From contig NZ_CP116339.1 in NCBI RefSeq assembly GCF_028198165.1, positions 1,159,001 to 1,223,000 of the forward strand: a stretch of 64,000 nucleotides of DNA. The letters run 5' to 3'. Below, one piece after another: positions 1-64,000 of the stretch. The stretch's first letter is position 1, and each line of letters starts with the position of its first letter. Source of the DNA: Pseudoxanthomonas sp. JBR18 (GTDB taxonomy: Bacteria > Pseudomonadota > Gammaproteobacteria > Xanthomonadales > Xanthomonadaceae). The position numbers were made by a program, and so were the translations under genes. The notes beneath the pieces were generated by a model. That model had not been told where the DNA came from and searched no databases. It saw only the letters and a list, made by a program, of their open reading frames with translations.

Positions 1-1704
1 CTCAATGGCGATGGCATCGCGAATGTCTATAACGGGACCACTTACGCCAACGACGGCGCCTACGGCATCTACGACATGATCTCGCGCCCCGGCGCCAGCT
101 CGCAGACCAACTACATCACCCTGGATGCCGACTGGCAGGCCACCGATGCGCTGGGCTTCAAGTTCCAGGCCGGCACCAGCGAGGGCATCGGCAAGAGCCC
201 CACCCAGAACGTGATTGAAACCGGTACCCAGTACGGCTCGGGCGCCAGCTGGGCGATGAACGGCATTGGCAACGTGATCGACTGGTCGATGGGTGATGAC
301 TACGGCAATCCCGCCTCGTCCATCCCGTCGGCCGGCTGGATCTTTGGCGGCCAGGACATCGAGGTCAAGGACAAAGAGGACTGGTTCTCGGCCGATGGTG
401 AGTACGCCTGGACCGAGGGGACGCTGGCCTCGCTGGACTTTGGCGTGCGCTACACCGACCACGATCGTCACAACGACTATGAGATCGCCCAAGGCCCGAA
501 TTGGTCCAGCAACTGGACCGACCCCTCGGCTTATCCAACCAGCACCGGACAATATCCCGGCGACTTCGGCAACGATCTTGGCGGGAACACCCCGTCGGGC
601 ATCTGGTACTACACGCCCGAGCAGTTGGCCGCGCTTAATGCCGAGTTTGCCAACCGCAACTATCCCGAGCGCTTCTACTTCTCCGACGTATACGGGGTGA
701 AGGAGAAGAACGCCGCGGCCTACATCCAAGCCAATTTCCAGAGTGATCGCTGGAGCGGCAACATCGGTGTGCGCTACGTGCACACCAGCGGCGACATCCG
801 CTACAACCAGGCCCTGGCGTTGAATTCCGGCCTGCCCGGCGCGGTCGTGGGCTCGGCCTTCGGTGACTACCTGCCGGTCAAGGTGAAGAACAACTACGGC
901 AAGTTCCTGCCCAGTGCCAATATCAAGTTCGACCTGACCGACGACCTGGTCCTGCGCGGCGCCGCCTCGCAGACCCTGACCCGGCCGGACTACTCGGCGC
1001 TGGCCGGCTCGCTGTCGCTGGACGACCTGACCCACACCGGCAGTGGCGGCAACCCCGAACTCAAGCCGCTGGTGTCCAGCAATGCAGATGTCTCGCTGGA
1101 GTGGTACTTCATGCCGCGTGGTCTGCTGGCTGCCAGCGCGTTTTATATGAAAATGAAGGACTATGTGGACGTGGGCGGCTCCACGGTCATCCAGTACAAG
1201 GACCAGCAGGCCAGCTTCGATCAGGGTACCGACGTGTACTCGAACTACACCGTCACCGTGCCGGTCAACACCGACGCGACGGTCAAGGGCATCGAGCTGA
1301 CCTACCAGCAGCCGATCGGCGAGTGGTTCGGCGTCAACGCCAACTACACCTATACCGATGGCGACACCGATACAGAAACGCCGATGTTCGGCACCTCGAA
1401 GAACACCTACAACATCGCCGGGTACTTCGAGAACGATGCCTTCAGCGCCCGCGTGTCCTACAGCTACCGTGACAAGTTCTACGCCGGCGCCAGCCGCGCC
1501 ACGCCGTTCTATCAGGATGACTTCGGCGTGCTGTCTGCTTCGCTGGGATACAAGATCAACGACCATCTGTCCGTGTCGCTGGACGGACTGAACCTCAACA
1601 ACCCCAAGTACAAGTATTACACCGACACCTCGGCCGGCTTCCTGCCGTATTCGATCTACTCTAACGGTCGCCAGTACTACCTCAACCTGCGCGCGAAGTT
1701 CTGA
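1..1704 (+). CDS. TonB-dependent receptor, C-terminal part (5' end outside window)
   Basis: Outer-membrane beta-barrel receptor that imports a ligand using TonB energy. The frame is open from base 1 and gives 567 residues, so the plug domain and signal peptide lie upstream of the window. What is visible is barrel: alternating aromatic/polar strands, the segment SGNIGVRYVHTSGDIRY, and a C-terminus ending in phenylalanine (YYLNLRAKF), the usual outer-membrane insertion signal. The style matches the large Xanthomonas/Caulobacter receptor family. A strong terminator follows at once. The downstream hexosaminidase, NamZ-like and SIS genes suggest an amino-sugar or muropeptide/chitin fragment ligand; that is inference from context. 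Confidence 0.9.
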   Translation, partial: LNGDGIANVYNGTTYANDGAYGIYDMISRPGASSQTNYITLDADWQATDALGFKFQAGTSEGIGKSPTQNVIETGTQYGSGASWAMNGIGNVIDWSMGDDYGNPASSIPSAGWIFGGQDIEVKDKEDWFSADGEYAWTEGTLASLDFGVRYTDHDRHNDYEIAQGPNWSSNWTDPSAYPTSTGQYPGDFGNDLGGNTPSGIWYYTPEQLAALNAEFANRNYPERFYFSDVYGVKEKNAAAYIQANFQSDRWSGNIGVRYVHTSGDIRYNQALALNSGLPGAVVGSAFGDYLPVKVKNNYGKFLPSANIKFDLTDDLVLRGAASQTLTRPDYSALAGSLSLDDLTHTGSGGNPELKPLVSSNADVSLEWYFMPRGLLAASAFYMKMKDYVDVGGSTVIQYKDQQASFDQGTDVYSNYTVTVPVNTDATVKGIELTYQQPIGEWFGVNANYTYTDGDTDTETPMFGTSKNTYNIAGYFENDAFSARVSYSYRDKFYAGASRATPFYQDDFGVLSASLGYKINDHLSVSLDGLNLNNPKYKYYTDTSAGFLPYSIYSNGRQYYLNLRAKF

Positions 1705-1733
1705 TCGGCGCCAACTTGTTGCATGCTTGCCCC

Positions 1734-1772
1734 CAGGCGGGCCCGGACTTGTCCGGGCCCGCCTGCGTTTTT
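1734..1772 (+). terminator. Rho-independent terminator of the TonB receptor gene
   Basis: A perfect 15-bp inverted repeat (1734-1748 with 1751-1765, almost all G/C) is followed by CGTTTTT. It lies 30 bases after the receptor stop codon, so the receptor is transcriptionally separated from the hexosaminidase gene. Confidence 0.85.
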
Positions 1773-1829
1773 GCCACGACCGGCACCGCCCCCCCGGCGA
1801 TACCGGTCCCCGCTTTCAAAGGTGCCTTC

Positions 1830-4124
1830 ATGCCACTGCCGTCCCCACTCCGCCCCGCCCTGCGCATCGCGCTGGCCTGCCTGGCCCTGCTGTGCGCGGG
1901 CGCCATCGCCGCGCCACTGCCGCTGATTCCCGCACCGCGCAGCGCGACCCCGGGCCAGGGACAGTTCGTCCTCAAGTCGGGGATGACAGTGACCGCGCAA
2001 GGCGAGGAAGCCCTGACCACCGCGACCCAGTTCATCGACCTGCTGCGCAGCACCGGCGGACCGGCGCTGAGGCTGGCCGACACCGGCGAGCAGGCGGCGG
2101 TGCGATTCGTCCTGGATCCGACCACCGGCGGCGCCGAGGGCTACACCTTGCATGTCGGCCAGGACGGCGTGCGCATCCAGGGCGCGACCTCGGCTGGCCT
2201 GTTCCACGGTGCCGTGAGCCTATGGCAGCTGCTGCCGGTCGGCGGTGGCCAGGGCGCGCCGGCAGCACTGGACGCGGTGGACATCACCGACAGCCCGCGC
2301 CTGGCCTGGCGCGGGGTGATGCTCGACTCGGTGCGCCACTTCCAGAGCGTGGAGGAGATCGAACGCCTGCTCGACGCGATGGCCGTGCACAAGCTCAATG
2401 TCTTCCACTGGCATCTGACCGATGACCAGGGTTGGCGCATCCAGATCGACCAGTACCCGCGCCTGACCAGCGTGGGCGCCTGCCGCGTGCCCTTTGGCGA
2501 TGCCGGCATCGGCGCGGACGGACAGCCGATCCAGGAGTGCGCCTTCTATACCAAGGACCAGATCCGCGCGGTGGTGCGCTACGCGGCCGAACGCCACATC
2601 ACCGTGGTGCCGGAGATCGACATCCCCGGGCACGCGACCGCGGCCATCGACGCCTACCCCGACCTGGGCGTGGACCGGCCGCAACTGAAGGTCTCCAGCT
2701 GGGGCGGCGTGCACACCAACCTGTTCAACGCCGACGAGGCGACCATGCAGTTCCTGGAGAACGTGCTGGGCGAAGTGATTCCCCTGTTCCCCGGGCCGTT
2801 CTTCCACATCGGCGGCGACGAAGCAGTCAAGGACAGCTGGAAGGCGTCCAAGCACATGCAGGCGCGGATCAAGCAACTCGGCCTGAAGAACGAGGAAGCG
2901 TTGCAGGGCTGGATGATCGACCGCCTGGGCACCTACCTGGCTGCGCACGGCAAGCGCCTGATCGGCTGGGACGAGATCCTCGAAGGCGGCAAGCTGCCGG
3001 CCAACGCGGCGGTGATGTCCTGGCGCGGGACAGAAGGCGGCATCGAGGCCGCGCGCAAGGGCCACGACGTGGTGATGACCCCGGTCTCCCCGCTGTACAT
3101 GGACTACCTGCAGACCGCCTCGCCCGATGAGCCGCCGGGCCGTCCCACCCTGAATCCGCTGCAGAAGGTGTACGCATTCGATCCGGTGCCGGCGGTGCTC
3201 GATGCGCAGCAGAAGCAACACATCATCGGCGTACAGGCCAACGTGTGGACCGAGCACATGCAGTCCTTCGACCGGGTCGAACACGCGCTGTTCCCGCGCG
3301 CGGCGGCCCTGGCCGAGATCGGCTGGTCGCCCCAGGCCAGCCGTGATCTGGACAGCTTCAAGGCCCGCCTGCCCAACCTGCTGGCGCACTACCGCGCCCT
3401 GCACCTGGGCTACGCACGCACGCCGTTCCAGGTGCTGTACGACACACAGGCCGACGCCAGCGGCCAGCACGCCACCGTGCGCCTGTCCGATCCCCTGGAC
3501 TATTCGGACATCCGCTACACGCTCGACGGCAGTGCGCCCAAGGCGGACTCGCCCCGTTATCGGGATCCGCTGCAGCTGGACGTGCCGAGCACGCTCAAGT
3601 CGGCGGCCTTCTTCAACGGCAAGGCGCTGGCGCCGGCCACGGCCCTGAGCCTGACCGCGCAGGGGCTGCGCACGCGCAGCGACGAGCAGTTGGCCATGTG
3701 CACCGGCGCGCTGACCCTGCGCCTGGAAGACGACGGCCCGCGCGAGGGGCCGCGGGCGATCTTCAACGTGGACATCTTCAATCCCTGCTGGGAGTGGAAG
3801 CAGGCGCACCTGGACGGCATTGGGGCCATCAAGGTCCGGGCCGGACGCATGCCGTACTACTTCTACCTGGCCCACGACGAGCCCAAGCGCACGTTCAAGC
3901 CGGCCAAGAGCGCTTACGGCGAACTGGAGATCCACGACGGCTGCGCCGGCCCGCTGCTGGCCACCGTGCCGCTGCCGGAGGCGCCGGGCATCGACGGCTT
4001 CGTGACCTTGCAGGCGCCGCTGCAGCAGGCGCCTTCCACCTCGGACCTGTGCGTATTCTTCACCGGCGATACGCGCCCGGACATGTGGGTCCTGGATCGC
4101 ATGACCCTGGTGCCCGGCCCCTAG
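1830..4124 (+). CDS. Beta-N-acetylhexosaminidase, GH20 family
   Basis: Secreted or periplasmic exo-glycosidase removing terminal GlcNAc/GalNAc. The 764-residue protein starts with a Sec signal peptide (hydrophobic LRIALACLALLCAGAIAA), followed by a GH20b-type N-domain and the GH20 barrel. FHWHLTDDQGW is the family substrate-binding motif, and the catalytic Asp-Glu pair is in HIGGDEA (about D330-E331). A chitobiase-type C-terminal domain and a further C-terminal domain of unknown role follow. The ATG at 1830 was chosen over an upstream in-frame start at 1716, because translation from 1716 would run through the terminator hairpin and bury the signal peptide. GH20 enzymes use substrate-assisted catalysis. 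Context (receptor, NamZ-like, MurQ-like) points to peptidoglycan or chitin sugar salvage. Confidence 0.92.
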   Translation: MPLPSPLRPALRIALACLALLCAGAIAAPLPLIPAPRSATPGQGQFVLKSGMTVTAQGEEALTTATQFIDLLRSTGGPALRLADTGEQAAVRFVLDPTTGGAEGYTLHVGQDGVRIQGATSAGLFHGAVSLWQLLPVGGGQGAPAALDAVDITDSPRLAWRGVMLDSVRHFQSVEEIERLLDAMAVHKLNVFHWHLTDDQGWRIQIDQYPRLTSVGACRVPFGDAGIGADGQPIQECAFYTKDQIRAVVRYAAERHITVVPEIDIPGHATAAIDAYPDLGVDRPQLKVSSWGGVHTNLFNADEATMQFLENVLGEVIPLFPGPFFHIGGDEAVKDSWKASKHMQARIKQLGLKNEEALQGWMIDRLGTYLAAHGKRLIGWDEILEGGKLPANAAVMSWRGTEGGIEAARKGHDVVMTPVSPLYMDYLQTASPDEPPGRPTLNPLQKVYAFDPVPAVLDAQQKQHIIGVQANVWTEHMQSFDRVEHALFPRAAALAEIGWSPQASRDLDSFKARLPNLLAHYRALHLGYARTPFQVLYDTQADASGQHATVRLSDPLDYSDIRYTLDGSAPKADSPRYRDPLQLDVPSTLKSAAFFNGKALAPATALSLTAQGLRTRSDEQLAMCTGALTLRLEDDGPREGPRAIFNVDIFNPCWEWKQAHLDGIGAIKVRAGRMPYYFYLAHDEPKRTFKPAKSAYGELEIHDGCAGPLLATVPLPEAPGIDGFVTLQAPLQQAPSTSDLCVFFTGDTRPDMWVLDRMTLVPGP

Positions 4125-4169
4125 CGCTGCGCCGTGACCGTCCCGGTGCGGGTCGCGCGCGCCGGGATT

Positions 4170-5429
4170 TCAGTACAGCAGGTAGCGCGCCCGCAGCGCC
4201 TTGAAGCGGGCCAGATCGGGCTGCCAGCGGTCCTGGAGGGCCTGCAGGTCTTCGCCCTCGGCGATGGCCGGCCGCAACCAGTCGTTGCCGATCAGTTTGT
4301 CGAAGAACGGCGGCGTCCCCGGCAAAAACTGAAACTGCGCCGGATACAGGTCGTGCAACGCCTTGATCACGGCCACCCCGGTGAGCACCGGCCTGAAGGC
4401 CTGCGCATCGGTCACGTGCAGCTGCACACCGGCACAGGCCTGGCCCTGGAACTTGGAAAAGGTCGGCGTGAACCACACCGGGCGGAAGCGCACGCCCGGC
4501 AGCTGCAGCGCCTCCAGCGCGCGTGCCAGCGTGGGTGCATCGACGAAGGGCGCGCCCAGCATCTCGAACGGCAATGTGGTGCCGCGTCCTTCGGAGACAT
4601 TCGTGCCTTCCAGCAGTCCGGTCCCGGGGTAGACGCGCGCGGTCGCCACAGTGGGCATGTTCGGTGACGGCGGCACCCAGGCCAGCGTGGCCGGGAACCC
4701 ATCGCCGCGCTGCCAGCCGCGCATCTTCACCACGTGCAGGTCTGCGCCGATCCCGAAGCCCTCGTTGAACAGCCGTGCCAGCTCGCCGATGGTCATGCCG
4801 TGACGCACCGGAACGGCGTACATGCCCACGAACGATGCCACCTGTGGCATCAGCACCGGGCCTTCGACCGCCTCGCCGCCCAGCGGGTTGGGCCGGTCGG
4901 TCACCACCACCGGGATGCCCGCGCGCCTGGCCGCGATCAGCAGATGCGCAAGCGTCCAAGGATAGGTATACCAGCGCGTGCCCACGTCCTGGATGTCATA
5001 GACCAGCACGTCGATGCCGGAGAGCATCTGCGGCGAGGGCTCGCGGTGGTCGCCGTACAGGCTGTAGACCGGCAGGCCGGTGGCGGCATCGCGGCGGCTG
5101 TCGACGTGTTCGCCGGCCTGTGCATCGCCGCGCACGCCGTGCTCGGGCCCGAACAGCGCCACCAGTTTGAAGTCGGTGCGCGCGGCGAAGCGGTCGATGT
5201 CGCTGCGCAGTTGCCCATCGACGCCGGTGGCGTTGGTCACCAGCCCCACGCGCTTGCCACGCAGCAGCGCCGGATCGTCCAGCAGCACGTCCACGCCCAG
5301 TCGAAAGTCCGCCTCACCCGCGGCGGATCCCAGCCCGGCCGCCCGCCCGGGTAGCGACAGGACAGCGCACAGCATCGCCAGACACCAGCACGACAAGCGA
5401 GTGGACAAGCGTGACGGCAACCAGGACAT
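4170..5429 (-). CDS. DUF1343 protein, NamZ-type exo-beta-N-acetylmuramidase (GH171)
   Basis: The 419-residue protein has a Sec signal peptide (LSCWCLAMLCAVLSLPGRAAG) and the whole DUF1343 domain: FRLGVDVLL, GLVTNATGVD, LFGPEHGVRG, VYDIQDVGTRWYTY, VTDRPNPLGG, VPPSPNMPT and EGTNVSEGRGT. Characterised members (NamZ of Bacillus and Tannerella) release MurNAc from the non-reducing end of peptidoglycan chains. Start at 5429 follows a GGGAG ribosome site. It is divergent from the SIS/MurQ-like gene, with 165 bp of shared promoter region between them, and converges with the hexosaminidase gene. Together the three suggest stepwise removal of GlcNAc and MurNAc in the periplasm followed by sugar processing. 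Confidence 0.85.
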   Translation of the reverse strand: MSWLPSRLSTRLSCWCLAMLCAVLSLPGRAAGLGSAAGEADFRLGVDVLLDDPALLRGKRVGLVTNATGVDGQLRSDIDRFAARTDFKLVALFGPEHGVRGDAQAGEHVDSRRDAATGLPVYSLYGDHREPSPQMLSGIDVLVYDIQDVGTRWYTYPWTLAHLLIAARRAGIPVVVTDRPNPLGGEAVEGPVLMPQVASFVGMYAVPVRHGMTIGELARLFNEGFGIGADLHVVKMRGWQRGDGFPATLAWVPPSPNMPTVATARVYPGTGLLEGTNVSEGRGTTLPFEMLGAPFVDAPTLARALEALQLPGVRFRPVWFTPTFSKFQGQACAGVQLHVTDAQAFRPVLTGVAVIKALHDLYPAQFQFLPGTPPFFDKLIGNDWLRPAIAEGEDLQALQDRWQPDLARFKALRARYLLY

Positions 5430-5594
5430 GCAACGACTCCCTGCCCGCACTTGCGATCCATCGCACGCGGGCATCGTGCGAACGTCGGCCGCGGTCATGC
5501 CGATGCGGCAGCTGCGTGTTATATCGTGGTGACCCACGTTGGAACATGTCCGCTGCGCCAGCTTCGGCGCCATGCCTTGCGAGGGTCTGTCCTG

Positions 5595-7667
5595 ATGGTT
5601 CTGCGCGTATTTTCGTCCATGGCTCTTGTCGCCTGCCTGTCCACCAGCATGCTGCCGCTCGTCGCGCACGCCGATGACCGCCTGGGCATCACGCCCTCGG
5701 CGCAGTCCATCGACTATGTCCAGCACAGGCAGCAGTTCCAGCTGCACACGCTGCTGACCGAACAGCGCCATCCGCGCACGATGGACCTCAGTCAGGTCAT
5801 CGCCGAGGACACCACCGCCGGCCTGCGCGAACTGCTTTCGGTGGATCAGGACGTCACCGCCACGATGAACGCCGTGGCCATCGACCCGGCGCGCCTGGGC
5901 CAGCTGCAGGCCGCGTCGGGTGCGGTGCAACAGGCGCTGCGCGAGGGGCATCGGATCTATTTCTACGGCACCGGCTCGACCGGGCGCCTGGCCGAAACGC
6001 TGGAAAGCGGCCTGTGGCGTCCGTTCTGGAAACGCGTGGCCAACGAGCATCCTGATCTGTGGAAAACCATCAGCGCCAAGTACCCTGGCCTCGACGCGCG
6101 CGTGCGCGGCGAGATCACCGGCGGCGATCGCGCGCTGATCTCCTCGCTGGAAGGCTTCGAGGACCTGCAGCTCATCGGCAGACTGCAGCTGCAGGACAAC
6201 CACATCGCGCCGCAGGATGTGGTCTTCGCGGTGACCGAAGGCGGCGAGACCTCGGCGGTGATCGGCACCGCGCTGGCCGCGGCCGCACAGCCCGGCCGCG
6301 CGCAGGGCCGCACTTGGTTCGTCTATAACAACCCGAACACCGTGCTGCGCCCGTTCGAGCGCAGCCGCGCGGTCCTGGACGATGCGCGCATCGGCAAGAT
6401 CGAGCTGGCCACCGGCCCACAGGCCATCACCGGCTCGACCCGCATGCAGGCCACCACCACCAGCCTCTACGCGCTGGGCGCGGTGATGGAAGACGCGGTC
6501 CAGCGACTGCTCGCGCCCATCCTCACGCCGGCCCAGCTCGCCTCGCTGGGCTTCGATCCGGGCACCACGTTGGCCGAGCGCCTGCGTACCTTTTCCAGCC
6601 TGCAACGCATCGCCGCGGCGGCCGCGCCGCAGCTATCGGCCTGGACCGACCTGGAGGCCAGCACCTACCGCGACGGCCACCACGCCACCTACCTGGCCCA
6701 GCGCGCGCTGATGGCGGTGTTCGTGGATGTGACCGAACGCGCGCCGACCTTTCGCCTGGCGCCGCTGGACCGCCGCGATGCCGATCCGCGCCGATCCTGG
6801 ATCCAGGTCTGGGCGCCGGTGGACGACCCGCGGGCAGCCTGGGACGCACTGCTGCACCGGCCCTTCCACGGGCTGGACCCGGCGCTGTATTCGGGACCAT
6901 TCCAACACGACATCGACGATGCCTATCTGCGCGGCGCGGCGCTGCACAGCCTGGCCTCGGCCGGCGCCGACGAGCAGGCGCTGTACGACCTGTCGGTCTC
7001 GGCACACAACCTGGACCACGCCGGGCCGCAGGCCGGTGACCTGGGTGCGCTGGTGCTGCTGGGGCACGAGGCGGTCTCGCCCGTCGGCCGCCGCTGGCTG
7101 GAGCAGGTCGCGACGGCCAAGGCGCACCAGGTCGTGTTCTCGGTCTCCGACCAGCCGCTGGACCGCTCGGTACACGCGTCCGCGCCGCAGGCCACCGTGG
7201 TCGCGGTCACCGTGCCGCAGCGCGATCCGTTCGCCCTCAATCAGACCATCGTGCTGAAGATGCTGCTCAACGCCCACTCCACCGGGGTGATGGCCAAGCT
7301 CGGGCGCGTGGTCGGCAACACCATGACCGCGGTGCAGCCAGGCAACCTCAAGCTCTATGGACGCGCGACCTACCTGATCCAGTCGCTGGTCAACGGCGCG
7401 CTGGACAGCCCGGCCTGGCGCCAGACGCACGGCACCACCGCGCCGCTGACCTACGCCGAGGCCAATGCGGTGATGTTCGCAGCCATCGACCAGCGCCAGC
7501 ACCTGGCCGCAGCCACCGACATCCCGGAAGTGGAATTGTCCATCGTCGCGGTGCTGCAGGCCCTGGCTGCCGGCAAGCCGGTGGACTGGGCACAGGCCGC
7601 CACCACCCTGCAGCACGAACGCCTGGGCACCTACATGGCGCCCTACACCGCCGCCACCGCGCGCTAG
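5595..7667 (+). CDS. Large SIS-domain protein related to MurQ / glucokinase regulatory protein, with signal peptide
   Basis: The 690-residue protein contains MurQ-like blocks: LLTEQRHPRTMDL (MurQ LTEQRNP.S.DL), HRIYFYGTGSTGRLAE (sugar-phosphate-binding loop), TGSTRMQATT (MurQ TGSTRMKAGT) and, near the C-terminus, NAHSTGVMAKLGRVVGNTM (MurQ MLSTGAMIRLGKVYGN). MurQ, a cytoplasmic N-acetylmuramic acid 6-phosphate etherase, is about 300 residues; this protein is more than twice that, as in eukaryotic GKRP, which has two SIS domains. It begins with a convincing signal peptide (VLRVFSSMALVACLSTSMLPLVAHA), odd for a phosphosugar enzyme. The ATG at 5595 has GAGGGT 8 bases upstream. It could be an etherase, an isomerase or a sugar-binding regulator; the reaction is unknown. 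Confidence 0.75.
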   Translation: MVLRVFSSMALVACLSTSMLPLVAHADDRLGITPSAQSIDYVQHRQQFQLHTLLTEQRHPRTMDLSQVIAEDTTAGLRELLSVDQDVTATMNAVAIDPARLGQLQAASGAVQQALREGHRIYFYGTGSTGRLAETLESGLWRPFWKRVANEHPDLWKTISAKYPGLDARVRGEITGGDRALISSLEGFEDLQLIGRLQLQDNHIAPQDVVFAVTEGGETSAVIGTALAAAAQPGRAQGRTWFVYNNPNTVLRPFERSRAVLDDARIGKIELATGPQAITGSTRMQATTTSLYALGAVMEDAVQRLLAPILTPAQLASLGFDPGTTLAERLRTFSSLQRIAAAAAPQLSAWTDLEASTYRDGHHATYLAQRALMAVFVDVTERAPTFRLAPLDRRDADPRRSWIQVWAPVDDPRAAWDALLHRPFHGLDPALYSGPFQHDIDDAYLRGAALHSLASAGADEQALYDLSVSAHNLDHAGPQAGDLGALVLLGHEAVSPVGRRWLEQVATAKAHQVVFSVSDQPLDRSVHASAPQATVVAVTVPQRDPFALNQTIVLKMLLNAHSTGVMAKLGRVVGNTMTAVQPGNLKLYGRATYLIQSLVNGALDSPAWRQTHGTTAPLTYAEANAVMFAAIDQRQHLAAATDIPEVELSIVAVLQALAAGKPVDWAQAATTLQHERLGTYMAPYTAATAR

Positions 7668-8071
7668 GCGCGGCGCGGGAACAGCTTCAGCAGCAGGTCG
7701 CGGGCGGGGGTCAGGGCCACGCACAGGCCCAGCAGGACGCCCGCGGCATCGGCCAGGGCGTCGGTCGGATCCGGGGTGCGGTCGGCGGTGAACCAGCCCT
7801 GCATGAATTCGATCAGCACCCCCAGGATCACCAGCCACGCCGCCGCGCGCCACAGCGCCCGGCGCGTGGCGAACAGCTGCACCGCGCACACCGACAGGAC
7901 GAAGAACGCCGTGGCGTGCTCCACCTTGTCCCAGCCCAGCGGGACTTCGGGGATGTCCTTGCCGGGCAGCAGGCACACGGTCACCACCACGGCCATCGCC
8001 ACGCCCCACAACACCAGCCAGAAACCGGGCCAGCGCAGCGGCTTCACGGCACCGCCGCTCAAAGGCGCCAT
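7664..8071 (-). CDS. VanZ-like family membrane protein
   Basis: Small inner-membrane protein of about 135 residues with four predicted helices. It has the VanZ-like pattern: a first helix ending near LLPGKDIPE, then GWDKVEHATAFFVLS, then LGVLIEFMQGWFTADRTPDPTDALADAAGVLLG. VanZ is linked to teicoplanin resistance in Gram-positives, but Gram-negative homologues have no settled function. Its start overlaps the end of the methyltransferase gene by 13 bases, so the two are probably co-transcribed and translationally coupled. A GTG start (VKPLRW) eight codons further in is possible. Confidence 0.7.
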   Translation of the reverse strand: MAPLSGGAVKPLRWPGFWLVLWGVAMAVVVTVCLLPGKDIPEVPLGWDKVEHATAFFVLSVCAVQLFATRRALWRAAAWLVILGVLIEFMQGWFTADRTPDPTDALADAAGVLLGLCVALTPARDLLLKLFPRRA

Positions 8072-9240
8072 GTCAGATCTCCGGACAGGAAGGCGGCCTC
8101 GAAGTTGCAATCCCGCGCAAATCCCATGAACTGGAAGCGCTCGCCCATCTCGTTGGGCAGGGTGAGCTTCTTGAACTCGTTGCGCAGGCGCAACTTGCCG
8201 GCCTCGTCCATGCGCGCCTCGGCCTCGCCCAGGCGATCCATCAGCCCATTGCCGATCAGGAAGCCGGCCTGGGTGGCATAGCCCGACAGCTCGAAGCCTG
8301 CGCCGGTGCCGGCCTCGGCCAGCGCGGTGAAATCCACCGAGGCAGTGATGTCCTGCAGTCCGGGCCACCGATACACATCCGCGTGCATCCGATGCCGGTA
8401 GAAGGCGCGCGTAGTGCCGCCGTTGCGCTGTTCCAGGTAGTACTCCTTGCGCGGGTAACCGTAATCGCAGAACAGCATCGCGCCGGCCTGCAGGCCGCCG
8501 ATCACCGCCTGCACCCAGTACGGCAGCTGCGGCAGGAGTTCGGCGCGGTAGCCGTCCTCGAACAGGACATCGCGCGCACGCTCGACATGGCGCACGGCGG
8601 CGGCCAGCAGCGGATCGGCCGGGCGATCGGTGGCCACGAAGCACCCCTCCCCATCCAGGGCGACGTGCTCTTCGAACACTTCGCCCTCGCGCAGGGTGAA
8701 GCGTGGCGTGGGCAGCGCATCGATGACCTCGTTGGCGAACACCACGCCGTTCCAGGCCTCGTTGGGTGGTGTGTCCAGCCACTCCACGCAATCGAACACC
8801 GGCGGGATCAGGCGCCGGCCCAGGCGCTCGCGCTGGCGCTCACGCAGGTCCGCGCTGGGCTCCAGGATCCAGTACTTGGCGGGCATCGCGTCCAGCTGCA
8901 GCAGTCGCTTGAGCATCACCTCGGCAAAAGCCCCGCTACCGCCGCCGATCTCCAGGAAGCAGCATTCCGGACCCAGCTGCTGCAGGACCGGCGCTACGGC
9001 CTGGGACACCGCGCTGGCAAACAGCGGGCCCAGCTCCGGGGCGGTGACGAAATCACCCGCCTCGCCGAACTTCTCCGCACCGGCGCTGTAATACCCCAGC
9101 CCTGGCGTGTACAAGCAGCGCTCCATGAAGCGGGAGAACGGCACCGACCCGCCAGAGGCGTTGATTTCGCTACGGATCAGCGTGGCCAACCGGTCGCTGT
9201 GGGCCAGCGCGTCGGCATCGGGAAGAGGAAGATCGTTCAT
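8059..9240 (-). CDS. Class I SAM-dependent methyltransferase, MidA/NDUFAF7 family
   Basis: The 393-residue length fits the family. FLEIGGGSGAFAE is the SAM-binding glycine-rich motif, and the N-terminal SRFMERCLYTPGLGYYSAGAEKFGEAGDFVTAPELG and ANEVIDALP blocks are diagnostic for the MidA/COG1565 group. The mitochondrial homologue NDUFAF7 dimethylates an arginine of complex I subunit NDUFS2; bacterial substrates are mostly unknown. It is the first gene of a two-gene unit with the VanZ-like gene and is divergent from the Anbu peptidase gene. Confidence 0.85.
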   Translation of the reverse strand: MNDLPLPDADALAHSDRLATLIRSEINASGGSVPFSRFMERCLYTPGLGYYSAGAEKFGEAGDFVTAPELGPLFASAVSQAVAPVLQQLGPECCFLEIGGGSGAFAEVMLKRLLQLDAMPAKYWILEPSADLRERQRERLGRRLIPPVFDCVEWLDTPPNEAWNGVVFANEVIDALPTPRFTLREGEVFEEHVALDGEGCFVATDRPADPLLAAAVRHVERARDVLFEDGYRAELLPQLPYWVQAVIGGLQAGAMLFCDYGYPRKEYYLEQRNGGTTRAFYRHRMHADVYRWPGLQDITASVDFTALAEAGTGAGFELSGYATQAGFLIGNGLMDRLGEAEARMDEAGKLRLRNEFKKLTLPNEMGERFQFMGFARDCNFEAAFLSGDLTWRL

Positions 9241-9392
9241 GCAGGTGAGGGGGGCTTCTCAACAAAGAACGCCATGTTACGCGGCGCTGCCAGCTGCGTT
9301 GCGCGGATCGCGTGAATGCAGTCGGGCGATGGCCCTAGCCAGCACCGGATGCCTTCCCTATGATCCAAGGTGCACTTTTCCCCGGCTTTGAC

Positions 9393-10235
9393 ATGACCTA
9401 CTGCGTCGGCATCGAAGTGGACGAAGGCCTGGTCTTCGCCGCGGACACCAGGACCAGCGCTTCGTTTGACGACGTGCGCGTCTACCGCAAGATGCATATC
9501 TTCGAATATCCCGGCGACCGGGTGTTCGTGATCATGTCCGCGGGCAACCTGGCGACCACGCAACTGACCATCTCGCGCCTGAAGCGCGACGCCGAGGATC
9601 CGGACTGCACCCGCAGCCTGCGCAGCTTCAAGCATCTCTACGAAGTGGCCGAGTATGTGGGCGAGGTCCTGGTGTCCAGCCAGGTGGCCGTGGGCGACCA
9701 GGCCCAGCACAGCGGCGTCAGCGTGCAGTCCACCCTGATCCTGGGTGGCCAGGTCGCCGGCGAGCGGCCCGGGCTGTACATGGTCTACCCGTTGGGCAAC
9801 TGCATCGCCACCTCGCCCGAGACGCCCTACCTGCAGATCGGCGAGTCCAAGTACGGCAAGCCGATCCTGGACCGCATCCTGCGCCCCGAAACCACGCTGG
9901 AAGATGCGGCGCGCTGCGCGCTGGTCTCGCTTGACTCGACCATCCGTTCCAACCTCTCGGTCGGCATGCCGGTGGACATGGCCGTCATCCGCGCCGGCGA
10001 TCTGCGGATCACCCAGCAGATGCGCCTGGAAGCCGATACCCCGCTCTATGCGGAGATCCACGACACCTGGTCGCGCAAGCTGGAGAACGCCGTGCGCACC
10101 CTGCCCCGGTTTCCGTGGGAAGCGCCGCGCGGGGATGCCGGTGACGAGGACGATGGCCCTGCACGCGCGCCGGTCGCACCGCCCAGGCGCATTGCCGCGC
10201 GCCCGGATCCGGGCGATGAGTCCGGCCAGCAGTAA
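9393..10235 (+). CDS. Anbu-type proteasome-like peptidase
   Basis: A 280-residue Ntn-hydrolase. Protein starting at the ATG at 9393 reads MTYCVGIEVDEGLVFAADTR, so Met removal would expose Thr1, with Asp17 and Lys32 in the positions of the proteasome/HslV/Anbu catalytic set. Upstream in-frame starts would bury the threonine. The last 35 or so residues (acidic, then Pro/Arg rich) look disordered. Anbu forms open spiral or ring assemblies in other bacteria, and its substrate is unclear. Family members are typically encoded with an alpha-E protein, a circularly permuted ATP-grasp protein and a transglutaminase-like protein; the first two lie next door on the opposite strand here, and no transglutaminase-like gene is in the window. 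Confidence 0.88.
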   Translation: MTYCVGIEVDEGLVFAADTRTSASFDDVRVYRKMHIFEYPGDRVFVIMSAGNLATTQLTISRLKRDAEDPDCTRSLRSFKHLYEVAEYVGEVLVSSQVAVGDQAQHSGVSVQSTLILGGQVAGERPGLYMVYPLGNCIATSPETPYLQIGESKYGKPILDRILRPETTLEDAARCALVSLDSTIRSNLSVGMPVDMAVIRAGDLRITQQMRLEADTPLYAEIHDTWSRKLENAVRTLPRFPWEAPRGDAGDEDDGPARAPVAPPRRIAARPDPGDESGQQ

Positions 10236-10301
10236 CCATCCACTTTTCAGACCCTAGCGCAGGGACGACTGGGTAGCACGCTTCCCCGGCACACCTCTTC
10301 G

Positions 10302-11243
10302 CTAGTTGTAGAAGTAGCCCTCAACGACGGCGTCGTGCAGGCGGCTCAGATGCACCTGCACCTCGTCCATGAAACCGGCCGGATTCTTCGCCGCCAGCCA
10401 CACCGGATCGGCGTTGCGGATCATCCCGACCACCCGGTTCAGATGTCGATCCACCGCCGGACGCGGCGGCATCGAAGGCAGTACGTGCTGGGCCCGGGTC
10501 AAGCAGAACTGCACGCTGCGCGGGAACTCGGTGTTCTGCAGCAGAAAGCGCAATGCGTGCTCGCCGGTGACGCGCTGGCGAATGTGCCGACGGTACATCT
10601 GGTAGGCGGCCAGCGAACGCAGGACCGCCATCCATTGCATGTTGCGGAAGGCCTCGCGGTCGTCCTCGGTACGTGGCGTGATCAGGCCTGAAGCCCCGGC
10701 ATCGATGATGCGCGTGGTCATGTCGGCCTGCTCGATGCCGGTGCCCAGGCGCAGGAACTGGTAGCCGATGTCGCGGCTGACGTTGGCCGAAAGCAGGCCG
10801 GAGACCTTGAGGCAGCCATCGACGATGCGGTTGATGAAGTCCAGGCGGTAGCGACGCTGCAGCGCGCGCTCGCCGCTGCTCTCCACATACAGGTGCAGGT
10901 CGTTGACCGCTTCCCACACCTCCTGGGGAAGGGTGTCGCGGATGCTGCGCAGCAGTTCGCGCGCGTTGACCAGGGACACCTTCAACGATGAGCCGTTCTG
11001 CTCGTCCAGCAGCAGGAAGCGGATGACGTCCACGTCGGCCACGTCGCTGCCGGCCTCCGGGTGCAGGCTGGTGAAGATCTCACCCGCGCCGACCGTGTCG
11101 ATCATCGGCCGCCAGGTGAACCGCACCGAGCGCGGCAGGTCCAGCTGCAGCGTGCTGCCCACGCCGACCAGGCGCGCGGTGTTTTCGGCGCGCCGCACAT
11201 AGCGGCTGAACCAGTACAGGTTGTCTGCGACGCGGGACAACAT
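10302..11243 (-). CDS. Alpha-E domain protein
   Basis: A 313-residue all-helical protein. The N-terminus (MLSRVADNLYWFSRYVRRAE) and the ARELLRSIRDTLP block are the hallmark of the alpha-E family (DUF403). Comparative genomics links the family to ATP-grasp ligases and Anbu or transglutaminase proteins in predicted peptide-tagging or peptide-synthesis systems, but no activity is proven. It lies downstream of the ATP-grasp gene on the same strand, separated by 265 bp, and converges with the Anbu gene. Confidence 0.88.
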   Translation of the reverse strand: MLSRVADNLYWFSRYVRRAENTARLVGVGSTLQLDLPRSVRFTWRPMIDTVGAGEIFTSLHPEAGSDVADVDVIRFLLLDEQNGSSLKVSLVNARELLRSIRDTLPQEVWEAVNDLHLYVESSGERALQRRYRLDFINRIVDGCLKVSGLLSANVSRDIGYQFLRLGTGIEQADMTTRIIDAGASGLITPRTEDDREAFRNMQWMAVLRSLAAYQMYRRHIRQRVTGEHALRFLLQNTEFPRSVQFCLTRAQHVLPSMPPRPAVDRHLNRVVGMIRNADPVWLAAKNPAGFMDEVQVHLSRLHDAVVEGYFYN

Positions 11244-11508
11244 CAGGGCGTGCTGCCGTGGTTGGAGGGGGTCGCGTTGTCGTGACCGGCGCTCGGATGG
11301 TTGAGCGAGCCGCCGCGACAGGCTGGCGGCCTGTCCAAGGCGCGCGCGAGCGCATGGCCGCCGGACACGGCAACCCGAAGGGCCGCGCCTGCGGGGGCAC
11401 GGTGCAGTGTCATCACTCGATCATGTCGCGACATACATTTCCTCGTTCTTCCGTGCCCGAGCCCACGCAGGCACGGCGTGGCCCACGCCAGCCGCGGCAG
11501 CAAGCCCT

Positions 11509-12963
11509 TTAGCCTTCTTCGTCGGCATCGACCACCCAGGTGTCCTTGGCGCCGCCGCCTTGCGAGGAGTTGACCACCAGCGAACCCGGCGTCATCGCCA
11601 CGCGGGTCAGCCCGCCGGTGGTCACGTAGGTGTCCTCACGCGAGAGGATGAACGGGCGCAGGTCCAGATGCCGTGGCGAAGGACCGTCGTCGGTCACGAT
11701 CGGCGCGGTGGACAGGCTCAGTGTGGGCTGGGCCATGTAGTTGCGCGGGTCGGCCTGGATCAGCTCGCGGAATGTCTCGCGCTCGGCCTTGCTGGCCCGC
11801 GGGCCGATCAGCATGCCGTAGCCCCCGGACTCGTTGGCCGGCTTGACCACCAGCTTGTCCAGGTTGTCCAGCACGTACTGGCGGTCCTTGGCGTCGTGGC
11901 ACAGGTAGCTGGGCACGTTGGGCAGGATCGGCTCTTCGCCCAGGTAGTACTTGATCATCTTGGGCACGTAGGCGAAGACCACCTTGTCGTCGGCCACCCC
12001 GGCGCCCGGCGCATTGGCCAGCGCCACCTTGCCGGCGCGCCAGCTGCGGATCAGGCCCGGCACGCCCAGCACCGAATCGGGATGGAACACCTCCGGATCG
12101 ATGAACAGATCGTCCACGCGACGGTAGATCACATCCACGCGCTGTGGGCCGTAGACCGTGCGCATGTAGGTGCAGTCGTCGTCGGCCACGAACAGGTCCG
12201 AACCCTCGACCAGCTCGATGCCCATCGCCTGGGCCAGGTAGGCGTGCTCGAAATAGGCGCTGTTGAACACGCCCGGGGTGAGCAATGCGATCACCGGGGC
12301 ATCGCCGGGGCGCGGCGAGAGCGCCGCCAGGGTGTCGTAGAGCTGGCTGGGATATTCGTCCACCGGCAGGATCGAGCTGGTCTCGAACAGTTCCGGGAAC
12401 ACGCGCTTGGCGACCATGCGGTTTTCCAGCATGTAGCTCACGCCAGAAGGAATGCGCAGGTTGTCCTCCAACGCATACAGCGTGCCATCGCCGTCGCGCA
12501 CCAGGTCCGAACCGCAGATATGCGCCCACACGCCCAACGGCGGTGTCACCCCCACGCACTGGGTGCGGAAGTTGACCGACGCCTTGAGCAGCATCGCCGG
12601 AAACACCTTGTCCTTGACGATCTGCTGCTTGCCGTAGATATCGCCGATGAACAGGTTGAGCGCACGCATGCGCTGCTTGAGACCGGCCTCGGTGTGCTCC
12701 CATTCGGTGCGCGGAATCACGCGCGGGATCAGGTCGAATGGCAGCGTGCGGTCGACGTTGCGACCGTCGGAATACACGGTGAAGGTAATGCCCATGACCC
12801 GGGCGATGACGTCGGCGGCCACCTGGCGCTCGGCGATGTCACGACCATTCAGGCCACCCAGGTATTCCACCAGGCGCCTCGCTGCGGGACGCGGAACGCC
12901 ATCGGCCTGGATCAGCTCGTCAAAGGTGGAACTGCGGTATTGCGCCCAGTCCATTCGCTCCAT
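11509..12963 (-). CDS. Circularly permuted ATP-grasp type 2 protein
   Basis: A 484-residue member of the COG2308 family, with conserved blocks RALNLFIGDIYGKQQIVKD, ALEDNLRIPSGVSYMLENR, VDVIYRRVDDLF, ANAPGAGVADDK, DKLVVKPANESGGYGM and LRPFILS. ATP-grasp enzymes join carboxylates to amines or thiols via acyl-phosphate; this subgroup is predicted, not shown, to make peptide-like bonds. The start at 12963 has AAGGG upstream; an alternative ATG three codons later also has a GGAG. Partner genes are the alpha-E protein downstream and Anbu. Confidence 0.88.
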   Translation of the reverse strand: MERMDWAQYRSSTFDELIQADGVPRPAARRLVEYLGGLNGRDIAERQVAADVIARVMGITFTVYSDGRNVDRTLPFDLIPRVIPRTEWEHTEAGLKQRMRALNLFIGDIYGKQQIVKDKVFPAMLLKASVNFRTQCVGVTPPLGVWAHICGSDLVRDGDGTLYALEDNLRIPSGVSYMLENRMVAKRVFPELFETSSILPVDEYPSQLYDTLAALSPRPGDAPVIALLTPGVFNSAYFEHAYLAQAMGIELVEGSDLFVADDDCTYMRTVYGPQRVDVIYRRVDDLFIDPEVFHPDSVLGVPGLIRSWRAGKVALANAPGAGVADDKVVFAYVPKMIKYYLGEEPILPNVPSYLCHDAKDRQYVLDNLDKLVVKPANESGGYGMLIGPRASKAERETFRELIQADPRNYMAQPTLSLSTAPIVTDDGPSPRHLDLRPFILSREDTYVTTGGLTRVAMTPGSLVVNSSQGGGAKDTWVVDADEEG

Positions 12964-13072
12964 TCCGATGCCCTTGCAGCCAGCGGAAAGCAGGTGCGAC
13001 AGGGGTGAACCCCAACATGCCCGCAAACCATGATGGGCGTCAAGCAACGCGTGCGACGTGCGCGCCCCCGGC

Positions 13073-14298
13073 TCAGGAGGCCATGCGCTGCAACGCTCCG
13101 GGATCGCCCAGATCCTGGAAAACGCGCAGGCCGAACTGCGGCAGCACCGCCAGCAGGTGATCGAAGATGTCCGCCTGCACCCCCTCGTACACGTTCCAGG
13201 CCGTGCTGCGGGTGAAGCAATACAGTTCGATCGGGATGCCGCTGCGCCCAGGCTCCAGCTGTCGGACCAGCAAGGTCATGTCCTGGTGGATGTCCGGATG
13301 CTCGCGAAGGTAATGCTCCACATAGGCGCGAAAGGTCCCCAGGTTGGTCAGGCGACGCGCCTGGACCACCCCGGCCTCCAGGCCGGCGTTGGCCTGGGCC
13401 AGTTCACGCCCCTTGCGCGCCAGGTAGTCGCCCAGCAGCGGCGAGGCCGCCAGCCGGTCCTGCAGGCGCGCATCGAGAAACACCACGCTGTGCTGGTCAA
13501 GATACACGGCGCGCTTGATGCGGCGCCCGCCGGCTTCGGTCATGCCGCGCCAGTTCTTGAACGATTCGTGATCAGCTTCTTGGTCGGCACCGTGCTGATG
13601 GACTTGTCCCAGTTCTGGATCTTGACGGTATGCAGCGCGATGTCGACCACGTCGCCATCGGCATGCTGCGAGGGCATTTCGACCCAGTCGCCAACGCGCA
13701 CCATGTCGTTGCTGGCGATCTGCACACTGGCCACCAGCGACAGCAAGGTATCCTGGAACACCAGGATCAGCACCGCCATCATCGCGCCGAGGCCTGACAG
13801 CAGCACCATCGGGTTTTGATCGATCAGAGTCGCGACCATCAGCACCCCTGCCAGTGCGAACAGCATGATCTTCAGCACCTGCAGATAGCCCTTGATCGGC
13901 TTGCTGTGCGCATCGGGACGGCGCAGGTAGACCAAGTTGGCCAAGTCCAGCGCGCGCGAAGCCGACAGCGCCACGGTCAGCACGATGAAGGCCGCGCACA
14001 CGTTGCGCACCACTTCCACCAGCAGCGGCGGCAGTTCCGGGACGGCCCGCACCCCGGCATACAGCACCAAGGCGGGCACGGCATTGGCCAGACGCGGAAT
14101 CACCGACAGCCGCATGCCCTCGTCTTCGGACGCGAACGGCGAGGCCGCCAGGGCGCGACGCAAGGCGCGCAGCAGCACGCGTTTGGTCAGCCAGTTGGCG
14201 GCGAAGGACGCCAGCAGCAACGCCGCCACGGCGAGCAGCGTGTAAGCATGGGGATACGGCGCGAGCGCAACGCGCAAGGCCTCCAGGTCATGGAGCAT
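13073..14298 (-). pseudogene. MscS-family mechanosensitive channel (YbdG/MscM type), frameshifted
   Basis: Start at 14298 follows GAGGA. The first frame encodes transmembrane helices and the MscS pore/beta domain through STVPTKKLIT, then breaks. The rest of the channel (ESFKNWRGMTEAGGRRIKRA, then DYLARKGRELAQ and the C-terminal domain to 13073) is in the next frame. Restoring one G near 13567-13568 would give the family sequence LITESFKNWRGM and a channel of about 408 residues, close to E. coli YbdG. Both halves are otherwise intact, so this is either a very recent loss or a sequencing error. The N-terminal part alone would lack the cytoplasmic vestibule. Confidence 0.85.
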
Positions 14299-14447
14299 CG
14301 TGGGTCCTCGGTCGGCATGGAGCTGCGACATCACGGCGGGCAGGACACGCCATCGCAGCCGTACAGTGTAACGCCCTGTCCCCGCACACCCGTCGCCGAC
14401 ATCCGCGATGCCACAATGGCCGGGCCTTCCGTCCGGGTGCCACCGCC

Positions 14448-15188
14448 ATGCCTCCATCGCCCCGCGTTGCCCTGATCACCGGCGCCGCCAAGCGTATCGG
14501 CGCGGCCATCGCGCGTGCGCTGCATGCCGATGGCTACGCACTGGGCCTGCACTACCGCGGCTCGACCGACGCCATGCTCGCACTCGCCGCCGAACTGGAA
14601 GCCGCGCGACCCGGCAGCACGCTGGTGTTGCAGGCCGAACTGGCCGACGTTGCGTGCCTGCCGGCGCTGGTCGAGGACACGGTGCAGCGCTTCGGTCGGC
14701 TCGATGCACTCATCAATAACGCCTCGGCCTACTACGCCACGCCGGTGGGCAGCGCGACGCCGACGCAATGGGACGAACTGTTCGCCTCCAACGCACGCGC
14801 ACCGTTCTTCCTGTCGCAGGCCGCCGCGCCGCACCTGAAGGCAAGCGGCGGGGCGATCGTCAGCATCGCCGACATCTACGCGCAGCGCCCGCTACCCGAG
14901 CACACCCTCTACTGCATGGCCAAGGCCGCGCTGGTGATGATGACCCAGTCGCTGGCACGCGAACTCGGCCCGCAAGTGCGGGTCAACGCCATCGCGCCAG
15001 GCAACATCCTGTGGTCGGAGAATCCGGTCAAGGCCGAGACCCAGGCTGTCCTGGAACAGCGCGTGCCGCTGCAGCGCCAGGGCGCGCCGGATGACATCGT
15101 CTCGGCCGTGCGCTGGCTGATCGACGGTAACGCGTACGTCAATGGCCAGATCGTCGCCATCGACGGCGGGCGCTCGGTGTTCGTCTAG
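14448..15188 (+). CDS. Pteridine reductase, SDR family
   Basis: A 246-residue short-chain dehydrogenase. Nucleotide-binding motif TGAAKRIGAAIA (the arginine favours NADPH), NNAS, and catalytic Ser/Tyr/Lys in SIADIY and YCMAKAA. TGAAKRIG and the LHYRGS segment are characteristic of PTR1/FolM-type pteridine reductases, which reduce dihydrobiopterin or dihydromonapterin. The convergent folK and folB genes next door support a pterin role. The family is easily confused with general SDRs, so the substrate is moderately sure. Confidence 0.82.
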   Translation: MPPSPRVALITGAAKRIGAAIARALHADGYALGLHYRGSTDAMLALAAELEAARPGSTLVLQAELADVACLPALVEDTVQRFGRLDALINNASAYYATPVGSATPTQWDELFASNARAPFFLSQAAAPHLKASGGAIVSIADIYAQRPLPEHTLYCMAKAALVMMTQSLARELGPQVRVNAIAPGNILWSENPVKAETQAVLEQRVPLQRQGAPDDIVSAVRWLIDGNAYVNGQIVAIDGGRSVFV

Positions 15189-15224
15189 CGGACGGTTTGT
15201 GCTCGTGTGGCAGGGGTCTGCCTG

Positions 15225-15294
15225 TGTGGGAGCCGCCACGACGGCGATGGCGCACGAAAGGGAAGGCCCCTTCACCGCCATGGCGGCTCCTACT
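15225..15294 (+). repeat. REP-like palindromic intergenic element
   Basis: A GGAGCCGCCAYGRCGGCGA-type arm and its inverted partner (CACCGCCATGGCGGCTCC) flank a short unpaired centre, between the convergent pteridine reductase and folK genes. Similar elements recur at 41840-41911, 41967-42039 and 51718-51793, so this is a dispersed family rather than a gene-specific terminator. Confidence 0.7.
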
Positions 15295-15298
15295 CCAT

Positions 15299-15706
15299 CT
15301 AAGCCAACGCGGTCCCGCGCAACTGATCGAGCACGTTCTGCATCAGGTCCACGAACAGCGGATGGCCGAGCTTGGCATCGTCGCGCCACAGCACGATGCC
15401 GTGGGCATCGCACTCGCAAGCCAAGTCGATATCGATCACGCACTGCGCCGGCTGCGGCGTGCGCCCCAAGGCCGTCTCGATCTGCTTGAGCGTCGCGCCC
15501 AGCGCCTCACGCGGCAGCCCTGTCGCCAGGGCGACGGCCTGGTTGTGAAAGCGTCGCGCGTCGGCCGGGTTGATGCTGGGGCCTTCGACCCGCGTCGAGG
15601 CGACCTCGAGCAGGCCATGCATGGCCAGCGCGGCGCGCGCGTCATCCAGCGCCTGCGGCGTGTCCAGGCTGCTGCCCAGCAGCAGCACGTACCGGCGGGT
15701 CTTCAT
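15299..15706 (-). CDS. folK: HPPK-like protein, 2-amino-4-hydroxy-6-hydroxymethyldihydropteridine pyrophosphokinase
   Basis: A 135-residue protein with the HPPK pattern: LLLGSSLDTP, RFHNQAVALATGL and the metal-binding Asp-Ile-Asp (CVIDIDL). HPPK transfers pyrophosphate from ATP to 6-hydroxymethyl-dihydropterin in folate synthesis. It is shorter than the usual 155-165 residues and the C-terminal part is compact, so it may be a divergent or minimal form. The start overlaps the folB stop by four bases (ATGA), giving a folB-folK coupled pair. Confidence 0.75.
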   Translation of the reverse strand: MKTRRYVLLLGSSLDTPQALDDARAALAMHGLLEVASTRVEGPSINPADARRFHNQAVALATGLPREALGATLKQIETALGRTPQPAQCVIDIDLACECDAHGIVLWRDDAKLGHPLFVDLMQNVLDQLRGTALA

Positions 15707-16065
15707 GCCACGCTCCGACGTCGCACGATGCGCACGCCGACTCCGCGCGCGGCCGGGACCGCCTGCGGCTTGGTCACCCGCAGCATCACCTGCCCGATGG
15801 GGAAGTCGTGCAGCAGCCGCGTGGCGATCGTTTCGGCCAGTGCCTCGACCAGGGCAAAGCCCGACTGGGCGCAGGTCGATTCGATGGTCTGCGCGACCAC
15901 CGCGTAATCCACCGTATCCTCGAGCACATCGCTGTCACCGGCACGACGCGTGTCGAGCGTCATCTCCACGTCGAACACCAGCGGCTGGGCGGCATCGCGC
16001 TCGAAGTCGTAGACCCCGATCAGCGCCTGGGTGCGCAGTCCATCGATAAAGATCACATCGTCCAT
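15703..16065 (-). CDS. folB: Dihydroneopterin aldolase
   Basis: The 120-residue length is typical. IFIDGLRTQALIGVYDFER is the FolB N-terminal signature (first catalytic Glu in the GVYDFER region), followed by VDYAVVAQTI and ALVEALAETIA, ending with the conserved VTKPQAV. It converts dihydroneopterin to 6-hydroxymethyl-dihydropterin, the substrate of the adjacent FolK. It is the first gene of the pair and lies 10 bases after the response regulator gene on the same strand, so it may be read from further upstream. Confidence 0.9.
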   Translation of the reverse strand: MDDVIFIDGLRTQALIGVYDFERDAAQPLVFDVEMTLDTRRAGDSDVLEDTVDYAVVAQTIESTCAQSGFALVEALAETIATRLLHDFPIGQVMLRVTKPQAVPAARGVGVRIVRRRSVA

Positions 16066-16075
16066 GGCGCGCGTC

Positions 16076-16921
16076 CTAGCCGTCCTCGCGCGGGCCGGCC
16101 ATGCGGGCCAGGCGCAGCTGGAAGAGCACCTTGGTCACCAGCAGACGTTCCTCGATCGGCTTGAGCACCAGGTCATTGGCGCCGCTCTGCAGCAGCTCGG
16201 CCTGGTTGTCGCGGTTGGAATCGCCGGTCATCACCAGGATCGGCAGACGGCGTTTGCCGTAGCCGAAATCCACGCGCACCCGCTGGACGATGTCCACCCC
16301 GCTCAGCTCGCCCTTGAGGGTCACATCGGTGAGCACCACGTCGAACTGGTGGGTCGACATGCCCAGCGACTCGGCGGTCAGCAGGGCAAAGGCATCCTCG
16401 GCACGCAGCACGTGGACCACCTTCAGATCGTGGCGTTCGAGCATGCGCTTGGTGGTCTCGGCGACCACGCGGCTGTCCTCCACGTAGAGCACCGTGGCGC
16501 CTGGCACGGCCTCGGGCGCCACGTAGCCGTGGATGAAGGCGGCCAGTGCCTCATGGCCCAGGGCCTTGTCGAAATAATCGGTGACGAACTCGGTGAAGCG
16601 GCGCTCCTCGAGATGGGCCTGGGCCTCGCCGGAAACCACGATGACCGGGACGTAGGCCTGCCCGGCGGCCTCGCGCACCGCGCGGGCGACCTCCAGGCCG
16701 GTCCCGCCGCCCTTGAGCGAAAGCGCCGTGGTGACCAGGTCCACCGGGCCATCGGCCAGCGCCTTGCGCGCTTCGGCCAGGCTGGCGCAGCCGACGACCT
16801 CGACCTGCGGCAGGTCGCGCTTGAGCACATCGGCGATGAGCTTGCGCACCATCTTGGAGCCGTCCACCACCATGACGCGTGGCGCTTCGCTGATCAGATG
16901 ACGCAGGTCTTGTGGGGGCAT
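16076..16921 (-). CDS. Response regulator with two receiver domains, the first degenerate
   Basis: 281 residues, two CheY-like receivers and no output domain. The second receiver (about 142-275) has VLYVEDS, phospho-acceptor D199 (VVLTDVTLKG), TGDS and K254 (VLKP). The first (about 14-135) has VMVVDGS with one acidic residue instead of two, and Ala66 where the phospho-Asp should be (DLVTTALSLKG), though VVSG and K119 remain. It probably works as a phosphorylation-controlled protein-interaction module. The ftsX gene ends 14 bases upstream on the same strand, so co-transcription is likely. Confidence 0.85.
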   Translation of the reverse strand: MPPQDLRHLISEAPRVMVVDGSKMVRKLIADVLKRDLPQVEVVGCASLAEARKALADGPVDLVTTALSLKGGGTGLEVARAVREAAGQAYVPVIVVSGEAQAHLEERRFTEFVTDYFDKALGHEALAAFIHGYVAPEAVPGATVLYVEDSRVVAETTKRMLERHDLKVVHVLRAEDAFALLTAESLGMSTHQFDVVLTDVTLKGELSGVDIVQRVRVDFGYGKRRLPILVMTGDSNRDNQAELLQSGANDLVLKPIEERLLVTKVLFQLRLARMAGPREDG

Positions 16922-16935
16922 GGGGGCGAGGCAGG

Positions 16936-17898
16936 TCAGGTGTCGGTCGGGCGGGTCTGGCGCAGATAGTGACCGGTCACCCACCAGGCCCCCAGCCAGC
17001 CGATGATCAAGGCCGCCACTAATACCAGTCCTGCGCTCACCGGGTCCAGCCCATCCAGCGCGAAGCTGCTGCCGTAGCTGTGCGCCAGCGCGTCCAGTGG
17101 CGCGCGCAACGCAGCGGCCGCGGCCAGCACCAGCCCCAGCGCCACCAACCCGGCTCCCAGCCCATACCAGGCGCCCAGGTAGAGGAACGGGCGCCGGATG
17201 AAGCCGTCGGTGGCCCCGAGCAGCTGCAGCACGCCGATCTCCTCGCGCCGGGCCTGGATGTCCAGGCGCACCGTGTTGCCGACCACCAGCAGCGCCCCCA
17301 GCCCGAACAGCGCGGCCAGCACCCAGGCCAGGCGGTTGCCGAAATGCAGCCAACCTTGCAGGCGCTGGCGCCAGACCGCGTCGTGCTGGACCACGTCGGC
17401 CTCGGGCAGCTGGGCCAGGGCCTGGGCAAGCGCCGCGTCGTCGCCGCTGGGGATCACGACCAGCTGGGCCGGCAGCGGGTTGTCATCCAGCGCATCGATG
17501 GCCGCATCCAGCCCGCTGAGCTTGCGGAAATCGGCCAGCCCCTGCGCGGGCGTGCGCAGCTCCACCCTGGCCACATCCGGCCGGGCGCGGATCTGTTCGG
17601 CCAGCGCCTGCGCCCGTGCGGCGTCGGTGTCCAGCTTGAGGAACACGTCCACCTCGCGCGACGCCTGCACATCGCCGGCGAAGTGGCGCACGTTACCCAA
17701 CGCCAGCCACAGCCCCAGCGGCAAGGCGAAGGCCACGGCCATCACGCCGATGGTCAGCGCCGTGGACCACGGCCGGCGCAGCGCGCGGCCCAGGCTGGAG
17801 ACGAAACTGTAGAGATGCTGGTCCATCCAGATGCCCACGCCGGAGCGGGGGCCGTCGGCACGGCGGTTGGTCTCGATCTTGGGGGCCTGCTCGTTCAT
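16936..17898 (-). CDS. ftsX: Cell division ABC transporter permease FtsX
   Basis: A 320-residue integral membrane protein with four helices: one after the cytoplasmic N-terminus (WSTALTIGVMAVAFALPLGLW), a periplasmic domain (DVFLKLDTDAARAQALAEQI...), then three C-terminal helices around VGNTVRLDIQARREEI, the conserved FtsX motif. With FtsE it links ATP hydrolysis at the septum to periplasmic amidase activation. The ATG at 17898 has GGGAGG upstream. ftsE precedes it by 34 bases. Confidence 0.92.
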   Translation of the reverse strand: MNEQAPKIETNRRADGPRSGVGIWMDQHLYSFVSSLGRALRRPWSTALTIGVMAVAFALPLGLWLALGNVRHFAGDVQASREVDVFLKLDTDAARAQALAEQIRARPDVARVELRTPAQGLADFRKLSGLDAAIDALDDNPLPAQLVVIPSGDDAALAQALAQLPEADVVQHDAVWRQRLQGWLHFGNRLAWVLAALFGLGALLVVGNTVRLDIQARREEIGVLQLLGATDGFIRRPFLYLGAWYGLGAGLVALGLVLAAAAALRAPLDALAHSYGSSFALDGLDPVSAGLVLVAALIIGWLGAWWVTGHYLRQTRPTDT

Positions 17899-17932
17899 GC
17901 GCGGCCTCCCGGCAATACGTGGGTCATGGGCA

Positions 17933-18619
17933 TCATTCGGCCAGGTCGTCGGGCGAGATGTCATCCATCAGCCGCCCGTGGTCCAGGATCAGCACGCGCT
18001 TGCGCATGCGCTTGATCAGGGCCAGGTCGTGGCTGACCACCAGCACCGAGGTACCGCGCTCGGGCATGGAGGCGAACAGCGACATGATCTCGGCGGCCAG
18101 GGTCGGGTCCAGGTTACCGGTCGGCTCATCGGCCACCAGCAGCTGCGGCTCGGAGACGATCGCCCGGGCGATGCCCACGCGCTGCTGCTCGCCGGCCGAG
18201 AGCTGGGTGGGCAGCGCGCGTTCGCGATGCCCCAGTCCCAGGCGGGTCAGGACCTCGCGCACGCGCTTGCCGATGTCCCCGCGTCGGTCTCCGCGCAGGA
18301 TCAGCGGCAGGGCGACGTTCTCGGCCACGGTCCGGTCGGTGAGCAGGCGATGGTCCTGGTAGACCGCGCCCACGTGGCGACGGTGCAGCGGGATCCTGCC
18401 GCCGCGGACCTTGAGCAGGTTGCGCCCGCCAAACACCACCGCGCCGCGGCTGGGACGCTCGCTCAGGTGCACCAGCTTGAGCAGGGTGCTCTTGCCGGCA
18501 CCGGAGTGGCCGGTGACGAAGAGCATCTCGCCCTCGGCCACCTCGAAGTTGATCTCCGACAGGGCTTCGTGCCCGCCGGGATACTGTTTGCTGACGTTTT
18601 CAAAGCGCAGGACGGTCAT
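17933..18619 (-). CDS. ftsE: Cell division ATP-binding protein FtsE
   Basis: A 228-residue ABC ATPase: Walker A GHSGAGKSTLLK, Q-loop VYQDHRLL, signature LSAGEQQRVGIARA (Ala in place of the usual second Gly), Walker B LLVADEPTGNLD and the switch His in VVSHD. The text FENVSKQYPGGHEAL at the N-terminus is standard for FtsE. It is the first gene of the ftsE-ftsX unit. Confidence 0.93.
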   Translation of the reverse strand: MTVLRFENVSKQYPGGHEALSEINFEVAEGEMLFVTGHSGAGKSTLLKLVHLSERPSRGAVVFGGRNLLKVRGGRIPLHRRHVGAVYQDHRLLTDRTVAENVALPLILRGDRRGDIGKRVREVLTRLGLGHRERALPTQLSAGEQQRVGIARAIVSEPQLLVADEPTGNLDPTLAAEIMSLFASMPERGTSVLVVSHDLALIKRMRKRVLILDHGRLMDDISPDDLAE

Positions 18620-18718
18620 GGGCGGCGATTATGCCTATGCGTAGGTGAGTCGTGCGCCAGCGCAGACTGCCGATCCGTCGCACCTGGCCCGCGGCGGCGG
18701 CGAACGGAGGCCAGACAC

Positions 18719-18747
18719 ACGAAGGGCCGCATGCAGCGGCCCTTCGT
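18719..18747 (-). terminator. Stem-loop downstream of rhlB
   Basis: A 12-bp perfect stem (18719-18730 with 18736-18747) around a five-base loop lies 23 bases after the rhlB stop codon. The T-run is on the other side (+ strand CGTTTT), so on the rhlB strand the tail is the weaker CGTGTGT. It may act in both directions or mainly protect the mRNA end. Confidence 0.6.
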
Positions 18748-18769
18748 TTTCCTTGCCGGGTCGACCGGC

Positions 18770-20539
18770 TCAGCCACCGACCATCGACTTGATCTTGCGC
18801 CCCAGGCGGGTCAGGAACGAGTCGTTGCCGGCTGCCGGCGCAGGCACGGCAGGGGCCGGGACCGGCTTGGGCGGCTTGGGGCTGGCCACGCGGGGGGGCT
18901 TGGGCGCGGCGCTGGTCGACGAGGTCTCCCCGTTGGCGCTGGCGGGCGTCTCTCCCCCTTCCAGCGGACGACCGTGACGCCGACGACGGCGCTTGCGCGG
19001 ACGCTTCTCGCCCTCGGGCGCCTGCGCGTCGGGTGCGCCACCCGGAACCGGGGCGGACGGCGTGGCCACGGTGTCGACGGCAACCTCGGCAGGCGCGGTC
19101 GCCACCGCGCCATCCGCTGCGGGCTCGGCGCGTGGCCGGCGCGGCGGGCGCGGACCACGGCTGCCTGCGCCACTGCCGGCGCTCTCGCCACTGCGCCCAC
19201 CCTCGCGTGGACCACGACGACCGCCGCCGCTGGAACGCCCGCCGCCACGACGCGCCTCGTCGGCGGCCTTCTGCTCGCGGGCCTCGCGGAAGATCGCGCT
19301 GACGCTCTCGGCCTCTTCCCCGTCCTCGCCTGCCGGCGGCGCGGCGCGCTCGGGGCGCGGCAGCGGCGTCAGCAGTTCGGCGGTGACCGGTTCGACCGGG
19401 ATCTTCTGCTCGATGTAGGCCTCGATGTCCGGCAGGCTCATCGCATAGCGCTCGCAGGCGAAACTGATCGCGTCGCCCTCCGCACCCAGGCGTGCGGTCC
19501 GGCCGATGCGATGCACGTAGTCCTCGGCATCGAACGGCAGGTCGTAGTTGTAGACGTGGCTGATGCCGTCGATGTGCAGGCCGCGCGCAGCCACATCGGT
19601 GGCCACCAGCAGCTCCAGCTGGCCGGCCTGGAAGCGCTTGAGCAGGGTCTCGCGCTTCTTCTGCGGCACGTCGCCGGACAGCACGCCGACACGGTAGCCG
19701 GCCTTTTCCAGGGCCCGGGCCACGCGCTCGACGAAGGCCTTGGTGTTGACGAACACCATCGTGCGGGCGCCCTCGCTGCGCGAGAGCAGGCCCAGCAGCA
19801 GCGGGATCTTCTCGTCGTCGGCCGGCAGGTACATGCGCTGGCGCACGCGCGAGGCGGTGACGGTTTCGGTCTCGACCACGAGCTTTTCCGGCTCGTTCAT
19901 GTGCTCGTACGCCAGCTCGAGCACGCGATGGCTTAGGGTGGCGCTGAACAGCAGGGTCTGCCGCGTGGTGCGCTCGGGCATGCGCCGCAGCAGGAAGCGG
20001 ATGTCCTTGATGAAGCCCAGGTCGAACATCCGGTCGGCCTCGTCCATCACGCACACCTCGCAGGCGTGCAGGGAGACGACCTTGTGCTGCTTGACGTAGT
20101 CGATCAGGCGGCCCGGGGTGGCGATGATGATGTCCACGCCCTGCTGCAGCAGCTCACGCTGCTTGTCGTAGTCCACCCCGCCGTAGACCAGCGCGAAGCG
20201 CAGGCCCAGCGTCGAGCCGAACTTCACCGCGTCCTTGTGGATCTGGATGGCCAGCTCGCGGGTCGGCGCCATGATCAGCGCGCGCGGATCCTCGGGCTTG
20301 CGATCGGCCAGCGCCGGCCGGGTCAGCAGGCGGTTCATGACCGCGACCAGGAAGGCCAGGGTCTTGCCGGTGCCGGTCTGGGCCTGTCCGGCCACGTCGC
20401 GGCCGGCCAGGGCCACCGGCAAGGTCAGGGCCTGGATCGGCGTACAGCGTGAGAAACCGGCCGCATCCAGCCCGGCCAGCAGGTCGGGATGGAGCGTGAA
20501 GGAGTTGAAGGTGATGTCGGTTAGGGGCTTGTCGCTCAT
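18770..20539 (-). CDS. rhlB: DEAD-box ATP-dependent RNA helicase RhlB
   Basis: A 589-residue helicase. The ATG at 20539 gives [20 protein letters not shown], then a Q-motif region ([11 protein letters not shown]), [46 protein letters not shown] and [10 protein letters not shown]. The core ends near residue 410; the remaining 180 or so residues are a disordered Arg/Gly/Ala/Pro-rich tail with patches such as KRRRRRRHG, ending in the motif [13 protein letters not shown]. RhlB unwinds RNA for the RNase E degradosome, and long basic tails are seen in xanthomonad RhlB. It is divergent from trxA-rho. Confidence 0.93.
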
Positions 20540-20762
20540 GAATTCTCTTTGCGCCGCAGCGCAGGGGCGACGGCAGGCTGAAGGGGCGGGGGGATCCGCT
20601 TGCATCGCCGGCACCTACGGTCGCAAACTGGCGACATCGATGCCGGGTGGCGCGGCCGTACCCCCGCATGCAGGGCTTGATCTGGCCGCGAAGCGCCCCA
20701 ATTTTACCGCATCTGGCGGCCATCTTCGGCCCCCGCACCGCGAAAACCCCATGGAGACCCCG

Positions 20763-21104
20763 ATGAGCGACAAGGTGACCCACGTCGGCGACGCCGATTT
20801 CGACGCCGCCGTATTGCAGTCCGACGAACCCGTCCTGGTGGACTTCTGGGCCGAATGGTGCGGTCCGTGCAAGATGATCGCCCCGGTCCTGGACGAACTG
20901 GCCAACAGCTACGAGGGCCGCCTGAAGGTGGTCAAGCTGAACGTGGACGACAACCGCGCCACGGCCATCAAGTACCACGTGCGCAATATCCCGCTGCTGC
21001 TGCTGTTCAAGGACGGCCAGGTCCAGGCCACCCAGGTCGGCGCGGTTGGCAAGGGGCAGCTGACCCAGATGATCGACAAGGCCATCGGCGCCCAGGCGGC
21101 CTGA
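20763..21104 (+). CDS. trxA: Thioredoxin
   Basis: A 113-residue cytoplasmic disulfide reductase with active site WCGPC (C33, C36) in [20 protein letters not shown], and the cis-proline loop changed to NIPLLLLF (family: IPTLLLF, with cis-Pro after Ile). The ATG at 20763 is preceded by GGAG. The rho gene follows 228 bp downstream on the same strand, the same order as in E. coli and other xanthomonads. Confidence 0.95.
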
Positions 21105-21162
21105 TGACCCGCCTGGCCGCGCCTCCGGCGCACCGCCAGGCCTGAATCCGCTGCAACCCGTC

Positions 21163-21190
21163 GCCGGAGCGCGCTTGAAGCCGCTCCGGC
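21163..21190 (+). promoter_or_regulatory. GC-rich hairpin in the rho leader
   Basis: Nine paired bases (21163-21171 with 21182-21190) and a ten-base loop, with no T-run, lie between trxA and rho. rho is autoregulated by attenuation in E. coli, so a structured leader is plausible, but this hairpin could equally be a weak end for the trxA transcript. Confidence 0.3.
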
Positions 21191-21332
21191 ACGGTGCTAC
21201 TGTCAAGACATCCGGCGCTCGGGGCTTTCGCGCCGCACCCCCTCTGCAGTACCACACACCCTCACTTCAACAGCCGCCCGCGCCCGTTCGTGCCGCCGGC
21301 AGGCTCGCAACCTCTCAGCGAGGAATCGCACT

Positions 21333-23147
21333 TTGTCCGACAGCAATGAAACCGGCGCCGTTACCGCCGAGAAGCGCGTGCGCAAGCCGCGCGTGAGCAA
21401 GGCCGCCGCCAGCAAGACCGATACCGCGGCCCCGCAGGCCGCCCTGGCCCTCGACACCGCCCCGCCCGCCGCCAAACCGGCCGAAGCACCGGCTCCGCCG
21501 CGTGCCACGCCAGCGCCGCCCGCCCCGACCCCCGCCCCGCAAGCCGAAGCTTCTGCGCCCACGCCGCGCGCCGAAGGAGGCAATGAGTCCGCAGGCGGCG
21601 AGCCGCGCAACAGCGGTCAGCAGGTCACCGCGGAAGGTGGCCAGCAGCACAACGGCCAGAATGGGCAGAACGGCGGCGGCAATGGCCAGCGCCCGCAGCA
21701 CAACGCCCAGCAGAACAACGGCCCGCAGGGCCAGGGCGGCCGCCGCGAGCGCTTCCGCAATCGCCGTGACCGCGACCGCAACCGCGGTGGCGGCGGCGAC
21801 CGCTTCAACGATGGTTTCCCGCAGGACGGCGCCAGTGACAATTTCGTCCCGCGCCCGCATCCGCAGGTCCCCGAGGGCTTCCCGCAGTATTCGCTGAGCG
21901 ACCTCAAGCGCATGCCGGCGCACAAGCTGCTGGAGATCGCCGAGCAGCTGCAGATCACCGACGGGGTGGCCCGCGCCCGCAAGCAGGACGTGATTTTCGC
22001 CCTGTTGAAGGTGCTGACCCGCCATGGCGAAGGCGTGGCCGCCGACGGCGTGCTGGAAATCCTGCCCGATGGCTTCGGCTTCCTGCGCGCGGCCGAGGCC
22101 AGCTACCTGGCCGGCCCTGACGATACCTACATCTCGCCCAGCCAGATCCGTCGCTTCAACCTGCGCACCGGCGACCACATCGCCGGCCGCATCCGCTTCC
22201 CCAAGGACGGCGAGCGCTACTTCGCGCTGAACATCGTCGACACCATCAACGGTGAGCCGATCGAGGCCAGCAAGGGCAAGGTGCTGTTCGAGAACCTGAC
22301 CCCGCTGTTCCCGCGCAAGCGCTTCACCCTGGAGCGCGGCAACGGCTCGTCCGAGGACATCGCCGGCCGCATCCTGGACCTGATGGCACCGCAGGGCAAA
22401 GGCCAGCGCGCCCTGATCGTCTCCCCGCCTAAGGCCGGTAAGACGATGATGATGCAGCAGGTGGCCACGGCCATCACCACCAATCATCCAGACGTACACC
22501 TGATCGTGCTGCTCATCGACGAGCGTCCGGAAGAAGTGACCGAAATGCAGCGCACCGTGCGCGGCGAGGTCATCTCCTCCACCTTCGACGAACCGGCCGC
22601 GCGCCACGTGCAGGTCGCCGAAATGGTCATCGAGCGCGCCAAGCGCCTGGTCGAGCACAAGAAGGACGTGGTGATCATGCTCGACTCGATCACCCGCCTG
22701 GCCCGCGCTTACAACAACGTGGTGCCCTCCTCGGGCAAGGTGCTCACTGGCGGCGTGGACGCCAACGCCCTGCATCGCCCGAAGCGCTTCTTCGGCGCGG
22801 CGCGCAACGTGGAGGAAGGCGGCTCGCTGACCATCATCGCCACCGCGCTGGTGGAGACCGGCTCGAAGATGGACGAGGTGATCTACGAAGAGTTCAAGGG
22901 CACCGGCAACAGCGAAGTGCATCTGAATCGTCGCATCACCGAGAAGCGCGTGTACCCGGCCATCGACATCAACCGCTCGGGCACCCGTCGCGAGGACCTG
23001 CTGATCGAGCCGGAGCTGCTGCAGAAGATCTGGATCCTGCGCAAGCTGCTGCACCCGATGGACGAAATCGCCGCGATGGAGTTCATGCTCGACAAGATGA
23101 AGAACACCAAGTCCAACGACGAGTTCTTCTCTTCGATGAAGCGCTAA
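21333..23147 (+). CDS. rho: Transcription termination factor Rho with long disordered N-terminal extension
   Basis: A 604-residue protein starting at a TTG (GAGGA upstream); there is no in-frame ATG before the conserved part. Residues about 1-186 are extra compared with the 419-residue E. coli protein: an Ala/Pro/Lys segment, then a Gln/Asn/Gly-rich stretch (about 95-137) and an RGG-like basic stretch (about 137-155). From about 187 it is standard Rho: the Rho_N RNA-binding domain, DGFGFLR cold-shock domain, P-loop [23 protein letters not shown], and the R-loop TGGVDANAL. Hexameric RNA helicase that ends transcription. A perfect intrinsic terminator follows. Confidence 0.95.
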
Positions 23148-23168
23148 GGCCTCGGGCCCGACTGCCGC

Positions 23169-23198
23169 AAAAAAGCCCCGCTTGCGCGGGGCTTTTTT
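23169..23198 (+). terminator. Rho-independent terminator of rho
   Basis: A 13-bp inverted repeat (23169-23181 with 23186-23198; AAAAAAGCCCCGC and its complement) around the loop TTGC, ending in T6. The A-run/T-run symmetry allows function on both strands, which fits the convergent TonB_C gene. Confidence 0.92.
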
Positions 23199-23267
23199 GA
23201 TCCGGGGGTCTTACCGCCGGTCTGGTCCGACCCTGGTTTCTTACGAGCCCAGAATCGCTCCGCCACC

Positions 23268-24128
23268 TCAGCTGGCGCCAAGCGGCGAGCGCAGGTGCAG
23301 GCCGACCCCCACCTGGCTGGGCTGCCCGGCCGCGCCGGCATCCACGCCCGCGTCGGCGGCCATGTCCGGCGTTGCCCACGGCACAGGCTGGCGTGGCCCG
23401 GGGACGTAGGCGCGCCAGTGGTTCTCCCCTTTGGACGGCAAGTCCTCACCGACGCTGAAGGACACCGGCACGCGCACCTGCCAGTACGCATCGTCGACCG
23501 TGTCTCCGCGCGTGGGCGGGGTAAAGGACCAGTGCCTCGCGCCGCTGAGGGCGGCCTGCTCCAGGATGCGGCGCCACTTGTCCATCCTCGGCGCGCTGTC
23601 CACGACGCGCAGGTTGGTCTGCTCGGCCGCGACATCTTCGACCTGGCCGTCCCGCCCAACCCGCACCAGCACATAGACATCGCCCCCCACGCCGCTCTGC
23701 GCCGCCGCCATGGGGTAGGAAGGCGGCTTCATGTCGCGACTTTGCACGCGCTCGCCCGGCTCAGGCTCACCGTCGAACTGCGCGCTGACCACGCTCAGGC
23801 CATAGCGATCCTCGCCCAGCTTGCGGGCCACCAGGCGCAGGCGCATGAGCGAGCGCGCCGCGACGGCATGCCCTTCCCGCTCCACCGGCTCGAAGCGCCA
23901 GGCGGGAATCAGCTGGTCCAGCAGCCCGGTCACTTCCGGCGGCAGGTCCTCTCGCCCGGCGACGCTGAAGTTGCGCACCTGACCCTGCGGGCTGATCTGG
24001 ATCTCGCCGGACACCAGCATGGACGCCTCGACCGTCTGGCGTACCGCCCTGGCCGTCTGCGCCTGGGCGCCCATCGACAGCATCAGCAGGGCCACGCCCC
24101 CTCCTGTCCACCATCCCATTTTCGGCAT
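23268..24128 (-). CDS. Secreted TonB C-terminal domain protein (energy-transducer-like)
   Basis: A 286-residue protein. The ATG at 24128 is preceded by AAAGGAG. An N-terminal Sec signal (GGGVALLMLSMGAQAQ) is followed by two modules with TonB_C character; the clearer one, around residues 155-235, contains PPSYPMAAAQSGVGGDVYVLVRVGRDGQVEDV and ends at HWSFTPPTRG. Ordinary TonB keeps its N-terminal helix as a membrane anchor and has a Pro-rich spacer; here the helix looks cleavable and no Pro spacer is seen, so it is unlikely to act as a classical energy transducer. Role unknown. Confidence 0.65.
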   Translation of the reverse strand: MPKMGWWTGGGVALLMLSMGAQAQTARAVRQTVEASMLVSGEIQISPQGQVRNFSVAGREDLPPEVTGLLDQLIPAWRFEPVEREGHAVAARSLMRLRLVARKLGEDRYGLSVVSAQFDGEPEPGERVQSRDMKPPSYPMAAAQSGVGGDVYVLVRVGRDGQVEDVAAEQTNLRVVDSAPRMDKWRRILEQAALSGARHWSFTPPTRGDTVDDAYWQVRVPVSFSVGEDLPSKGENHWRAYVPGPRQPVPWATPDMAADAGVDAGAAGQPSQVGVGLHLRSPLGAS

Positions 24129-24276
24129 GGTCCGCGCTCCTTTGCGATTGAAGAGCAGCCAGCGTAGATGCAGGAATCGCGTCAGGCAAAACCGGGATTG
24201 AACACAGCATCCAGCACGCGTCCTCCCCCGGCGCGCGAGGCGCACCGCATAATGCGGGCCGTTCCTGGAGATTCCT

Positions 24277-26073
24277 ATGCACAGCGGCGGCCTCGAAATT
24301 GCCCTGCTCTTCTTGCTGGCTGGCGTCATCGCCGTCCCGGCGTTCAAGCGCTTCGGGCTGGGCGCGGTGCTGGCCTACCTGGCCGCTGGCGTTGCGCTGG
24401 GGCCGTTCGGCTTCGGCTTCGTGCGCGATGCCGAGCGCATCCTCAACGCCTCGGAAGTCGGCGTGGTGATGCTGCTGTTCGTGATCGGGCTGGAGCTTTC
24501 GCCCTCGCGCCTGAAGGTGATGCGCAAGCCGGTCTTCGGCACCGGTGGCCTGCAGGTGCTGCTGAGCACCCTGCTGCTGGGCGGGATCTGCCTGGCGCTG
24601 GGCCTGAGCTGGAAGGCCGCGCTGGTGGTCGGCATGGGCCTGGCGCTGTCGTCCACGGCGGTGAGCCTGCAACTGCTCGCAGAGCGCAAGGAGCTGACCA
24701 CCGATTACGGACGCACCGGCTTTGCGGTGCTGCTGTTCCAGGACCTGGCGGCGATCCCGTTGCTGGCGGCCATCCCGCTGCTGGGCGGCGCCAAGAACCA
24801 GACCCTGACCTGGTCGATGGCGCTCCACGCGGTGGGCGCCATCGTCATCGTTATCGTGTTCGGGCGCCTGCTGCTGCGGCAGATGTTCCGCATCGTGGCG
24901 CGCACGCGCATGCCCGAGGTCTTCACCGCCAGCGCGCTGCTGGTGGTGCTGGGCACGGCGTGGTTCATGCAGCTGGCGGGACTGAGCGCCGGCCTGGGCG
25001 CGTTCCTGGCCGGCGTGCTCCTGTCCGATTCGGAATTCCGGCACGAGCTGGAATCGCAGATCGAGCCCTTCAAGAGCCTGCTGCTGGGGCTGTTCTTCAT
25101 CGCCATCGGCATGACCGTGGACCTGGACCGCATCCGCAACGAACCGTGGATCATCGCCGCCGGCGTCGTCGCGCTGCTGCTGATCAAGGTGGGCGTGCTG
25201 GTCGCGCTCGGGCGCTGGCAGCAGCAGATGACCTGGCGCTCGGCGCTCAAGCTGGGCGGCGTGTTGTGGCTGGGCGGTGAGTTCGCCTTCGTGGTGTTCA
25301 ACCAGGCCGAGGCCTCGCAGCTGCTGAGCACCGAGCACCATGACCGGCTGGTGGCCATGGTCGGCCTGTCGATGGCGGCCACCCCGCTGCTGCTCATCGC
25401 CGCCGGGCGCTGGCTGGACAAGGCCCCGGTCGGTCCCAAGCGCGCCTTCGAAGAGGTCGACGATCTGCAGCCCCAGGTGCTGATCGCCGGCATGGGACGC
25501 TTCGGCCAGATCGTGGCCCGCCTGCTGACCGCCCAGCGCGTGCCGTTCGTGGCGCTCGAGCACAGCCCGGAGACGGTCGACACGCTGCGCCGCTTCGGCA
25601 CCGCGCGCCTGTTCTACGGCGACCCCACCCGCCCGGACCTGCTGCGCGCGGCCGGCGCGCAGCACTGCAAGGTCTTCGTGGTGGCCATGGATGACCCCGA
25701 CACCAACATCAAGGCCACCCGCCTGATCCGGCGCATGTACCCGACGGCCACGGTGCTGTCCCGCGCGCGCAACCGCCAGCACGCCTGGCGCCTGATGGAC
25801 CTGAGCGCCGAGCCCTTCCGCGAGACCTTCGGTTCCAGCCTGGAGATGGGCGAACGGGTCATGACCGCGCTGGGCGTGGACGCGGCCACGGCCGCCGAGC
25901 ACACCCAGCGTTTCCGCGCCCATGACGAGAAGCTGCTGCGCGAGCAGTACCTGATCTATGACGACGAAGCGGCACTGCTGCAGACCTCCAAGGACGCGCG
26001 CCGCGACCTGGAACGCCTGTTCGCCGCCGATACCCAGACCTCGACCGACGGCGACACCGCCAGCCGTCCGTAG
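24277..26073 (+). CDS. KefC-type monovalent cation:proton antiporter (CPA2) with RCK/TrkA-N domain
   Basis: A 598-residue protein: about 12 transmembrane helices (residues 5-380) with the CPA2 motifs VVMLLFVIGLELSPSRLKVM and GLALSSTAVSLQLL, then a TrkA-N Rossmann domain from about 400 (VLIAGMGRFGQIVARLL; VFVVAMDDPDTNIKAT). KefB/KefC release potassium under glutathione control during electrophile stress. The ATG at 24277 has GGAG upstream. No KefF/KefG quinone-reductase partner is adjacent. Divergent from the TonB_C gene. Confidence 0.9.
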   Translation: MHSGGLEIALLFLLAGVIAVPAFKRFGLGAVLAYLAAGVALGPFGFGFVRDAERILNASEVGVVMLLFVIGLELSPSRLKVMRKPVFGTGGLQVLLSTLLLGGICLALGLSWKAALVVGMGLALSSTAVSLQLLAERKELTTDYGRTGFAVLLFQDLAAIPLLAAIPLLGGAKNQTLTWSMALHAVGAIVIVIVFGRLLLRQMFRIVARTRMPEVFTASALLVVLGTAWFMQLAGLSAGLGAFLAGVLLSDSEFRHELESQIEPFKSLLLGLFFIAIGMTVDLDRIRNEPWIIAAGVVALLLIKVGVLVALGRWQQQMTWRSALKLGGVLWLGGEFAFVVFNQAEASQLLSTEHHDRLVAMVGLSMAATPLLLIAAGRWLDKAPVGPKRAFEEVDDLQPQVLIAGMGRFGQIVARLLTAQRVPFVALEHSPETVDTLRRFGTARLFYGDPTRPDLLRAAGAQHCKVFVVAMDDPDTNIKATRLIRRMYPTATVLSRARNRQHAWRLMDLSAEPFRETFGSSLEMGERVMTALGVDAATAAEHTQRFRAHDEKLLREQYLIYDDEAALLQTSKDARRDLERLFAADTQTSTDGDTASRP

Positions 26074-26125
26074 CCGGCCCTGCGATTCCAATCAACGGTC
26101 GCGCCGCGCGATCCTCGCCGGGTGC

Positions 26126-26479
26126 TCAGCCCAGGCGCGATCCATTGGGAACGGGCCGCTCCAGCGCGCTGACCACCACACCGGCCTCGGTGTAGACACC
26201 GGTCAGCAGGAACTGCGACTTGAACGGGCCGATCTGCTTTTCGGAGAAGTTGATCACCCCGATGATCTGCCGGCCCACCAGGTCCTGCGGCGCGTACAGA
26301 TCGACGATCTGCGCGCTGGTCTTGCGCTCGCCGTAGGGGCCGAAATCCACCCAGACCTTATAGGCCGGGCGCCGGGCTTCGGGAAACGGTTCGACCCGCA
26401 GCACCGTGCCGGCGACCATCAGCACGCGGTCGAACTCGGACCAGGTGATGGATTCGGCGATGACCGGGCTGGTGGACAT
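26126..26479 (-). CDS. CsaA-like tRNA-binding domain protein
   Basis: A 117-residue single OB-fold protein. [54 protein letters not shown] and the C-terminal [28 protein letters not shown] match CsaA and the tRNA-binding domain of methionyl-tRNA synthetase. CsaA dimers bind tRNA and have chaperone-like activity in Bacillus. It is downstream of the ankyrin gene, separated by 33 bases. Confidence 0.85.
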
Positions 26480-26512
26480 GAGGGCGCTGCAGTGGGTCCG
26501 ATCGGGGCCTGA

Positions 26513-29500
26513 TCAGCGCGGATCGCGCAGATAGCGGGCGATGGGCGTGCCGTTGCCGGGCACCAGCGCCGGGGCGAGTTCGCCGGCCACGTCAACGAAG
26601 CCGCGCATGATCGCCACCTCGCGCGCGCTGCGGCCCAGGCCATCGCGCAGTTCCGGATCGGCGCCGGCGCGCAGCAGCCGCTGGACCACCCGCAGCAAGC
26701 CATGCAGTGCCGCCAGATGCAGGGGCCCGAAGCCGCGCGGATCGCGCGCCTCCAGCGAGACCTCTTCGTCCAGCAAGCGCTCGAGCCCGGCCAGGATGAC
26801 GTCCTCGTCGCAGGACGTCCCTGGCTCGGCGCGCGCACCGAGCAAGAGCAACAGCGGGGTCACGGTGGCCGCATCCGCGCCATCGGCTTGCGCGCCGGCC
26901 AGCAGCAAGGTGTCCAGCAGCGCCAGCAGCCGGGCGCGATCGTGGGCGATGAAGCCGAACAGGCAGGCGCAGTGCAGCGAGGTCAGGCCCTGGGCGTCGG
27001 CGGCATGCACGTCGGCGCCCGCGGTGAGCAGGCGCGCGGCGATGTCCGGCAGGCCCAGCGCCGCGGCCAGCATCAGCACGCTGACGCCTCCGGGCAGGCG
27101 GTATTCCAGATCGGCACCGGCGTCGAGCAATGCGCCGACGATGCCGGCCTGGCGCATGCTCACCGCCGCCGACAGCGGCGTGGCGCCCGTACGCGCGGCG
27201 CATTGCGGATCGGCCCCGTGGGCGAGCAGCAGGTCGACCACCGGACGGTGTCCACCGCCGGCGGCGCGCAGCAGCGCGCTGCAGCCCTGGACGTCGGGGG
27301 CGTCGACCGGGAAGCCGAGGTCCAGCAGCTTGCGCACCGCATCGGCATCGCCGGCCATCGCGGCCAACGGCAGATCGCCGGGACGCAGCGTGCGGCCGGG
27401 CAGGGTCCAGCCGCGCCAATCCAGCCAGTCGGCCAGATCGCGCCGGCCACTGGATAGGGCCACGCCCAGCGGGGTCTGCCCATCCGCGGCGCGGGCGTCG
27501 GGCGAGGCGCCACCGGCGATCAGGCGGCGCACCATCGGCACGTTGCCCAGCGCCGTGGCCAGGTGCAAGGCGGACATGCCGCGCGCATCGCGGGTTTCGC
27601 GATCCACGCCGATCACCAGCAAGGCGTCGACCAGCGGCGCCCAGTCCAGGCGCACGGCCAGGGACAGGGGCGGATCGCCGGCGGGCGAGGTGGCAAAGGG
27701 GTCGGCGCCGCGCTGCAGCAGTTCCAAGGCCAGCGCCTGCGCGCCAACCGAATCGGTCCCTGGACTGCAGGCAGCCAGGAAACGCGCAAGGCCGGCCCCG
27801 CCCGCAGGCGACAGCCCGGCATCAAGCAAGACTCGAATCACCGGCTGCGCCGCCGGGCCTCGCGCCAGGTTGGCGTGCAGCGGCACGTCCCCGCGCACGT
27901 CGCGCTCCTCGCCTGCGGCACGGTGGCGCAGCAGCCAGGCCACGGCCTGGGGTGAGGCGAACAGCGCCGGCGCATGCAGGAGGCTGCCCAGTTCTGCGGG
28001 GGTGCACAGGCGCGCCAGTTCGGCCAGGCCGTTGAACTGGCCGCGTTCGAGCGCCTCGCGCAGCAGGCCCAGCGGAGCCTGGTCCGGCGGCGGTTGCTGG
28101 CCCTCGCTGGCCGAGACGGCATTGGGCAGCGGGTAGTCCGGATCCAGCACGGCCACCAGCGACCAACGTCCGGCGGCGGCGGCCAGATCGCTGGCACGCT
28201 GCCCGTCGGGCGTGCGTCGCGCCGGATCCAGGCCCAGCGTCAGCAGGCGCTGCACCAGGGCCGGGGTCACCCGCTCGGCCGCGCAGGCCAGCATCAGCGC
28301 ATCGCGCCCCCGCGCATCGACGGCCTGGCAGTCGGCGCCGGCCGCGGCCAGGGTGTCGAGCACGCGGTGGCGTCCGCCTCGGGCCGCTTCCAGCCAGGGC
28401 GTGGCCTGCGCGTCGTCGCGCGCATCCACGCTGGCGCCGGCTGCCAGGAGCGCGGCCAGGATGTCCTCGTGTCCGGCGAAGGCGGCCTCGTGCAGGGCGC
28501 TGCGTCCGCCCGTCCCACGCGCATCCACCTTGGCCTTGTGACGCAGGAGCAGCTGCACGCCGGCAGCGTCGTCTTCCTCGGTGGCCGCCGCGGCGACCAG
28601 GACCGGCTGGGCGCCAGCGGCCTCAGGCCGGGCCCCGCGCTCGAGCAGGAACTTGGCCAGGCGCCAGTTGCCGGCCAGGCAGGCGATGCCCAGCGGGGTT
28701 AGCCCGTCGCGGTTGCAAGCATCCAGTTCGGCGGCGGCATCGCGCAACAGCGCAGCCACGCCCGGATCGGAACTGCGCGCGGCGTGGTGCAGGGGGGTGT
28801 TGCCGTCGCGATCGGCCTGGCGCGGATCGGCCCCGTTGGTCAGCAGGGTAGTCACCGCGTCGGGACGGCCATGCCAACTGTCGCGGGTCGCGGCAAGCAG
28901 CGGGGTCATGCCGGCGTGGGCCTGGTTGAGGTCGATTCCGCGGGCGATCAGCTGGCGCAGCAGTCGAAGATCGGGCAGCACCGCCGCCAGCACGGCCAGG
29001 CTGCGCTGGTCGCGGGCATCGGCGGGCGGCAGTGCCCGTGGATCGGCGCCGGCCTCGATCAATTCAAGCGCACGCTCGACCCGGCCACTGCGGGCGGCCT
29101 CGTACAGCGCGGCGACCTGCGCCGGCCCTGACGCCGGACGCGGCGCGGGGGCGAGGACCGGCTCCATCACGGGCGCCGGGGGCTGGGGCCGGGCCGCCGC
29201 GCGGCCGGGCATTTCCAGGACCGGAAGGCCACCGCTGCGCGGGGTGCGCTGCAGGCCCCAGTGCATCAGCGGCAGGGCAATCACGTAGACCGCCGCCCCC
29301 AGACCACGCAGGTGGCCGGGCCACAGCGCCGGCCACGCAAGCGCCAGACCCGTACCGATGGCGAGCGCGGCCGCGAACGCGACAACCAGGCCATGCCAGT
29401 CGCCCGCATCGCGCTCGAGCATGAGGCGCCAGTGCCGCGACAGGCGCCCGCCCTGGCATTCCACCGCTTGCCACAGCGGCCAGGTGCGCCACAGCAGAAT

Positions 29501-29836
29501 CAGGGACAGGCCGGCCGCCGCGCTCAGGCCCAGCGCCGCGCCCAGGCTGCCGCCGTCGCGCAGGCGCTGCAGCGGCCAGGCCAGCAGCAGGGCCATGCCG
29601 GCGAACCCGCCCGCCCAGACCGCCAGCAGGGCCAGCAGGTCGCGCCGCAGGAAGCCGGCGCCGGCCATGCCGCGGGTCCGCGCGTGCCAGGACACGGCCA
29701 AGGCGAACGCCGGCTGCGCCAGCCAGGCGCCGGCCACGGCCAGCCAGCCGCCGAAGTAACTCAGCCCCGCCAGCACCAGGCCGGCGCCCATCGCGGCGGC
29801 CACGGCGGGCATCGGCGAACGGCCAGCATCAGGCAT
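26513..29836 (-). CDS. Large membrane-anchored ankyrin-repeat protein
   Basis: 1107 residues. The first 200 or so hold five or six hydrophobic helices (for example VAAAMGAGLVLAGLSYFGG and LLALLAVWAGGFAGMALLLAW), then a Pro-rich linker. From about residue 240 to the end there are some twenty ankyrin repeats with cores such as GNTPLHHAARSSDPGVAALL, GRSALHEAAFAGHEDILAALL, GMSALHLATALGNVPMVRRLI and GFGPLHLAALHGLLRVVQRLL. The repeat arm should face the cytoplasm and act as a docking surface. Partners are unknown. It overlaps the ycgL-like gene by 8 bases, so the two are coupled. Confidence 0.88.
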   Translation of the reverse strand: MPDAGRSPMPAVAAAMGAGLVLAGLSYFGGWLAVAGAWLAQPAFALAVSWHARTRGMAGAGFLRRDLLALLAVWAGGFAGMALLLAWPLQRLRDGGSLGAALGLSAAAGLSLILLWRTWPLWQAVECQGGRLSRHWRLMLERDAGDWHGLVVAFAAALAIGTGLALAWPALWPGHLRGLGAAVYVIALPLMHWGLQRTPRSGGLPVLEMPGRAAARPQPPAPVMEPVLAPAPRPASGPAQVAALYEAARSGRVERALELIEAGADPRALPPADARDQRSLAVLAAVLPDLRLLRQLIARGIDLNQAHAGMTPLLAATRDSWHGRPDAVTTLLTNGADPRQADRDGNTPLHHAARSSDPGVAALLRDAAAELDACNRDGLTPLGIACLAGNWRLAKFLLERGARPEAAGAQPVLVAAAATEEDDAAGVQLLLRHKAKVDARGTGGRSALHEAAFAGHEDILAALLAAGASVDARDDAQATPWLEAARGGRHRVLDTLAAAGADCQAVDARGRDALMLACAAERVTPALVQRLLTLGLDPARRTPDGQRASDLAAAAGRWSLVAVLDPDYPLPNAVSASEGQQPPPDQAPLGLLREALERGQFNGLAELARLCTPAELGSLLHAPALFASPQAVAWLLRHRAAGEERDVRGDVPLHANLARGPAAQPVIRVLLDAGLSPAGGAGLARFLAACSPGTDSVGAQALALELLQRGADPFATSPAGDPPLSLAVRLDWAPLVDALLVIGVDRETRDARGMSALHLATALGNVPMVRRLIAGGASPDARAADGQTPLGVALSSGRRDLADWLDWRGWTLPGRTLRPGDLPLAAMAGDADAVRKLLDLGFPVDAPDVQGCSALLRAAGGGHRPVVDLLLAHGADPQCAARTGATPLSAAVSMRQAGIVGALLDAGADLEYRLPGGVSVLMLAAALGLPDIAARLLTAGADVHAADAQGLTSLHCACLFGFIAHDRARLLALLDTLLLAGAQADGADAATVTPLLLLLGARAEPGTSCDEDVILAGLERLLDEEVSLEARDPRGFGPLHLAALHGLLRVVQRLLRAGADPELRDGLGRSAREVAIMRGFVDVAGELAPALVPGNGTPIARYLRDPR

Positions 29837-30086
29837 CGGGCGTTTCCCCGAGCAGCGGCTTGGGCGGGAACTGGAGGTGGAACCCGCGCGTGGCCAGGTT
29901 CTGGCGGACCACCGCCACGTCCTCGCGGGCCAGCTTGCGCTCGGGGGTCAGGGTCACGTCCAGGACGAAGGCCAGCTCACCCACCTGCGTGCGCAGCGGC
30001 TCGGGCAGGCAGGCGAAATCGTCACGCACGGCCAGATAGACGTAAGTGTCGGCCTTGCGCAGGCTCTTGTAGACGAACGCTTGCAT
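29829..30086 (-). CDS. YcgL domain-containing protein
   Basis: An 85-residue soluble protein. MQAFVYKSLRKADTYVYLA is the YcgL N-terminus, and LTPERKLAREDVAVVRQNLATRGFHLQFPP the C-terminal signature. The fold is known (E. coli YcgL structure) but not the function. It is the first gene of the unit with the ankyrin protein. Confidence 0.9.
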   Translation of the reverse strand: MQAFVYKSLRKADTYVYLAVRDDFACLPEPLRTQVGELAFVLDVTLTPERKLAREDVAVVRQNLATRGFHLQFPPKPLLGETPDA

Positions 30087-30271
30087 CAGGCGCGTGCGGA
30101 AGGTTCTTGAAGGAAAGTGTCACGATTGTGCGGGAATTGACGCAACGACGGAACCCGACGAGCGCCAGGCGCGCGTGCGGGCTTCAGGTGCCTGACCAGC
30201 ACGGCGTCGGTGCACAGCGCATCGACGACGCGTGGCTATACTCGTCTGTCATCTTTTGACACATCCCGCTG

Positions 30272-31483
30272 ATGCCGTCCCAGCCCCGCATGACGCCCCT
30301 GGCGATCACGGCCTACACCGCCACCACCGCCCTGGGCGCCGGCCGCCAGGCCCAGGCCCAGGCCCTCGACCAGCGCCGCAGTGGCCTGCGCGAGAACGAT
30401 TTCGGACCCGCGCCGCGGTTGGATTGCTGGATCGGCCGGGTGGACGGCGTCGAGGACGTCACCCTGCCGCCGGAGCTGGCGCAGTGGGACTGCCGCAACA
30501 ACCGCCTGGCCTGGCTGGCCCTGCAACAGGATGGGCTGCTGGAAGCGGCAAGTGCGGCGGGCGCGCGCTACGGCACCCACCGGGTGGCCGTGATCGTGGG
30601 CACCTCGACCTCCAGCATCGGGGCCAGCGAAGAGGCCTATACCCGCTTGGAAGAAGACGCCGAGGGCGCGCGCTTTCCCGACGACCTGCAGCGGCCCATC
30701 GTGCACACCCCGCACTCGCTCGGGGATTTCGTCCAGCACGCCACCGGCCTGGCCGGCCCCTGCATGACCGTGGCCACGGCGTGCTCTTCCAGCGCCAAGG
30801 TCTTCGCCCAGGCCGCACGTCTGATCGCCGCCGGGCTGGCCGATGCCGCGCTGGTCGGCGGCGTAGACACCCTGTGCGGCAGCGTGCTGTACGGCTTCAA
30901 CTCGCTGCAGTTGGTATCCAGGAACAAGTGCATGCCTTTCGACGCGGCCCGTGACGGGCTTTCGTTGGGCGAAGCCGGCGGCTTCGCCCTGGTCGAGCGC
31001 CCCGAGGCCGCCGACGGCGCCGTGCAGTTGCGCGGCTACGGCGAATCCAGCGACGCCCACCACATGTCCGCCCCGCACCCGGAGGGCCTGGGCGCGCAGC
31101 TGGCCATGCGCAATGCACTGGCCCGCGCCGGCATCGAGGCCGATCAGCTGGACTACCTCAATCTGCACGGCACCTCGACCCCGGCCAACGACACGGTCGA
31201 GGCGATCGCGGTGGCGGCCATGTTCCCCGACACCCTGCATGCGGCCTCGACCAAGGCCTGGACCGGCCATACCCTGGGCGCGGCGGGCATCGTCGAATCG
31301 GTGTTCGCGCTCATCGCGCTGGAGACTGGGCAACTGCCCGGCACGCTCAATTCCCAGACCCCCGATCCGGCCTGCGGTCCGCAGATCCGCTTCGCGCCCG
31401 AGCGGCGCACGGTGCAGTACGCCATGAACAACTCCTTCGGCTTTGGCGGCAACAATTGCGCGCTGGTGTTCGGCCGCGCATGA
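30272..31483 (+). CDS. Beta-ketoacyl-ACP synthase of the aryl-polyene/xanthomonadin cluster
   Basis: A 403-residue KAS I/II-type condensing enzyme. The catalytic triad is visible: Cys171 in TVATACSSSAK, His in LNLHGTSTPAND and His in KAWTGHTLGAAG, with the C-terminal NNSFGFGGNNCALVFG. It extends the ACP-bound polyene with malonyl units. The N-terminus TAYTATTALGAGR fits FabF-like enzymes of aryl-polyene loci. The stop overlaps the next gene (ATGA), so it starts a four-gene coupled operon. Confidence 0.92.
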   Translation: MPSQPRMTPLAITAYTATTALGAGRQAQAQALDQRRSGLRENDFGPAPRLDCWIGRVDGVEDVTLPPELAQWDCRNNRLAWLALQQDGLLEAASAAGARYGTHRVAVIVGTSTSSIGASEEAYTRLEEDAEGARFPDDLQRPIVHTPHSLGDFVQHATGLAGPCMTVATACSSSAKVFAQAARLIAAGLADAALVGGVDTLCGSVLYGFNSLQLVSRNKCMPFDAARDGLSLGEAGGFALVERPEAADGAVQLRGYGESSDAHHMSAPHPEGLGAQLAMRNALARAGIEADQLDYLNLHGTSTPANDTVEAIAVAAMFPDTLHAASTKAWTGHTLGAAGIVESVFALIALETGQLPGTLNSQTPDPACGPQIRFAPERRTVQYAMNNSFGFGGNNCALVFGRA

Positions 31484-32265
31484 AGTCGCCTGTCCTGTCC
31501 GCCCGCATCGCGGGCATCGGTTTCTGGTGTCGCGGCCTGCCCTCCTGGGACGCCGCGCAGTCCTTTGCCCGGGGCGGCGCCCTGCCCGAGCAGGCGCCGG
31601 CCAAGCCTGCGCCGCAGCTGCTGGCCCCCAACGAGCGGCGCCGTGCGCCGGAGACGGTGGCCGTGGCCTTGGAAGTGGCCCTGGCCGCCTGCCAGGCCGC
31701 CGGGCGTGATCCCAAGCTGCTGCCGTCGGTGTTCACCTCCACCCACGGCGACCTGGCCATCACCGACTACATGTGCCGGCAGCTGGCCGAGGATCCGGCC
31801 GGAATCTCGCCGATCCGCTTCCACAACTCGGTGCACAACGCCGCGGCTGGCTACTGGACCATCGGCGCCGGGACCCATGCCCCGGCCACCGCGCTGAGCG
31901 CCTTCCATGGCAGCTTCGCGCAGGGCCTGCTTGAAGCCCTGACCCAGCTGGCCACCGACACCGATGAAGTGCTGCTGGTGGGTTACGACAGCCAGTCGGC
32001 CGGGCCGCTGGGCCGGGTCTCGCACAGCCAGGGTCTGCTGGGCGCTGCGCTGGTCCTGAGCCGCACCGGCGAGGGCGCCGTGCTGCGCGCCAGTCTGGGC
32101 AGCGGCGGTCGCGACCGCGCCCCGGCCGGCCCGCTGGAACACCACGCCGCCGGCAACGCGATGGCGCCGATGCTGCCGCTGTTCGATGCGCTGGCCGCTG
32201 GCGCGTCGCACGCCCACCTGGACGCAGGCAACGGTGACGCGCTGCATGTGGAGCTCGCGCGGTGA
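31480..32265 (+). CDS. Ketosynthase-like protein, chain-length-factor type (PF13723)
   Basis: A 261-residue protein, only about the N-terminal half of a ketosynthase. ESP-type KS2 features are seen: LPSVFTSTHGDLAITDYMC, RFHNSVHNAAAGYWTIGAG and SAFHGSFAQGLLEAL. The KAS nucleophile motif (TACSS) is absent, so it is expected to pair with the preceding ketosynthase as a chain-length factor, as in aryl-polyene systems. The start overlaps the upstream stop (ATGA), and its own stop overlaps the next start (GTGA). Confidence 0.82.
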   Translation: MKSPVLSARIAGIGFWCRGLPSWDAAQSFARGGALPEQAPAKPAPQLLAPNERRRAPETVAVALEVALAACQAAGRDPKLLPSVFTSTHGDLAITDYMCRQLAEDPAGISPIRFHNSVHNAAAGYWTIGAGTHAPATALSAFHGSFAQGLLEALTQLATDTDEVLLVGYDSQSAGPLGRVSHSQGLLGAALVLSRTGEGAVLRASLGSGGRDRAPAGPLEHHAAGNAMAPMLPLFDALAAGASHAHLDAGNGDALHVELAR

Positions 32266-33074
32266 CGGCGCTGACGATGCAGGACGTGGCGGTGGTCATC
32301 CCCGCGCTCAACGAGAAACTGCGCATCCGCGAAGTGGTCAGCGACGCGCTGGCCGTGTGCCCGCACGTCATCGTGGTCGACGATGGCTCGGACGACGGCA
32401 CCAGCGCCTGCCTGAACGGCCTGCCGATCACCCTGATCCGCCATCCGCGGCGCATGGGCAAGGGTGCGGCGCTGCGCACCGGTTTCGCCGAGGCCGCTCG
32501 CATCGGCGCACAGGGCGTGATGACCATGGACGGCGACGGCCAGCACAAGGCCAGCGACTTCCCGCGCATGCTCGAAGCCGCCAACGCTTACCCGGGTTGG
32601 GTGGTCAACGGCGCGCGCCTGCGCAAGCGCGCCAGCCAGCCGACCATCCGCCGCATCGGCAACGACTTCGGCGACTGGGGCATCGCCTGGGCCTGTGGCT
32701 TCCGCCTGCGCGACACCCAGAGCGGGCAGCGCTTCTATCCGCGCAGTGTGTTCACGCTCGAAGGGGTGGAAGGCGAGGGCTTCGTGTTCGAGGCACAGAT
32801 GCTGATTTCCGCCGCGCGCCGCGCCAACGCGCGGCTGGTCTCGGTGCCGGTGGAAACCCGCTACCTGCACCTGGAAGGCGGCGAGTTCCGCCAAAGCCAT
32901 TTCCGCCTGGTCCACGATCTGGTCAAGATCACCGCGCACGTGGTGAGGCAGGTCTTTGCGTACGGCCACGTGCTGCGTGAATATCGCAACGCGCGCCGGC
33001 AGCCGCCGGTGATCCACGATCCCTCCGGTGAGTTCGCAACGGTACCCGCATCGTCTGCCGCCAAGGACGCCTAG
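32262..33074 (+). CDS. Family 2 glycosyltransferase of the pigment cluster
   Basis: A 270-residue GT-A fold enzyme starting at a GTG. VVIPALNEKLRI, HVIVVDDGSDDGT, RMGKGAALRTGF and the metal-binding GDG in MTMDGDGQHKASDF are the family motifs. The cytoplasmic nucleotide-sugar-dependent enzyme probably decorates or anchors the polyene ester. Such a gene is usual in xanthomonadin/aryl-polyene clusters. No strong transmembrane segment. Confidence 0.85.
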   Translation: MTALTMQDVAVVIPALNEKLRIREVVSDALAVCPHVIVVDDGSDDGTSACLNGLPITLIRHPRRMGKGAALRTGFAEAARIGAQGVMTMDGDGQHKASDFPRMLEAANAYPGWVVNGARLRKRASQPTIRRIGNDFGDWGIAWACGFRLRDTQSGQRFYPRSVFTLEGVEGEGFVFEAQMLISAARRANARLVSVPVETRYLHLEGGEFRQSHFRLVHDLVKITAHVVRQVFAYGHVLREYRNARRQPPVIHDPSGEFATVPASSAAKDA

Positions 33075-34700
33075 ATGACACAGCACACCGATGTCGCCAT
33101 CCTCGGCGGGGGCCTGGCCGGCCTGACCCTGGCTTTGCAGCTCAAGCGCCAGGATCCGGGTATGCAGGTGCAGGTGATCGAACGTCGCCGCCACCCGGTG
33201 GCCGAAGCGGCCTTCAAGGTGGGCGAATCGACCGTGGAAATCGGTGCGCACTACCTGGCCGACGTGCTGGACCTGCGCGCCCACCTGGATGCCGAGCACC
33301 TGCGCAAGTTCGGATTCCGCTTCTTCTTCTCCGATGGGCGCCACGATGTGGACCGCTGCACCGAGGTCGGCGTCAGCCAGCTACTGCCCACGCCGTCCTG
33401 GCAGATCGACCGCGGCCGCTTCGAGAACTTCCTGGCCCGGCACGCGGCCGAGCATGGCGTGCAATTCGTCGATGGCGCCACCGTGCGCGCCATTGAGCTC
33501 GACCAGGACGATGCACCGCACCGGGTGCGCTTCGAACGCGAGGGCGCGCTGCATGCGCTGGAGGCACGCTGGGTGATCGATGCCAGCGGTCGCGCCGGCC
33601 TGCTCAAGCGCCAGCTCGACCTGGCCCAGGACAACCCGCATCAGATCCACGCGGTCTGGTGGCGCGTGGACGGCCATGTCGATCCCAACGCCTGGTCGCA
33701 GAATCCGGACTGGCTGGCGCGCTGCACCCCGCCGGACCGCTGGCGCTCGACCAACCACATGTGCGGGCCGGGCTACTGGGTGTGGCTGATTCCGCTGTCC
33801 TCGGGCGCGCATTCGCTGGGCATCGTGTGCGACACGACGATGCATCCGCTGGAATCGATGAACACCCACGCCAAGGCCATGGATTGGCTGGCGCGGCACC
33901 AGCCGCAGGTGGCCGCCACGCTCGCGCGCGAAGAGCACGTGCTGCGCGATTTCGCGTTCTTCCGCAATGTGTCCTACGGCTGCCGACAGGTGTTCGGGGA
34001 GCATCGCTGGGCGATCACCGGCGAGGCCGGGCTGTTCCTGGATCCGTTCTACTCGCCGGGCACCGACTTCATCGCCATCTCCAACACCTACGTGGCCGAG
34101 CTGATCGCACGCGACCGCGCCGGCAAGGACATCGGCGCCTACGCCAGCGTCTACAACCAGCTCTACCAGGGCTTCTACGAGAACACCCTGACCCTGTACC
34201 AAGGCCAGTACGCGCTGTTCGGCGACGCCCAGGTGATGCCGGTCAAGGTGATCTGGGACTACACCTATTACTGGTCGCTGCTCGCACCGCTGTTCTTCGC
34301 CGGGCGCCTGACCGACATTTCGCTGCTGGGCCGACTGCGGCCGCTGTTCCAGCGTGGGCGCGCGCTCAACCTGAGCGTGCAGGCCCTGCTGGCCGACTGG
34401 GGCCAGCGCAACCTCGCCGCGCCGCCCGTGCTGGAAGACGGCCGCCTACTGGACCAGTACACCATCGGCTGGTTCCACGAACTCAACCGCGCACTCAACG
34501 ATGTGCTCGACACGGACGCGCTGGCGGCGCGCCTGCAGTCCAACGTCGCGCGCATGGAGTGGCTGGCCGGGGAAATCCTCACCCGTGCGCGGCGCCAGCA
34601 TCCGGAGATCGACGACCGCGGCCTGGGCGCGCTGCTGGCCGGTACAGAGATGCCGCCGGGCCGCTCGCTGAGTGATGCCTGGTACGCGGAAGCGACTTAG
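33075..34700 (+). CDS. FAD-dependent halogenase-like oxidoreductase (candidate brominase 1)
   Basis: A 541-residue flavoprotein: GxGxxG dinucleotide motif (AILGGGLAGLTLALQL), KVGESTVEIGAHY, WVWLIP at about 235-240 (the WxWxIP motif of flavin-dependent halogenases) and ITGEAGLFLDPFYSPGTDF (the FAD-binding GD-like block). Xanthomonadins are brominated aryl polyenes, so ring bromination is the natural guess; a monooxygenase role cannot be excluded. The gene starts one base after the glycosyltransferase stop and ends the rightward operon. The foreign island begins right after its stop. Confidence 0.82.
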   Translation: MTQHTDVAILGGGLAGLTLALQLKRQDPGMQVQVIERRRHPVAEAAFKVGESTVEIGAHYLADVLDLRAHLDAEHLRKFGFRFFFSDGRHDVDRCTEVGVSQLLPTPSWQIDRGRFENFLARHAAEHGVQFVDGATVRAIELDQDDAPHRVRFEREGALHALEARWVIDASGRAGLLKRQLDLAQDNPHQIHAVWWRVDGHVDPNAWSQNPDWLARCTPPDRWRSTNHMCGPGYWVWLIPLSSGAHSLGIVCDTTMHPLESMNTHAKAMDWLARHQPQVAATLAREEHVLRDFAFFRNVSYGCRQVFGEHRWAITGEAGLFLDPFYSPGTDFIAISNTYVAELIARDRAGKDIGAYASVYNQLYQGFYENTLTLYQGQYALFGDAQVMPVKVIWDYTYYWSLLAPLFFAGRLTDISLLGRLRPLFQRGRALNLSVQALLADWGQRNLAAPPVLEDGRLLDQYTIGWFHELNRALNDVLDTDALAARLQSNVARMEWLAGEILTRARRQHPEIDDRGLGALLAGTEMPPGRSLSDAWYAEAT

Positions 34701-34768
34701 CGCGATCACCGAAAGAGGCGCAATAATTTGCGACTGAAGCTCTCTCTTCCCAAGCGCAGCACTAGGCA

Positions 34769-35211
34769 TTGAGGGAGTCCCTAGGCGTCCATTACCAGCA
34801 TTTGAGCGCCGAGGAGCAGGGTACGGTATCGGCGTTGCGGCAGCGCAAGGCCTCCATCCGCGAAGTGGGTAGCGTGCTGAATCGTGCGTCGAGCACTATC
34901 TGCCGCGCACTGCGCCGCAAGGGCGATCACGCCAGCGACCTCCTGGGCCACAGCCCCGGCTACCAGACCACTTTGCCGGCGCGCACGCCAGACGCCCGCG
35001 TCGCGGGCCATGCACCCCGCGCAAACTCGATCCTAGAGGCCGGATTTGAGCCCACGCCCACAGCCTCCTGGCCCAGCGATGTTTACCCCAACACATTGCA
35101 TGCAAGCGGAAAAACGTGTCGCAGTGTGGAATCTACGAGAACACCAACGGTCTGCTGCGCCAGACCTGCCTGAGGGCAGGACCCGGGCGTCTACTTCCAA
35201 CGCTAGCTTGA
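34769..35211 (+). mobile_element. IS30-family transposase remnant
   Basis: The first frame from a TTG at 34769 reads HYQHLSAEEQGTVSALRQRK and ASSTICRALRRKGD, the helix-turn-helix N-terminus of IS30 transposases. The middle of the protein, including the DDE catalytic residues, is missing. About 350 bp on, in another frame (35137-35163), YENTNGLLRQ appears, which is the conserved IS30 C-terminal motif, followed by further decay. It is inactive, and marks the left edge of the island between the pigment operons. No clear terminal inverted repeats were found. Confidence 0.75.
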
Positions 35212-35511
35212 TGCTATCGCCTGTAGAAATAAGTCACCGACCGCACGCACCGACGGGCTTTCGCACGCCAATGGGAGCCTTCTTCGCCCGCCCGAAAGGC
35301 CGACCGGATTGATCAGGCGTTGCTGTTGGGACTTGAAACCGCCGAAATAGTTTCACCCCATTGACTTTCAGGCGCCACGCCGAGATAGTCGAGCTGTGCC
35401 ATCAATTGACCCGCCCAGGCGAATGCACTTGAGCTCACTCACCTGGTCGATGGAACTGCGCGTTTCGATATTCAAGGTCGCGCGACGTGTCATCTTGAAA
35501 AAGGGATTTTC
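35212..35511. other. Non-coding gap upstream of the RHS gene
   Basis: No convincing gene is seen. Composition falls toward AT-richer than the flanks, and an AAGGGA ribosome site sits just upstream of the RHS start at 35512. It presumably carries the RHS promoter, but no clear -35/-10 pair could be fixed by eye. Confidence 0.4.
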
Positions 35512-38500
35512 ATGGAATTATTCGGACGGTCGCTATATACGATCCTGAGGGCACTGCCTAGATACATCTATTCGTCTTCCAAGCAAGCGATGTTAATCAT
35601 GCTGGCAATGGTGGCGACCACGCAGTATGCGATCTCCCAAGAAATCAAGACGACCTGGAAGTCGACTGACATCGGCGTCAATGTCGGCTATAGCAGCGAG
35701 CGATCGGTACAAGATGCCATACAAGTAAAGTGGAAGTCGCAGTCTCCCCCCGACGCCAAATGGACCGTCTCCTCGGTAAAAACGTCTGAGATTGAATCTA
35801 TATATTTCTATGGAATCGAGCCTGTCAATACGGCCATCGGCCCCTGGCACTACTACAGATATCACCGTAGCGGCAACACTGACATTTATCATGACGATCC
35901 TGAGGATGATCAGCAGGTGGTCGCCTACCTGGTAGGCAACATGGTGAATCTATGTGGAGCCGATACTGCGGTCGACGTTACACACGAGGGCTGGGAAAAT
36001 GCAAAAATCTTGGAGCGGGGAGATAACGGAGATTCCAAGTCCGAATCCTTGAATTACTACTATCACGCTTCTCCCACCACGACTTGTCCATCTGGATTTA
36101 ATGGATACCACACAGTCTACCGTCGACGCACGACAGACTGCTTCAAATCGAGAAAGTTGAACACATCTAGCCACATGTGCGAATCTCGGTTTGTATCGTT
36201 GAAAAGTTATTACTCTCGGCTCGTCGCGCAAAGTGACCAATGCATAGGCAACCCCTGCGATCCAACAACAGGGGATAAGCATGAGTCAGCCATCGATTTT
36301 GGACTGGACTGGATTAATTTTACCCGCCATTTCCATTCCGTCATTGGTACCGGCACTTCAGGATTCGGAGCGGGTTGGGGCCATGAACACGCGATCCGAT
36401 TAAATATTGCTGCTGATAGCGATGGCAGCTTGACAGTATCTTACATTAACCCGCAGGGCTTCCAGATTCCTTTCCGCCTACAAGGCACATCCTACTTGGC
36501 TAGTGACGGCAGCGGCGATGTACTGCGCCAGGAGAATGGCGAGTGGGTCTTGGAGCGGGCCGACCGCACCCTGTGCTTCGACGCGCAGGGCAAGGTTCTC
36601 TGGCAACGACTGGATAGCGGCCTCCAGTGGACCTACGGCTATACAGGGAAATTGCTGACCACCATTGCAGGCTCGAGCGGTCGCTCGCTGCAACTGGTCT
36701 ACGACGGCGACCAGGCAAGCGGGAAACTGACCAGCATTGCCAGTGAAGGCGTGGTCTTAGTCGCCTACGGCTACGACGCTGGCGGCATGCTGGCGACCGC
36801 TAGCTACGCGGATGGCCGCAATGTGCAGTACCACTATGAAGACCCTGCCTTTCCCGCATTGCTTACCGGGGTTACGCGCGAAGACGGGCAACGCTACAGC
36901 ACCTTTACCTATGACGCGGCGGGCAGAGCGAGCAGCACCACTCATGCCAACGGGATTGATCGATTCACACTGACCTACCCGGCGACCGGCGGTTCCATTG
37001 CGAAAGATCCGCTTGGAAATGTGACCACGTACGGATTGGTCGGCACGCCAACTGGGCGTCCACCACAGTTTTCCGGTGCAAGCGACGAGGCGGGGCAGAG
37101 CGATCGCACCTATTATCCCGAATCTGCCGATTTTCGACGCCGCCTGGATACCGAGACCGATCGCAATGGTGTGATCACCAAGCACACCTATGCCGAGGCG
37201 ACGAAGGGCACGGCGGCACTGGAGGTACATACTGTCCAGGAAGGCCAGGGACTGCCTACTCAGCGGACCACGACGACCCGGACGCTGGCCAATTTCAACC
37301 GGCGATCTTCGGTCGAATCGGATGCCCGCCTGACCTCTTACACCCGCAATGCCCGCTTGCAGCCTCTTTCGGTGATCACGACCGACCTGGACTCCGGGCT
37401 GTCACGGATGACGACATTCGCCTACTGTGAGGCCGCTGACGTATCTGCCAGCGGCAGCGTCTGCCCTATCCTGGGACTAGTGAAATCGGTCGACGGCTCG
37501 CGCACGGACGTGACCGACCTCACCCAGTACGCCTATTACCCAGCCGATGATGCCGGCTGCGCCACTGGCGGCAATTGCGCTTACCGCAAGGGAGACCTGT
37601 GGAAGGTCACCAACGCCTTGGGTCAAGTCACCGAGACCCTGGCCTACGATGCGGCCGGCCGGAAGCTGTCGGTCAAGGACCCGAATGGCATGATCACTGA
37701 CTACAGCTACAGCCCGCGCGGCTGGCTGACCGCCATCAAGCTGCGCGGCACCAACGACGATAGCGAATCGGACGACCGCATTACGACCATCGCCTACTGG
37801 CCCACTGGCTTGGTCAAGCAGCTCACCCAGTCCGATGGCGCCTTCACCGCCTACACCTACGACGCGGCCCATCGCCTGACCGATATCAGCGACAACACGG
37901 GCAACACGATCCACTACACCCTGGACAATGCGGGTAACCGGATTGCCGAAGACACCAAGGATGCCAGCGGCACACTCAAGCGCACGCTCTCACGCGTCTA
38001 CAACCAGCTCGGCCAGCTGGAGACGCACGCCGATGCCGCGGCCAACCCCACCGACTTCGGTTACGACCCCAATGGCAACAACACTGCGATCACCGATGCG
38101 CTGGGCCATATCACCCAGCAGGATTATGATCCGCTCGACCGGCTTAAGCGCACGCTGCAGGACCCGGGCGGCATTGCCGCGCAGACCCAGTTCACGTACG
38201 ACGCGTTGGATAACCTGACTCAAGTGACCGACCCCAAGGGCCTGAAGACCACCTACACCTACAATGGCTTGGGCGATCTGACCACGCTGGTCAGCCCCGA
38301 CACCGGCACCACCCGCTACACCTACGACAGCGCCGGCAACCCGGTCGGCAAGACCGATGCGCAGGGCAGGATCACCACCTACACCTACGATGCGCTCAAT
38401 CGTTTGACTGAGCAGGCTTACGCCAACACCAGCTTCAACGTCACCTATACCTACGACGCCACGCAGAGCGTGTGCGCTGCTGGTGAAACCTTCACGGTCG

Positions 38501-40239
38501 GACGCTTGAGCAAGCTGCAGGACGCCAGCGGCTTCGCGCAGTATTGCTATGACCGTTTCGGCAATCTGACCCGCAAGGTGCAGACGACCAATGGCGTCGC
38601 CTTGACGCTGCGTTATGCCTACGCACCCGGCGGCCAGCTCAGCGCGATCACTTATCCCGATGGCGCGGTAGTGGATTACCAGCACGATGCGCAAGGCCGC
38701 ACCACCGAGGTGGGCGTCACCCCCGCCGACGGCGGACGCCAGGTCCTCCTGACCGGCGCGACCTATCACGCGTTCGGTCCGGTGGCCGGCTGGATTTACG
38801 GCAATGGACGCCAGCTCAGCCGCACGTTGGATCAGGACTATCGCCCGTTGGCCATCCACGATGGTGGTCCAGGCGGCCTATCGATGGAGTTGGACTACGA
38901 CGCGGTGGGCAATGTGGATCAACTGCGTCAGGCCGGCACCACACTACCCCAGGTGAGCTTCGGCTACGACGCCTTGAACCGGCTGACTCAGTTCAAGGAT
39001 GGTCCGACCGGCGCGGTGATCGATGCCTATGGCTACGACCAGACCGGCAATCGCACCAGCGCGACCACGGCCAGCGGCACCACGCTGTATGCCTATCCGA
39101 GCAGCAGTCATCGGCTGAGCAGTGTTGGCGGTCTGACGCGCCGTTACGAAAGGACGGGCAACACCATCGGGATTAGCAGCAGCGCGCAGGATTTCTTTTA
39201 CGACCCGGCGGGGCGGATGAGCAGCGTGCGCCGGAACGGTGCGACGGTGCGCAATTACCAGTACAACGGCAAGGGCGAGCGGGTGCGCAGTTTCCTGGGC
39301 GCGGACAGCCGCTACACGCTCTACGACGAGGCCGGGCATTGGATCGGCGACTACAGCGCCAACGGCACGCCCATCCAGCAGGCGATCTGGCTGGACGATC
39401 TGCCGGTGGGTTTGCGCAACGAGGCCAGCGGAGCACTGACCTATATCGAGCCCGACCACTTGGGCAGTCCGCGCGTGGTGATCGACCCGGTGACCGACAA
39501 GGCCGTATGGAAGTGGGATCTGAAGGGTGAGGCGTTCGGCGCCACCGCGCCGGAAGAGGACCCGGATGGTGATGGCACTTCGTTCAAACTGGATATGCGG
39601 TTTCCGGGGCAGCGGTTCGACGCGGCGACGGGACTCAACTACAACTACTTCCGGGATTACGAGCCGACCACTGGGCGGTATAGCCAGAGTGATCCGATTG
39701 GGCTCGATGGTGGGATCAGTACATATGCCTATGCCGGGGGGAGTCCCATAAGCAACATTGATCCGCTTGGACTGGCCACTTGTTATTACGGGATAAGCGA
39801 AGGAGAACTGTTTTGTGTGCCAGATAGCACAGAAAACGGGGCGCCATTCGCAATCAAAGCTGCATCGGGAAATAATGGATCAGGCCTTCGCTGCAAAAAC
39901 AATCCACGTTGTACTGATCTGGCAAATCGCGGCCCGATTCCACAAGGCGATTGGAAGTGGGTGCCTGGATATACAGCAAAGCCTAACGGGCGCGTTTTGG
40001 CACCGATGCCTGGAACTGAGGATTATGGAAGAGACTTATTCCGGAGTCATAGTTGTGCGAATGCATTTGGTGCATCACTTGGCCCTAAATTTTGTTCTGA
40101 GGGATGCGTAACTGGATCAGCATCTGACATACGTAGCCTAAACAAGTTACTTGATGCCGAGCCAGGAAGCACACTTCGAGTTATCGATACTCTTAATCCG
40201 AGGCTGCCGCCGCCATTTTGGAGTGAGCTAGATGATTAA
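35512..40239 (+). CDS. Secreted RHS-repeat polymorphic toxin with Tlde1/DUF2778-like L,D-transpeptidase C-terminus
   Basis: 1575 residues. An N-terminal hydrophobic segment (about 25-43) looks like a signal peptide ending near YAIS; there is no PAAR domain. Residues 45-240 are a Cys-containing, AT-rich region of unknown fold; 245-320 resemble DUF6531 (CDPTTGDKHESAIDFG); about 400-1350 are YD/RHS repeats (YDAAGR, YDPNGN, YTYDALNRL). The RHS core ends at NIDPLGL (1415-1421), the usual toxin junction. The last 154 residues contain GPIPQGDW and an H-x15-S-x-G-C signature (His1513, Ser1529, Cys1532, around RSHSCANAFG and FCSEGCV), as in Tlde1-type L,D-transpeptidases that attack peptidoglycan crosslinking. 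The downstream gene overlaps it and is the probable immunity gene. Confidence 0.85.
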   Translation: MELFGRSLYTILRALPRYIYSSSKQAMLIMLAMVATTQYAISQEIKTTWKSTDIGVNVGYSSERSVQDAIQVKWKSQSPPDAKWTVSSVKTSEIESIYFYGIEPVNTAIGPWHYYRYHRSGNTDIYHDDPEDDQQVVAYLVGNMVNLCGADTAVDVTHEGWENAKILERGDNGDSKSESLNYYYHASPTTTCPSGFNGYHTVYRRRTTDCFKSRKLNTSSHMCESRFVSLKSYYSRLVAQSDQCIGNPCDPTTGDKHESAIDFGLDWINFTRHFHSVIGTGTSGFGAGWGHEHAIRLNIAADSDGSLTVSYINPQGFQIPFRLQGTSYLASDGSGDVLRQENGEWVLERADRTLCFDAQGKVLWQRLDSGLQWTYGYTGKLLTTIAGSSGRSLQLVYDGDQASGKLTSIASEGVVLVAYGYDAGGMLATASYADGRNVQYHYEDPAFPALLTGVTREDGQRYSTFTYDAAGRASSTTHANGIDRFTLTYPATGGSIAKDPLGNVTTYGLVGTPTGRPPQFSGASDEAGQSDRTYYPESADFRRRLDTETDRNGVITKHTYAEATKGTAALEVHTVQEGQGLPTQRTTTTRTLANFNRRSSVESDARLTSYTRNARLQPLSVITTDLDSGLSRMTTFAYCEAADVSASGSVCPILGLVKSVDGSRTDVTDLTQYAYYPADDAGCATGGNCAYRKGDLWKVTNALGQVTETLAYDAAGRKLSVKDPNGMITDYSYSPRGWLTAIKLRGTNDDSESDDRITTIAYWPTGLVKQLTQSDGAFTAYTYDAAHRLTDISDNTGNTIHYTLDNAGNRIAEDTKDASGTLKRTLSRVYNQLGQLETHADAAANPTDFGYDPNGNNTAITDALGHITQQDYDPLDRLKRTLQDPGGIAAQTQFTYDALDNLTQVTDPKGLKTTYTYNGLGDLTTLVSPDTGTTRYTYDSAGNPVGKTDAQGRITTYTYDALNRLTEQAYANTSFNVTYTYDATQSVCAAGETFTVGRLSKLQDASGFAQYCYDRFGNLTRKVQTTNGVALTLRYAYAPGGQLSAITYPDGAVVDYQHDAQGRTTEVGVTPADGGRQVLLTGATYHAFGPVAGWIYGNGRQLSRTLDQDYRPLAIHDGGPGGLSMELDYDAVGNVDQLRQAGTTLPQVSFGYDALNRLTQFKDGPTGAVIDAYGYDQTGNRTSATTASGTTLYAYPSSSHRLSSVGGLTRRYERTGNTIGISSSAQDFFYDPAGRMSSVRRNGATVRNYQYNGKGERVRSFLGADSRYTLYDEAGHWIGDYSANGTPIQQAIWLDDLPVGLRNEASGALTYIEPDHLGSPRVVIDPVTDKAVWKWDLKGEAFGATAPEEDPDGDGTSFKLDMRFPGQRFDAATGLNYNYFRDYEPTTGRYSQSDPIGLDGGISTYAYAGGSPISNIDPLGLATCYYGISEGELFCVPDSTENGAPFAIKAASGNNGSGLRCKNNPRCTDLANRGPIPQGDWKWVPGYTAKPNGRVLAPMPGTEDYGRDLFRSHSCANAFGASLGPKFCSEGCVTGSASDIRSLNKLLDAEPGSTLRVIDTLNPRLPPPFWSELDD

Positions 40240-40774
40240 AAAAATTTCTCTACCACTTTTCGGCTTGGCCGTTTTGTCCGCGGGGATTTATCTATCTGCG
40301 GGAGCGGTCGCTGCTGAAAGCGGGCGACCAGAGCGCGACCTAAATACTGCCGAAGAAGCATTAATCACCTCTTTACTGGCTCATCGAAGCAGTCAGGCTA
40401 AGTACATTTGCGTACAGAATAACTACGCATGCTTGGGAGTAGATCCAGTCGAATCCAGCATGGCGCTATTCTCAGCGAGCCAAGATCAATCCGCAAAGGA
40501 AAAACTTTTTAGTGCCATTAGATTTAAACTTGATGCAGGGGCAGCCGAGGACTTTTCTTGCTATATATCATTAATGAATCAGAACGATCTTAAACGATTA
40601 ATATCCAATTCCAATTCCCACTCCCTGATGAAAAGATGTCAAGAGGATGTACGGAGAGCCAAGAAGAGGATTGGATATCCGCTGAGTGCTGAAGCAAGTG
40701 ATGTGTGCCAAAGTGAAGAGAAGATTAAAGTGGCAATCGAGAATCTCGCTTCCTCTCCAAGATGCGGTGCATGA
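40232..40774 (+). CDS. Probable periplasmic immunity protein for the RHS toxin
   Basis: A 180-residue protein with no recognised family. A clear signal peptide (MIKKISLPLFGLAVLSAGIYLSAGAVAA, cleavage after AVAA) is followed by a mostly helical, charged domain with at least four cysteines (YICVQNNYACLG, FSCYIS, KRCQED, DVCQSEE). Its start lies 8 bases inside the RHS gene, so translation is coupled, the standard layout for toxin and immunity. Periplasmic location matches a toxin acting on peptidoglycan. Base composition is distinctly AT-rich, unlike the pigment genes. Assignment as immunity is inference from position and export signal. Confidence 0.7.
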   Translation: MIKKISLPLFGLAVLSAGIYLSAGAVAAESGRPERDLNTAEEALITSLLAHRSSQAKYICVQNNYACLGVDPVESSMALFSASQDQSAKEKLFSAIRFKLDAGAAEDFSCYISLMNQNDLKRLISNSNSHSLMKRCQEDVRRAKKRIGYPLSAEASDVCQSEEKIKVAIENLASSPRCGA

Positions 40775-41002
40775 CATGGCATATGAAACTTAATGTAATT
40801 CACATTAATAAAATTCGGGGACCGGCGTCCTTATTTTTGGTTCTTTTGGTTGTGGCTGCGGGGGGGTTGGCTAGAAGAGGATGCATGGCTTGGCGGAAGC
40901 GTGGCGACCAATACCGCCGTGGGTTGGCTTGCCATTGGCACCAGTATTACGGCTGCGGTGCTACTTTCGACGTCCTCTATCCTGAGTAGCGGTTGGGTTT
41001 AG
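40771..41002 (+). pseudogene. Small two-helix membrane protein broken at a G7 tract
   Basis: The ATG overlaps the stop of the preceding gene (ATGA), suggesting a third coupled gene. The reading frame gives MTWHMKLNVIHINKIRG and a first helix (SLFLVLLVVAAGG). At the run of seven G (40860-40866) the continuing frame becomes basic and unlike a protein, whereas dropping one G gives WLEEDAWLGGSVATNTAVGW and a second helix (AIGTSITAAVLLSTSSI) ending at 41002. Real frameshift, phase-variable tract or sequencing error are all possible. Function unknown. Confidence 0.5.
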
Positions 41003-41058
41003 AGTCTGGGGTTGATGATATCGGTGTTGGCCAGTTGTTTGACGCAGGCGGCCGGGGG

Positions 41059-41811
41059 TCAGCCCATGCCGCCATTGACGCCGATGACTTGGCCGTTGAT
41101 GTAGCCGGCCGCGTCCGAGCACAGGAAAGCCACCAGCGCGGCGACCTCTTCGGGCTTGCCGGCGCGCGCGGCCGGCACGAGTTGCTTGATCGCCTCCGGT
41201 GGGAAGGCCTGGCCGATCATCGCGCCTTCGATCACGCCGGGGGCGACGACGTTGGCGGTGATGCCGCGGCTGCCCATCTCCCGTGCCAGTGACTTGGTCG
41301 CCCCATGCAGCGCCGACTTGGCCGCCGCGTAGTTGGTCTGGCCGCGATTGCCGATCACCGCCGCCACCGAGGACACGCTCACCACCCGTCCCCAGCGCGC
41401 GCGGGCCATCGGCAGCAGCAGCGGCTGGGTGACGTTGAAGAAGCCATGCAGCGACACGTCGATGACGCGGTGCCACTGCTGCGCGCTCATGCCGGCCATC
41501 GGCGCGTCGTCATGAATGCCGGCGTTGTTGACCACGGCATGGACCGGGCCGGCTTCCAGCAGCGCCGCGATCCCCGCCGCGCTGGCCTCGGCGTCGACCA
41601 CGTCGAAGGCCACCGCCTGGGCCTGGCCGCCGGCATCAATGATCTGCTGGGCCACGCCCTGCGCCTTGGCCAGGTTGCCGTTGGCATGGACGATCACCTC
41701 AAAGCCCGCCGCACCCAGGGCCAGGCAGATCGCGCCGCCAAGATCGCCACTGCCACCGGTGACCAGGGCGCGGCGCGCGGATTTTGAAGTCTGTGCACTC
41801 ATGCGCGTCAT
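41059..41811 (-). CDS. 3-oxoacyl-ACP reductase-like SDR of the pigment cluster
   Basis: A 250-residue FabG-like short-chain dehydrogenase: TGGSGDLGGAICLAL, NNAGIHDDAP, Ser-Tyr-Lys in VSVSSVAAVIGNRGQTNYAAAK, and IGVNGGMG at the end. It would reduce the beta-keto group during polyene extension. It is the last gene of the leftward pigment operon; two REP-like elements lie between it and the dehydratase gene upstream. An alternative start (MSAQTS) is three codons in; neither has a clear ribosome site. Confidence 0.88.
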   Translation of the reverse strand: MTRMSAQTSKSARRALVTGGSGDLGGAICLALGAAGFEVIVHANGNLAKAQGVAQQIIDAGGQAQAVAFDVVDAEASAAGIAALLEAGPVHAVVNNAGIHDDAPMAGMSAQQWHRVIDVSLHGFFNVTQPLLLPMARARWGRVVSVSSVAAVIGNRGQTNYAAAKSALHGATKSLAREMGSRGITANVVAPGVIEGAMIGQAFPPEAIKQLVPAARAGKPEEVAALVAFLCSDAAGYINGQVIGVNGGMG

Positions 41812-41839
41812 GCTAGCAGCCGCAGGAGGTCACACCGCG

Positions 41840-41911
41840 GTGGGAGCTGCTGCCAAGGCAGCGCTGGGGCCTGCCCGGCAAAGCCCCGTCGTCGCCGTGG
41901 CGACTCCCACA
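41840..41911. repeat. REP-like palindromic element
   Basis: GTGGGAGCTGCTGCCAAGGC and the distant complement CGACTCCCAC form the outer arms; the inner part GCCCGGCAAAGCCCCGTCGTCGCC is shared with the next element at 41967-42039. Belongs to the dispersed GTGGGAG...CTCCCAC family of this window. Confidence 0.65.
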
Positions 41912-41966
41912 ACAGAGGCGCTGCATCTGGTCAAAGTCAATTCCCTGCAGGTCGAAGTCGCTTGCC

Positions 41967-42039
41967 TGTGGGAGCGGCTACAGCCGCGATATGGCCTGCC
42001 CGGCCAAGCCCCGTCGTCGCCATGGAAAACTCCCACAAC
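41967..42039. repeat. REP-like palindromic element, second copy
   Basis: GTGGGAGCGGCTACAGCCGCG hairpin arm, then GCCCGGCCAAGCCCCGTCGTCGCC shared almost exactly with the copy 127 bases to the left, closing with CTCCCACAAC. The two lie in the same orientation as a tandem pair between the ketoreductase and dehydratase genes. Confidence 0.65.
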
Positions 42040-42051
42040 AACAGCTCGACC

Positions 42052-42486
42052 TCAGGGCGCCGGACCCAGCATCACCGAGGCGCGGCCTTCTGCCAGCAGC
42101 GCGCCGGCGTGCAGGATGCGAAAGCCGTATTGCTGGCTGTCGGGGGTGTGCATCAACAGTTCTGCATGACCTTCCAGCGCGCCGCCGAGGTCGTCGAACC
42201 GGGCCACGTGCAACTGCACGCCACGCAGCGCCACCAGCATGCCCGGGCGCACCGGCGCGCCGCTGGCCTGGCCGAGCAGGCCGCCGTGCACGGCCATGGC
42301 CTGGGCCCCGTATTCGCACAGGTGCACCGCGCGCAGGCGTCCATGCGAACGTAGCGGATGGTCCGCATCGCGATGGCCCACGCTGCGCAAGGCAACCGAG
42401 GTCGCATCCCAGGCCACTACCTCGTCCCACAGGCACATCAGGCCCTGGTGCGGGACCAGCCTGGCGATCGCCTCACGCCCGCGCAT
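42052..42486 (-). CDS. Hotdog-fold 3-hydroxyacyl-ACP dehydratase (ApeP-like)
   Basis: A 144-residue protein. AIARLVPHQGLMCLWDEVVAWD carries the catalytic-type His of FabZ-like hotdog enzymes, followed by HLCEYGAQAMAVHGGLL, the pattern of the dehydratases found in aryl-polyene clusters. It would remove water from the 3-hydroxyacyl-ACP to make each double bond. The start overlaps the MMPL gene end by 14 bases. Confidence 0.78.
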   Translation of the reverse strand: MRGREAIARLVPHQGLMCLWDEVVAWDATSVALRSVGHRDADHPLRSHGRLRAVHLCEYGAQAMAVHGGLLGQASGAPVRPGMLVALRGVQLHVARFDDLGGALEGHAELLMHTPDSQQYGFRILHAGALLAEGRASVMLGPAP

Positions 42487-44836
42487 CGATCACCTGTGCC
42501 ACCGGCTCGCGCGAGACCAGCAGGGCCAGCGCGAAGTTGAACACCACGCCCATCGCCACCGTCGAGCCAATCGCGCGCAGCACCGGGATGCTGGACAGAC
42601 CCAGCAGCACGAACACCAGCAACGTCATCAGGCTGCAGACAATCAATGCATGCAGGGTGCGGCGCTGGTCGGCGGCATCGTCGCCGGCGTGGTCGAAGAA
42701 CAGCGCGTAGTCCAGGCCCAGGCCGGCCCCGAGAATCATCGAGATCAGATGGAACAGGTTGAGCTCCACGCCAAAGCCGCGCAGCACCGCCAGGATCAGC
42801 AACACGCTCAGACCCATCGGCAGCAGCACCCGCACGATGCGGCGGCGCTCACGCAGCGCCACGCTGACCGCGAGCGCCAGCAGCACCGCGGCCACGGCCA
42901 TGGCCACCAGGACCCGGTGATAAGTCCCCACCAGCGTGCGCGAGGCCTCGCGCAGGTCCATCAGCTGCGCGCCGGTGCCTTGCACCGCCTTGGCCAGCGC
43001 CTGCGCATCACGCAGGCCACTGAGGGAGACCAGCGCGGTGACATGGTCGCCTCCCTCCATCAACAGGCCCTGCACCGGCGAAGCCAGCGGCGTGCCCGCC
43101 AGGTCGGCTACGTCCAGCGGCTTGGCCGTGCGCGCCTGCTGAAGATCGGCCAGGAACGGGGCGAACACATCGCTGCGGAACGGCAGGTCCGCGGCGGCCT
43201 GATCCAGCATCGCGCGCGCCGCTTCCGGCGTGGGCAGCCGGGCTTGGCGACGGCGCTGCACGGCCTCGCTGGGCAGGTAACGCGCCGCCATGTCATAGCC
43301 GCTGAGGTTGCCATCGGCGACCTGCGCGTCCAGGCGCGTGCGCAGACCTTCCGACGCGTCCAGGGCCGCCTGGCGGGTGGGGCCCTGCACGGTCAGCACG
43401 TACATCACGTCCGGCGCGCCGAGTTCGGCGCGCAGCTCCTGGTCCTGCATCAGCGAGGCCGTGGGGACCGGGGTCAGCTTGGACAGGTCGTGCTGCCAGA
43501 ACGGCGTGGGCATGACCACGATCACCACGATGGCGACGACCGCCAGCCCCAGCAGCGCCTGCCAGCCTGGGCGCGGCAGGCGCTCGATCAATACGTACAT
43601 CCGCGCCATCAGGCGCGAATCGGCATAGTCGCGTGGCGAAGGGTCGATCAGCGCCGGGAGCAGGAAGCGCGTCAGCAGCGCCGCGCCGCCCAGCCCGCAG
43701 ATGGTGAATACCGCCAGCTGCCGCAGTCCTTCCACGCCGGAGAAGAAGAACGTCACATAGGCGATGCAGGTGGACACCACCCCGGTCGCCAGCGTCGGCC
43801 ACAGGTGGCGTGCATTCGCGTAGGGCGCCAGGCCCGGGCGCTGGTGGCTGAACAGATGGATCGGATAGTCCTGGACCACGCCGATCAGGGTGAAGCCGAA
43901 CGCCAGGGTGATGCCATGCACTTGGTCGAAGACCAGCATCACCGCGATCATGCCGACCAGGCCGGCGCTGGCCAGCGGCAGCACGCCGAGCAGCGGGATC
44001 TTCCAGCTGCGGTAGGCCACCAGCAGCAGCACGACCAGGCCGACGGTATCCAACATGCCGATCCACTGAGTCTCGTTCTGCGTGCGCGTGCTGATCTCCA
44101 CCGAGAACGCACCCGGCCCGGTCAGCAACAGCTGACTGTCGCTGCCCTTGGCCACCTCGGCGAATGCGCTACGGATATCGGCCACGGCCTGCTGCTGGCC
44201 GCTGGGATCAAAGCCACCGGCTAGCGTCTGTACCACCAGCAACGCGCGTTTGCCGGCCTTGTCGAACCACACCCCGTCGATCAGCTGCGGCGCATCGGCC
44301 GGCTGCAGGGTCTCGGCCACGTGCAGCAGTTCCAGGGTCGGATCGCGCGGCAGCATCGGCTCGATCATGTCCGCCGCCGGCGAGCCCAGATCCTGGACGC
44401 GCTCGACCAGGGCGGCATGCAGGCTGGCGGCATCCAGCGGGTGCGCGTCGTAGCGGTCGGTCAACAGGAAGCGATAGGGCATCCAGCGCGGCGGGATGGC
44501 GTTGGACAAGGACTGGTCACCATTGCCGACCATCGAAAAGGTATCGCCCTGCGCTTGCAGCCGCGCGCGCAAGGCCTTGGACTGCGCGGCCAAGGTGGCC
44601 GGGTCGCTGCCGGAGACGGCCAGCAACAGCAGGCGTGACCCAGGCCCCTCGCCGAGTTCGTCCAGCAGCAGCTTTTGCGCCGGGGTGCGCGCCTCGGGCA
44701 TGAACATCCGCAGGTCGCCGGAGAGCTTGAGCGTGTTGCCGATCCACGCGCCCAGCGCCAGCAGCCCGGCCAGCCACAGCAGAGCCAGGCCGGTGCGCGC
44801 GATCGGGGGCAGACTCACCCGTGGGCGCCGTGGCAC
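42473..44836 (-). CDS. MMPL/RND-family exporter of the pigment cluster
   Basis: A 787-residue inner-membrane protein with the RND duplication: helix 1, a periplasmic loop, a bundle of five helices (LVVLLLVAYRSWKIPLLGVLP, LAFGFTLIGVVQDYPIHLFSH), then a second loop and bundle (LILAVLRGFGVELNLFHLI, ILGAGLGLDYALFFDH). Proteins of this type in aryl-polyene loci are thought to move the lipid-linked polyene across the inner membrane using proton motive force. Overlaps the LolA-like gene by 22 bases. Confidence 0.88.
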   Translation of the reverse strand: MPRRPRVSLPPIARTGLALLWLAGLLALGAWIGNTLKLSGDLRMFMPEARTPAQKLLLDELGEGPGSRLLLLAVSGSDPATLAAQSKALRARLQAQGDTFSMVGNGDQSLSNAIPPRWMPYRFLLTDRYDAHPLDAASLHAALVERVQDLGSPAADMIEPMLPRDPTLELLHVAETLQPADAPQLIDGVWFDKAGKRALLVVQTLAGGFDPSGQQQAVADIRSAFAEVAKGSDSQLLLTGPGAFSVEISTRTQNETQWIGMLDTVGLVVLLLVAYRSWKIPLLGVLPLASAGLVGMIAVMLVFDQVHGITLAFGFTLIGVVQDYPIHLFSHQRPGLAPYANARHLWPTLATGVVSTCIAYVTFFFSGVEGLRQLAVFTICGLGGAALLTRFLLPALIDPSPRDYADSRLMARMYVLIERLPRPGWQALLGLAVVAIVVIVVMPTPFWQHDLSKLTPVPTASLMQDQELRAELGAPDVMYVLTVQGPTRQAALDASEGLRTRLDAQVADGNLSGYDMAARYLPSEAVQRRRQARLPTPEAARAMLDQAAADLPFRSDVFAPFLADLQQARTAKPLDVADLAGTPLASPVQGLLMEGGDHVTALVSLSGLRDAQALAKAVQGTGAQLMDLREASRTLVGTYHRVLVAMAVAAVLLALAVSVALRERRRIVRVLLPMGLSVLLILAVLRGFGVELNLFHLISMILGAGLGLDYALFFDHAGDDAADQRRTLHALIVCSLMTLLVFVLLGLSSIPVLRAIGSTVAMGVVFNFALALLVSREPVAQVIDARA

Positions 44837-45474
44837 AGCGCGGTCAGTGCCGCGCCGTCATCCACGCCTGCCGCCGCCTGCGCGGCGCCGGCCAGCAGCG
44901 TGCGCTGGGCCTGGCCCTTGGCATCGGTGGTTTCGATGCAGCGCAATTCGGCGCCCTTGCCGTACAGCTGGATCTCGCGCACCGGCGCCTTGGCCGCGGC
45001 GGCGTCCTTGGGATCCAGCTTGAGCTGCCAGGCCTGGCGGGTGCCGCTGGCGCTCAAGGCATAGTGCTGCTCGAGCTGGGTGGCATCGCCGGACAACAGC
45101 GCACCAAATCCGCGTTGCAGGTCGACCAGTTCCGGCGCGCGCGACAGCGAGAAGGTTCGGGTCTTCTTGCCCTCGCGCTCCAGGGTGGCGCTGTCGCCCT
45201 TGAGGGTGATCTTCTCGTGGTAGGGCGCGGTGACCTCGCGCACCAGGGTGTCGTCGGCATCGCGCGCGTAGCGGCCCTCGACCCGCAGCGGGGTCTTGAG
45301 CAGCGCCGAACCGCGCAATTCCACGAACTGGGTGGTGATCGCACCGGGGCGGGCGATCTTGGACAGGATCCAGGTCGGATCGACCGCGTCAGGCGACGCG
45401 GCGCACAGCGGTGCGGCGCTGCACAGCAGCGTCAGCATCAGCGCCCAGGGCCGCAGCGGCAGCGTCCTGCGCAT
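44815..45474 (-). CDS. LolA-like periplasmic carrier protein
   Basis: A 219-residue protein with a signal peptide (LRPWALMLTLLCSAAPLCAAS). The remainder resembles LolA/outer-membrane lipoprotein carriers: PGAITTQFVELRGSALLKTPL, then an antiparallel-sheet pattern. It would ferry the hydrophobic product from the MMPL protein to the outer membrane. It begins 86 bases inside the LpxL-like acyltransferase gene, an unusually long overlap. Confidence 0.78.
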   Translation of the reverse strand: MRRTLPLRPWALMLTLLCSAAPLCAASPDAVDPTWILSKIARPGAITTQFVELRGSALLKTPLRVEGRYARDADDTLVREVTAPYHEKITLKGDSATLEREGKKTRTFSLSRAPELVDLQRGFGALLSGDATQLEQHYALSASGTRQAWQLKLDPKDAAAAKAPVREIQLYGKGAELRCIETTDAKGQAQRTLLAGAAQAAAGVDDGAALTALCHGAHG

Positions 45475-46372
45475 GCTTGGTGTTCCAGAAATCATAGAAG
45501 TTGAACCAGTTGTAGGGCGCCAGGCCCACGTAATGCTCCAGCCGTCCGGCATAACCGCGGATGAGCGCTCCCAGGCTGGCCGCACGATTGCGACGCGGCA
45601 CGTCCAGCCCCTCGCTGAAGGTCTCGAAGGTCAGCGAGTATCGCGCCTTGCCGTGGTACAGGCCGAAGGCCAGTACCACCGGCACCTTGAGCACCGCGCC
45701 GATCAACCAGGGCGAGGTCGGGAACTGCGCCTGGCTGCCAAGGAACTGCGCCGGCAGCGCCGGCTCCTCGGGGCGGGTGCGGTCGACCAGCAGCGCGACC
45801 AGATGGCCCTCGTCGGTGGCCTGCTTGATCGCCATGACGATCGAGGTGCTGTCCTGGCTGGCGTCGATGATGCTGTCGGCCAGGCGCGGGTTGAGCGCGG
45901 CCAGCACCTCGGTCATCGCCGGCGCCTGGGCCTTGTCCAGCACCACCCTGACCTGCACATCCGGTCGCTCCTGGGCCAGCACCCGCAGCGCGTCGAAACT
46001 GCCCAGGTGCGAGCCGAAGATCAGCACGCCCCGGCCCTTGTCCATCTGCGCGTGCAGCTGGTCCAGGCCGCTGACATCCACGTGGAAGGCGTCCATGCGT
46101 CCGCTCAGCAGGAACACCCGGTCCAGGATGACCGAGGCGAAGGTATGGATGTGGCGGGCGGTGTCGGTCCAACGCGCCGGGCGTCCCAGCACCCGTGCCA
46201 GATAGGCACGCGAGGCGCGGCGCTCGGGGCCGCGCACCAGCATGAAGTACACGGTGATCGGGTACAGCAGCAGTCGCGCCAGGCCGCGTCCGCCGTGGCA
46301 GGCGACGACCCGGAACAGGCACAGCGCCAGCCGCGTGCCGCCCTCGGGGCGCTGTTTCCAGGCCGCGTTCAT
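45389..46372 (-). CDS. LpxL-like acyltransferase
   Basis: A 327-residue membrane-associated acyltransferase. GVLIFGSHLGSFDALRVL contains the HxxxxD catalytic motif (HLGSFD), and ALLVDRTRPEEPALPAQFLG plays the glycerol/acceptor-binding role. Related to lipid A lauroyl/myristoyl transferases. It probably attaches the polyene acyl chain to a lipid or sugar acceptor. The start overlaps the FabZ-like gene stop (ATGA). Confidence 0.85.
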   Translation of the reverse strand: MNAAWKQRPEGGTRLALCLFRVVACHGGRGLARLLLYPITVYFMLVRGPERRASRAYLARVLGRPARWTDTARHIHTFASVILDRVFLLSGRMDAFHVDVSGLDQLHAQMDKGRGVLIFGSHLGSFDALRVLAQERPDVQVRVVLDKAQAPAMTEVLAALNPRLADSIIDASQDSTSIVMAIKQATDEGHLVALLVDRTRPEEPALPAQFLGSQAQFPTSPWLIGAVLKVPVVLAFGLYHGKARYSLTFETFSEGLDVPRRNRAASLGALIRGYAGRLEHYVGLAPYNWFNFYDFWNTKHAQDAAAAALGADADAAVQRRTAVRRVA

Positions 46373-46650
46373 GCCTGCACCACCTCGCCGCTGGCCAGCA
46401 GCGTGTCGGCGCGCAGCACGCGGAACTTCCAGCGCGGCGCGGTGCCGTCCAGTTCGATCCGCGCCGGCTGGCCGGGCAGCAGGGGCTGGACGAACTTCAC
46501 CTGCGGCAGGCGCAGCGCCCCACGCAGGGGACCATGCGCGGCTTCCACCGCGTCCAGGACGTGGTCCAGCACCACCACGCCGGGCACGACGGGATGACCG
46601 GGAAAATGGCCAGGCAGCGCGGGATGGTCGTGCGGGACTGCGAATTCCAT
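46369..46650 (-). CDS. Small FabZ/FabA-like hotdog dehydratase
   Basis: A 93-residue single hotdog domain. HDHPALPGHFPGHPVVPGVVVLDHV is the FabZ active-site region (His of GHFPGHPVVPGV). It is shorter than FabZ (about 150) and probably dimerises, perhaps with the other pigment dehydratase. The start at 46650 is 17 bases after the PlsC-like gene stop. Confidence 0.82.
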   Translation of the reverse strand: MEFAVPHDHPALPGHFPGHPVVPGVVVLDHVLDAVEAAHGPLRGALRLPQVKFVQPLLPGQPARIELDGTAPRWKFRVLRADTLLASGEVVQA

Positions 46651-46667
46651 GATGCGTCGAACGGCCT

Positions 46668-47447
46668 CTAGATCCGCGGTTCCAGCATGTGGCGCACAGC
46701 CTCGTGGGCGCGCTGGGTCAGGGCCTGGCGATCCAGGGCCGCCTCGTCCTGCCCGACCTGGATCGGCGTGCCGATGCGCACGCGGATCGTGCCCGGACGC
46801 ACCCGGAACAGACCCGTGGCCGGCAGCACCTTGCCGCAACCGTCCAGGGCTACCGGTACCACCGGGACGCCGGCATCGATGGCCGCCTGCAGCAGGCCGG
46901 CCTTGAACGGCGCCAACGCACCGGTGCGGCTGCGCGTGCCCTCAGGGAACAGGCACAGGCTCTGCCCGCGCCGCAGCAGTGCGGCGGCCTGGCGGCGCAC
47001 GATGGCGCCGGCGCGGCGACTGTCGCGGTCCAGAAACAGCATCCCGGTGGCCTTGGCGTACCAGTTCACGAACGGCACCTTGAGCATCTCGTCCTTGAGC
47101 AGGAAGCGCAGCGGCGCCGGAATGGCCATGTACAGCACGCAGATATCGATCACCGACTGGTGATTGGACACCACCAGATGCGGGCGGGACCAGTCGATGT
47201 CCTGTCCCCCTTCGACCACCAGCCGCGCCCCAGCGCCGAAGGTCAGGCCTGGCGCCCAGCAGCGGGCGGCCATGCGCAGCACGCGCTCGGTGGGCACCCC
47301 GACCAGGCGCAGACCCAGCGCCACGGAGATCCACGCGGCCGTCCACGTCAGGGTGAAAAGAAGCTGCAAGGCGTTCCAGACACTCCAGGCCAGCGAGGCG
47401 GAGGCCTGCGACGACTGCACATCCATGTTGTCGGTCGAGGTGCTCAT
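46668..47447 (-). CDS. 1-acyl-sn-glycerol-3-phosphate acyltransferase-like protein (PlsC family)
   Basis: A 259-residue inner-membrane acyltransferase. One N-terminal helix (WNALQLLFTLTWTAAWISVALGL), HxxxxD motif in VVSNHQSVIDIC, and LFPEGTRSRTG as the acceptor motif. Within this operon it more likely transfers the polyene to a glycerol lipid than makes bulk phosphatidic acid. An alternative start seven codons upstream (47468) exists. Confidence 0.85.
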   Translation of the reverse strand: MSTSTDNMDVQSSQASASLAWSVWNALQLLFTLTWTAAWISVALGLRLVGVPTERVLRMAARCWAPGLTFGAGARLVVEGGQDIDWSRPHLVVSNHQSVIDICVLYMAIPAPLRFLLKDEMLKVPFVNWYAKATGMLFLDRDSRRAGAIVRRQAAALLRRGQSLCLFPEGTRSRTGALAPFKAGLLQAAIDAGVPVVPVALDGCGKVLPATGLFRVRPGTIRVRIGTPIQVGQDEAALDRQALTQRAHEAVRHMLEPRI

Positions 47448-47568
47448 GCGGGACAGCATACCGGGCAAAGGCGCGATTGCGTCGCCGGAATTTGCGATTT
47501 TTTAACGGTGAACAGCGCTGGTGCGGTGAACGGCACTCGCCACGCGCCTGGGACAACGCCACCCTGGC

Positions 47569-48318
47569 TCAACGCAGCAGGTCGCGCCAGAAGCCCGGCC
47601 CCAGCCGGGCCAGCTGACGCACGAAATCCACGAAGTTGCGGTAGGGACGCACCGGGAACCAGCGTGAGCGCAGGGCGTACTCCCCCAGGAAGAACCCACC
47701 GATCACCCCATACCCCAGCAGGTTGGCGAACAGCGAGGCGCGCGCATCGGGGATGGTCAGCGGTGGTGTGCTGCCCAGCTGGGCCAGGACTCCCCCGGGC
47801 ACCGCACACAAGGCGAACAGGAGGTTCAAGCCGGTCATGGCGGCCAGCAGCAAGGCCCAGGCGCCGGTCAGGCGCCGGGTGTAGCGCCGCTGCTCGGTGG
47901 TGAGCACGTGTCCGGCCTGGGCGTACAGGCCCTCGACGATCCGCCCGATCAGCGGCTGCCGCCCGGGCAGCAGGCTGCGGCCGAAGAACCACGCCACCCA
48001 GGCGGTGAACACCACCGGCGGTGCCGTCAGCAGGACCAGCGCATGGGGGGAATCCCATAGCGGGGCCAGGGCCAGCAACAACAGCACGGCCAGCCCCCAG
48101 GCCCAGGGGCGCAGGCGCGCCATCGGCTCGACCAGCAGCATCAGCACCAGCGCCGCGCCGGCCAGCACGGCCAGGTCGCTGCGGCCGGATGCGTTGGCCC
48201 AGTGGGCCAGCGGCGAGTAGGCGATCGCCAGCAGCAGCGCGACACCGACGGCCCACGGCGGGGCGGCGGCATCGGCCTGCGGCGCGACGGGTTCAGACGG
48301 TCTTGTTGGCCTGGACAT
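47569..48318 (-). CDS. Pigment-cluster integral membrane protein (COG4648-like)
   Basis: A 249-residue protein with five or six hydrophobic helices ([70 protein letters not shown]). Such proteins sit next to the ACP gene in xanthomonadin and aryl-polyene loci; their job is not known. It overlaps the ACP gene by 26 bases. Confidence 0.7.
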
Positions 48319-48562
48319 GCGCCGACAACGCGCGCAGCGAGGCGAAAATACGCTGGTTGTCCTCGCTGTCCGAACGCAGCTGGAAGCCGTAGCGCTTGCC
48401 GATGGCCAGGGCCAGCTCCAGTGCATCGATCGAGTCCAGGCCCAGGCCGGTGTTGAACAGCGGGGCCTCCGGGTCGATCGCGCCAGCGTCCACGTCCTCC
48501 AGGTTCAGGCTCTCGACGAGCAGCTGGGCCAGTTCGTGTTCTTCGGGCGTTTGCGCGGACAT
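48293..48562 (-). CDS. Acyl carrier protein of the pigment cluster
   Basis: An 89-residue [29 protein letters not shown] holds the phosphopantetheine-attachment Ser44 in the DSxD motif. It carries the growing aryl-polyene. It is the first gene of the leftward operon running to the ketoreductase at 41059, and is divergent from the DUF1348 gene with about 195 bp between the two starts. The variant helix II ([10 protein letters not shown]) is typical for dedicated aryl-polyene ACPs. Confidence 0.92.
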
Positions 48563-48757
48563 GCGGCGAGGGATTCCAGTACGTTGAAGGAGCGACAAGA
48601 TGGTGCATCGTCGGCACGCGCGCAACTGCCGCCCCGGGGATGGCAACTTTGGGGATGCGGGCCGTCGATCCTCCTGTCATCGTGTGTGAGGGGGTTTTTC
48701 TCCCGCGCCCCCCGTGACTGCCTGGCTTTTACAGGCCTAAATCTCTACGGAGCTTCC

Positions 48758-49234
48758 ATGTCCCAGTCCTCGTCACGCCCTCCGTTGCCTCCGTTCAGCC
48801 GGGAATCGGCCATCGAGAAGGTCCGACTGGCCGAGGATGGCTGGAACAGCCGCGATCCGCACAAGGTCGCGCAGGCCTATACGCCGGACACCTCATGGCG
48901 CAATCGCGCCGAATTCATCGAGGGCCGCGCGCAGGTCGAGGCGTTTCTTTCCCGCAAGTGGGCCAAGGAGCTGGATTACCGCCTGATCAAGGAGCTGTGG
49001 GCGTTCGAAAGCCATCGCATTGCGGTGCGCTACGCCTACGAGTGGCATGACGACTCGGGCAACTGGTTCCGTTCCTACGGCAATGAGAACTGGGAGTTCG
49101 AGGACAGCGGATTGATGGCGCGTCGTTATTCATGCATCAACGACCTGCCCATCGCCGAAGCCGAGCGGAAATTCCACTGGCCGCTAGGGCGCCGACCGGA
49201 CGATCATGCAGGCCTGAGCGCATTGGGGCTGTAG
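48758..49234 (+). CDS. DUF1348 / NTF2-like protein
   Basis: A 158-residue SnoaL-like protein. [51 protein letters not shown] and [28 protein letters not shown] are the DUF1348 signature blocks. The cone-shaped fold often binds small hydrophobic ligands; no activity is assigned. The ATG has GGAG upstream. Whether it belongs functionally to the pigment system is uncertain. Confidence 0.85.
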
Positions 49235-49303
49235 GGAGACGCCGGCGTCTTCTTATAAGATGGCTGTCTTGTCAGGACAGCCGCACGCGCAAGGTTCGCA
49301 CGC

Positions 49304-50704
49304 ATGACCCCCGCCGCCGCCGTGATTTCCCCGCCCGCCGATCCCGTGCGCGCGCGGACGGAAGACGCCCCGGCCGCTTCCGCGGCACTCGACGCCACGC
49401 CCGATGTGTTGATTGTCGGCGGCGGCCCCGCCGGCAGCACCGCGGCCATCCTGCTGGCCCGCCAGGGCTGGAAGGTCACCCTGTTGGAGAAGGACGCCCA
49501 CCCGCGGTTCCATATCGGCGAATCGCTGCTGCCCATGACCATGCCCCTGCTCGAACGCCTTGGCGTGCTGGAGCAGGTGCGCGCCATCGGCACGCTCAAG
49601 CTGGGCGCGGATTTCCCCAAGGACGGCGGCGGCTACAACACCTTCCGTTTTTCGCGGGCGCTGGAGGCCAAGGCCGACTTCGCGCTGCAGGTGCCGCGCG
49701 CGGACTTCGACCGGATCCTGTTCGAGCAGGCCCGGGCCGAAGGCGTGGACGCGCATGAGCGCACTGCGGTCACCGGTGTGGCCTTCGAAGGCGAGCAGCC
49801 GGTGGTGAGCGTGCGCCAGGGAGAGCAGGTGCACACGCTGCGCCCGCAGTGGCTGCTGGACGCCAGCGGTCGCGACGCCTTGCTGGGCAGCAAGCTCAAG
49901 CTCAAACGCAAGAACCCCCACCACCAGTCCGCCGCCGTGTTCAGCCACTACACCGGCGTGGCGCGCCGGCCCGGCGAGGACGCCGGCAACATCAGCATCT
50001 ACCGCCACCGGCATGGCTGGATGTGGCTGATCCCGCTGCCCAATGATGTGATGAGCGTCGGTGCGGTGTGCTTTCCCGATTACCTCAAGACCCGCCAGGG
50101 CGACCTGGGCCGGTTCCTCGATCAGACCCTGGCGCTCAACGAGGAAGTCGCCACGCGCATGGCAGGCGCGACCCGCTGCGCGCCGGTCCACGCCACCGGC
50201 AACTACGCCTACGAGTGCACGCAGATGAGCGGTGCGCGCTGGCTGCTGCTGGGCGATGCCTATGCCTTCGTGGACCCGATGTTCTCCTCGGGGGTGTTCC
50301 TGGCCATGCACAGCGCCGAACGTGGCGCGCAGATGGTCGATGCGGCGCTGCGCGCGCCGGCGCGGGCACCGCGCCTGCGCCGGCAGCTGCAGCGCCATCT
50401 GGACGCCGGGCTGGACGAGTTCAAGTGGTTCATCTACCGCTTCACCTCGCCGACGATGCGCCACCTGTTCGCCAATCCGCGCGACGTGCTGGACGTGGAG
50501 TCGGCAGTAGTGGCGATGCTGGCCGGCGACGTGTTCGAGGCGCCGCGCGTCACCCGGCGCCTGCGCGTGTTTCGCGCCATCTACGCCGCGCACGTGTTGA
50601 TCATGGTGCCGCAGGCGCTGCGCGCCTGGCGCCGCCGCCGGCGCCAGCGCGTCGAGGGCTTCGACGGCGAAACCCTGCAACCAGGCGCGGAGGGCAGCGC
50701 GTGA
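49304..50704 (+). CDS. FAD-dependent halogenase-like oxidoreductase (candidate brominase 2)
   Basis: A 466-residue flavoprotein with a 35-residue Ala/Pro-rich leader, then VLIVGGGPAGSTAAILLA, HIGESLLPMTMPLLERLGVL, WMWLIP at about 239-244 (WxWxIP halogenase motif) and LLLGDAYAFVDPMFSSGVFLA. Closest in style to the tryptophan-halogenase-like enzymes of xanthomonadin clusters. Its stop overlaps the xanB2 start (GTGA). Distinct from the 33075-34700 homologue in sequence and length, so not a recent copy. Confidence 0.85.
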   Translation: MTPAAAVISPPADPVRARTEDAPAASAALDATPDVLIVGGGPAGSTAAILLARQGWKVTLLEKDAHPRFHIGESLLPMTMPLLERLGVLEQVRAIGTLKLGADFPKDGGGYNTFRFSRALEAKADFALQVPRADFDRILFEQARAEGVDAHERTAVTGVAFEGEQPVVSVRQGEQVHTLRPQWLLDASGRDALLGSKLKLKRKNPHHQSAAVFSHYTGVARRPGEDAGNISIYRHRHGWMWLIPLPNDVMSVGAVCFPDYLKTRQGDLGRFLDQTLALNEEVATRMAGATRCAPVHATGNYAYECTQMSGARWLLLGDAYAFVDPMFSSGVFLAMHSAERGAQMVDAALRAPARAPRLRRQLQRHLDAGLDEFKWFIYRFTSPTMRHLFANPRDVLDVESAVVAMLAGDVFEAPRVTRRLRVFRAIYAAHVLIMVPQALRAWRRRRRQRVEGFDGETLQPGAEGSA

Positions 50705-51699
50705 GTCGTCCATTGCCAACGCTCGCGCCGACGCGCCTGACCGTGGACTACGTCGACGCCGCGCAGCTGTCGGCCCTGCTGGCCGATGCCCAGGTGCTGG
50801 CCGTGTTCGGCTTCGGCCCCGACGCGCCCGGCAGTGACGATCCGCGCTATCTGCGCGTCCCCCTGGCGCCGCACGGCACCGCCCCGCTGGAAGTCTGGCG
50901 TGGGTCGCGGCCGGTCACCTGTGGCCGCGAGGGCGCCGTGGCCTGGGCCAGCGATGGCCGGCTGCAGTTCGGCGCGATCGAACTGGACGAGGTCGAGGAC
51001 GACATCGAGGCCGCAGGTGAACAGGCCTACGCGCTGCTTTCGCAATTCGTGCCGGCCAGCGATACCCCACACCTGCTGCGCGTGTGGAACTACCTGGATG
51101 CGATCACCGAGGGCGAGGGCGACACCGAGCGCTACCGGCGCTTTTGCGTGGGCCGCGCGCGCGGACTGGGACAGTTCGATACCGGCCAGCTGCCGGCGGC
51201 CACGGCCATCGGCCGGATCGACGGCGTGCGCCGCCTGCAGGTGTACTGGTTGGCCTGCGACACGCCCGGCACGCCGGTGGAGAACCCGCGCCAGGTCAGC
51301 GCCTACCGCTATCCGCGCCAGTACGGCCCGCAGCCGCCCAGCTTCGCCCGCGCGATGCTGCCGCCGCCGGGCGTGGAGACCCCGTTGCTGCTTTCGGGCA
51401 CCGCCGCGGTGGTCGGCCACCAGACCTTGCACCCGGAGTCCACCGAGGCGCAGCTGACCGAAACCTTCGCCAATTTCGACAGCCTGATCGCCAGTGCCCG
51501 GCGCCATCGCCCCGCGCTGCCGGCGCAATTCGATGCCGGCAGCCGCCTGAAGGTCTACGTGCGCGATGCCGACGAGCTGTCGCAGGTCGCCGCGATGCTG
51601 GAGGCGCGCATGTCCGCCGATGTCCCGCGTCTGCTGCTGCACGCGGTGGTCTGCCGCCGCGATCTGCGCATCGAGATCGACGGCGTCCACGGCGCCTGA
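50701..51699 (+). CDS. xanB2: Chorismatase, 3-/4-hydroxybenzoate-forming (XanB2-like)
   Basis: A 332-residue protein from a GTG start. It matches the FkbO/Hyg5/XanB2 family, older annotation 'pteridine-dependent deoxygenase-like': RVWNYLDAITEGEGDTERYRRFCVGRARGL, ATAIGRIDGVRRLQVYWLA, PRQVSAYRYPRQYGPQPPSFARA and SGTAAVVGHQTLHP are characteristic. XanB2 of Xanthomonas campestris splits chorismate to 3-hydroxybenzoate (pigment starter) and 4-hydroxybenzoate (also used for ubiquinone). Being coupled to a halogenase-like gene and near the AMP ligases supports the starter-supply role. Confidence 0.88.
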   Translation: MSRPLPTLAPTRLTVDYVDAAQLSALLADAQVLAVFGFGPDAPGSDDPRYLRVPLAPHGTAPLEVWRGSRPVTCGREGAVAWASDGRLQFGAIELDEVEDDIEAAGEQAYALLSQFVPASDTPHLLRVWNYLDAITEGEGDTERYRRFCVGRARGLGQFDTGQLPAATAIGRIDGVRRLQVYWLACDTPGTPVENPRQVSAYRYPRQYGPQPPSFARAMLPPPGVETPLLLSGTAAVVGHQTLHPESTEAQLTETFANFDSLIASARRHRPALPAQFDAGSRLKVYVRDADELSQVAAMLEARMSADVPRLLLHAVVCRRDLRIEIDGVHGA

Positions 51700-51717
51700 C
51701 GCTCAGCGTTGAAACCC

Positions 51718-51793
51718 ACCTGGTGGGACCCGCCATGGCGGCGATGAAGCTTTCCTGGTGAAGCCTTTCGCCGCCATGGCGGCTCCCACCAGG
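51718..51793. repeat. REP-like palindromic element
   Basis: An almost perfect long inverted repeat: the CCTGGTGGGA and CCGCCATGGCGGCGA arms mirrored by TCGCCGCCATGGCGG and CTCCCACCAGG around an AT-richer centre. It lies between xanB2 and the convergent secreted-protein gene and could also end transcription, though there is no T-run. Confidence 0.7.
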
Positions 51794-51802
51794 CAGATTC
51801 TC

Positions 51803-52846
51803 TCAGTCGCCGCAGCGGGCCGGGGCGATGTCCGATACCCCGCCGTCCATGGAGAACGTGCCGCGGGTCTCCTCCGGCGGCACGGGCGTCCACTGCTGCT
51901 GCCACTGGCGCGACAGGGCGTCGGCTTGAGCCATCTGGTCGGGCGACATGTTCGCGCGCAGCCAGTCGATGTTGCGCTCGAACATCGTGTCGCGGAAGCG
52001 CCGCCGCCGCGCCTGCGCCTGGTCCGTTGGCGTGTTGCCCAGCGCCTGCTGCGCGCGCAGGTACAGGGCCAGCGAGCGGGCCGGGTCCGGCGTCACGACC
52101 TGCGCCAGATAGGTGCGCCGTCCACTCTCGCGCTGGGGCGAGTACGCGCCCGCCAGCGCCAGCGTGGCCGGCAGGCTGCCGCGCTGGGCGGCCTGCAGCG
52201 CCAGCGACTCTGCTTCGTTGCGATAGACCTGCAGCTGCGGCAGCACCTGCAGGGTGTCGCGAAGACGGAACGCATTGCCCACCGCGTACTGGGTCAGTGC
52301 CGGCAGGCTGCCGCCGAGCGCGGCGGCGCGCCACAGGTCGGCGCGCTGGGCCGGCGAGATCACCGGGACACCGTCGCACTGTTCGGACGCTTCCAGCAGC
52401 CGCTGGCCGCGCTTGGCCAAGAGGCGCTCCATCATGTCCTTGCGCCGTGCCGTCTCTTCAGGATTGCCCGCCACAACTTCCTGGGTATGCCTGCGCGATC
52501 CCATCTGATCATCGAACTGCGCCAGCTGCATGCGCACGCGCTCGCACTGCTCCAGTTCTGCCGCCAGCCGGCACGCCGCGCGCGCATCGCCGGTGCCAGC
52601 GCGACGTTTAAGGTCGTCGAACACCAGCCGCAACGGGGTGCCCTGCGCCGGTAGCGGCGCGCTGGCGGCTGGGGCGTTGGCGATGTGAGGGGCCGCGGCG
52701 CCAGCAGACGCGTCTAGCGGCATGACGACCGCGGTCTTTTGAGGCTTTTGACCATGGTGAACCGACCACCAGCCCAGCGCGACGAGCCCCACAAGGCCGA
52801 TCCCAGCCAACCATCTCAACCAGCGCGTTCTCATCGCCAACCACAT
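51803..52846 (-). CDS. Membrane-anchored hypothetical protein, Sel1-like, paralogue of the next gene upstream
   Basis: About 347 residues (start at 52846, or 52834 at a second ATG). One N-terminal helix (WLRWLAGIGLVGLVALGWWSV) is followed by an Ala/Pro spacer and a helical periplasmic domain with RAGTGDARAACRLAAELEQCE, AQRADLWRAAALGGSLPAL, LALQAAQRGSLPATLALAGAY and RSLALYLRAQQALG. The short A-A-G-x-x-A-L units resemble Sel1/TPR-like repeats. It shares this architecture with the 52881-53837 gene 34 bases upstream, so the pair arose by duplication and diverged. Function unknown. Confidence 0.6.
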   Translation of the reverse strand: MWLAMRTRWLRWLAGIGLVGLVALGWWSVHHGQKPQKTAVVMPLDASAGAAAPHIANAPAASAPLPAQGTPLRLVFDDLKRRAGTGDARAACRLAAELEQCERVRMQLAQFDDQMGSRRHTQEVVAGNPEETARRKDMMERLLAKRGQRLLEASEQCDGVPVISPAQRADLWRAAALGGSLPALTQYAVGNAFRLRDTLQVLPQLQVYRNEAESLALQAAQRGSLPATLALAGAYSPQRESGRRTYLAQVVTPDPARSLALYLRAQQALGNTPTDQAQARRRRFRDTMFERNIDWLRANMSPDQMAQADALSRQWQQQWTPVPPEETRGTFSMDGGVSDIAPARCGD

Positions 52847-52880
52847 CGCACGGACCCAGCGATCGATGCTGCCACAGCGC

Positions 52881-53837
52881 TCAATGGGCGCAATCCCGTT
52901 GCGCGAGCCGCTCGGCTTCGCTGGCAGGCCAATAGAGCGCCAGTCCTGCTGGCGTGAGGTCGATCGGGGCCCAGGTCTTGTCCCATTCTGCGACCAGACG
53001 CCCGGCCCTGTCCGTCTCTTCGGCGGACATGCCGACCCGGACGCGCTGCAGCTGGAAGTCCGCCTGGCGCGCCTTGAACCACCGGTTGCGCTCCTTGGGG
53101 AGCGTGCGCATCGCACCGGCCAGTCGTGTCAGCAAGGCCGCCGCCATCGCGCGATCGGGCTGCACGGCCTGAGCAAGCGGTGCCTGCGCCGACTGCGGAT
53201 CGCCTGGCCAGTAGGCCGAGGCAAGCGTCTGATGAGCGATCGCATCGCCGCGACGGGCCGCCGAGCGCGCCAACGCCTCGGCTTGCGCCCGATACGTCGC
53301 GCGCTGGGGCTCCAGGCCTGCAGGATCCGTCGTGAGCCGCGCCGCGCCGACATAGACCATCAGTGCCGTGCGGTTGCCCGCCTGCGCAGCGTCGTGCCAG
53401 AGATCGATGCGCTCGGCGGGGCCAAGGGCGGGAGCGCCGGCGCACGCCGCCTGCCAGCCAAGCAGGGCCGGTTCCAGCCGCGCCCGCAGGGCCGCGGCGT
53501 CGCGCGCCATGGCCTTGGCCGCCTCCGCATCCTGGCCCGTGCTTGCCGCAGCCGCACGCCGCTGCAGGTCGTCCTGCAGCTCGACCAGACGCGTGGCGTA
53601 GGTCTCGCAGTCGTCCAGCGCCGACGCCAGGGCGCACATCGCGACCGGGTCGCCCTGCGCCACGCCAACCTGCAGGGCCGGCAGGCGGTCGCGCAAGGGG
53701 ACCGTGGGCGGTGGCGGGGCCGGGCGCGGCGGCATGCGGGGAGTCACGGCATGTCCCGCTGCGACCAGGCAAAGCGAACCGATCGCCATCATCCACCCCC
53801 GCCATGCGAGGGTCCTGCATCTTTCCTGCGTTTTCAC
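52881..53837 (-). CDS. Secreted hypothetical protein, Sel1-like, paralogue of the next gene downstream
   Basis: 318 residues from a GTG at 53837 with a strong AAGGAGG site. Signal peptide (RGWMMAIGSLCLVAAGHAV), then a helical domain: AQGDPVAMCALASALDDCETYATR, PAERIDLWHDAAQAGNRTALMVYVGAARL, ALARSAARRGDAIAHQTLASAYWPGD. The order of motifs, including paired Cys near the start of the domain, mirrors the downstream gene. It follows the second AMP ligase gene by 33 bases, so it is probably in the ligase operon. No known family could be named. Confidence 0.6.
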   Translation of the reverse strand: MKTQERCRTLAWRGWMMAIGSLCLVAAGHAVTPRMPPRPAPPPPTVPLRDRLPALQVGVAQGDPVAMCALASALDDCETYATRLVELQDDLQRRAAAASTGQDAEAAKAMARDAAALRARLEPALLGWQAACAGAPALGPAERIDLWHDAAQAGNRTALMVYVGAARLTTDPAGLEPQRATYRAQAEALARSAARRGDAIAHQTLASAYWPGDPQSAQAPLAQAVQPDRAMAAALLTRLAGAMRTLPKERNRWFKARQADFQLQRVRVGMSAEETDRAGRLVAEWDKTWAPIDLTPAGLALYWPASEAERLAQRDCAH

Positions 53838-53870
53838 GAGGCCTCCTTGCGCCGTGGTGTGTCTCTCGGA

Positions 53871-55214
53871 TTATTCGCCCAGCAACCGCAGCAGGTCCGC
53901 ACGCGGGAGCTTGCCGGTCTCGTTGCGCGGCAGGGTGTCGACGAAGCGCACGCGGCGCGGCAGGAACACCGGGTCCATGGATTCGCGCAGGGATGAGAGC
54001 ACATCGCCTTCGGACAGGCCCAGCGCGACCACCAGCGCGGCGATGCGACGCACCTTGCCAGGCGTGTCCAGCTGCACCACCACGCCATCGCGCACGCCGG
54101 GCACCGCAAGCAGGCGCCGGGTGAGGTCCCCCAGCGAAGCGCGCTTGCCGGCAATCTCCAGCAGGTCGGCCTGGCGCCCGTGCAGGACGAAGCGCCCGTC
54201 GGGCAACACTTCGGTCAGGTCGGCCAGGACCACCGGCTGGTGCAGGTGCGGCGCATCGACACAGGTCCCGTCCGGTTGCGGCTGCACGCTCACCCCGGGC
54301 AAGGGCATCCAGGCGCGCTCGTGCGCGGTGCGGCGCGTGGCGAAGATGCAGGTCTCGGTCGAACCGAAGACCTCCCGCACCTGCCCGCCGAAGCGCGCCT
54401 CGGCCGCCGCCGCCAGTGCCGGTTCCAACGGCGCGGTGGCCGACACGCAGCCGGCGATCGGCGGCAGCCTCACGCCTGACTCGACCAGCGCACGCAGGTG
54501 CACCGGGGTGGTGATCAGCAGCCGCGGCGCGGGCATCTGCTCCAGCGCGCGGGCCACGTCCTGGGGGAAGAACGGGCGCCCGCCATGCGCGGTCGCCTCG
54601 GTCAGCAGCGGCACCAGCACCGACTGCTCCAGGCCGAACATGTGCTGCGGCGGCACCGTGGCCACCAGGCTCGGCGCCGCACCTGCGCACAGGTCGGCCA
54701 GGGACGCGACCAACTGATCGGTGCTGGCGCGGAACTGGGCCAGGGTCTTGGGGAACGCCTTGGGGGTGCCGGTGCTGCCGGAGGTGAAGGCGACGGCGAA
54801 CACCGCGTCCTGGTCGACCTGCGGCGGCGGGCCGTCGGCCTGCTCCAGGACGTCGGGCAGGCGCCAGTAGTGCGGCGGTTCGACCTCCAGCGCCTGGTCG
54901 CCCAACGCATAAGTGGCCGGCTGCCGGGCCATCAGGTCACGGACCACTGCCGGCGCGCGCGAAGGCGGCAGCAGGGTGACCTGACCACGCAGCGCCACCG
55001 CGCACAGGGCAACCATGAACCGGTAGCGGTCCTCGCACAGATTGACCGCATGACGACCGGCCGGCAGCCGCAGGGCCAAGCCACGGACGTGCGCGTGGAA
55101 GGTCGCCAGGGAGAGGTCGCGGCCGGCGCAGCGGGCGATGACCCGGTCCGGGGCGCCGCTGCCCAGCGCGCAGCGTCCTGCCGGGCGGGGCGATGATTCG
55201 ATGACGGCTGACAT
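53871..55214 (-). CDS. AMP-dependent acyl/aryl ligase of the pigment cluster, copy 2
   Basis: A 447-residue ANL-superfamily enzyme: AFTSGSTGTPKAFPKT (P-loop A3), VPPQHMFGLEQSVL, VFGSTETC (A5), DGRFVLHGRQADLLEIAGKRAS and the catalytic A10 Lys in RNETGKLPR. Expected to adenylate a hydroxybenzoate starter and pass it to the ACP. It is a tandem homologue of the gene just upstream (same MSAVI start, same core motifs), with a 79-base gap. Its C-terminal domain differs most, which may reflect a different acceptor or substrate. Confidence 0.85.
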   Translation of the reverse strand: MSAVIESSPRPAGRCALGSGAPDRVIARCAGRDLSLATFHAHVRGLALRLPAGRHAVNLCEDRYRFMVALCAVALRGQVTLLPPSRAPAVVRDLMARQPATYALGDQALEVEPPHYWRLPDVLEQADGPPPQVDQDAVFAVAFTSGSTGTPKAFPKTLAQFRASTDQLVASLADLCAGAAPSLVATVPPQHMFGLEQSVLVPLLTEATAHGGRPFFPQDVARALEQMPAPRLLITTPVHLRALVESGVRLPPIAGCVSATAPLEPALAAAAEARFGGQVREVFGSTETCIFATRRTAHERAWMPLPGVSVQPQPDGTCVDAPHLHQPVVLADLTEVLPDGRFVLHGRQADLLEIAGKRASLGDLTRRLLAVPGVRDGVVVQLDTPGKVRRIAALVVALGLSEGDVLSSLRESMDPVFLPRRVRFVDTLPRNETGKLPRADLLRLLGE

Positions 55215-55293
55215 GGCGTGCGGCTCTACATCCCTGTGTGTCCATGCCGGGCGAGGACCGACGTCAGCGCCCGGCGCGATCAATCCTCTGGAT

Positions 55294-56640
55294 TCAAGCT
55301 TGCAGCAGGCGCAGCGCGGCATCGCGCGGCAGCTTGCCGGTCTCCCCGCGCGGCAGCGCGGCGACGAAGCGGATACGCCGGGGCAGGAACACCGGATCCA
55401 TCGCCGTGCGCAGCTGGGCCAACAGCGCGGCCTCGGTCAGGTCCGGCGCCACCACCAGCGCGGCGATGCGGCGCACGCCCATCTCGTCGGCGTCCAGCTG
55501 CAGCACCGCGCCATCACGCACGCCATCCACCGCCAGCAGGCGCCGGGTCAGGTCGCCCAGCGAGGCGCGCTTGCCGGCGATCTCCAGCAGGTCGGCCTGG
55601 CGCCCACGCAGGTGGAAGCGGCCGTCGGGCTCGACCTCCATCAGGTCGGCCAGCGCCACCGGCTGCGGCAGGTGGCGAGCGTGCACCAAGGTGCCGTCCG
55701 GCTGCGGCTGCACCCACACACCGGGCAGCGGCGTCCAGGCCGTGTCCAGCGCGGTGCGGCGCTTGGCGAAGATGCAGGTCTCGGTCGAACCAAAGGTCTC
55801 GCGCAGCTCGCCGCCGAAGCGCGCCTCGGCCGCCTGCGCCAGCGCCGGCTCCAGCGGCGCGGTGGCCGAGACATAACCGGCGATGGGCGGCAGCGACACG
55901 CCCGATTCGACCAGTGCGCGCAGATGCACCGGCGTGGTCACCAGCACGCGCGGGGCGGGCATGTCGGCCAGTGCGCTGGCCACGTCCTGCGGGAAGAAGG
56001 GCTTGCCGCCGTGCACGCAGGCATCGCTCATCAGCGGCATGACCACCGACATCTCCATGCCGTACATGTGCTGCGGCGGTACGGTGGCCACCAGGCTGGG
56101 CGTGGCATCGCCCCACAGGTCGGCCACGGCGCTGAGGTTCTGCGCGTTGCTGGTGCGGAAGGCCGCCAGCGTCTTGGGAAAGGGCTTGGGCGCGCCGGTG
56201 CTGCCGGAGGTGAAGCCGATGCACACCACCGCGTCCTCGGGCACTTCCGGCACCGGGCCGTCGGCCTGGGCGAAGGTCTCCGGCAAGCGCCAGTAGCCCG
56301 GCGGCGCCGATGCGATGTCGGTATCGCCCAGCGCATAGCAATCCGCGTGACGGCCCATCACGTCGGCCACCACGGCCGGCGCGCGCGAGGACGGCAGCAG
56401 GGTCACCTGCCCGCGCAGGGCCACCGCGCAGAAGGCCACCAGGAATCGGTAGCGGTCCTCGCACAGGTTGACCGCGTGGCGCCCGGCCGGCAGCTGCGCG
56501 GCCAGCGCCCGGACGTGGGCGTGGAAGGTGGCCAGGTCGATGGCCTGCCCGCCGCTGCGGGCGATGATGCGGTCCAGTGGGCCTGCGCCCAGGGGACACA
56601 GACCGGCGTCGGGCGACGCCGGATGGATGACAGCTGACAT
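55294..56640 (-). CDS. AMP-dependent acyl/aryl ligase of the pigment cluster, copy 1
   Basis: A 448-residue homologue of copy 2: GFTSGSTGAPKPFPKT, VPPQHMYGMEMSVV, TFGSTETC, DGRFHLRGRQADLLEIAGKRAS, and RGETGKLPR for the A10 lysine. It likely activates 3-hydroxybenzoate to the adenylate for loading on ACP, replacing the CoA-ligase route. It is the first gene of a leftward unit of four (copy 1, copy 2, two secreted proteins) and divergent from the S9 peptidase gene. Confidence 0.87.
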   Translation of the reverse strand: MSAVIHPASPDAGLCPLGAGPLDRIIARSGGQAIDLATFHAHVRALAAQLPAGRHAVNLCEDRYRFLVAFCAVALRGQVTLLPSSRAPAVVADVMGRHADCYALGDTDIASAPPGYWRLPETFAQADGPVPEVPEDAVVCIGFTSGSTGAPKPFPKTLAAFRTSNAQNLSAVADLWGDATPSLVATVPPQHMYGMEMSVVMPLMSDACVHGGKPFFPQDVASALADMPAPRVLVTTPVHLRALVESGVSLPPIAGYVSATAPLEPALAQAAEARFGGELRETFGSTETCIFAKRRTALDTAWTPLPGVWVQPQPDGTLVHARHLPQPVALADLMEVEPDGRFHLRGRQADLLEIAGKRASLGDLTRRLLAVDGVRDGAVLQLDADEMGVRRIAALVVAPDLTEAALLAQLRTAMDPVFLPRRIRFVAALPRGETGKLPRDAALRLLQA

Positions 56641-56838
56641 AGAGGGTCCTGCTTCCCCGGTGGGTTGGCCCGGTTCTGGTGCCGGGCGTCCTGCCCGTAC
56701 TTTGGCCGCTGCACCGCGCCCATGGCAAGCCGCGCCGGCACAAACCGGCCGAAAACCCGGCGTGACCTTGGGCCGGTGCGGGTGCCGCCGGGCGGCTGCT
56801 ACCCTTCCGCGCTTGCCTTTCACGGATCGACCTTGCCG

Positions 56839-59223
56839 ATGCGCCTGACCGCCACCGTCCTGTCCTGCCTGCTGTTCGCGCCCGCCGCCCTGGCCCAGAC
56901 CACGCCCGCCACCCCGCTCACCATCGAGCAGGTGATGGCCGACCTGGACTGGGTCGGTCCGCCGGTCGAGGACGCACGCTGGACCTGGGACAGCCGCGCG
57001 GTGGAGTACGACCTCAAGCGCAACGGCACCCCGATCCGCGACACCTTCCGCCAGGAAATCGCCGGCGGCGCGGCGGCGCGGGTGGCCGACGACGCCCGCG
57101 ACACCCTGGGCGCGCCCGGCGCGGTCTACGACGCCAAGCGCCAGCACCAGGCCTTCGTGCGCAATGGCGACATCTTCGTGCGCAACCTGCGCAGCGGCGC
57201 GCTGGTTCAGGTCACCCGCACCCTGGAACCCGAGCGCGCCCCGCAGTTCGCCAGCGACGGCGGCCTGGTCTGGCGCGTGGACAACCAGTGGTACCGCTGG
57301 AACGGCACCAGCGTGGCCCAGGCCGCCCAGGTCAAGGCCGTGGACGACCCAGACAAGGACCCGGCCGAGGACCTGCTGCGCGAACACCAGCTGTCGACCC
57401 TGACCACCCTGGCCCACGACCGCGACATGCGCGAGCTGGCCCGCAAGCAGGACGAGCGCCTGCGCAAGGCCGACCCGACCCGGGCCCCGGCGCCGATCTA
57501 CCTGGGCAAGGACGTGGAGATCGAGCAGACCGCGCTCTCCCCCGACGGCCGCTGGCTGCTGGTGGTCACCCAGAAGAAGGGGGCCGAGGCCGGCGAAGCC
57601 GGCAAGGTGCCCCACTACGTCACCGAGTCCGGCTACGCCGAGGAACAGGAGGCCCGCACCCTGGTCGGCCGCAACTCGCCGATCCCGCAGGCGCTGTGGC
57701 TGGCCGACATGACCACCGGGACGGTCAAGCCGCTGTCCTTCGACACCCTGCCCGGCATCGGCACCGATCCGCTGGCCGACCTGCGCAAGGCGGCCGGCAA
57801 GGAGGCGCTGAAGGGCAACCGCGCCGTGCGCGTGGAAAGCGACGGTGATGGCGACGGCGCGGCGATCCACTGGAGCGAGGATTCGCGCAACGTCGCGGTG
57901 CTGCTGCGCGCCACCGACAACAAGGACCGCTGGATCGCTGGGGTCGACCTGGCCGCCGCGCGCCTGCAGGTGCGCGACCGGCTGACCGATCCGGGCTGGA
58001 TCAACTGGAGCTTCAACGACTTCGGCTGGATGCCCGACAACCAGACCCTGTGGCTGCTGTCCGAGGCCAGCGGCTATTCGCAGCTCTACACCCAGCGAGG
58101 GGGCGACCGGCCCAAGGCGCTGACCTCCGGCGAGTGGGAGGTCTCCGCACCGGCGCTGTCGGCCGATGGCAGCGCGTTCTATTTCCTGTGCAACCGCGCC
58201 GCGCCCGGACGCTACGAGGTGTGCCGGGTCGGCACCGACGGCGGCAAGATCAGCGAGGTCACCGCGCTGGGCGGCGGGGTGGAAGGCTTCACCCAATCAC
58301 CCGACGGGCGCAGCCTGCTGGTCGACTATTCGGCCAGCTACCTGCCCACCCAGCTGGCGGTCGTCCCGGCCAATGGCGGCGCCGCCAAGGTCCTCACCGA
58401 CACCCGCAGCGCGGCGTTCAAGGCGGTGGACTGGATCAAGCCCGAGTTGGTGCAGGTGCCATCCGAACATGGCGCGGGCACGATCTGGGGCAAGTACTAC
58501 GCGCCCGCGCACCTGGTGCCCGGCAAGCACTACCCGATCGTGATGTTCGTCCACGGCGCCGGCTACCTGCAGAACGCCATCGCCGGCTATCCGCCCTATC
58601 CGCGCGAGCAGATGTTCCACAACCTGCTGGTGCAGAAGGGTTACATCGTGCTGGACCTGGATTACCGCGGCAGCGCCGGCTACGGTCGCGACTGGCGCAC
58701 GGCGATCTACCGCAACATGGGCCACCCGGAGCTGGAGGACTATCTGGACGGCCTGGACTGGCTGGTCGCCAACCATCAGGGCGACCGCGACCGCGCCGGC
58801 ATCTACGGCGGCAGCTACGGCGGCTTCATGACCTACATGGCGCTATTCCGCGCACCGGGCGTGTTCAAGGCCGGCGCCGCGCTGCGCCCGGTGGCCGACT
58901 GGACCCAGTACAACCACGAGTACACGTCCAACATCCTCAACACGCCGGACATCGATCCGCAGGCCTACAAGACCTCCTCGCCGATCGAGTACGCCGCCGG
59001 CCTGCAGGACCGCCTGCTGATCGCCCACGGCATGATCGACGACAACGTGTTCTTCAAGGACTCGGTGGACATGACCCAGAAGCTGATCGAGCTGCACAAG
59101 GATCACTGGTCGATCGCACCCTACCCGATGGAGCGCCACGGCTTCACCCGCGCCGACTCCTGGCTGGACGAGTACAAGCGCGTCATGCGCCTGTTCGACG
59201 ACACCCTCAAGCCGGTCCCCTGA
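56839..59223 (+). CDS. S9-family prolyl oligopeptidase / dipeptidyl peptidase IV-type peptidase
   Basis: A 794-residue secreted serine peptidase. Signal peptide (LTATVLSCLLFAPAALAQ), a beta-propeller region (about 60-540), and a C-terminal alpha/beta hydrolase with nucleophile Ser659 in GIYGGSYGGFMTYM, Asp734 in GMIDDNVFFKDS and His767 in MERHGF. It cleaves dipeptides after Pro or Ala from peptide N-termini in the periplasm, a common trait of xanthomonads. The ATG at 56839 was chosen because it opens the signal peptide; the 58 upstream in-frame codons are not protein-like. Confidence 0.92.
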   Translation: MRLTATVLSCLLFAPAALAQTTPATPLTIEQVMADLDWVGPPVEDARWTWDSRAVEYDLKRNGTPIRDTFRQEIAGGAAARVADDARDTLGAPGAVYDAKRQHQAFVRNGDIFVRNLRSGALVQVTRTLEPERAPQFASDGGLVWRVDNQWYRWNGTSVAQAAQVKAVDDPDKDPAEDLLREHQLSTLTTLAHDRDMRELARKQDERLRKADPTRAPAPIYLGKDVEIEQTALSPDGRWLLVVTQKKGAEAGEAGKVPHYVTESGYAEEQEARTLVGRNSPIPQALWLADMTTGTVKPLSFDTLPGIGTDPLADLRKAAGKEALKGNRAVRVESDGDGDGAAIHWSEDSRNVAVLLRATDNKDRWIAGVDLAAARLQVRDRLTDPGWINWSFNDFGWMPDNQTLWLLSEASGYSQLYTQRGGDRPKALTSGEWEVSAPALSADGSAFYFLCNRAAPGRYEVCRVGTDGGKISEVTALGGGVEGFTQSPDGRSLLVDYSASYLPTQLAVVPANGGAAKVLTDTRSAAFKAVDWIKPELVQVPSEHGAGTIWGKYYAPAHLVPGKHYPIVMFVHGAGYLQNAIAGYPPYPREQMFHNLLVQKGYIVLDLDYRGSAGYGRDWRTAIYRNMGHPELEDYLDGLDWLVANHQGDRDRAGIYGGSYGGFMTYMALFRAPGVFKAGAALRPVADWTQYNHEYTSNILNTPDIDPQAYKTSSPIEYAAGLQDRLLIAHGMIDDNVFFKDSVDMTQKLIELHKDHWSIAPYPMERHGFTRADSWLDEYKRVMRLFDDTLKPVP

Positions 59224-59280
59224 TGCCCGTGCAGGCGTGCCGCGCCCAGCGGCCGCCTGCCCTTTCGCCGAGCAGACGCC

Positions 59281-59883
59281 ATGAACGCTCCGCTGCCTCC
59301 AGAAGCGCCACCCTCGCCATTGCGCGGCACACGCAGCGGGCCGCAGGATTTCGTCACCGTCCTGGCCTGGATCACCATCGTGCTCGGCATCCTGGGCGTG
59401 GCCTACGGCCTGCTGCAACTGCTTGTGGCCGCGCTCGTGCCCGCCGATGCGTACCTGCAGATGCTCGACCCACTGGGCACCGGCCAGGTCGCCGTGCCCC
59501 CGCTGCTGCGCTGGGTGCTGACCCACAACGGCCTGATCGGCACGATCGAGGCGATCGCCTCGCTGCTGCTGACCGGACTGGGCTTTGGCCTGCTGCGCCG
59601 CCGGGAATGGGCGCGACTGGGCTTCATCTGGTACCTGGTGCTGGCCACGGTGATGACCTTCGGCGGCATCTGGCTGGTCCCGGCCACGTTGGACGCCAGC
59701 CTGGCCTCGCAGGCCGCCCTGCTCTCGCCCGATGGCAGCGTCCCGCCCGAACTGGCGCCAATCCGCACGCTGGCCCTGGTGTTCTCGGTGATCGTCGCGG
59801 TCGTGTTCAGCGTCCTGCACGGCGCCATCATCTGGAAGCTGTGCACCGGCCAGGTGCGCGCGCAGTTCCAGCGAAACGCCTGA
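59281..59883 (+). CDS. Four-helix integral membrane protein, function unknown
   Basis: A 200-residue protein with four hydrophobic segments: FVTVLAWITIVLGILGVAYGLL, GTIEAIASLLLTGLGFGLL, LGFIWYLVLATVMTFGGIWLV and LALVFSVIVAVVFSVLHGAII. No recognised domain beyond a general inner-membrane family. It follows the S9 peptidase gene by 57 bases, and hemF is 180 bases downstream. Confidence 0.65.
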   Translation: MNAPLPPEAPPSPLRGTRSGPQDFVTVLAWITIVLGILGVAYGLLQLLVAALVPADAYLQMLDPLGTGQVAVPPLLRWVLTHNGLIGTIEAIASLLLTGLGFGLLRRREWARLGFIWYLVLATVMTFGGIWLVPATLDASLASQAALLSPDGSVPPELAPIRTLALVFSVIVAVVFSVLHGAIIWKLCTGQVRAQFQRNA

Positions 59884-60054
59884 AAGGCTGGGCGTCCGCC
59901 CGCTCTCCTGCGCGGCTCGGCGGCTTGGGCGCACTCGGTGCCCACCATGCACACGGACCGAACGCCAAGCTGCCTGTGCCCGGTCCCTCCACCGGACGCG
60001 CCGTTCCCCGCGCTCGCGGTGGGCGAGCGGGTTCCGACGACACGCGCCGCTTAA

Positions 60055-61083
<1,029 letters not shown>

Positions 61084-61210
61084 AACACCGGGACCTGCCA
61101 GCGACGCGAACCATAAGGGCTTGCCGGCATGCAGGCATGCAGGTCGCGAGGCCTGCCGCGACTTCTCTCAGCACGTGCGAAACGCGGGATCAAACGCTTC
61201 CCGGATCGCA

Positions 61211-61345
61211 GGCATAAAAAAGCCCCGCGGAGCAGGGGGAGCTCGGCGGGGCCAGGGTACGGGAGCCTGGGGAGGGGCCCTTCGTACCAGAGATCTATCC
61301 CCAGGGGATGGGGGGACGATCCGCGACAGACCTTGCATCTGTCGA
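61211..61345 (-). ncRNA. Candidate small RNA with C-rich loops, downstream of polA
   Basis: Read on the minus strand the region folds as a series of hairpins: GACAGA/UCUGUC (61343-61325), a block with CCCCCC and AUCCCC, a GGUACG/CGUACC stem (61288-61256) enclosing CCCCUCCCC, and a final GC stem whose loop is UCCCCCU, followed by UUUUUU. That is the layout of an sRNA ending in an intrinsic terminator. No ORF fits. C-rich loops resemble sX13 of Xanthomonas, and polA-adjacent sRNAs (Spot 42, ErsA) are known elsewhere. The 5' end is a guess; a fragment of the polA 3' region is the alternative. Confidence 0.5.
61216..61252 (-). terminator. Intrinsic terminator on the minus strand
   Basis: GCCCCGC (61222-61228) pairs with GCGGGGC (61246-61252), extended inward by GAGC/GCTC across one G-G mismatch; the loop is UCCCCCU on the minus-strand RNA. 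Six A at 61216-61221 give a U6 tail in that direction. It would end polA readthrough or the candidate sRNA; hemF lies convergent on the left. Confidence 0.85.
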
Positions 61346-61826
61346 GGGCTATGAGAGCACTTCCAACATGGATGGATCGTGAAGATTTCAGTTAAAAACC
61401 TGTTGGATTTAGGGATTATTCAGATAATAAACTCATCAGTATTGAAATTATTTTTCCGTTACTTCCAAGCATCGATCCGGCAACCCTTCATCTCAAGACG
61501 CTGCGTCCCACGCGTCACCTTCGATGTGTCACCGCGTTGCGGAATGCGAAGCACATCCGCAGCGTTAACGGCGCCGCGTTTGTGACTTCAAAAACATGCC
61601 CGGTGTCGCGGCACTGCACCACTTACGGAGTGAGCCCATGCCACCGCGGCCCTGCCCACCGTGGCGGGTCGATCCGTCGACATGAAACAGTGTGTCGACG
61701 CCGCGCGTGCTGCCTTTTCCAACCGGGCCTACCCGACGCTGCAAGCGGTCCAGGCGCGACAACGAGCCCAGATTCGTGAACTGAAGCGCTGGTGGGCCGA
61801 GGCCCGCCTGTCAGCGGGCGCACTGG
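61346..61826. other. AT-rich intergenic segment between hemF and polA
   Basis: About 480 bases without a convincing gene. The part 61380-61470 is markedly AT-rich (runs such as TTAAAAACC and AATTATTTTT) and includes ATAATA-type boxes that could hold a promoter for the sRNA on the minus strand. A short plus-strand frame at 61682 (MKQCVDAARAAFSNRAYP, then QIRELKRWWAEARL) has no ribosome site and runs into polA; it is not called as a gene. Confidence 0.45.
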
Positions 61827-64000
61827 CTAATGCGCCTGGTCCCAGTTGTCACCGACGCCACAATCGACTTCCAGCGGCACCGCCAGGGTGGCCGCACCGG
61901 ACATCAGCGCGCGCGCCTGCGCGGTCAGCGTCTCGACAAAGTCCACGTCGGCCTCGAACACCAGTTCGTCGTGCACCTGCAGGATCATCAGCGCCCGATC
62001 GGCGTGGCCGGCCAGCCAAGCATCCACACCGACCATCGCGCGCTTGATGATGTCCGCCGCCGTGCCCTGCATGGGCGCATTGATCGCCGCGCGTTCGGCG
62101 CCGGCGCGCTGGGCCTGGTTGCCGGCGTTGATGTAGTCCAGGTACAGGCGACGGCCGAAGACGGTCTCCACGTAGCCTTTCTCGCGCGCCTGCTGGCGCG
62201 TGGCCTCCATGTAGTCGCGCACGCCGGGATACCGGTTGAAGTACTGGGCGATATAGTCCTGCGCCTCGCCGCGACCAATGCCCAGTTGGCGCGCCAGGCC
62301 AAAGGCACTCATGCCGTACATCAGGCCAAAGTTGATCGCTTTGGCCGCGCGACGCTCGTTGCTGGTGACGTCCTCCAGCTTGCGCCCGAACACCTCCGCC
62401 GCGGTGGCGCGGTGCACGTCCAACCCATTGGCAAAGGCGCCGACCAGGCCGGGATCACCGGACAGATGGGCCATGATCCGCAGCTCGATCTGCGAGTAGT
62501 CGCAGGCCACCAGCTTGCGGCCCGCCGGGGCGACGAAGGCGCGGCGGATCCGGCGCCCATCCTCGGTGCGGATCGGAATGTTCTGCAGGTTGGGATCGGA
62601 CGAGGACAGCCGCCCGGTCGCCGCACCGGCCTGGTGGTAGCTGGTATGCACCCGGCCGGTGTCGGGGTGGATCATCTCCGGCAGCTTATCGGTGTAGGTG
62701 CTGCGCAGCTTGGCCAGGCCGCGGTACTCCAGGATCACGCGCGGCAGTTCGTGCTGGTCGGCAATGGCTTCCAGCGCCTCCTCGTTGGTCGAGGGCTGGC
62801 CCTTGGGCGTCTTGACCACCGCCGGCAGCTTGAGCTCGTCGAACAGCAGCGCCTGCAGCTGCTTGGGCGAATCCAGATTGAAACTGCGCCCGGCCAGCTC
62901 GGTGGCCTGCTGCTGGGCGGCGAGCATGCGCTTGGACAGGTCGGCGCTCTGCCGGCGCAGTTCCTCGGCATCCACGCGCACGCCGTTGGCCTCGATCCGC
63001 GCCAGCACCGGCACCAGCGGCATCTCGATGTCGCGGTAGACGGTTTCCAGACCCGGCTCGGCCGCCAGCTTCGGTGCCAGCACCTGGTGCAGGCGCAGGG
63101 TGATGTCGGCATCCTCGGCGGCGTAACGGGTGGCGTCCTCGAGCGAGACCTGCGAGAACGGGATCTGCTTGGCGCCCTTGCCGCACACGTCCTCGTACTT
63201 GACCGTGTCGTAGCCCAGATAGCGCTTGGCCAGGCTGTCCATGTCATGGCGCGCGCTGCCGGAATTGAGCACGAAGCTCTCCAGCAGCGTGTCCTGGGCG
63301 TAGCCGGCCACGTCCACGCCATGGCGGCGCATCACGTGCAGGTCGTACTTGCCGTGCTGGCCGATCTTCTCGATGGCCGGGTCGGACAGCAGCGGGCGCA
63401 GCGCGTCCAGCACCGTCTCGCGAGGCAGCTGTGCCGGCACGCCGGGCGCGTCGTGGCCGAGCGGCACATAGGCGGCCTTGCCGGCTTCGGCCGCCAGGCT
63501 CAGCCCGACCAGGTTGGCCCGCATCGGGTCCAGGCTGTCGGTCTCGGTATCAAAGGCGAAACGGGCGGCCGCGGTGAGCGTGGCGATCCAGGCATTCAAC
63601 CGCTCGGCGTCCAGGATGGTTTCGTATTCGCCTGCGGCGGCCAGCGCCGGGTCGAGATCGCTGACTGCTGCCGACACAGGCGCCGCACTGAACCCTGTCC
63701 CGCGCGCCTTGCCCGGCTCCTTCTCGGCCACCGATGCGGTCACGCTGCCGCCGTCCAGGTCCTTGAGCGCCTGGTTGAAGCCATAGCGCGCGTAGAGCTC
63801 GCGCAGCTCATCCACATGCTGGTCGCGCAGCGCCAGGTCCTGCGCGGCCACCTCCAAAGGAACGTCGGTCTTGATGGTGACCAGCGTGCGGTTGAGCGGC
63901 AGGCGCTCCAGCGCGGCGCGCAGGTTGTCGCCGATCTTGCCCTTGATCTCGCCGGCGTGTTCGATCACCCCGTCCAGGCTCTCGTACAGGCCCAGCCACT
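61827..64000 (-). CDS. polA: DNA polymerase I, N-terminus outside the window
   Basis: The frame runs from its stop at 61827 to the window edge (724 residues visible). Still present: the end of the 5'-nuclease helix-hairpin-helix region (WLGLYESLDGVIEHAGEIKGKIGDNL), a 3'-5' exonuclease with FAFDTETDSLDPM (both metal-binding acids kept, so proofreading is likely), and the polymerase domain: TGRLSSSDPNLQNIP, DYSQIELRIMAHLS, KAINFGLMYGMS and motif C VHDELVFE. About 200 N-terminal residues are missing. It repairs gaps and matures Okazaki fragments. Confidence 0.97.
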   Translation of the reverse strand, partial: WLGLYESLDGVIEHAGEIKGKIGDNLRAALERLPLNRTLVTIKTDVPLEVAAQDLALRDQHVDELRELYARYGFNQALKDLDGGSVTASVAEKEPGKARGTGFSAAPVSAAVSDLDPALAAAGEYETILDAERLNAWIATLTAAARFAFDTETDSLDPMRANLVGLSLAAEAGKAAYVPLGHDAPGVPAQLPRETVLDALRPLLSDPAIEKIGQHGKYDLHVMRRHGVDVAGYAQDTLLESFVLNSGSARHDMDSLAKRYLGYDTVKYEDVCGKGAKQIPFSQVSLEDATRYAAEDADITLRLHQVLAPKLAAEPGLETVYRDIEMPLVPVLARIEANGVRVDAEELRRQSADLSKRMLAAQQQATELAGRSFNLDSPKQLQALLFDELKLPAVVKTPKGQPSTNEEALEAIADQHELPRVILEYRGLAKLRSTYTDKLPEMIHPDTGRVHTSYHQAGAATGRLSSSDPNLQNIPIRTEDGRRIRRAFVAPAGRKLVACDYSQIELRIMAHLSGDPGLVGAFANGLDVHRATAAEVFGRKLEDVTSNERRAAKAINFGLMYGMSAFGLARQLGIGRGEAQDYIAQYFNRYPGVRDYMEATRQQAREKGYVETVFGRRLYLDYINAGNQAQRAGAERAAINAPMQGTAADIIKRAMVGVDAWLAGHADRALMILQVHDELVFEADVDFVETLTAQARALMSGAATLAVPLEVDCGVGDNWDQAH

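Follow-up and report, generated by a model that had tools for sequence, protein, structure and literature searches.

An RHS protein with a predicted Tlde1-like L,D-transpeptidase tip and an overlapping Imm57 immunity gene in Pseudoxanthomonas sp. JBR18

Results

Analysis of a 64,000-nucleotide stretch of the Pseudoxanthomonas sp. JBR18 genome (the window) identified two overlapping genes that probably encode a polymorphic RHS toxin and its immunity protein. In the reading we favor, the RHS protein would be exported by Sec, released by type II secretion and carry a periplasmic L,D-transpeptidase tip, to which the Imm57 protein would be the antidote. The computed support comprises the domains, the fold, the active-site residues, the gene pairing, the lack of a T6SS sheath match, a type II secretin and the exchange of tips. 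The locus is a clean case of a known kind, in which an RHS toxin ends in an L,D-transpeptidase tip and is paired with Imm57. Its features and neighbors are listed here by window position.

33075 to 34700, forward strand: FAD-dependent enzyme gene, left flank (adjoins fabG in six congeners)
34769 to 35173, forward strand: helix-turn-helix fragment, IS30-type, left edge of the inserted stretch (PF13936, 37.3 bits, cut-off 27)
35512 to 35646, forward strand: N-terminal export signal of the RHS gene, approximately residues 1-45, containing the hydrophobic maximum
35647 to 36246, forward strand: Cys-rich N-terminal region of the RHS gene, low G+C, approximately residues 46-245 (Cys common to P0024)
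36247 to 36474, forward strand: DUF6531 of the RHS gene, residues 246-321 (PF20148, 35.8 bits, cut-off 24.1)
36475 to 39774, forward strand: RHS repeats and associated core, ending in paired DPxGL (PF05593, 212.1 bits)
39775 to 40239, forward strand: toxin tip, predicted Tlde1-type L,D-transpeptidase, residues 1422-1575 (PF10908, model and fold match)
40232 to 40774, forward strand: immunity gene, Imm57 family, 180 residues, ATG start (PF15596, 69.9 bits, cut-off 25)
41059 to 41811, reverse strand: FabG-like reductase gene, right flank

The RHS open reading frame (35512-40239, forward strand) starts with an ATG preceded by AAGGGA and ends with a TAA stop codon whose last base is 40239. All the features of the RHS class are present (RHS repeats, associated core and DPxGL pair). 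Rhs_assc_core spans residues 1341-1421 of the full protein (NCBIfam), the core ends in DPIGL-x18-DPLGL (motifs at residues 1394-1398 and 1417-1421), and the toxin junction NIDPLGLA occupies residues 1415-1422. Pfam matches to the full protein at E <= 1 were RHS_repeat, DUF6531 and Tlde1_dom, with PAAR absent at the same threshold. The N-terminus has its hydrophobic maximum near residue 28 (mean Kyte-Doolittle 1.70 over 14 residues) and would be expected to contain a signal cleavage site. Six Cys (Cys148, 192, 210, 223, 244 and 249) mark the Cys-rich N-terminal region. The original prediction of a 1575-residue RHS protein with an export signal, a Cys-rich N-terminal region and an NIDPLGL junction, and without PAAR, was therefore borne out in each of these respects. 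The genome is a single 4.60 Mb contig, 99.7% complete, and all 13 of its RHS_repeat matches fall inside this frame, making this its sole RHS gene.

According to the accessible text of PMC8636562, a Photorhabdus Rhs protein with two DPLGL motifs 17 residues apart undergoes C-terminal autocleavage, in which the Asp of the second DPLGL is the catalytic residue. The RHS protein of the window may similarly be cleaved at its DPxGL pair.

The tip had been proposed to be a Tlde1-like L,D-transpeptidase, with a profile search and structure prediction suggested as checks. These gave a Tlde1_dom match and an L,D-transpeptidase fold match, and the assignment is supported by profile, motif conservation and predicted fold. 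Tlde1_dom (PF10908, cut-off 30.1) matched residues 1460-1545 of the full protein with 22.5 bits and the tip alone with 30.0 bits (E 7.9e-7), which is at, not above, the cut-off. In a six-frame search of the genome the tip scored 25.6 bits, or 30.8 with its frame neighbors, and was counted as over the cut-off. Neither the tip nor the immunity protein had a match in NCBIfam, and no PDB sequence matched the tip at an E under 0.48 (tip alone) or under 0.68 (profile search).

GPIPQGDW (residues 1474-1481), His1513, Ser1529 and Cys1532 were all located where they had been claimed to be, and the predicted catalytic residues are Cys1532, His1513, Ser1529 and Arg1507. The H ... (S/T)xGC catalytic motif is present, with Glu1530 replacing the second His of the usual SHGC. 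All 22 RHS proteins found to have a related tip retain His1513, Ser1529, Gly1531 and Cys1532, and these residues were likewise conserved in 15 of 15. The set of 22 was obtained from a search restricted to proteins 0.55 to 1.75 times the query length, and in every one of them the tip relative formed the C-terminal end of an RHS protein. Judged by this conservation and the E-value of the curated profile, the motif and profile match appear to be more than chance would produce. The tip model (pLDDT 86.3) has, by structure comparison, the L,D-transpeptidase fold seen in Tlde1a; the Foldseek E against Tlde1a was 0.027, and a single PDB match had E <= 0.001. This fold is common to many cellular L,D-transpeptidases at similar Z, mycobacterial enzymes being among the matches. 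The tip may act on the cell wall.

The ATG of the downstream gene starts at 40232 and the RHS frame ends at 40239, an overlap of 8 bases, and the first 30 residues of its product hold a hydrophobic, signal-like stretch, in agreement with the expectation of an overlapping gene for a signal-peptide protein. Its identification as the immunity gene gained support from its membership of Imm57, a family previously linked with L,D-peptidase toxins, and all 11 aligned relatives likewise matched Imm57 (PF15596). The protein was modeled as all-helical (pLDDT 83.6), with low confidence over those first 30 residues. Of the conserved D, SE and C of Imm57, D101 and Cys110, 136, 159 and 178 are present in the protein, but by our reading of the alignment Ala replaces the S of SE. 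In the accessible part of PMC3482391, Imm57 is listed with Tox-LD-peptidase and Tox-Caspase and was apparently named from gene neighborhood only. The same part gives RHS, type II, type VI and Tc-type routes for Tox-LD-peptidases, with Imm16 or Imm57 as partners, and argues that these toxins hydrolyze peptidoglycan cross-links. The Imm57 protein of the window would protect its producer.

A survey of 395 genomes of the family found Imm57 10 times in nine genomes. Six copies lie directly 3' of a related RHS tip (L005-L010) and four do not (L002, L003, L004 and L011). In wider regions, two of the four were seen to follow an RHS gene that has another tip (L068, L070), and no RHS was found within 16-18 kb of the other two (L069, L071). 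The first of these regions (L068:2679-10082) has an RHS gene with a YkuD (L,D-transpeptidase) tip (27.0 bits, cut-off 23.4), then an RHS remnant and, 2.2 kb downstream, the Imm57 gene, which here too has an L,D-transpeptidase nearby, one of a different family. In congener G347, an orphan Imm57 gene sits directly behind an IS30-type transposase gene (L070:8451-10037). In G375, a 421-residue RHS remnant with an intact Tlde1-like tip precedes Imm57 (L073:8907-10722), representing a toxin cassette without a carrier.

Nine of 15 named tip loci have Imm57 directly behind the tip. In eight of the nine, the distance from the toxin stop to the Imm57 start is between -4 and +7 bases; the start at L029 is ambiguous. 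At L034, Imm57 is about 3.5 kb downstream of the tip, and at five loci (L027 and L030-L033, with L030 at a contig end) it was absent both behind the tip and elsewhere in the genome. Open reading frames with signal-like starts lie directly behind the Tlde1-like RHS tips at L031:10492-11031, L032:10384-10866, L033:10384-10866 and L034:10180-10470. They had no Pfam match and are candidates for two further immunity families, one at L031 and another at L032-L034. In Luteimonas gilva (L027:5699-10477), the gene after that for the tip-bearing RHS protein looks like DinB, and no immunity-like frame was seen behind the tip.

The locus has a lower G+C content (N-terminal region, residues 1-245, 0.491; core 0.617; tip 0.488; immunity gene 0.453) than the window (0.681). 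The helix-turn-helix fragment at its left edge we take to be an IS30-type transposase, and the flanking FAD-dependent enzyme and fabG-like genes presumably belong to a pigment-type cluster (xanthomonadin or aryl-polyene like). Nine congeners with a full-length orthologue of the left-flank gene (67-75% identity, L036-L044) were compared at this slot. In six of the nine the fabG-like gene follows 43 to approximately 655 bases after the left-flank gene, which leaves no room for an RHS gene. The tip was absent from the slot in all nine, and it is rare in the family. In G376 the slot is occupied by an RHS gene (64.5% identity across residues 245-1422) that has a distinct N-terminus and a DUF4329 tip and is followed by a small gene, and the slots of G388 and G364 hold non-RHS genes. 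Positions 34700-41059 of the window are thus a variable slot in the genus that is empty or holds an RHS gene with a DUF4329 tip or other genes.

P0024, a relative of the RHS protein, is 69.3% identical over residues 1-1425, all six Cys included, and then continues into a DUF4329 tip. Because P0024 and G376 pair a related carrier with a DUF4329 tip, carrier and tip seem to be exchanged independently of each other, which is the behavior that a polymorphic toxin would show. The Cys-rich N-terminal region had one relative besides the query in the protein search, on an RHS protein with a DUF4329 tip; since this sole relative bears a different tip, the region is part of the carrier rather than of the toxin.

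No VipA was found in the genome that contains the window, with an E. coli control positive, and no VipB in the six family genomes with the pair (G000, the genome of the window, and G091, G046, G104, G252 and G375). These searches strengthened the suggestion that the protein is apparently not delivered by a T6SS: VipA, VipB and PAAR are all missing for the window protein, a statement that holds for this genome only. VipB was present in two of the 12 genomes searched (G115 and G138), both of which carry other Tlde1_dom matches and are outside the nine genomes with Imm57. It was also present in five of 15 named tip genomes (L023, L024, L026, L032 and L033), so the tip occurs in T6SS-bearing bacteria as well; G091, G104 and G046 account for three of the ten without VipB.

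Of 22 tip-bearing proteins, taken as listed, 15 have a hydrophobic segment at the N-terminus (mean >= 1.5 over 14 residues), compared with 15 of 399 internal blocks, and P0009, one of the seven without it, has one in a longer frame. The type II secretin GspD was over its cut-off of 351.35 in five of the six family genomes with the pair (563.5 bits in that of the window), and in G091 it is split over two contigs. GspL (PF05134) was not found in the genome of the window by profile search. The available text of PMC7259588 describes Bcn-A, an RHS-family bacteriocin of Xanthomonas perforans, as active in the supernatant, with the activity lost in an xpsD mutant. Based on the signal-like N-terminus, GspD and this precedent, Sec plus type II secretion is the leading candidate route, and type II export of the RHS protein appears most likely.

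Discussion

The RHS and Imm57 genes of the window form a pair that is known in kind, because Tox-LD-peptidase and Imm57 were catalogued in 2012 (Zhang et al. 2012, PMC3482391, accessible part). As in that class, which also includes gammaproteobacteria and has type II among its listed routes, the window pair has RHS repeats, a C-terminal L,D-peptidase with H, S and C, and a linked Imm57 gene. It differs in being built on the single RHS gene of its genome, in a variable slot and with no T6SS sheath match. The accessible part of that paper held no locus-level study or test of such a pair, and in the open-access literature searched, no experiments on RHS proteins with a Tlde1-like tip were found.

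As far as the available text of PMC9638812 describes it, the Salmonella pair Tlde1a/Tldi1a has in common with the window pair the family profile, the fold, the catalytic Cys and His, an Arg six residues before the His and, by description, an immunity protein with a Sec signal. However, Tlde1a is a small T6SS effector with SHGC and H-x6-S, whereas the window has a 154-residue RHS tip with SEGC and H-x15-S. Bcn-A (PMC7259588, available text) resembles the RHS protein, by description, in being a large RHS-family antibacterial protein, in coming from the same bacterial family and in having an immunity gene linked to it, but it needs further open reading frames of its locus and has another proposed killing mode. 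The T6SS PAAR-Rhs effectors, in the parts of PMC8636562 and PMC8765631 consulted, likewise have an RHS shell and a DPxGL pair, with 17 residues between the motifs in those effectors and 18 in the window protein. In contrast to them, the window protein has no PAAR and its genome no T6SS sheath match. Salmonella PAAR-Rhs proteins usually bear toxins that act in the cytoplasm, according to the accessible text of PMC12994826.

We propose that Sec would carry the RHS protein across the inner membrane, that the RHS shell would fold around the tip, and that the tip would be cut free at the second DPxGL motif, with type II secretion as the most likely way out of the producer. Once in a competitor's periplasm, the tip, as a cysteine enzyme of the L,D-transpeptidase type (Cys1532, His1513 and Ser1529), would, like Tlde1a, trim or exchange D-Ala4 of peptidoglycan stem peptides, which would weaken the wall. 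In the producer, the Imm57 protein would be exported to the periplasm and would bind and block the tip. A more specific version, which we advance tentatively and at somewhat less than an even chance, is that a T6SS-independent, type II secreted RHS bacteriocin brings a peptidoglycan-editing L,D-transpeptidase into the rival periplasm; entry would be driven by the RHS shell and its Cys-rich cap, and Imm57 would serve as a dedicated inhibitor of this enzyme class.

The same toxin and antidote could also be deployed by contact, with the RHS protein anchored on the surface of the producer in a WapA- or CDI-like manner. The lack of a T6SS sheath match and of a GspL match in the genome, as well as the compatibility of a large RHS protein having a signal sequence with surface display, fit this arrangement; however, Pfam found no anchor domain in the full protein, and Bcn-A, from the same bacterial family, is released in a type II dependent manner (PMC7259588, available text). 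We consider contact delivery possible but doubtful. A decayed or silent passenger locus, with a product that is exported but out of use, is unlikely. Although the locus is a low-G+C insertion adjoining an IS30-type fragment, most congeners lack it at the slot, and relatives have orphan Imm57 copies and truncated RHS pieces, neither frame is interrupted or shortened here and every motif residue is retained. Although its fold is that of many cellular enzymes, it is very improbable that the tip serves as a housekeeping-type L,D-transpeptidase or carboxypeptidase editing the producer's own wall and not a weapon, given its C-terminal position in all 22 RHS matches of the length-restricted search, its Imm57 partner, its rarity in the family and absence from the slot of nine congeners, and the DUF4329 tip on the RHS protein in the same slot of a congener.

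The setting of the probable RHS toxin and its immunity gene is noteworthy in that it involves a single RHS protein in a genome with no T6SS sheath match. If our reading is correct, an RHS carrier delivers a wall-editing enzyme without a T6SS, and this two-gene system would address both the entry of RHS proteins into rivals and the neutralization of L,D-transpeptidases by Imm57. If an Imm57 protein does block L,D-transpeptidases, it would represent a naturally occurring inhibitor of a wall-enzyme class with mycobacterial members among the fold matches.
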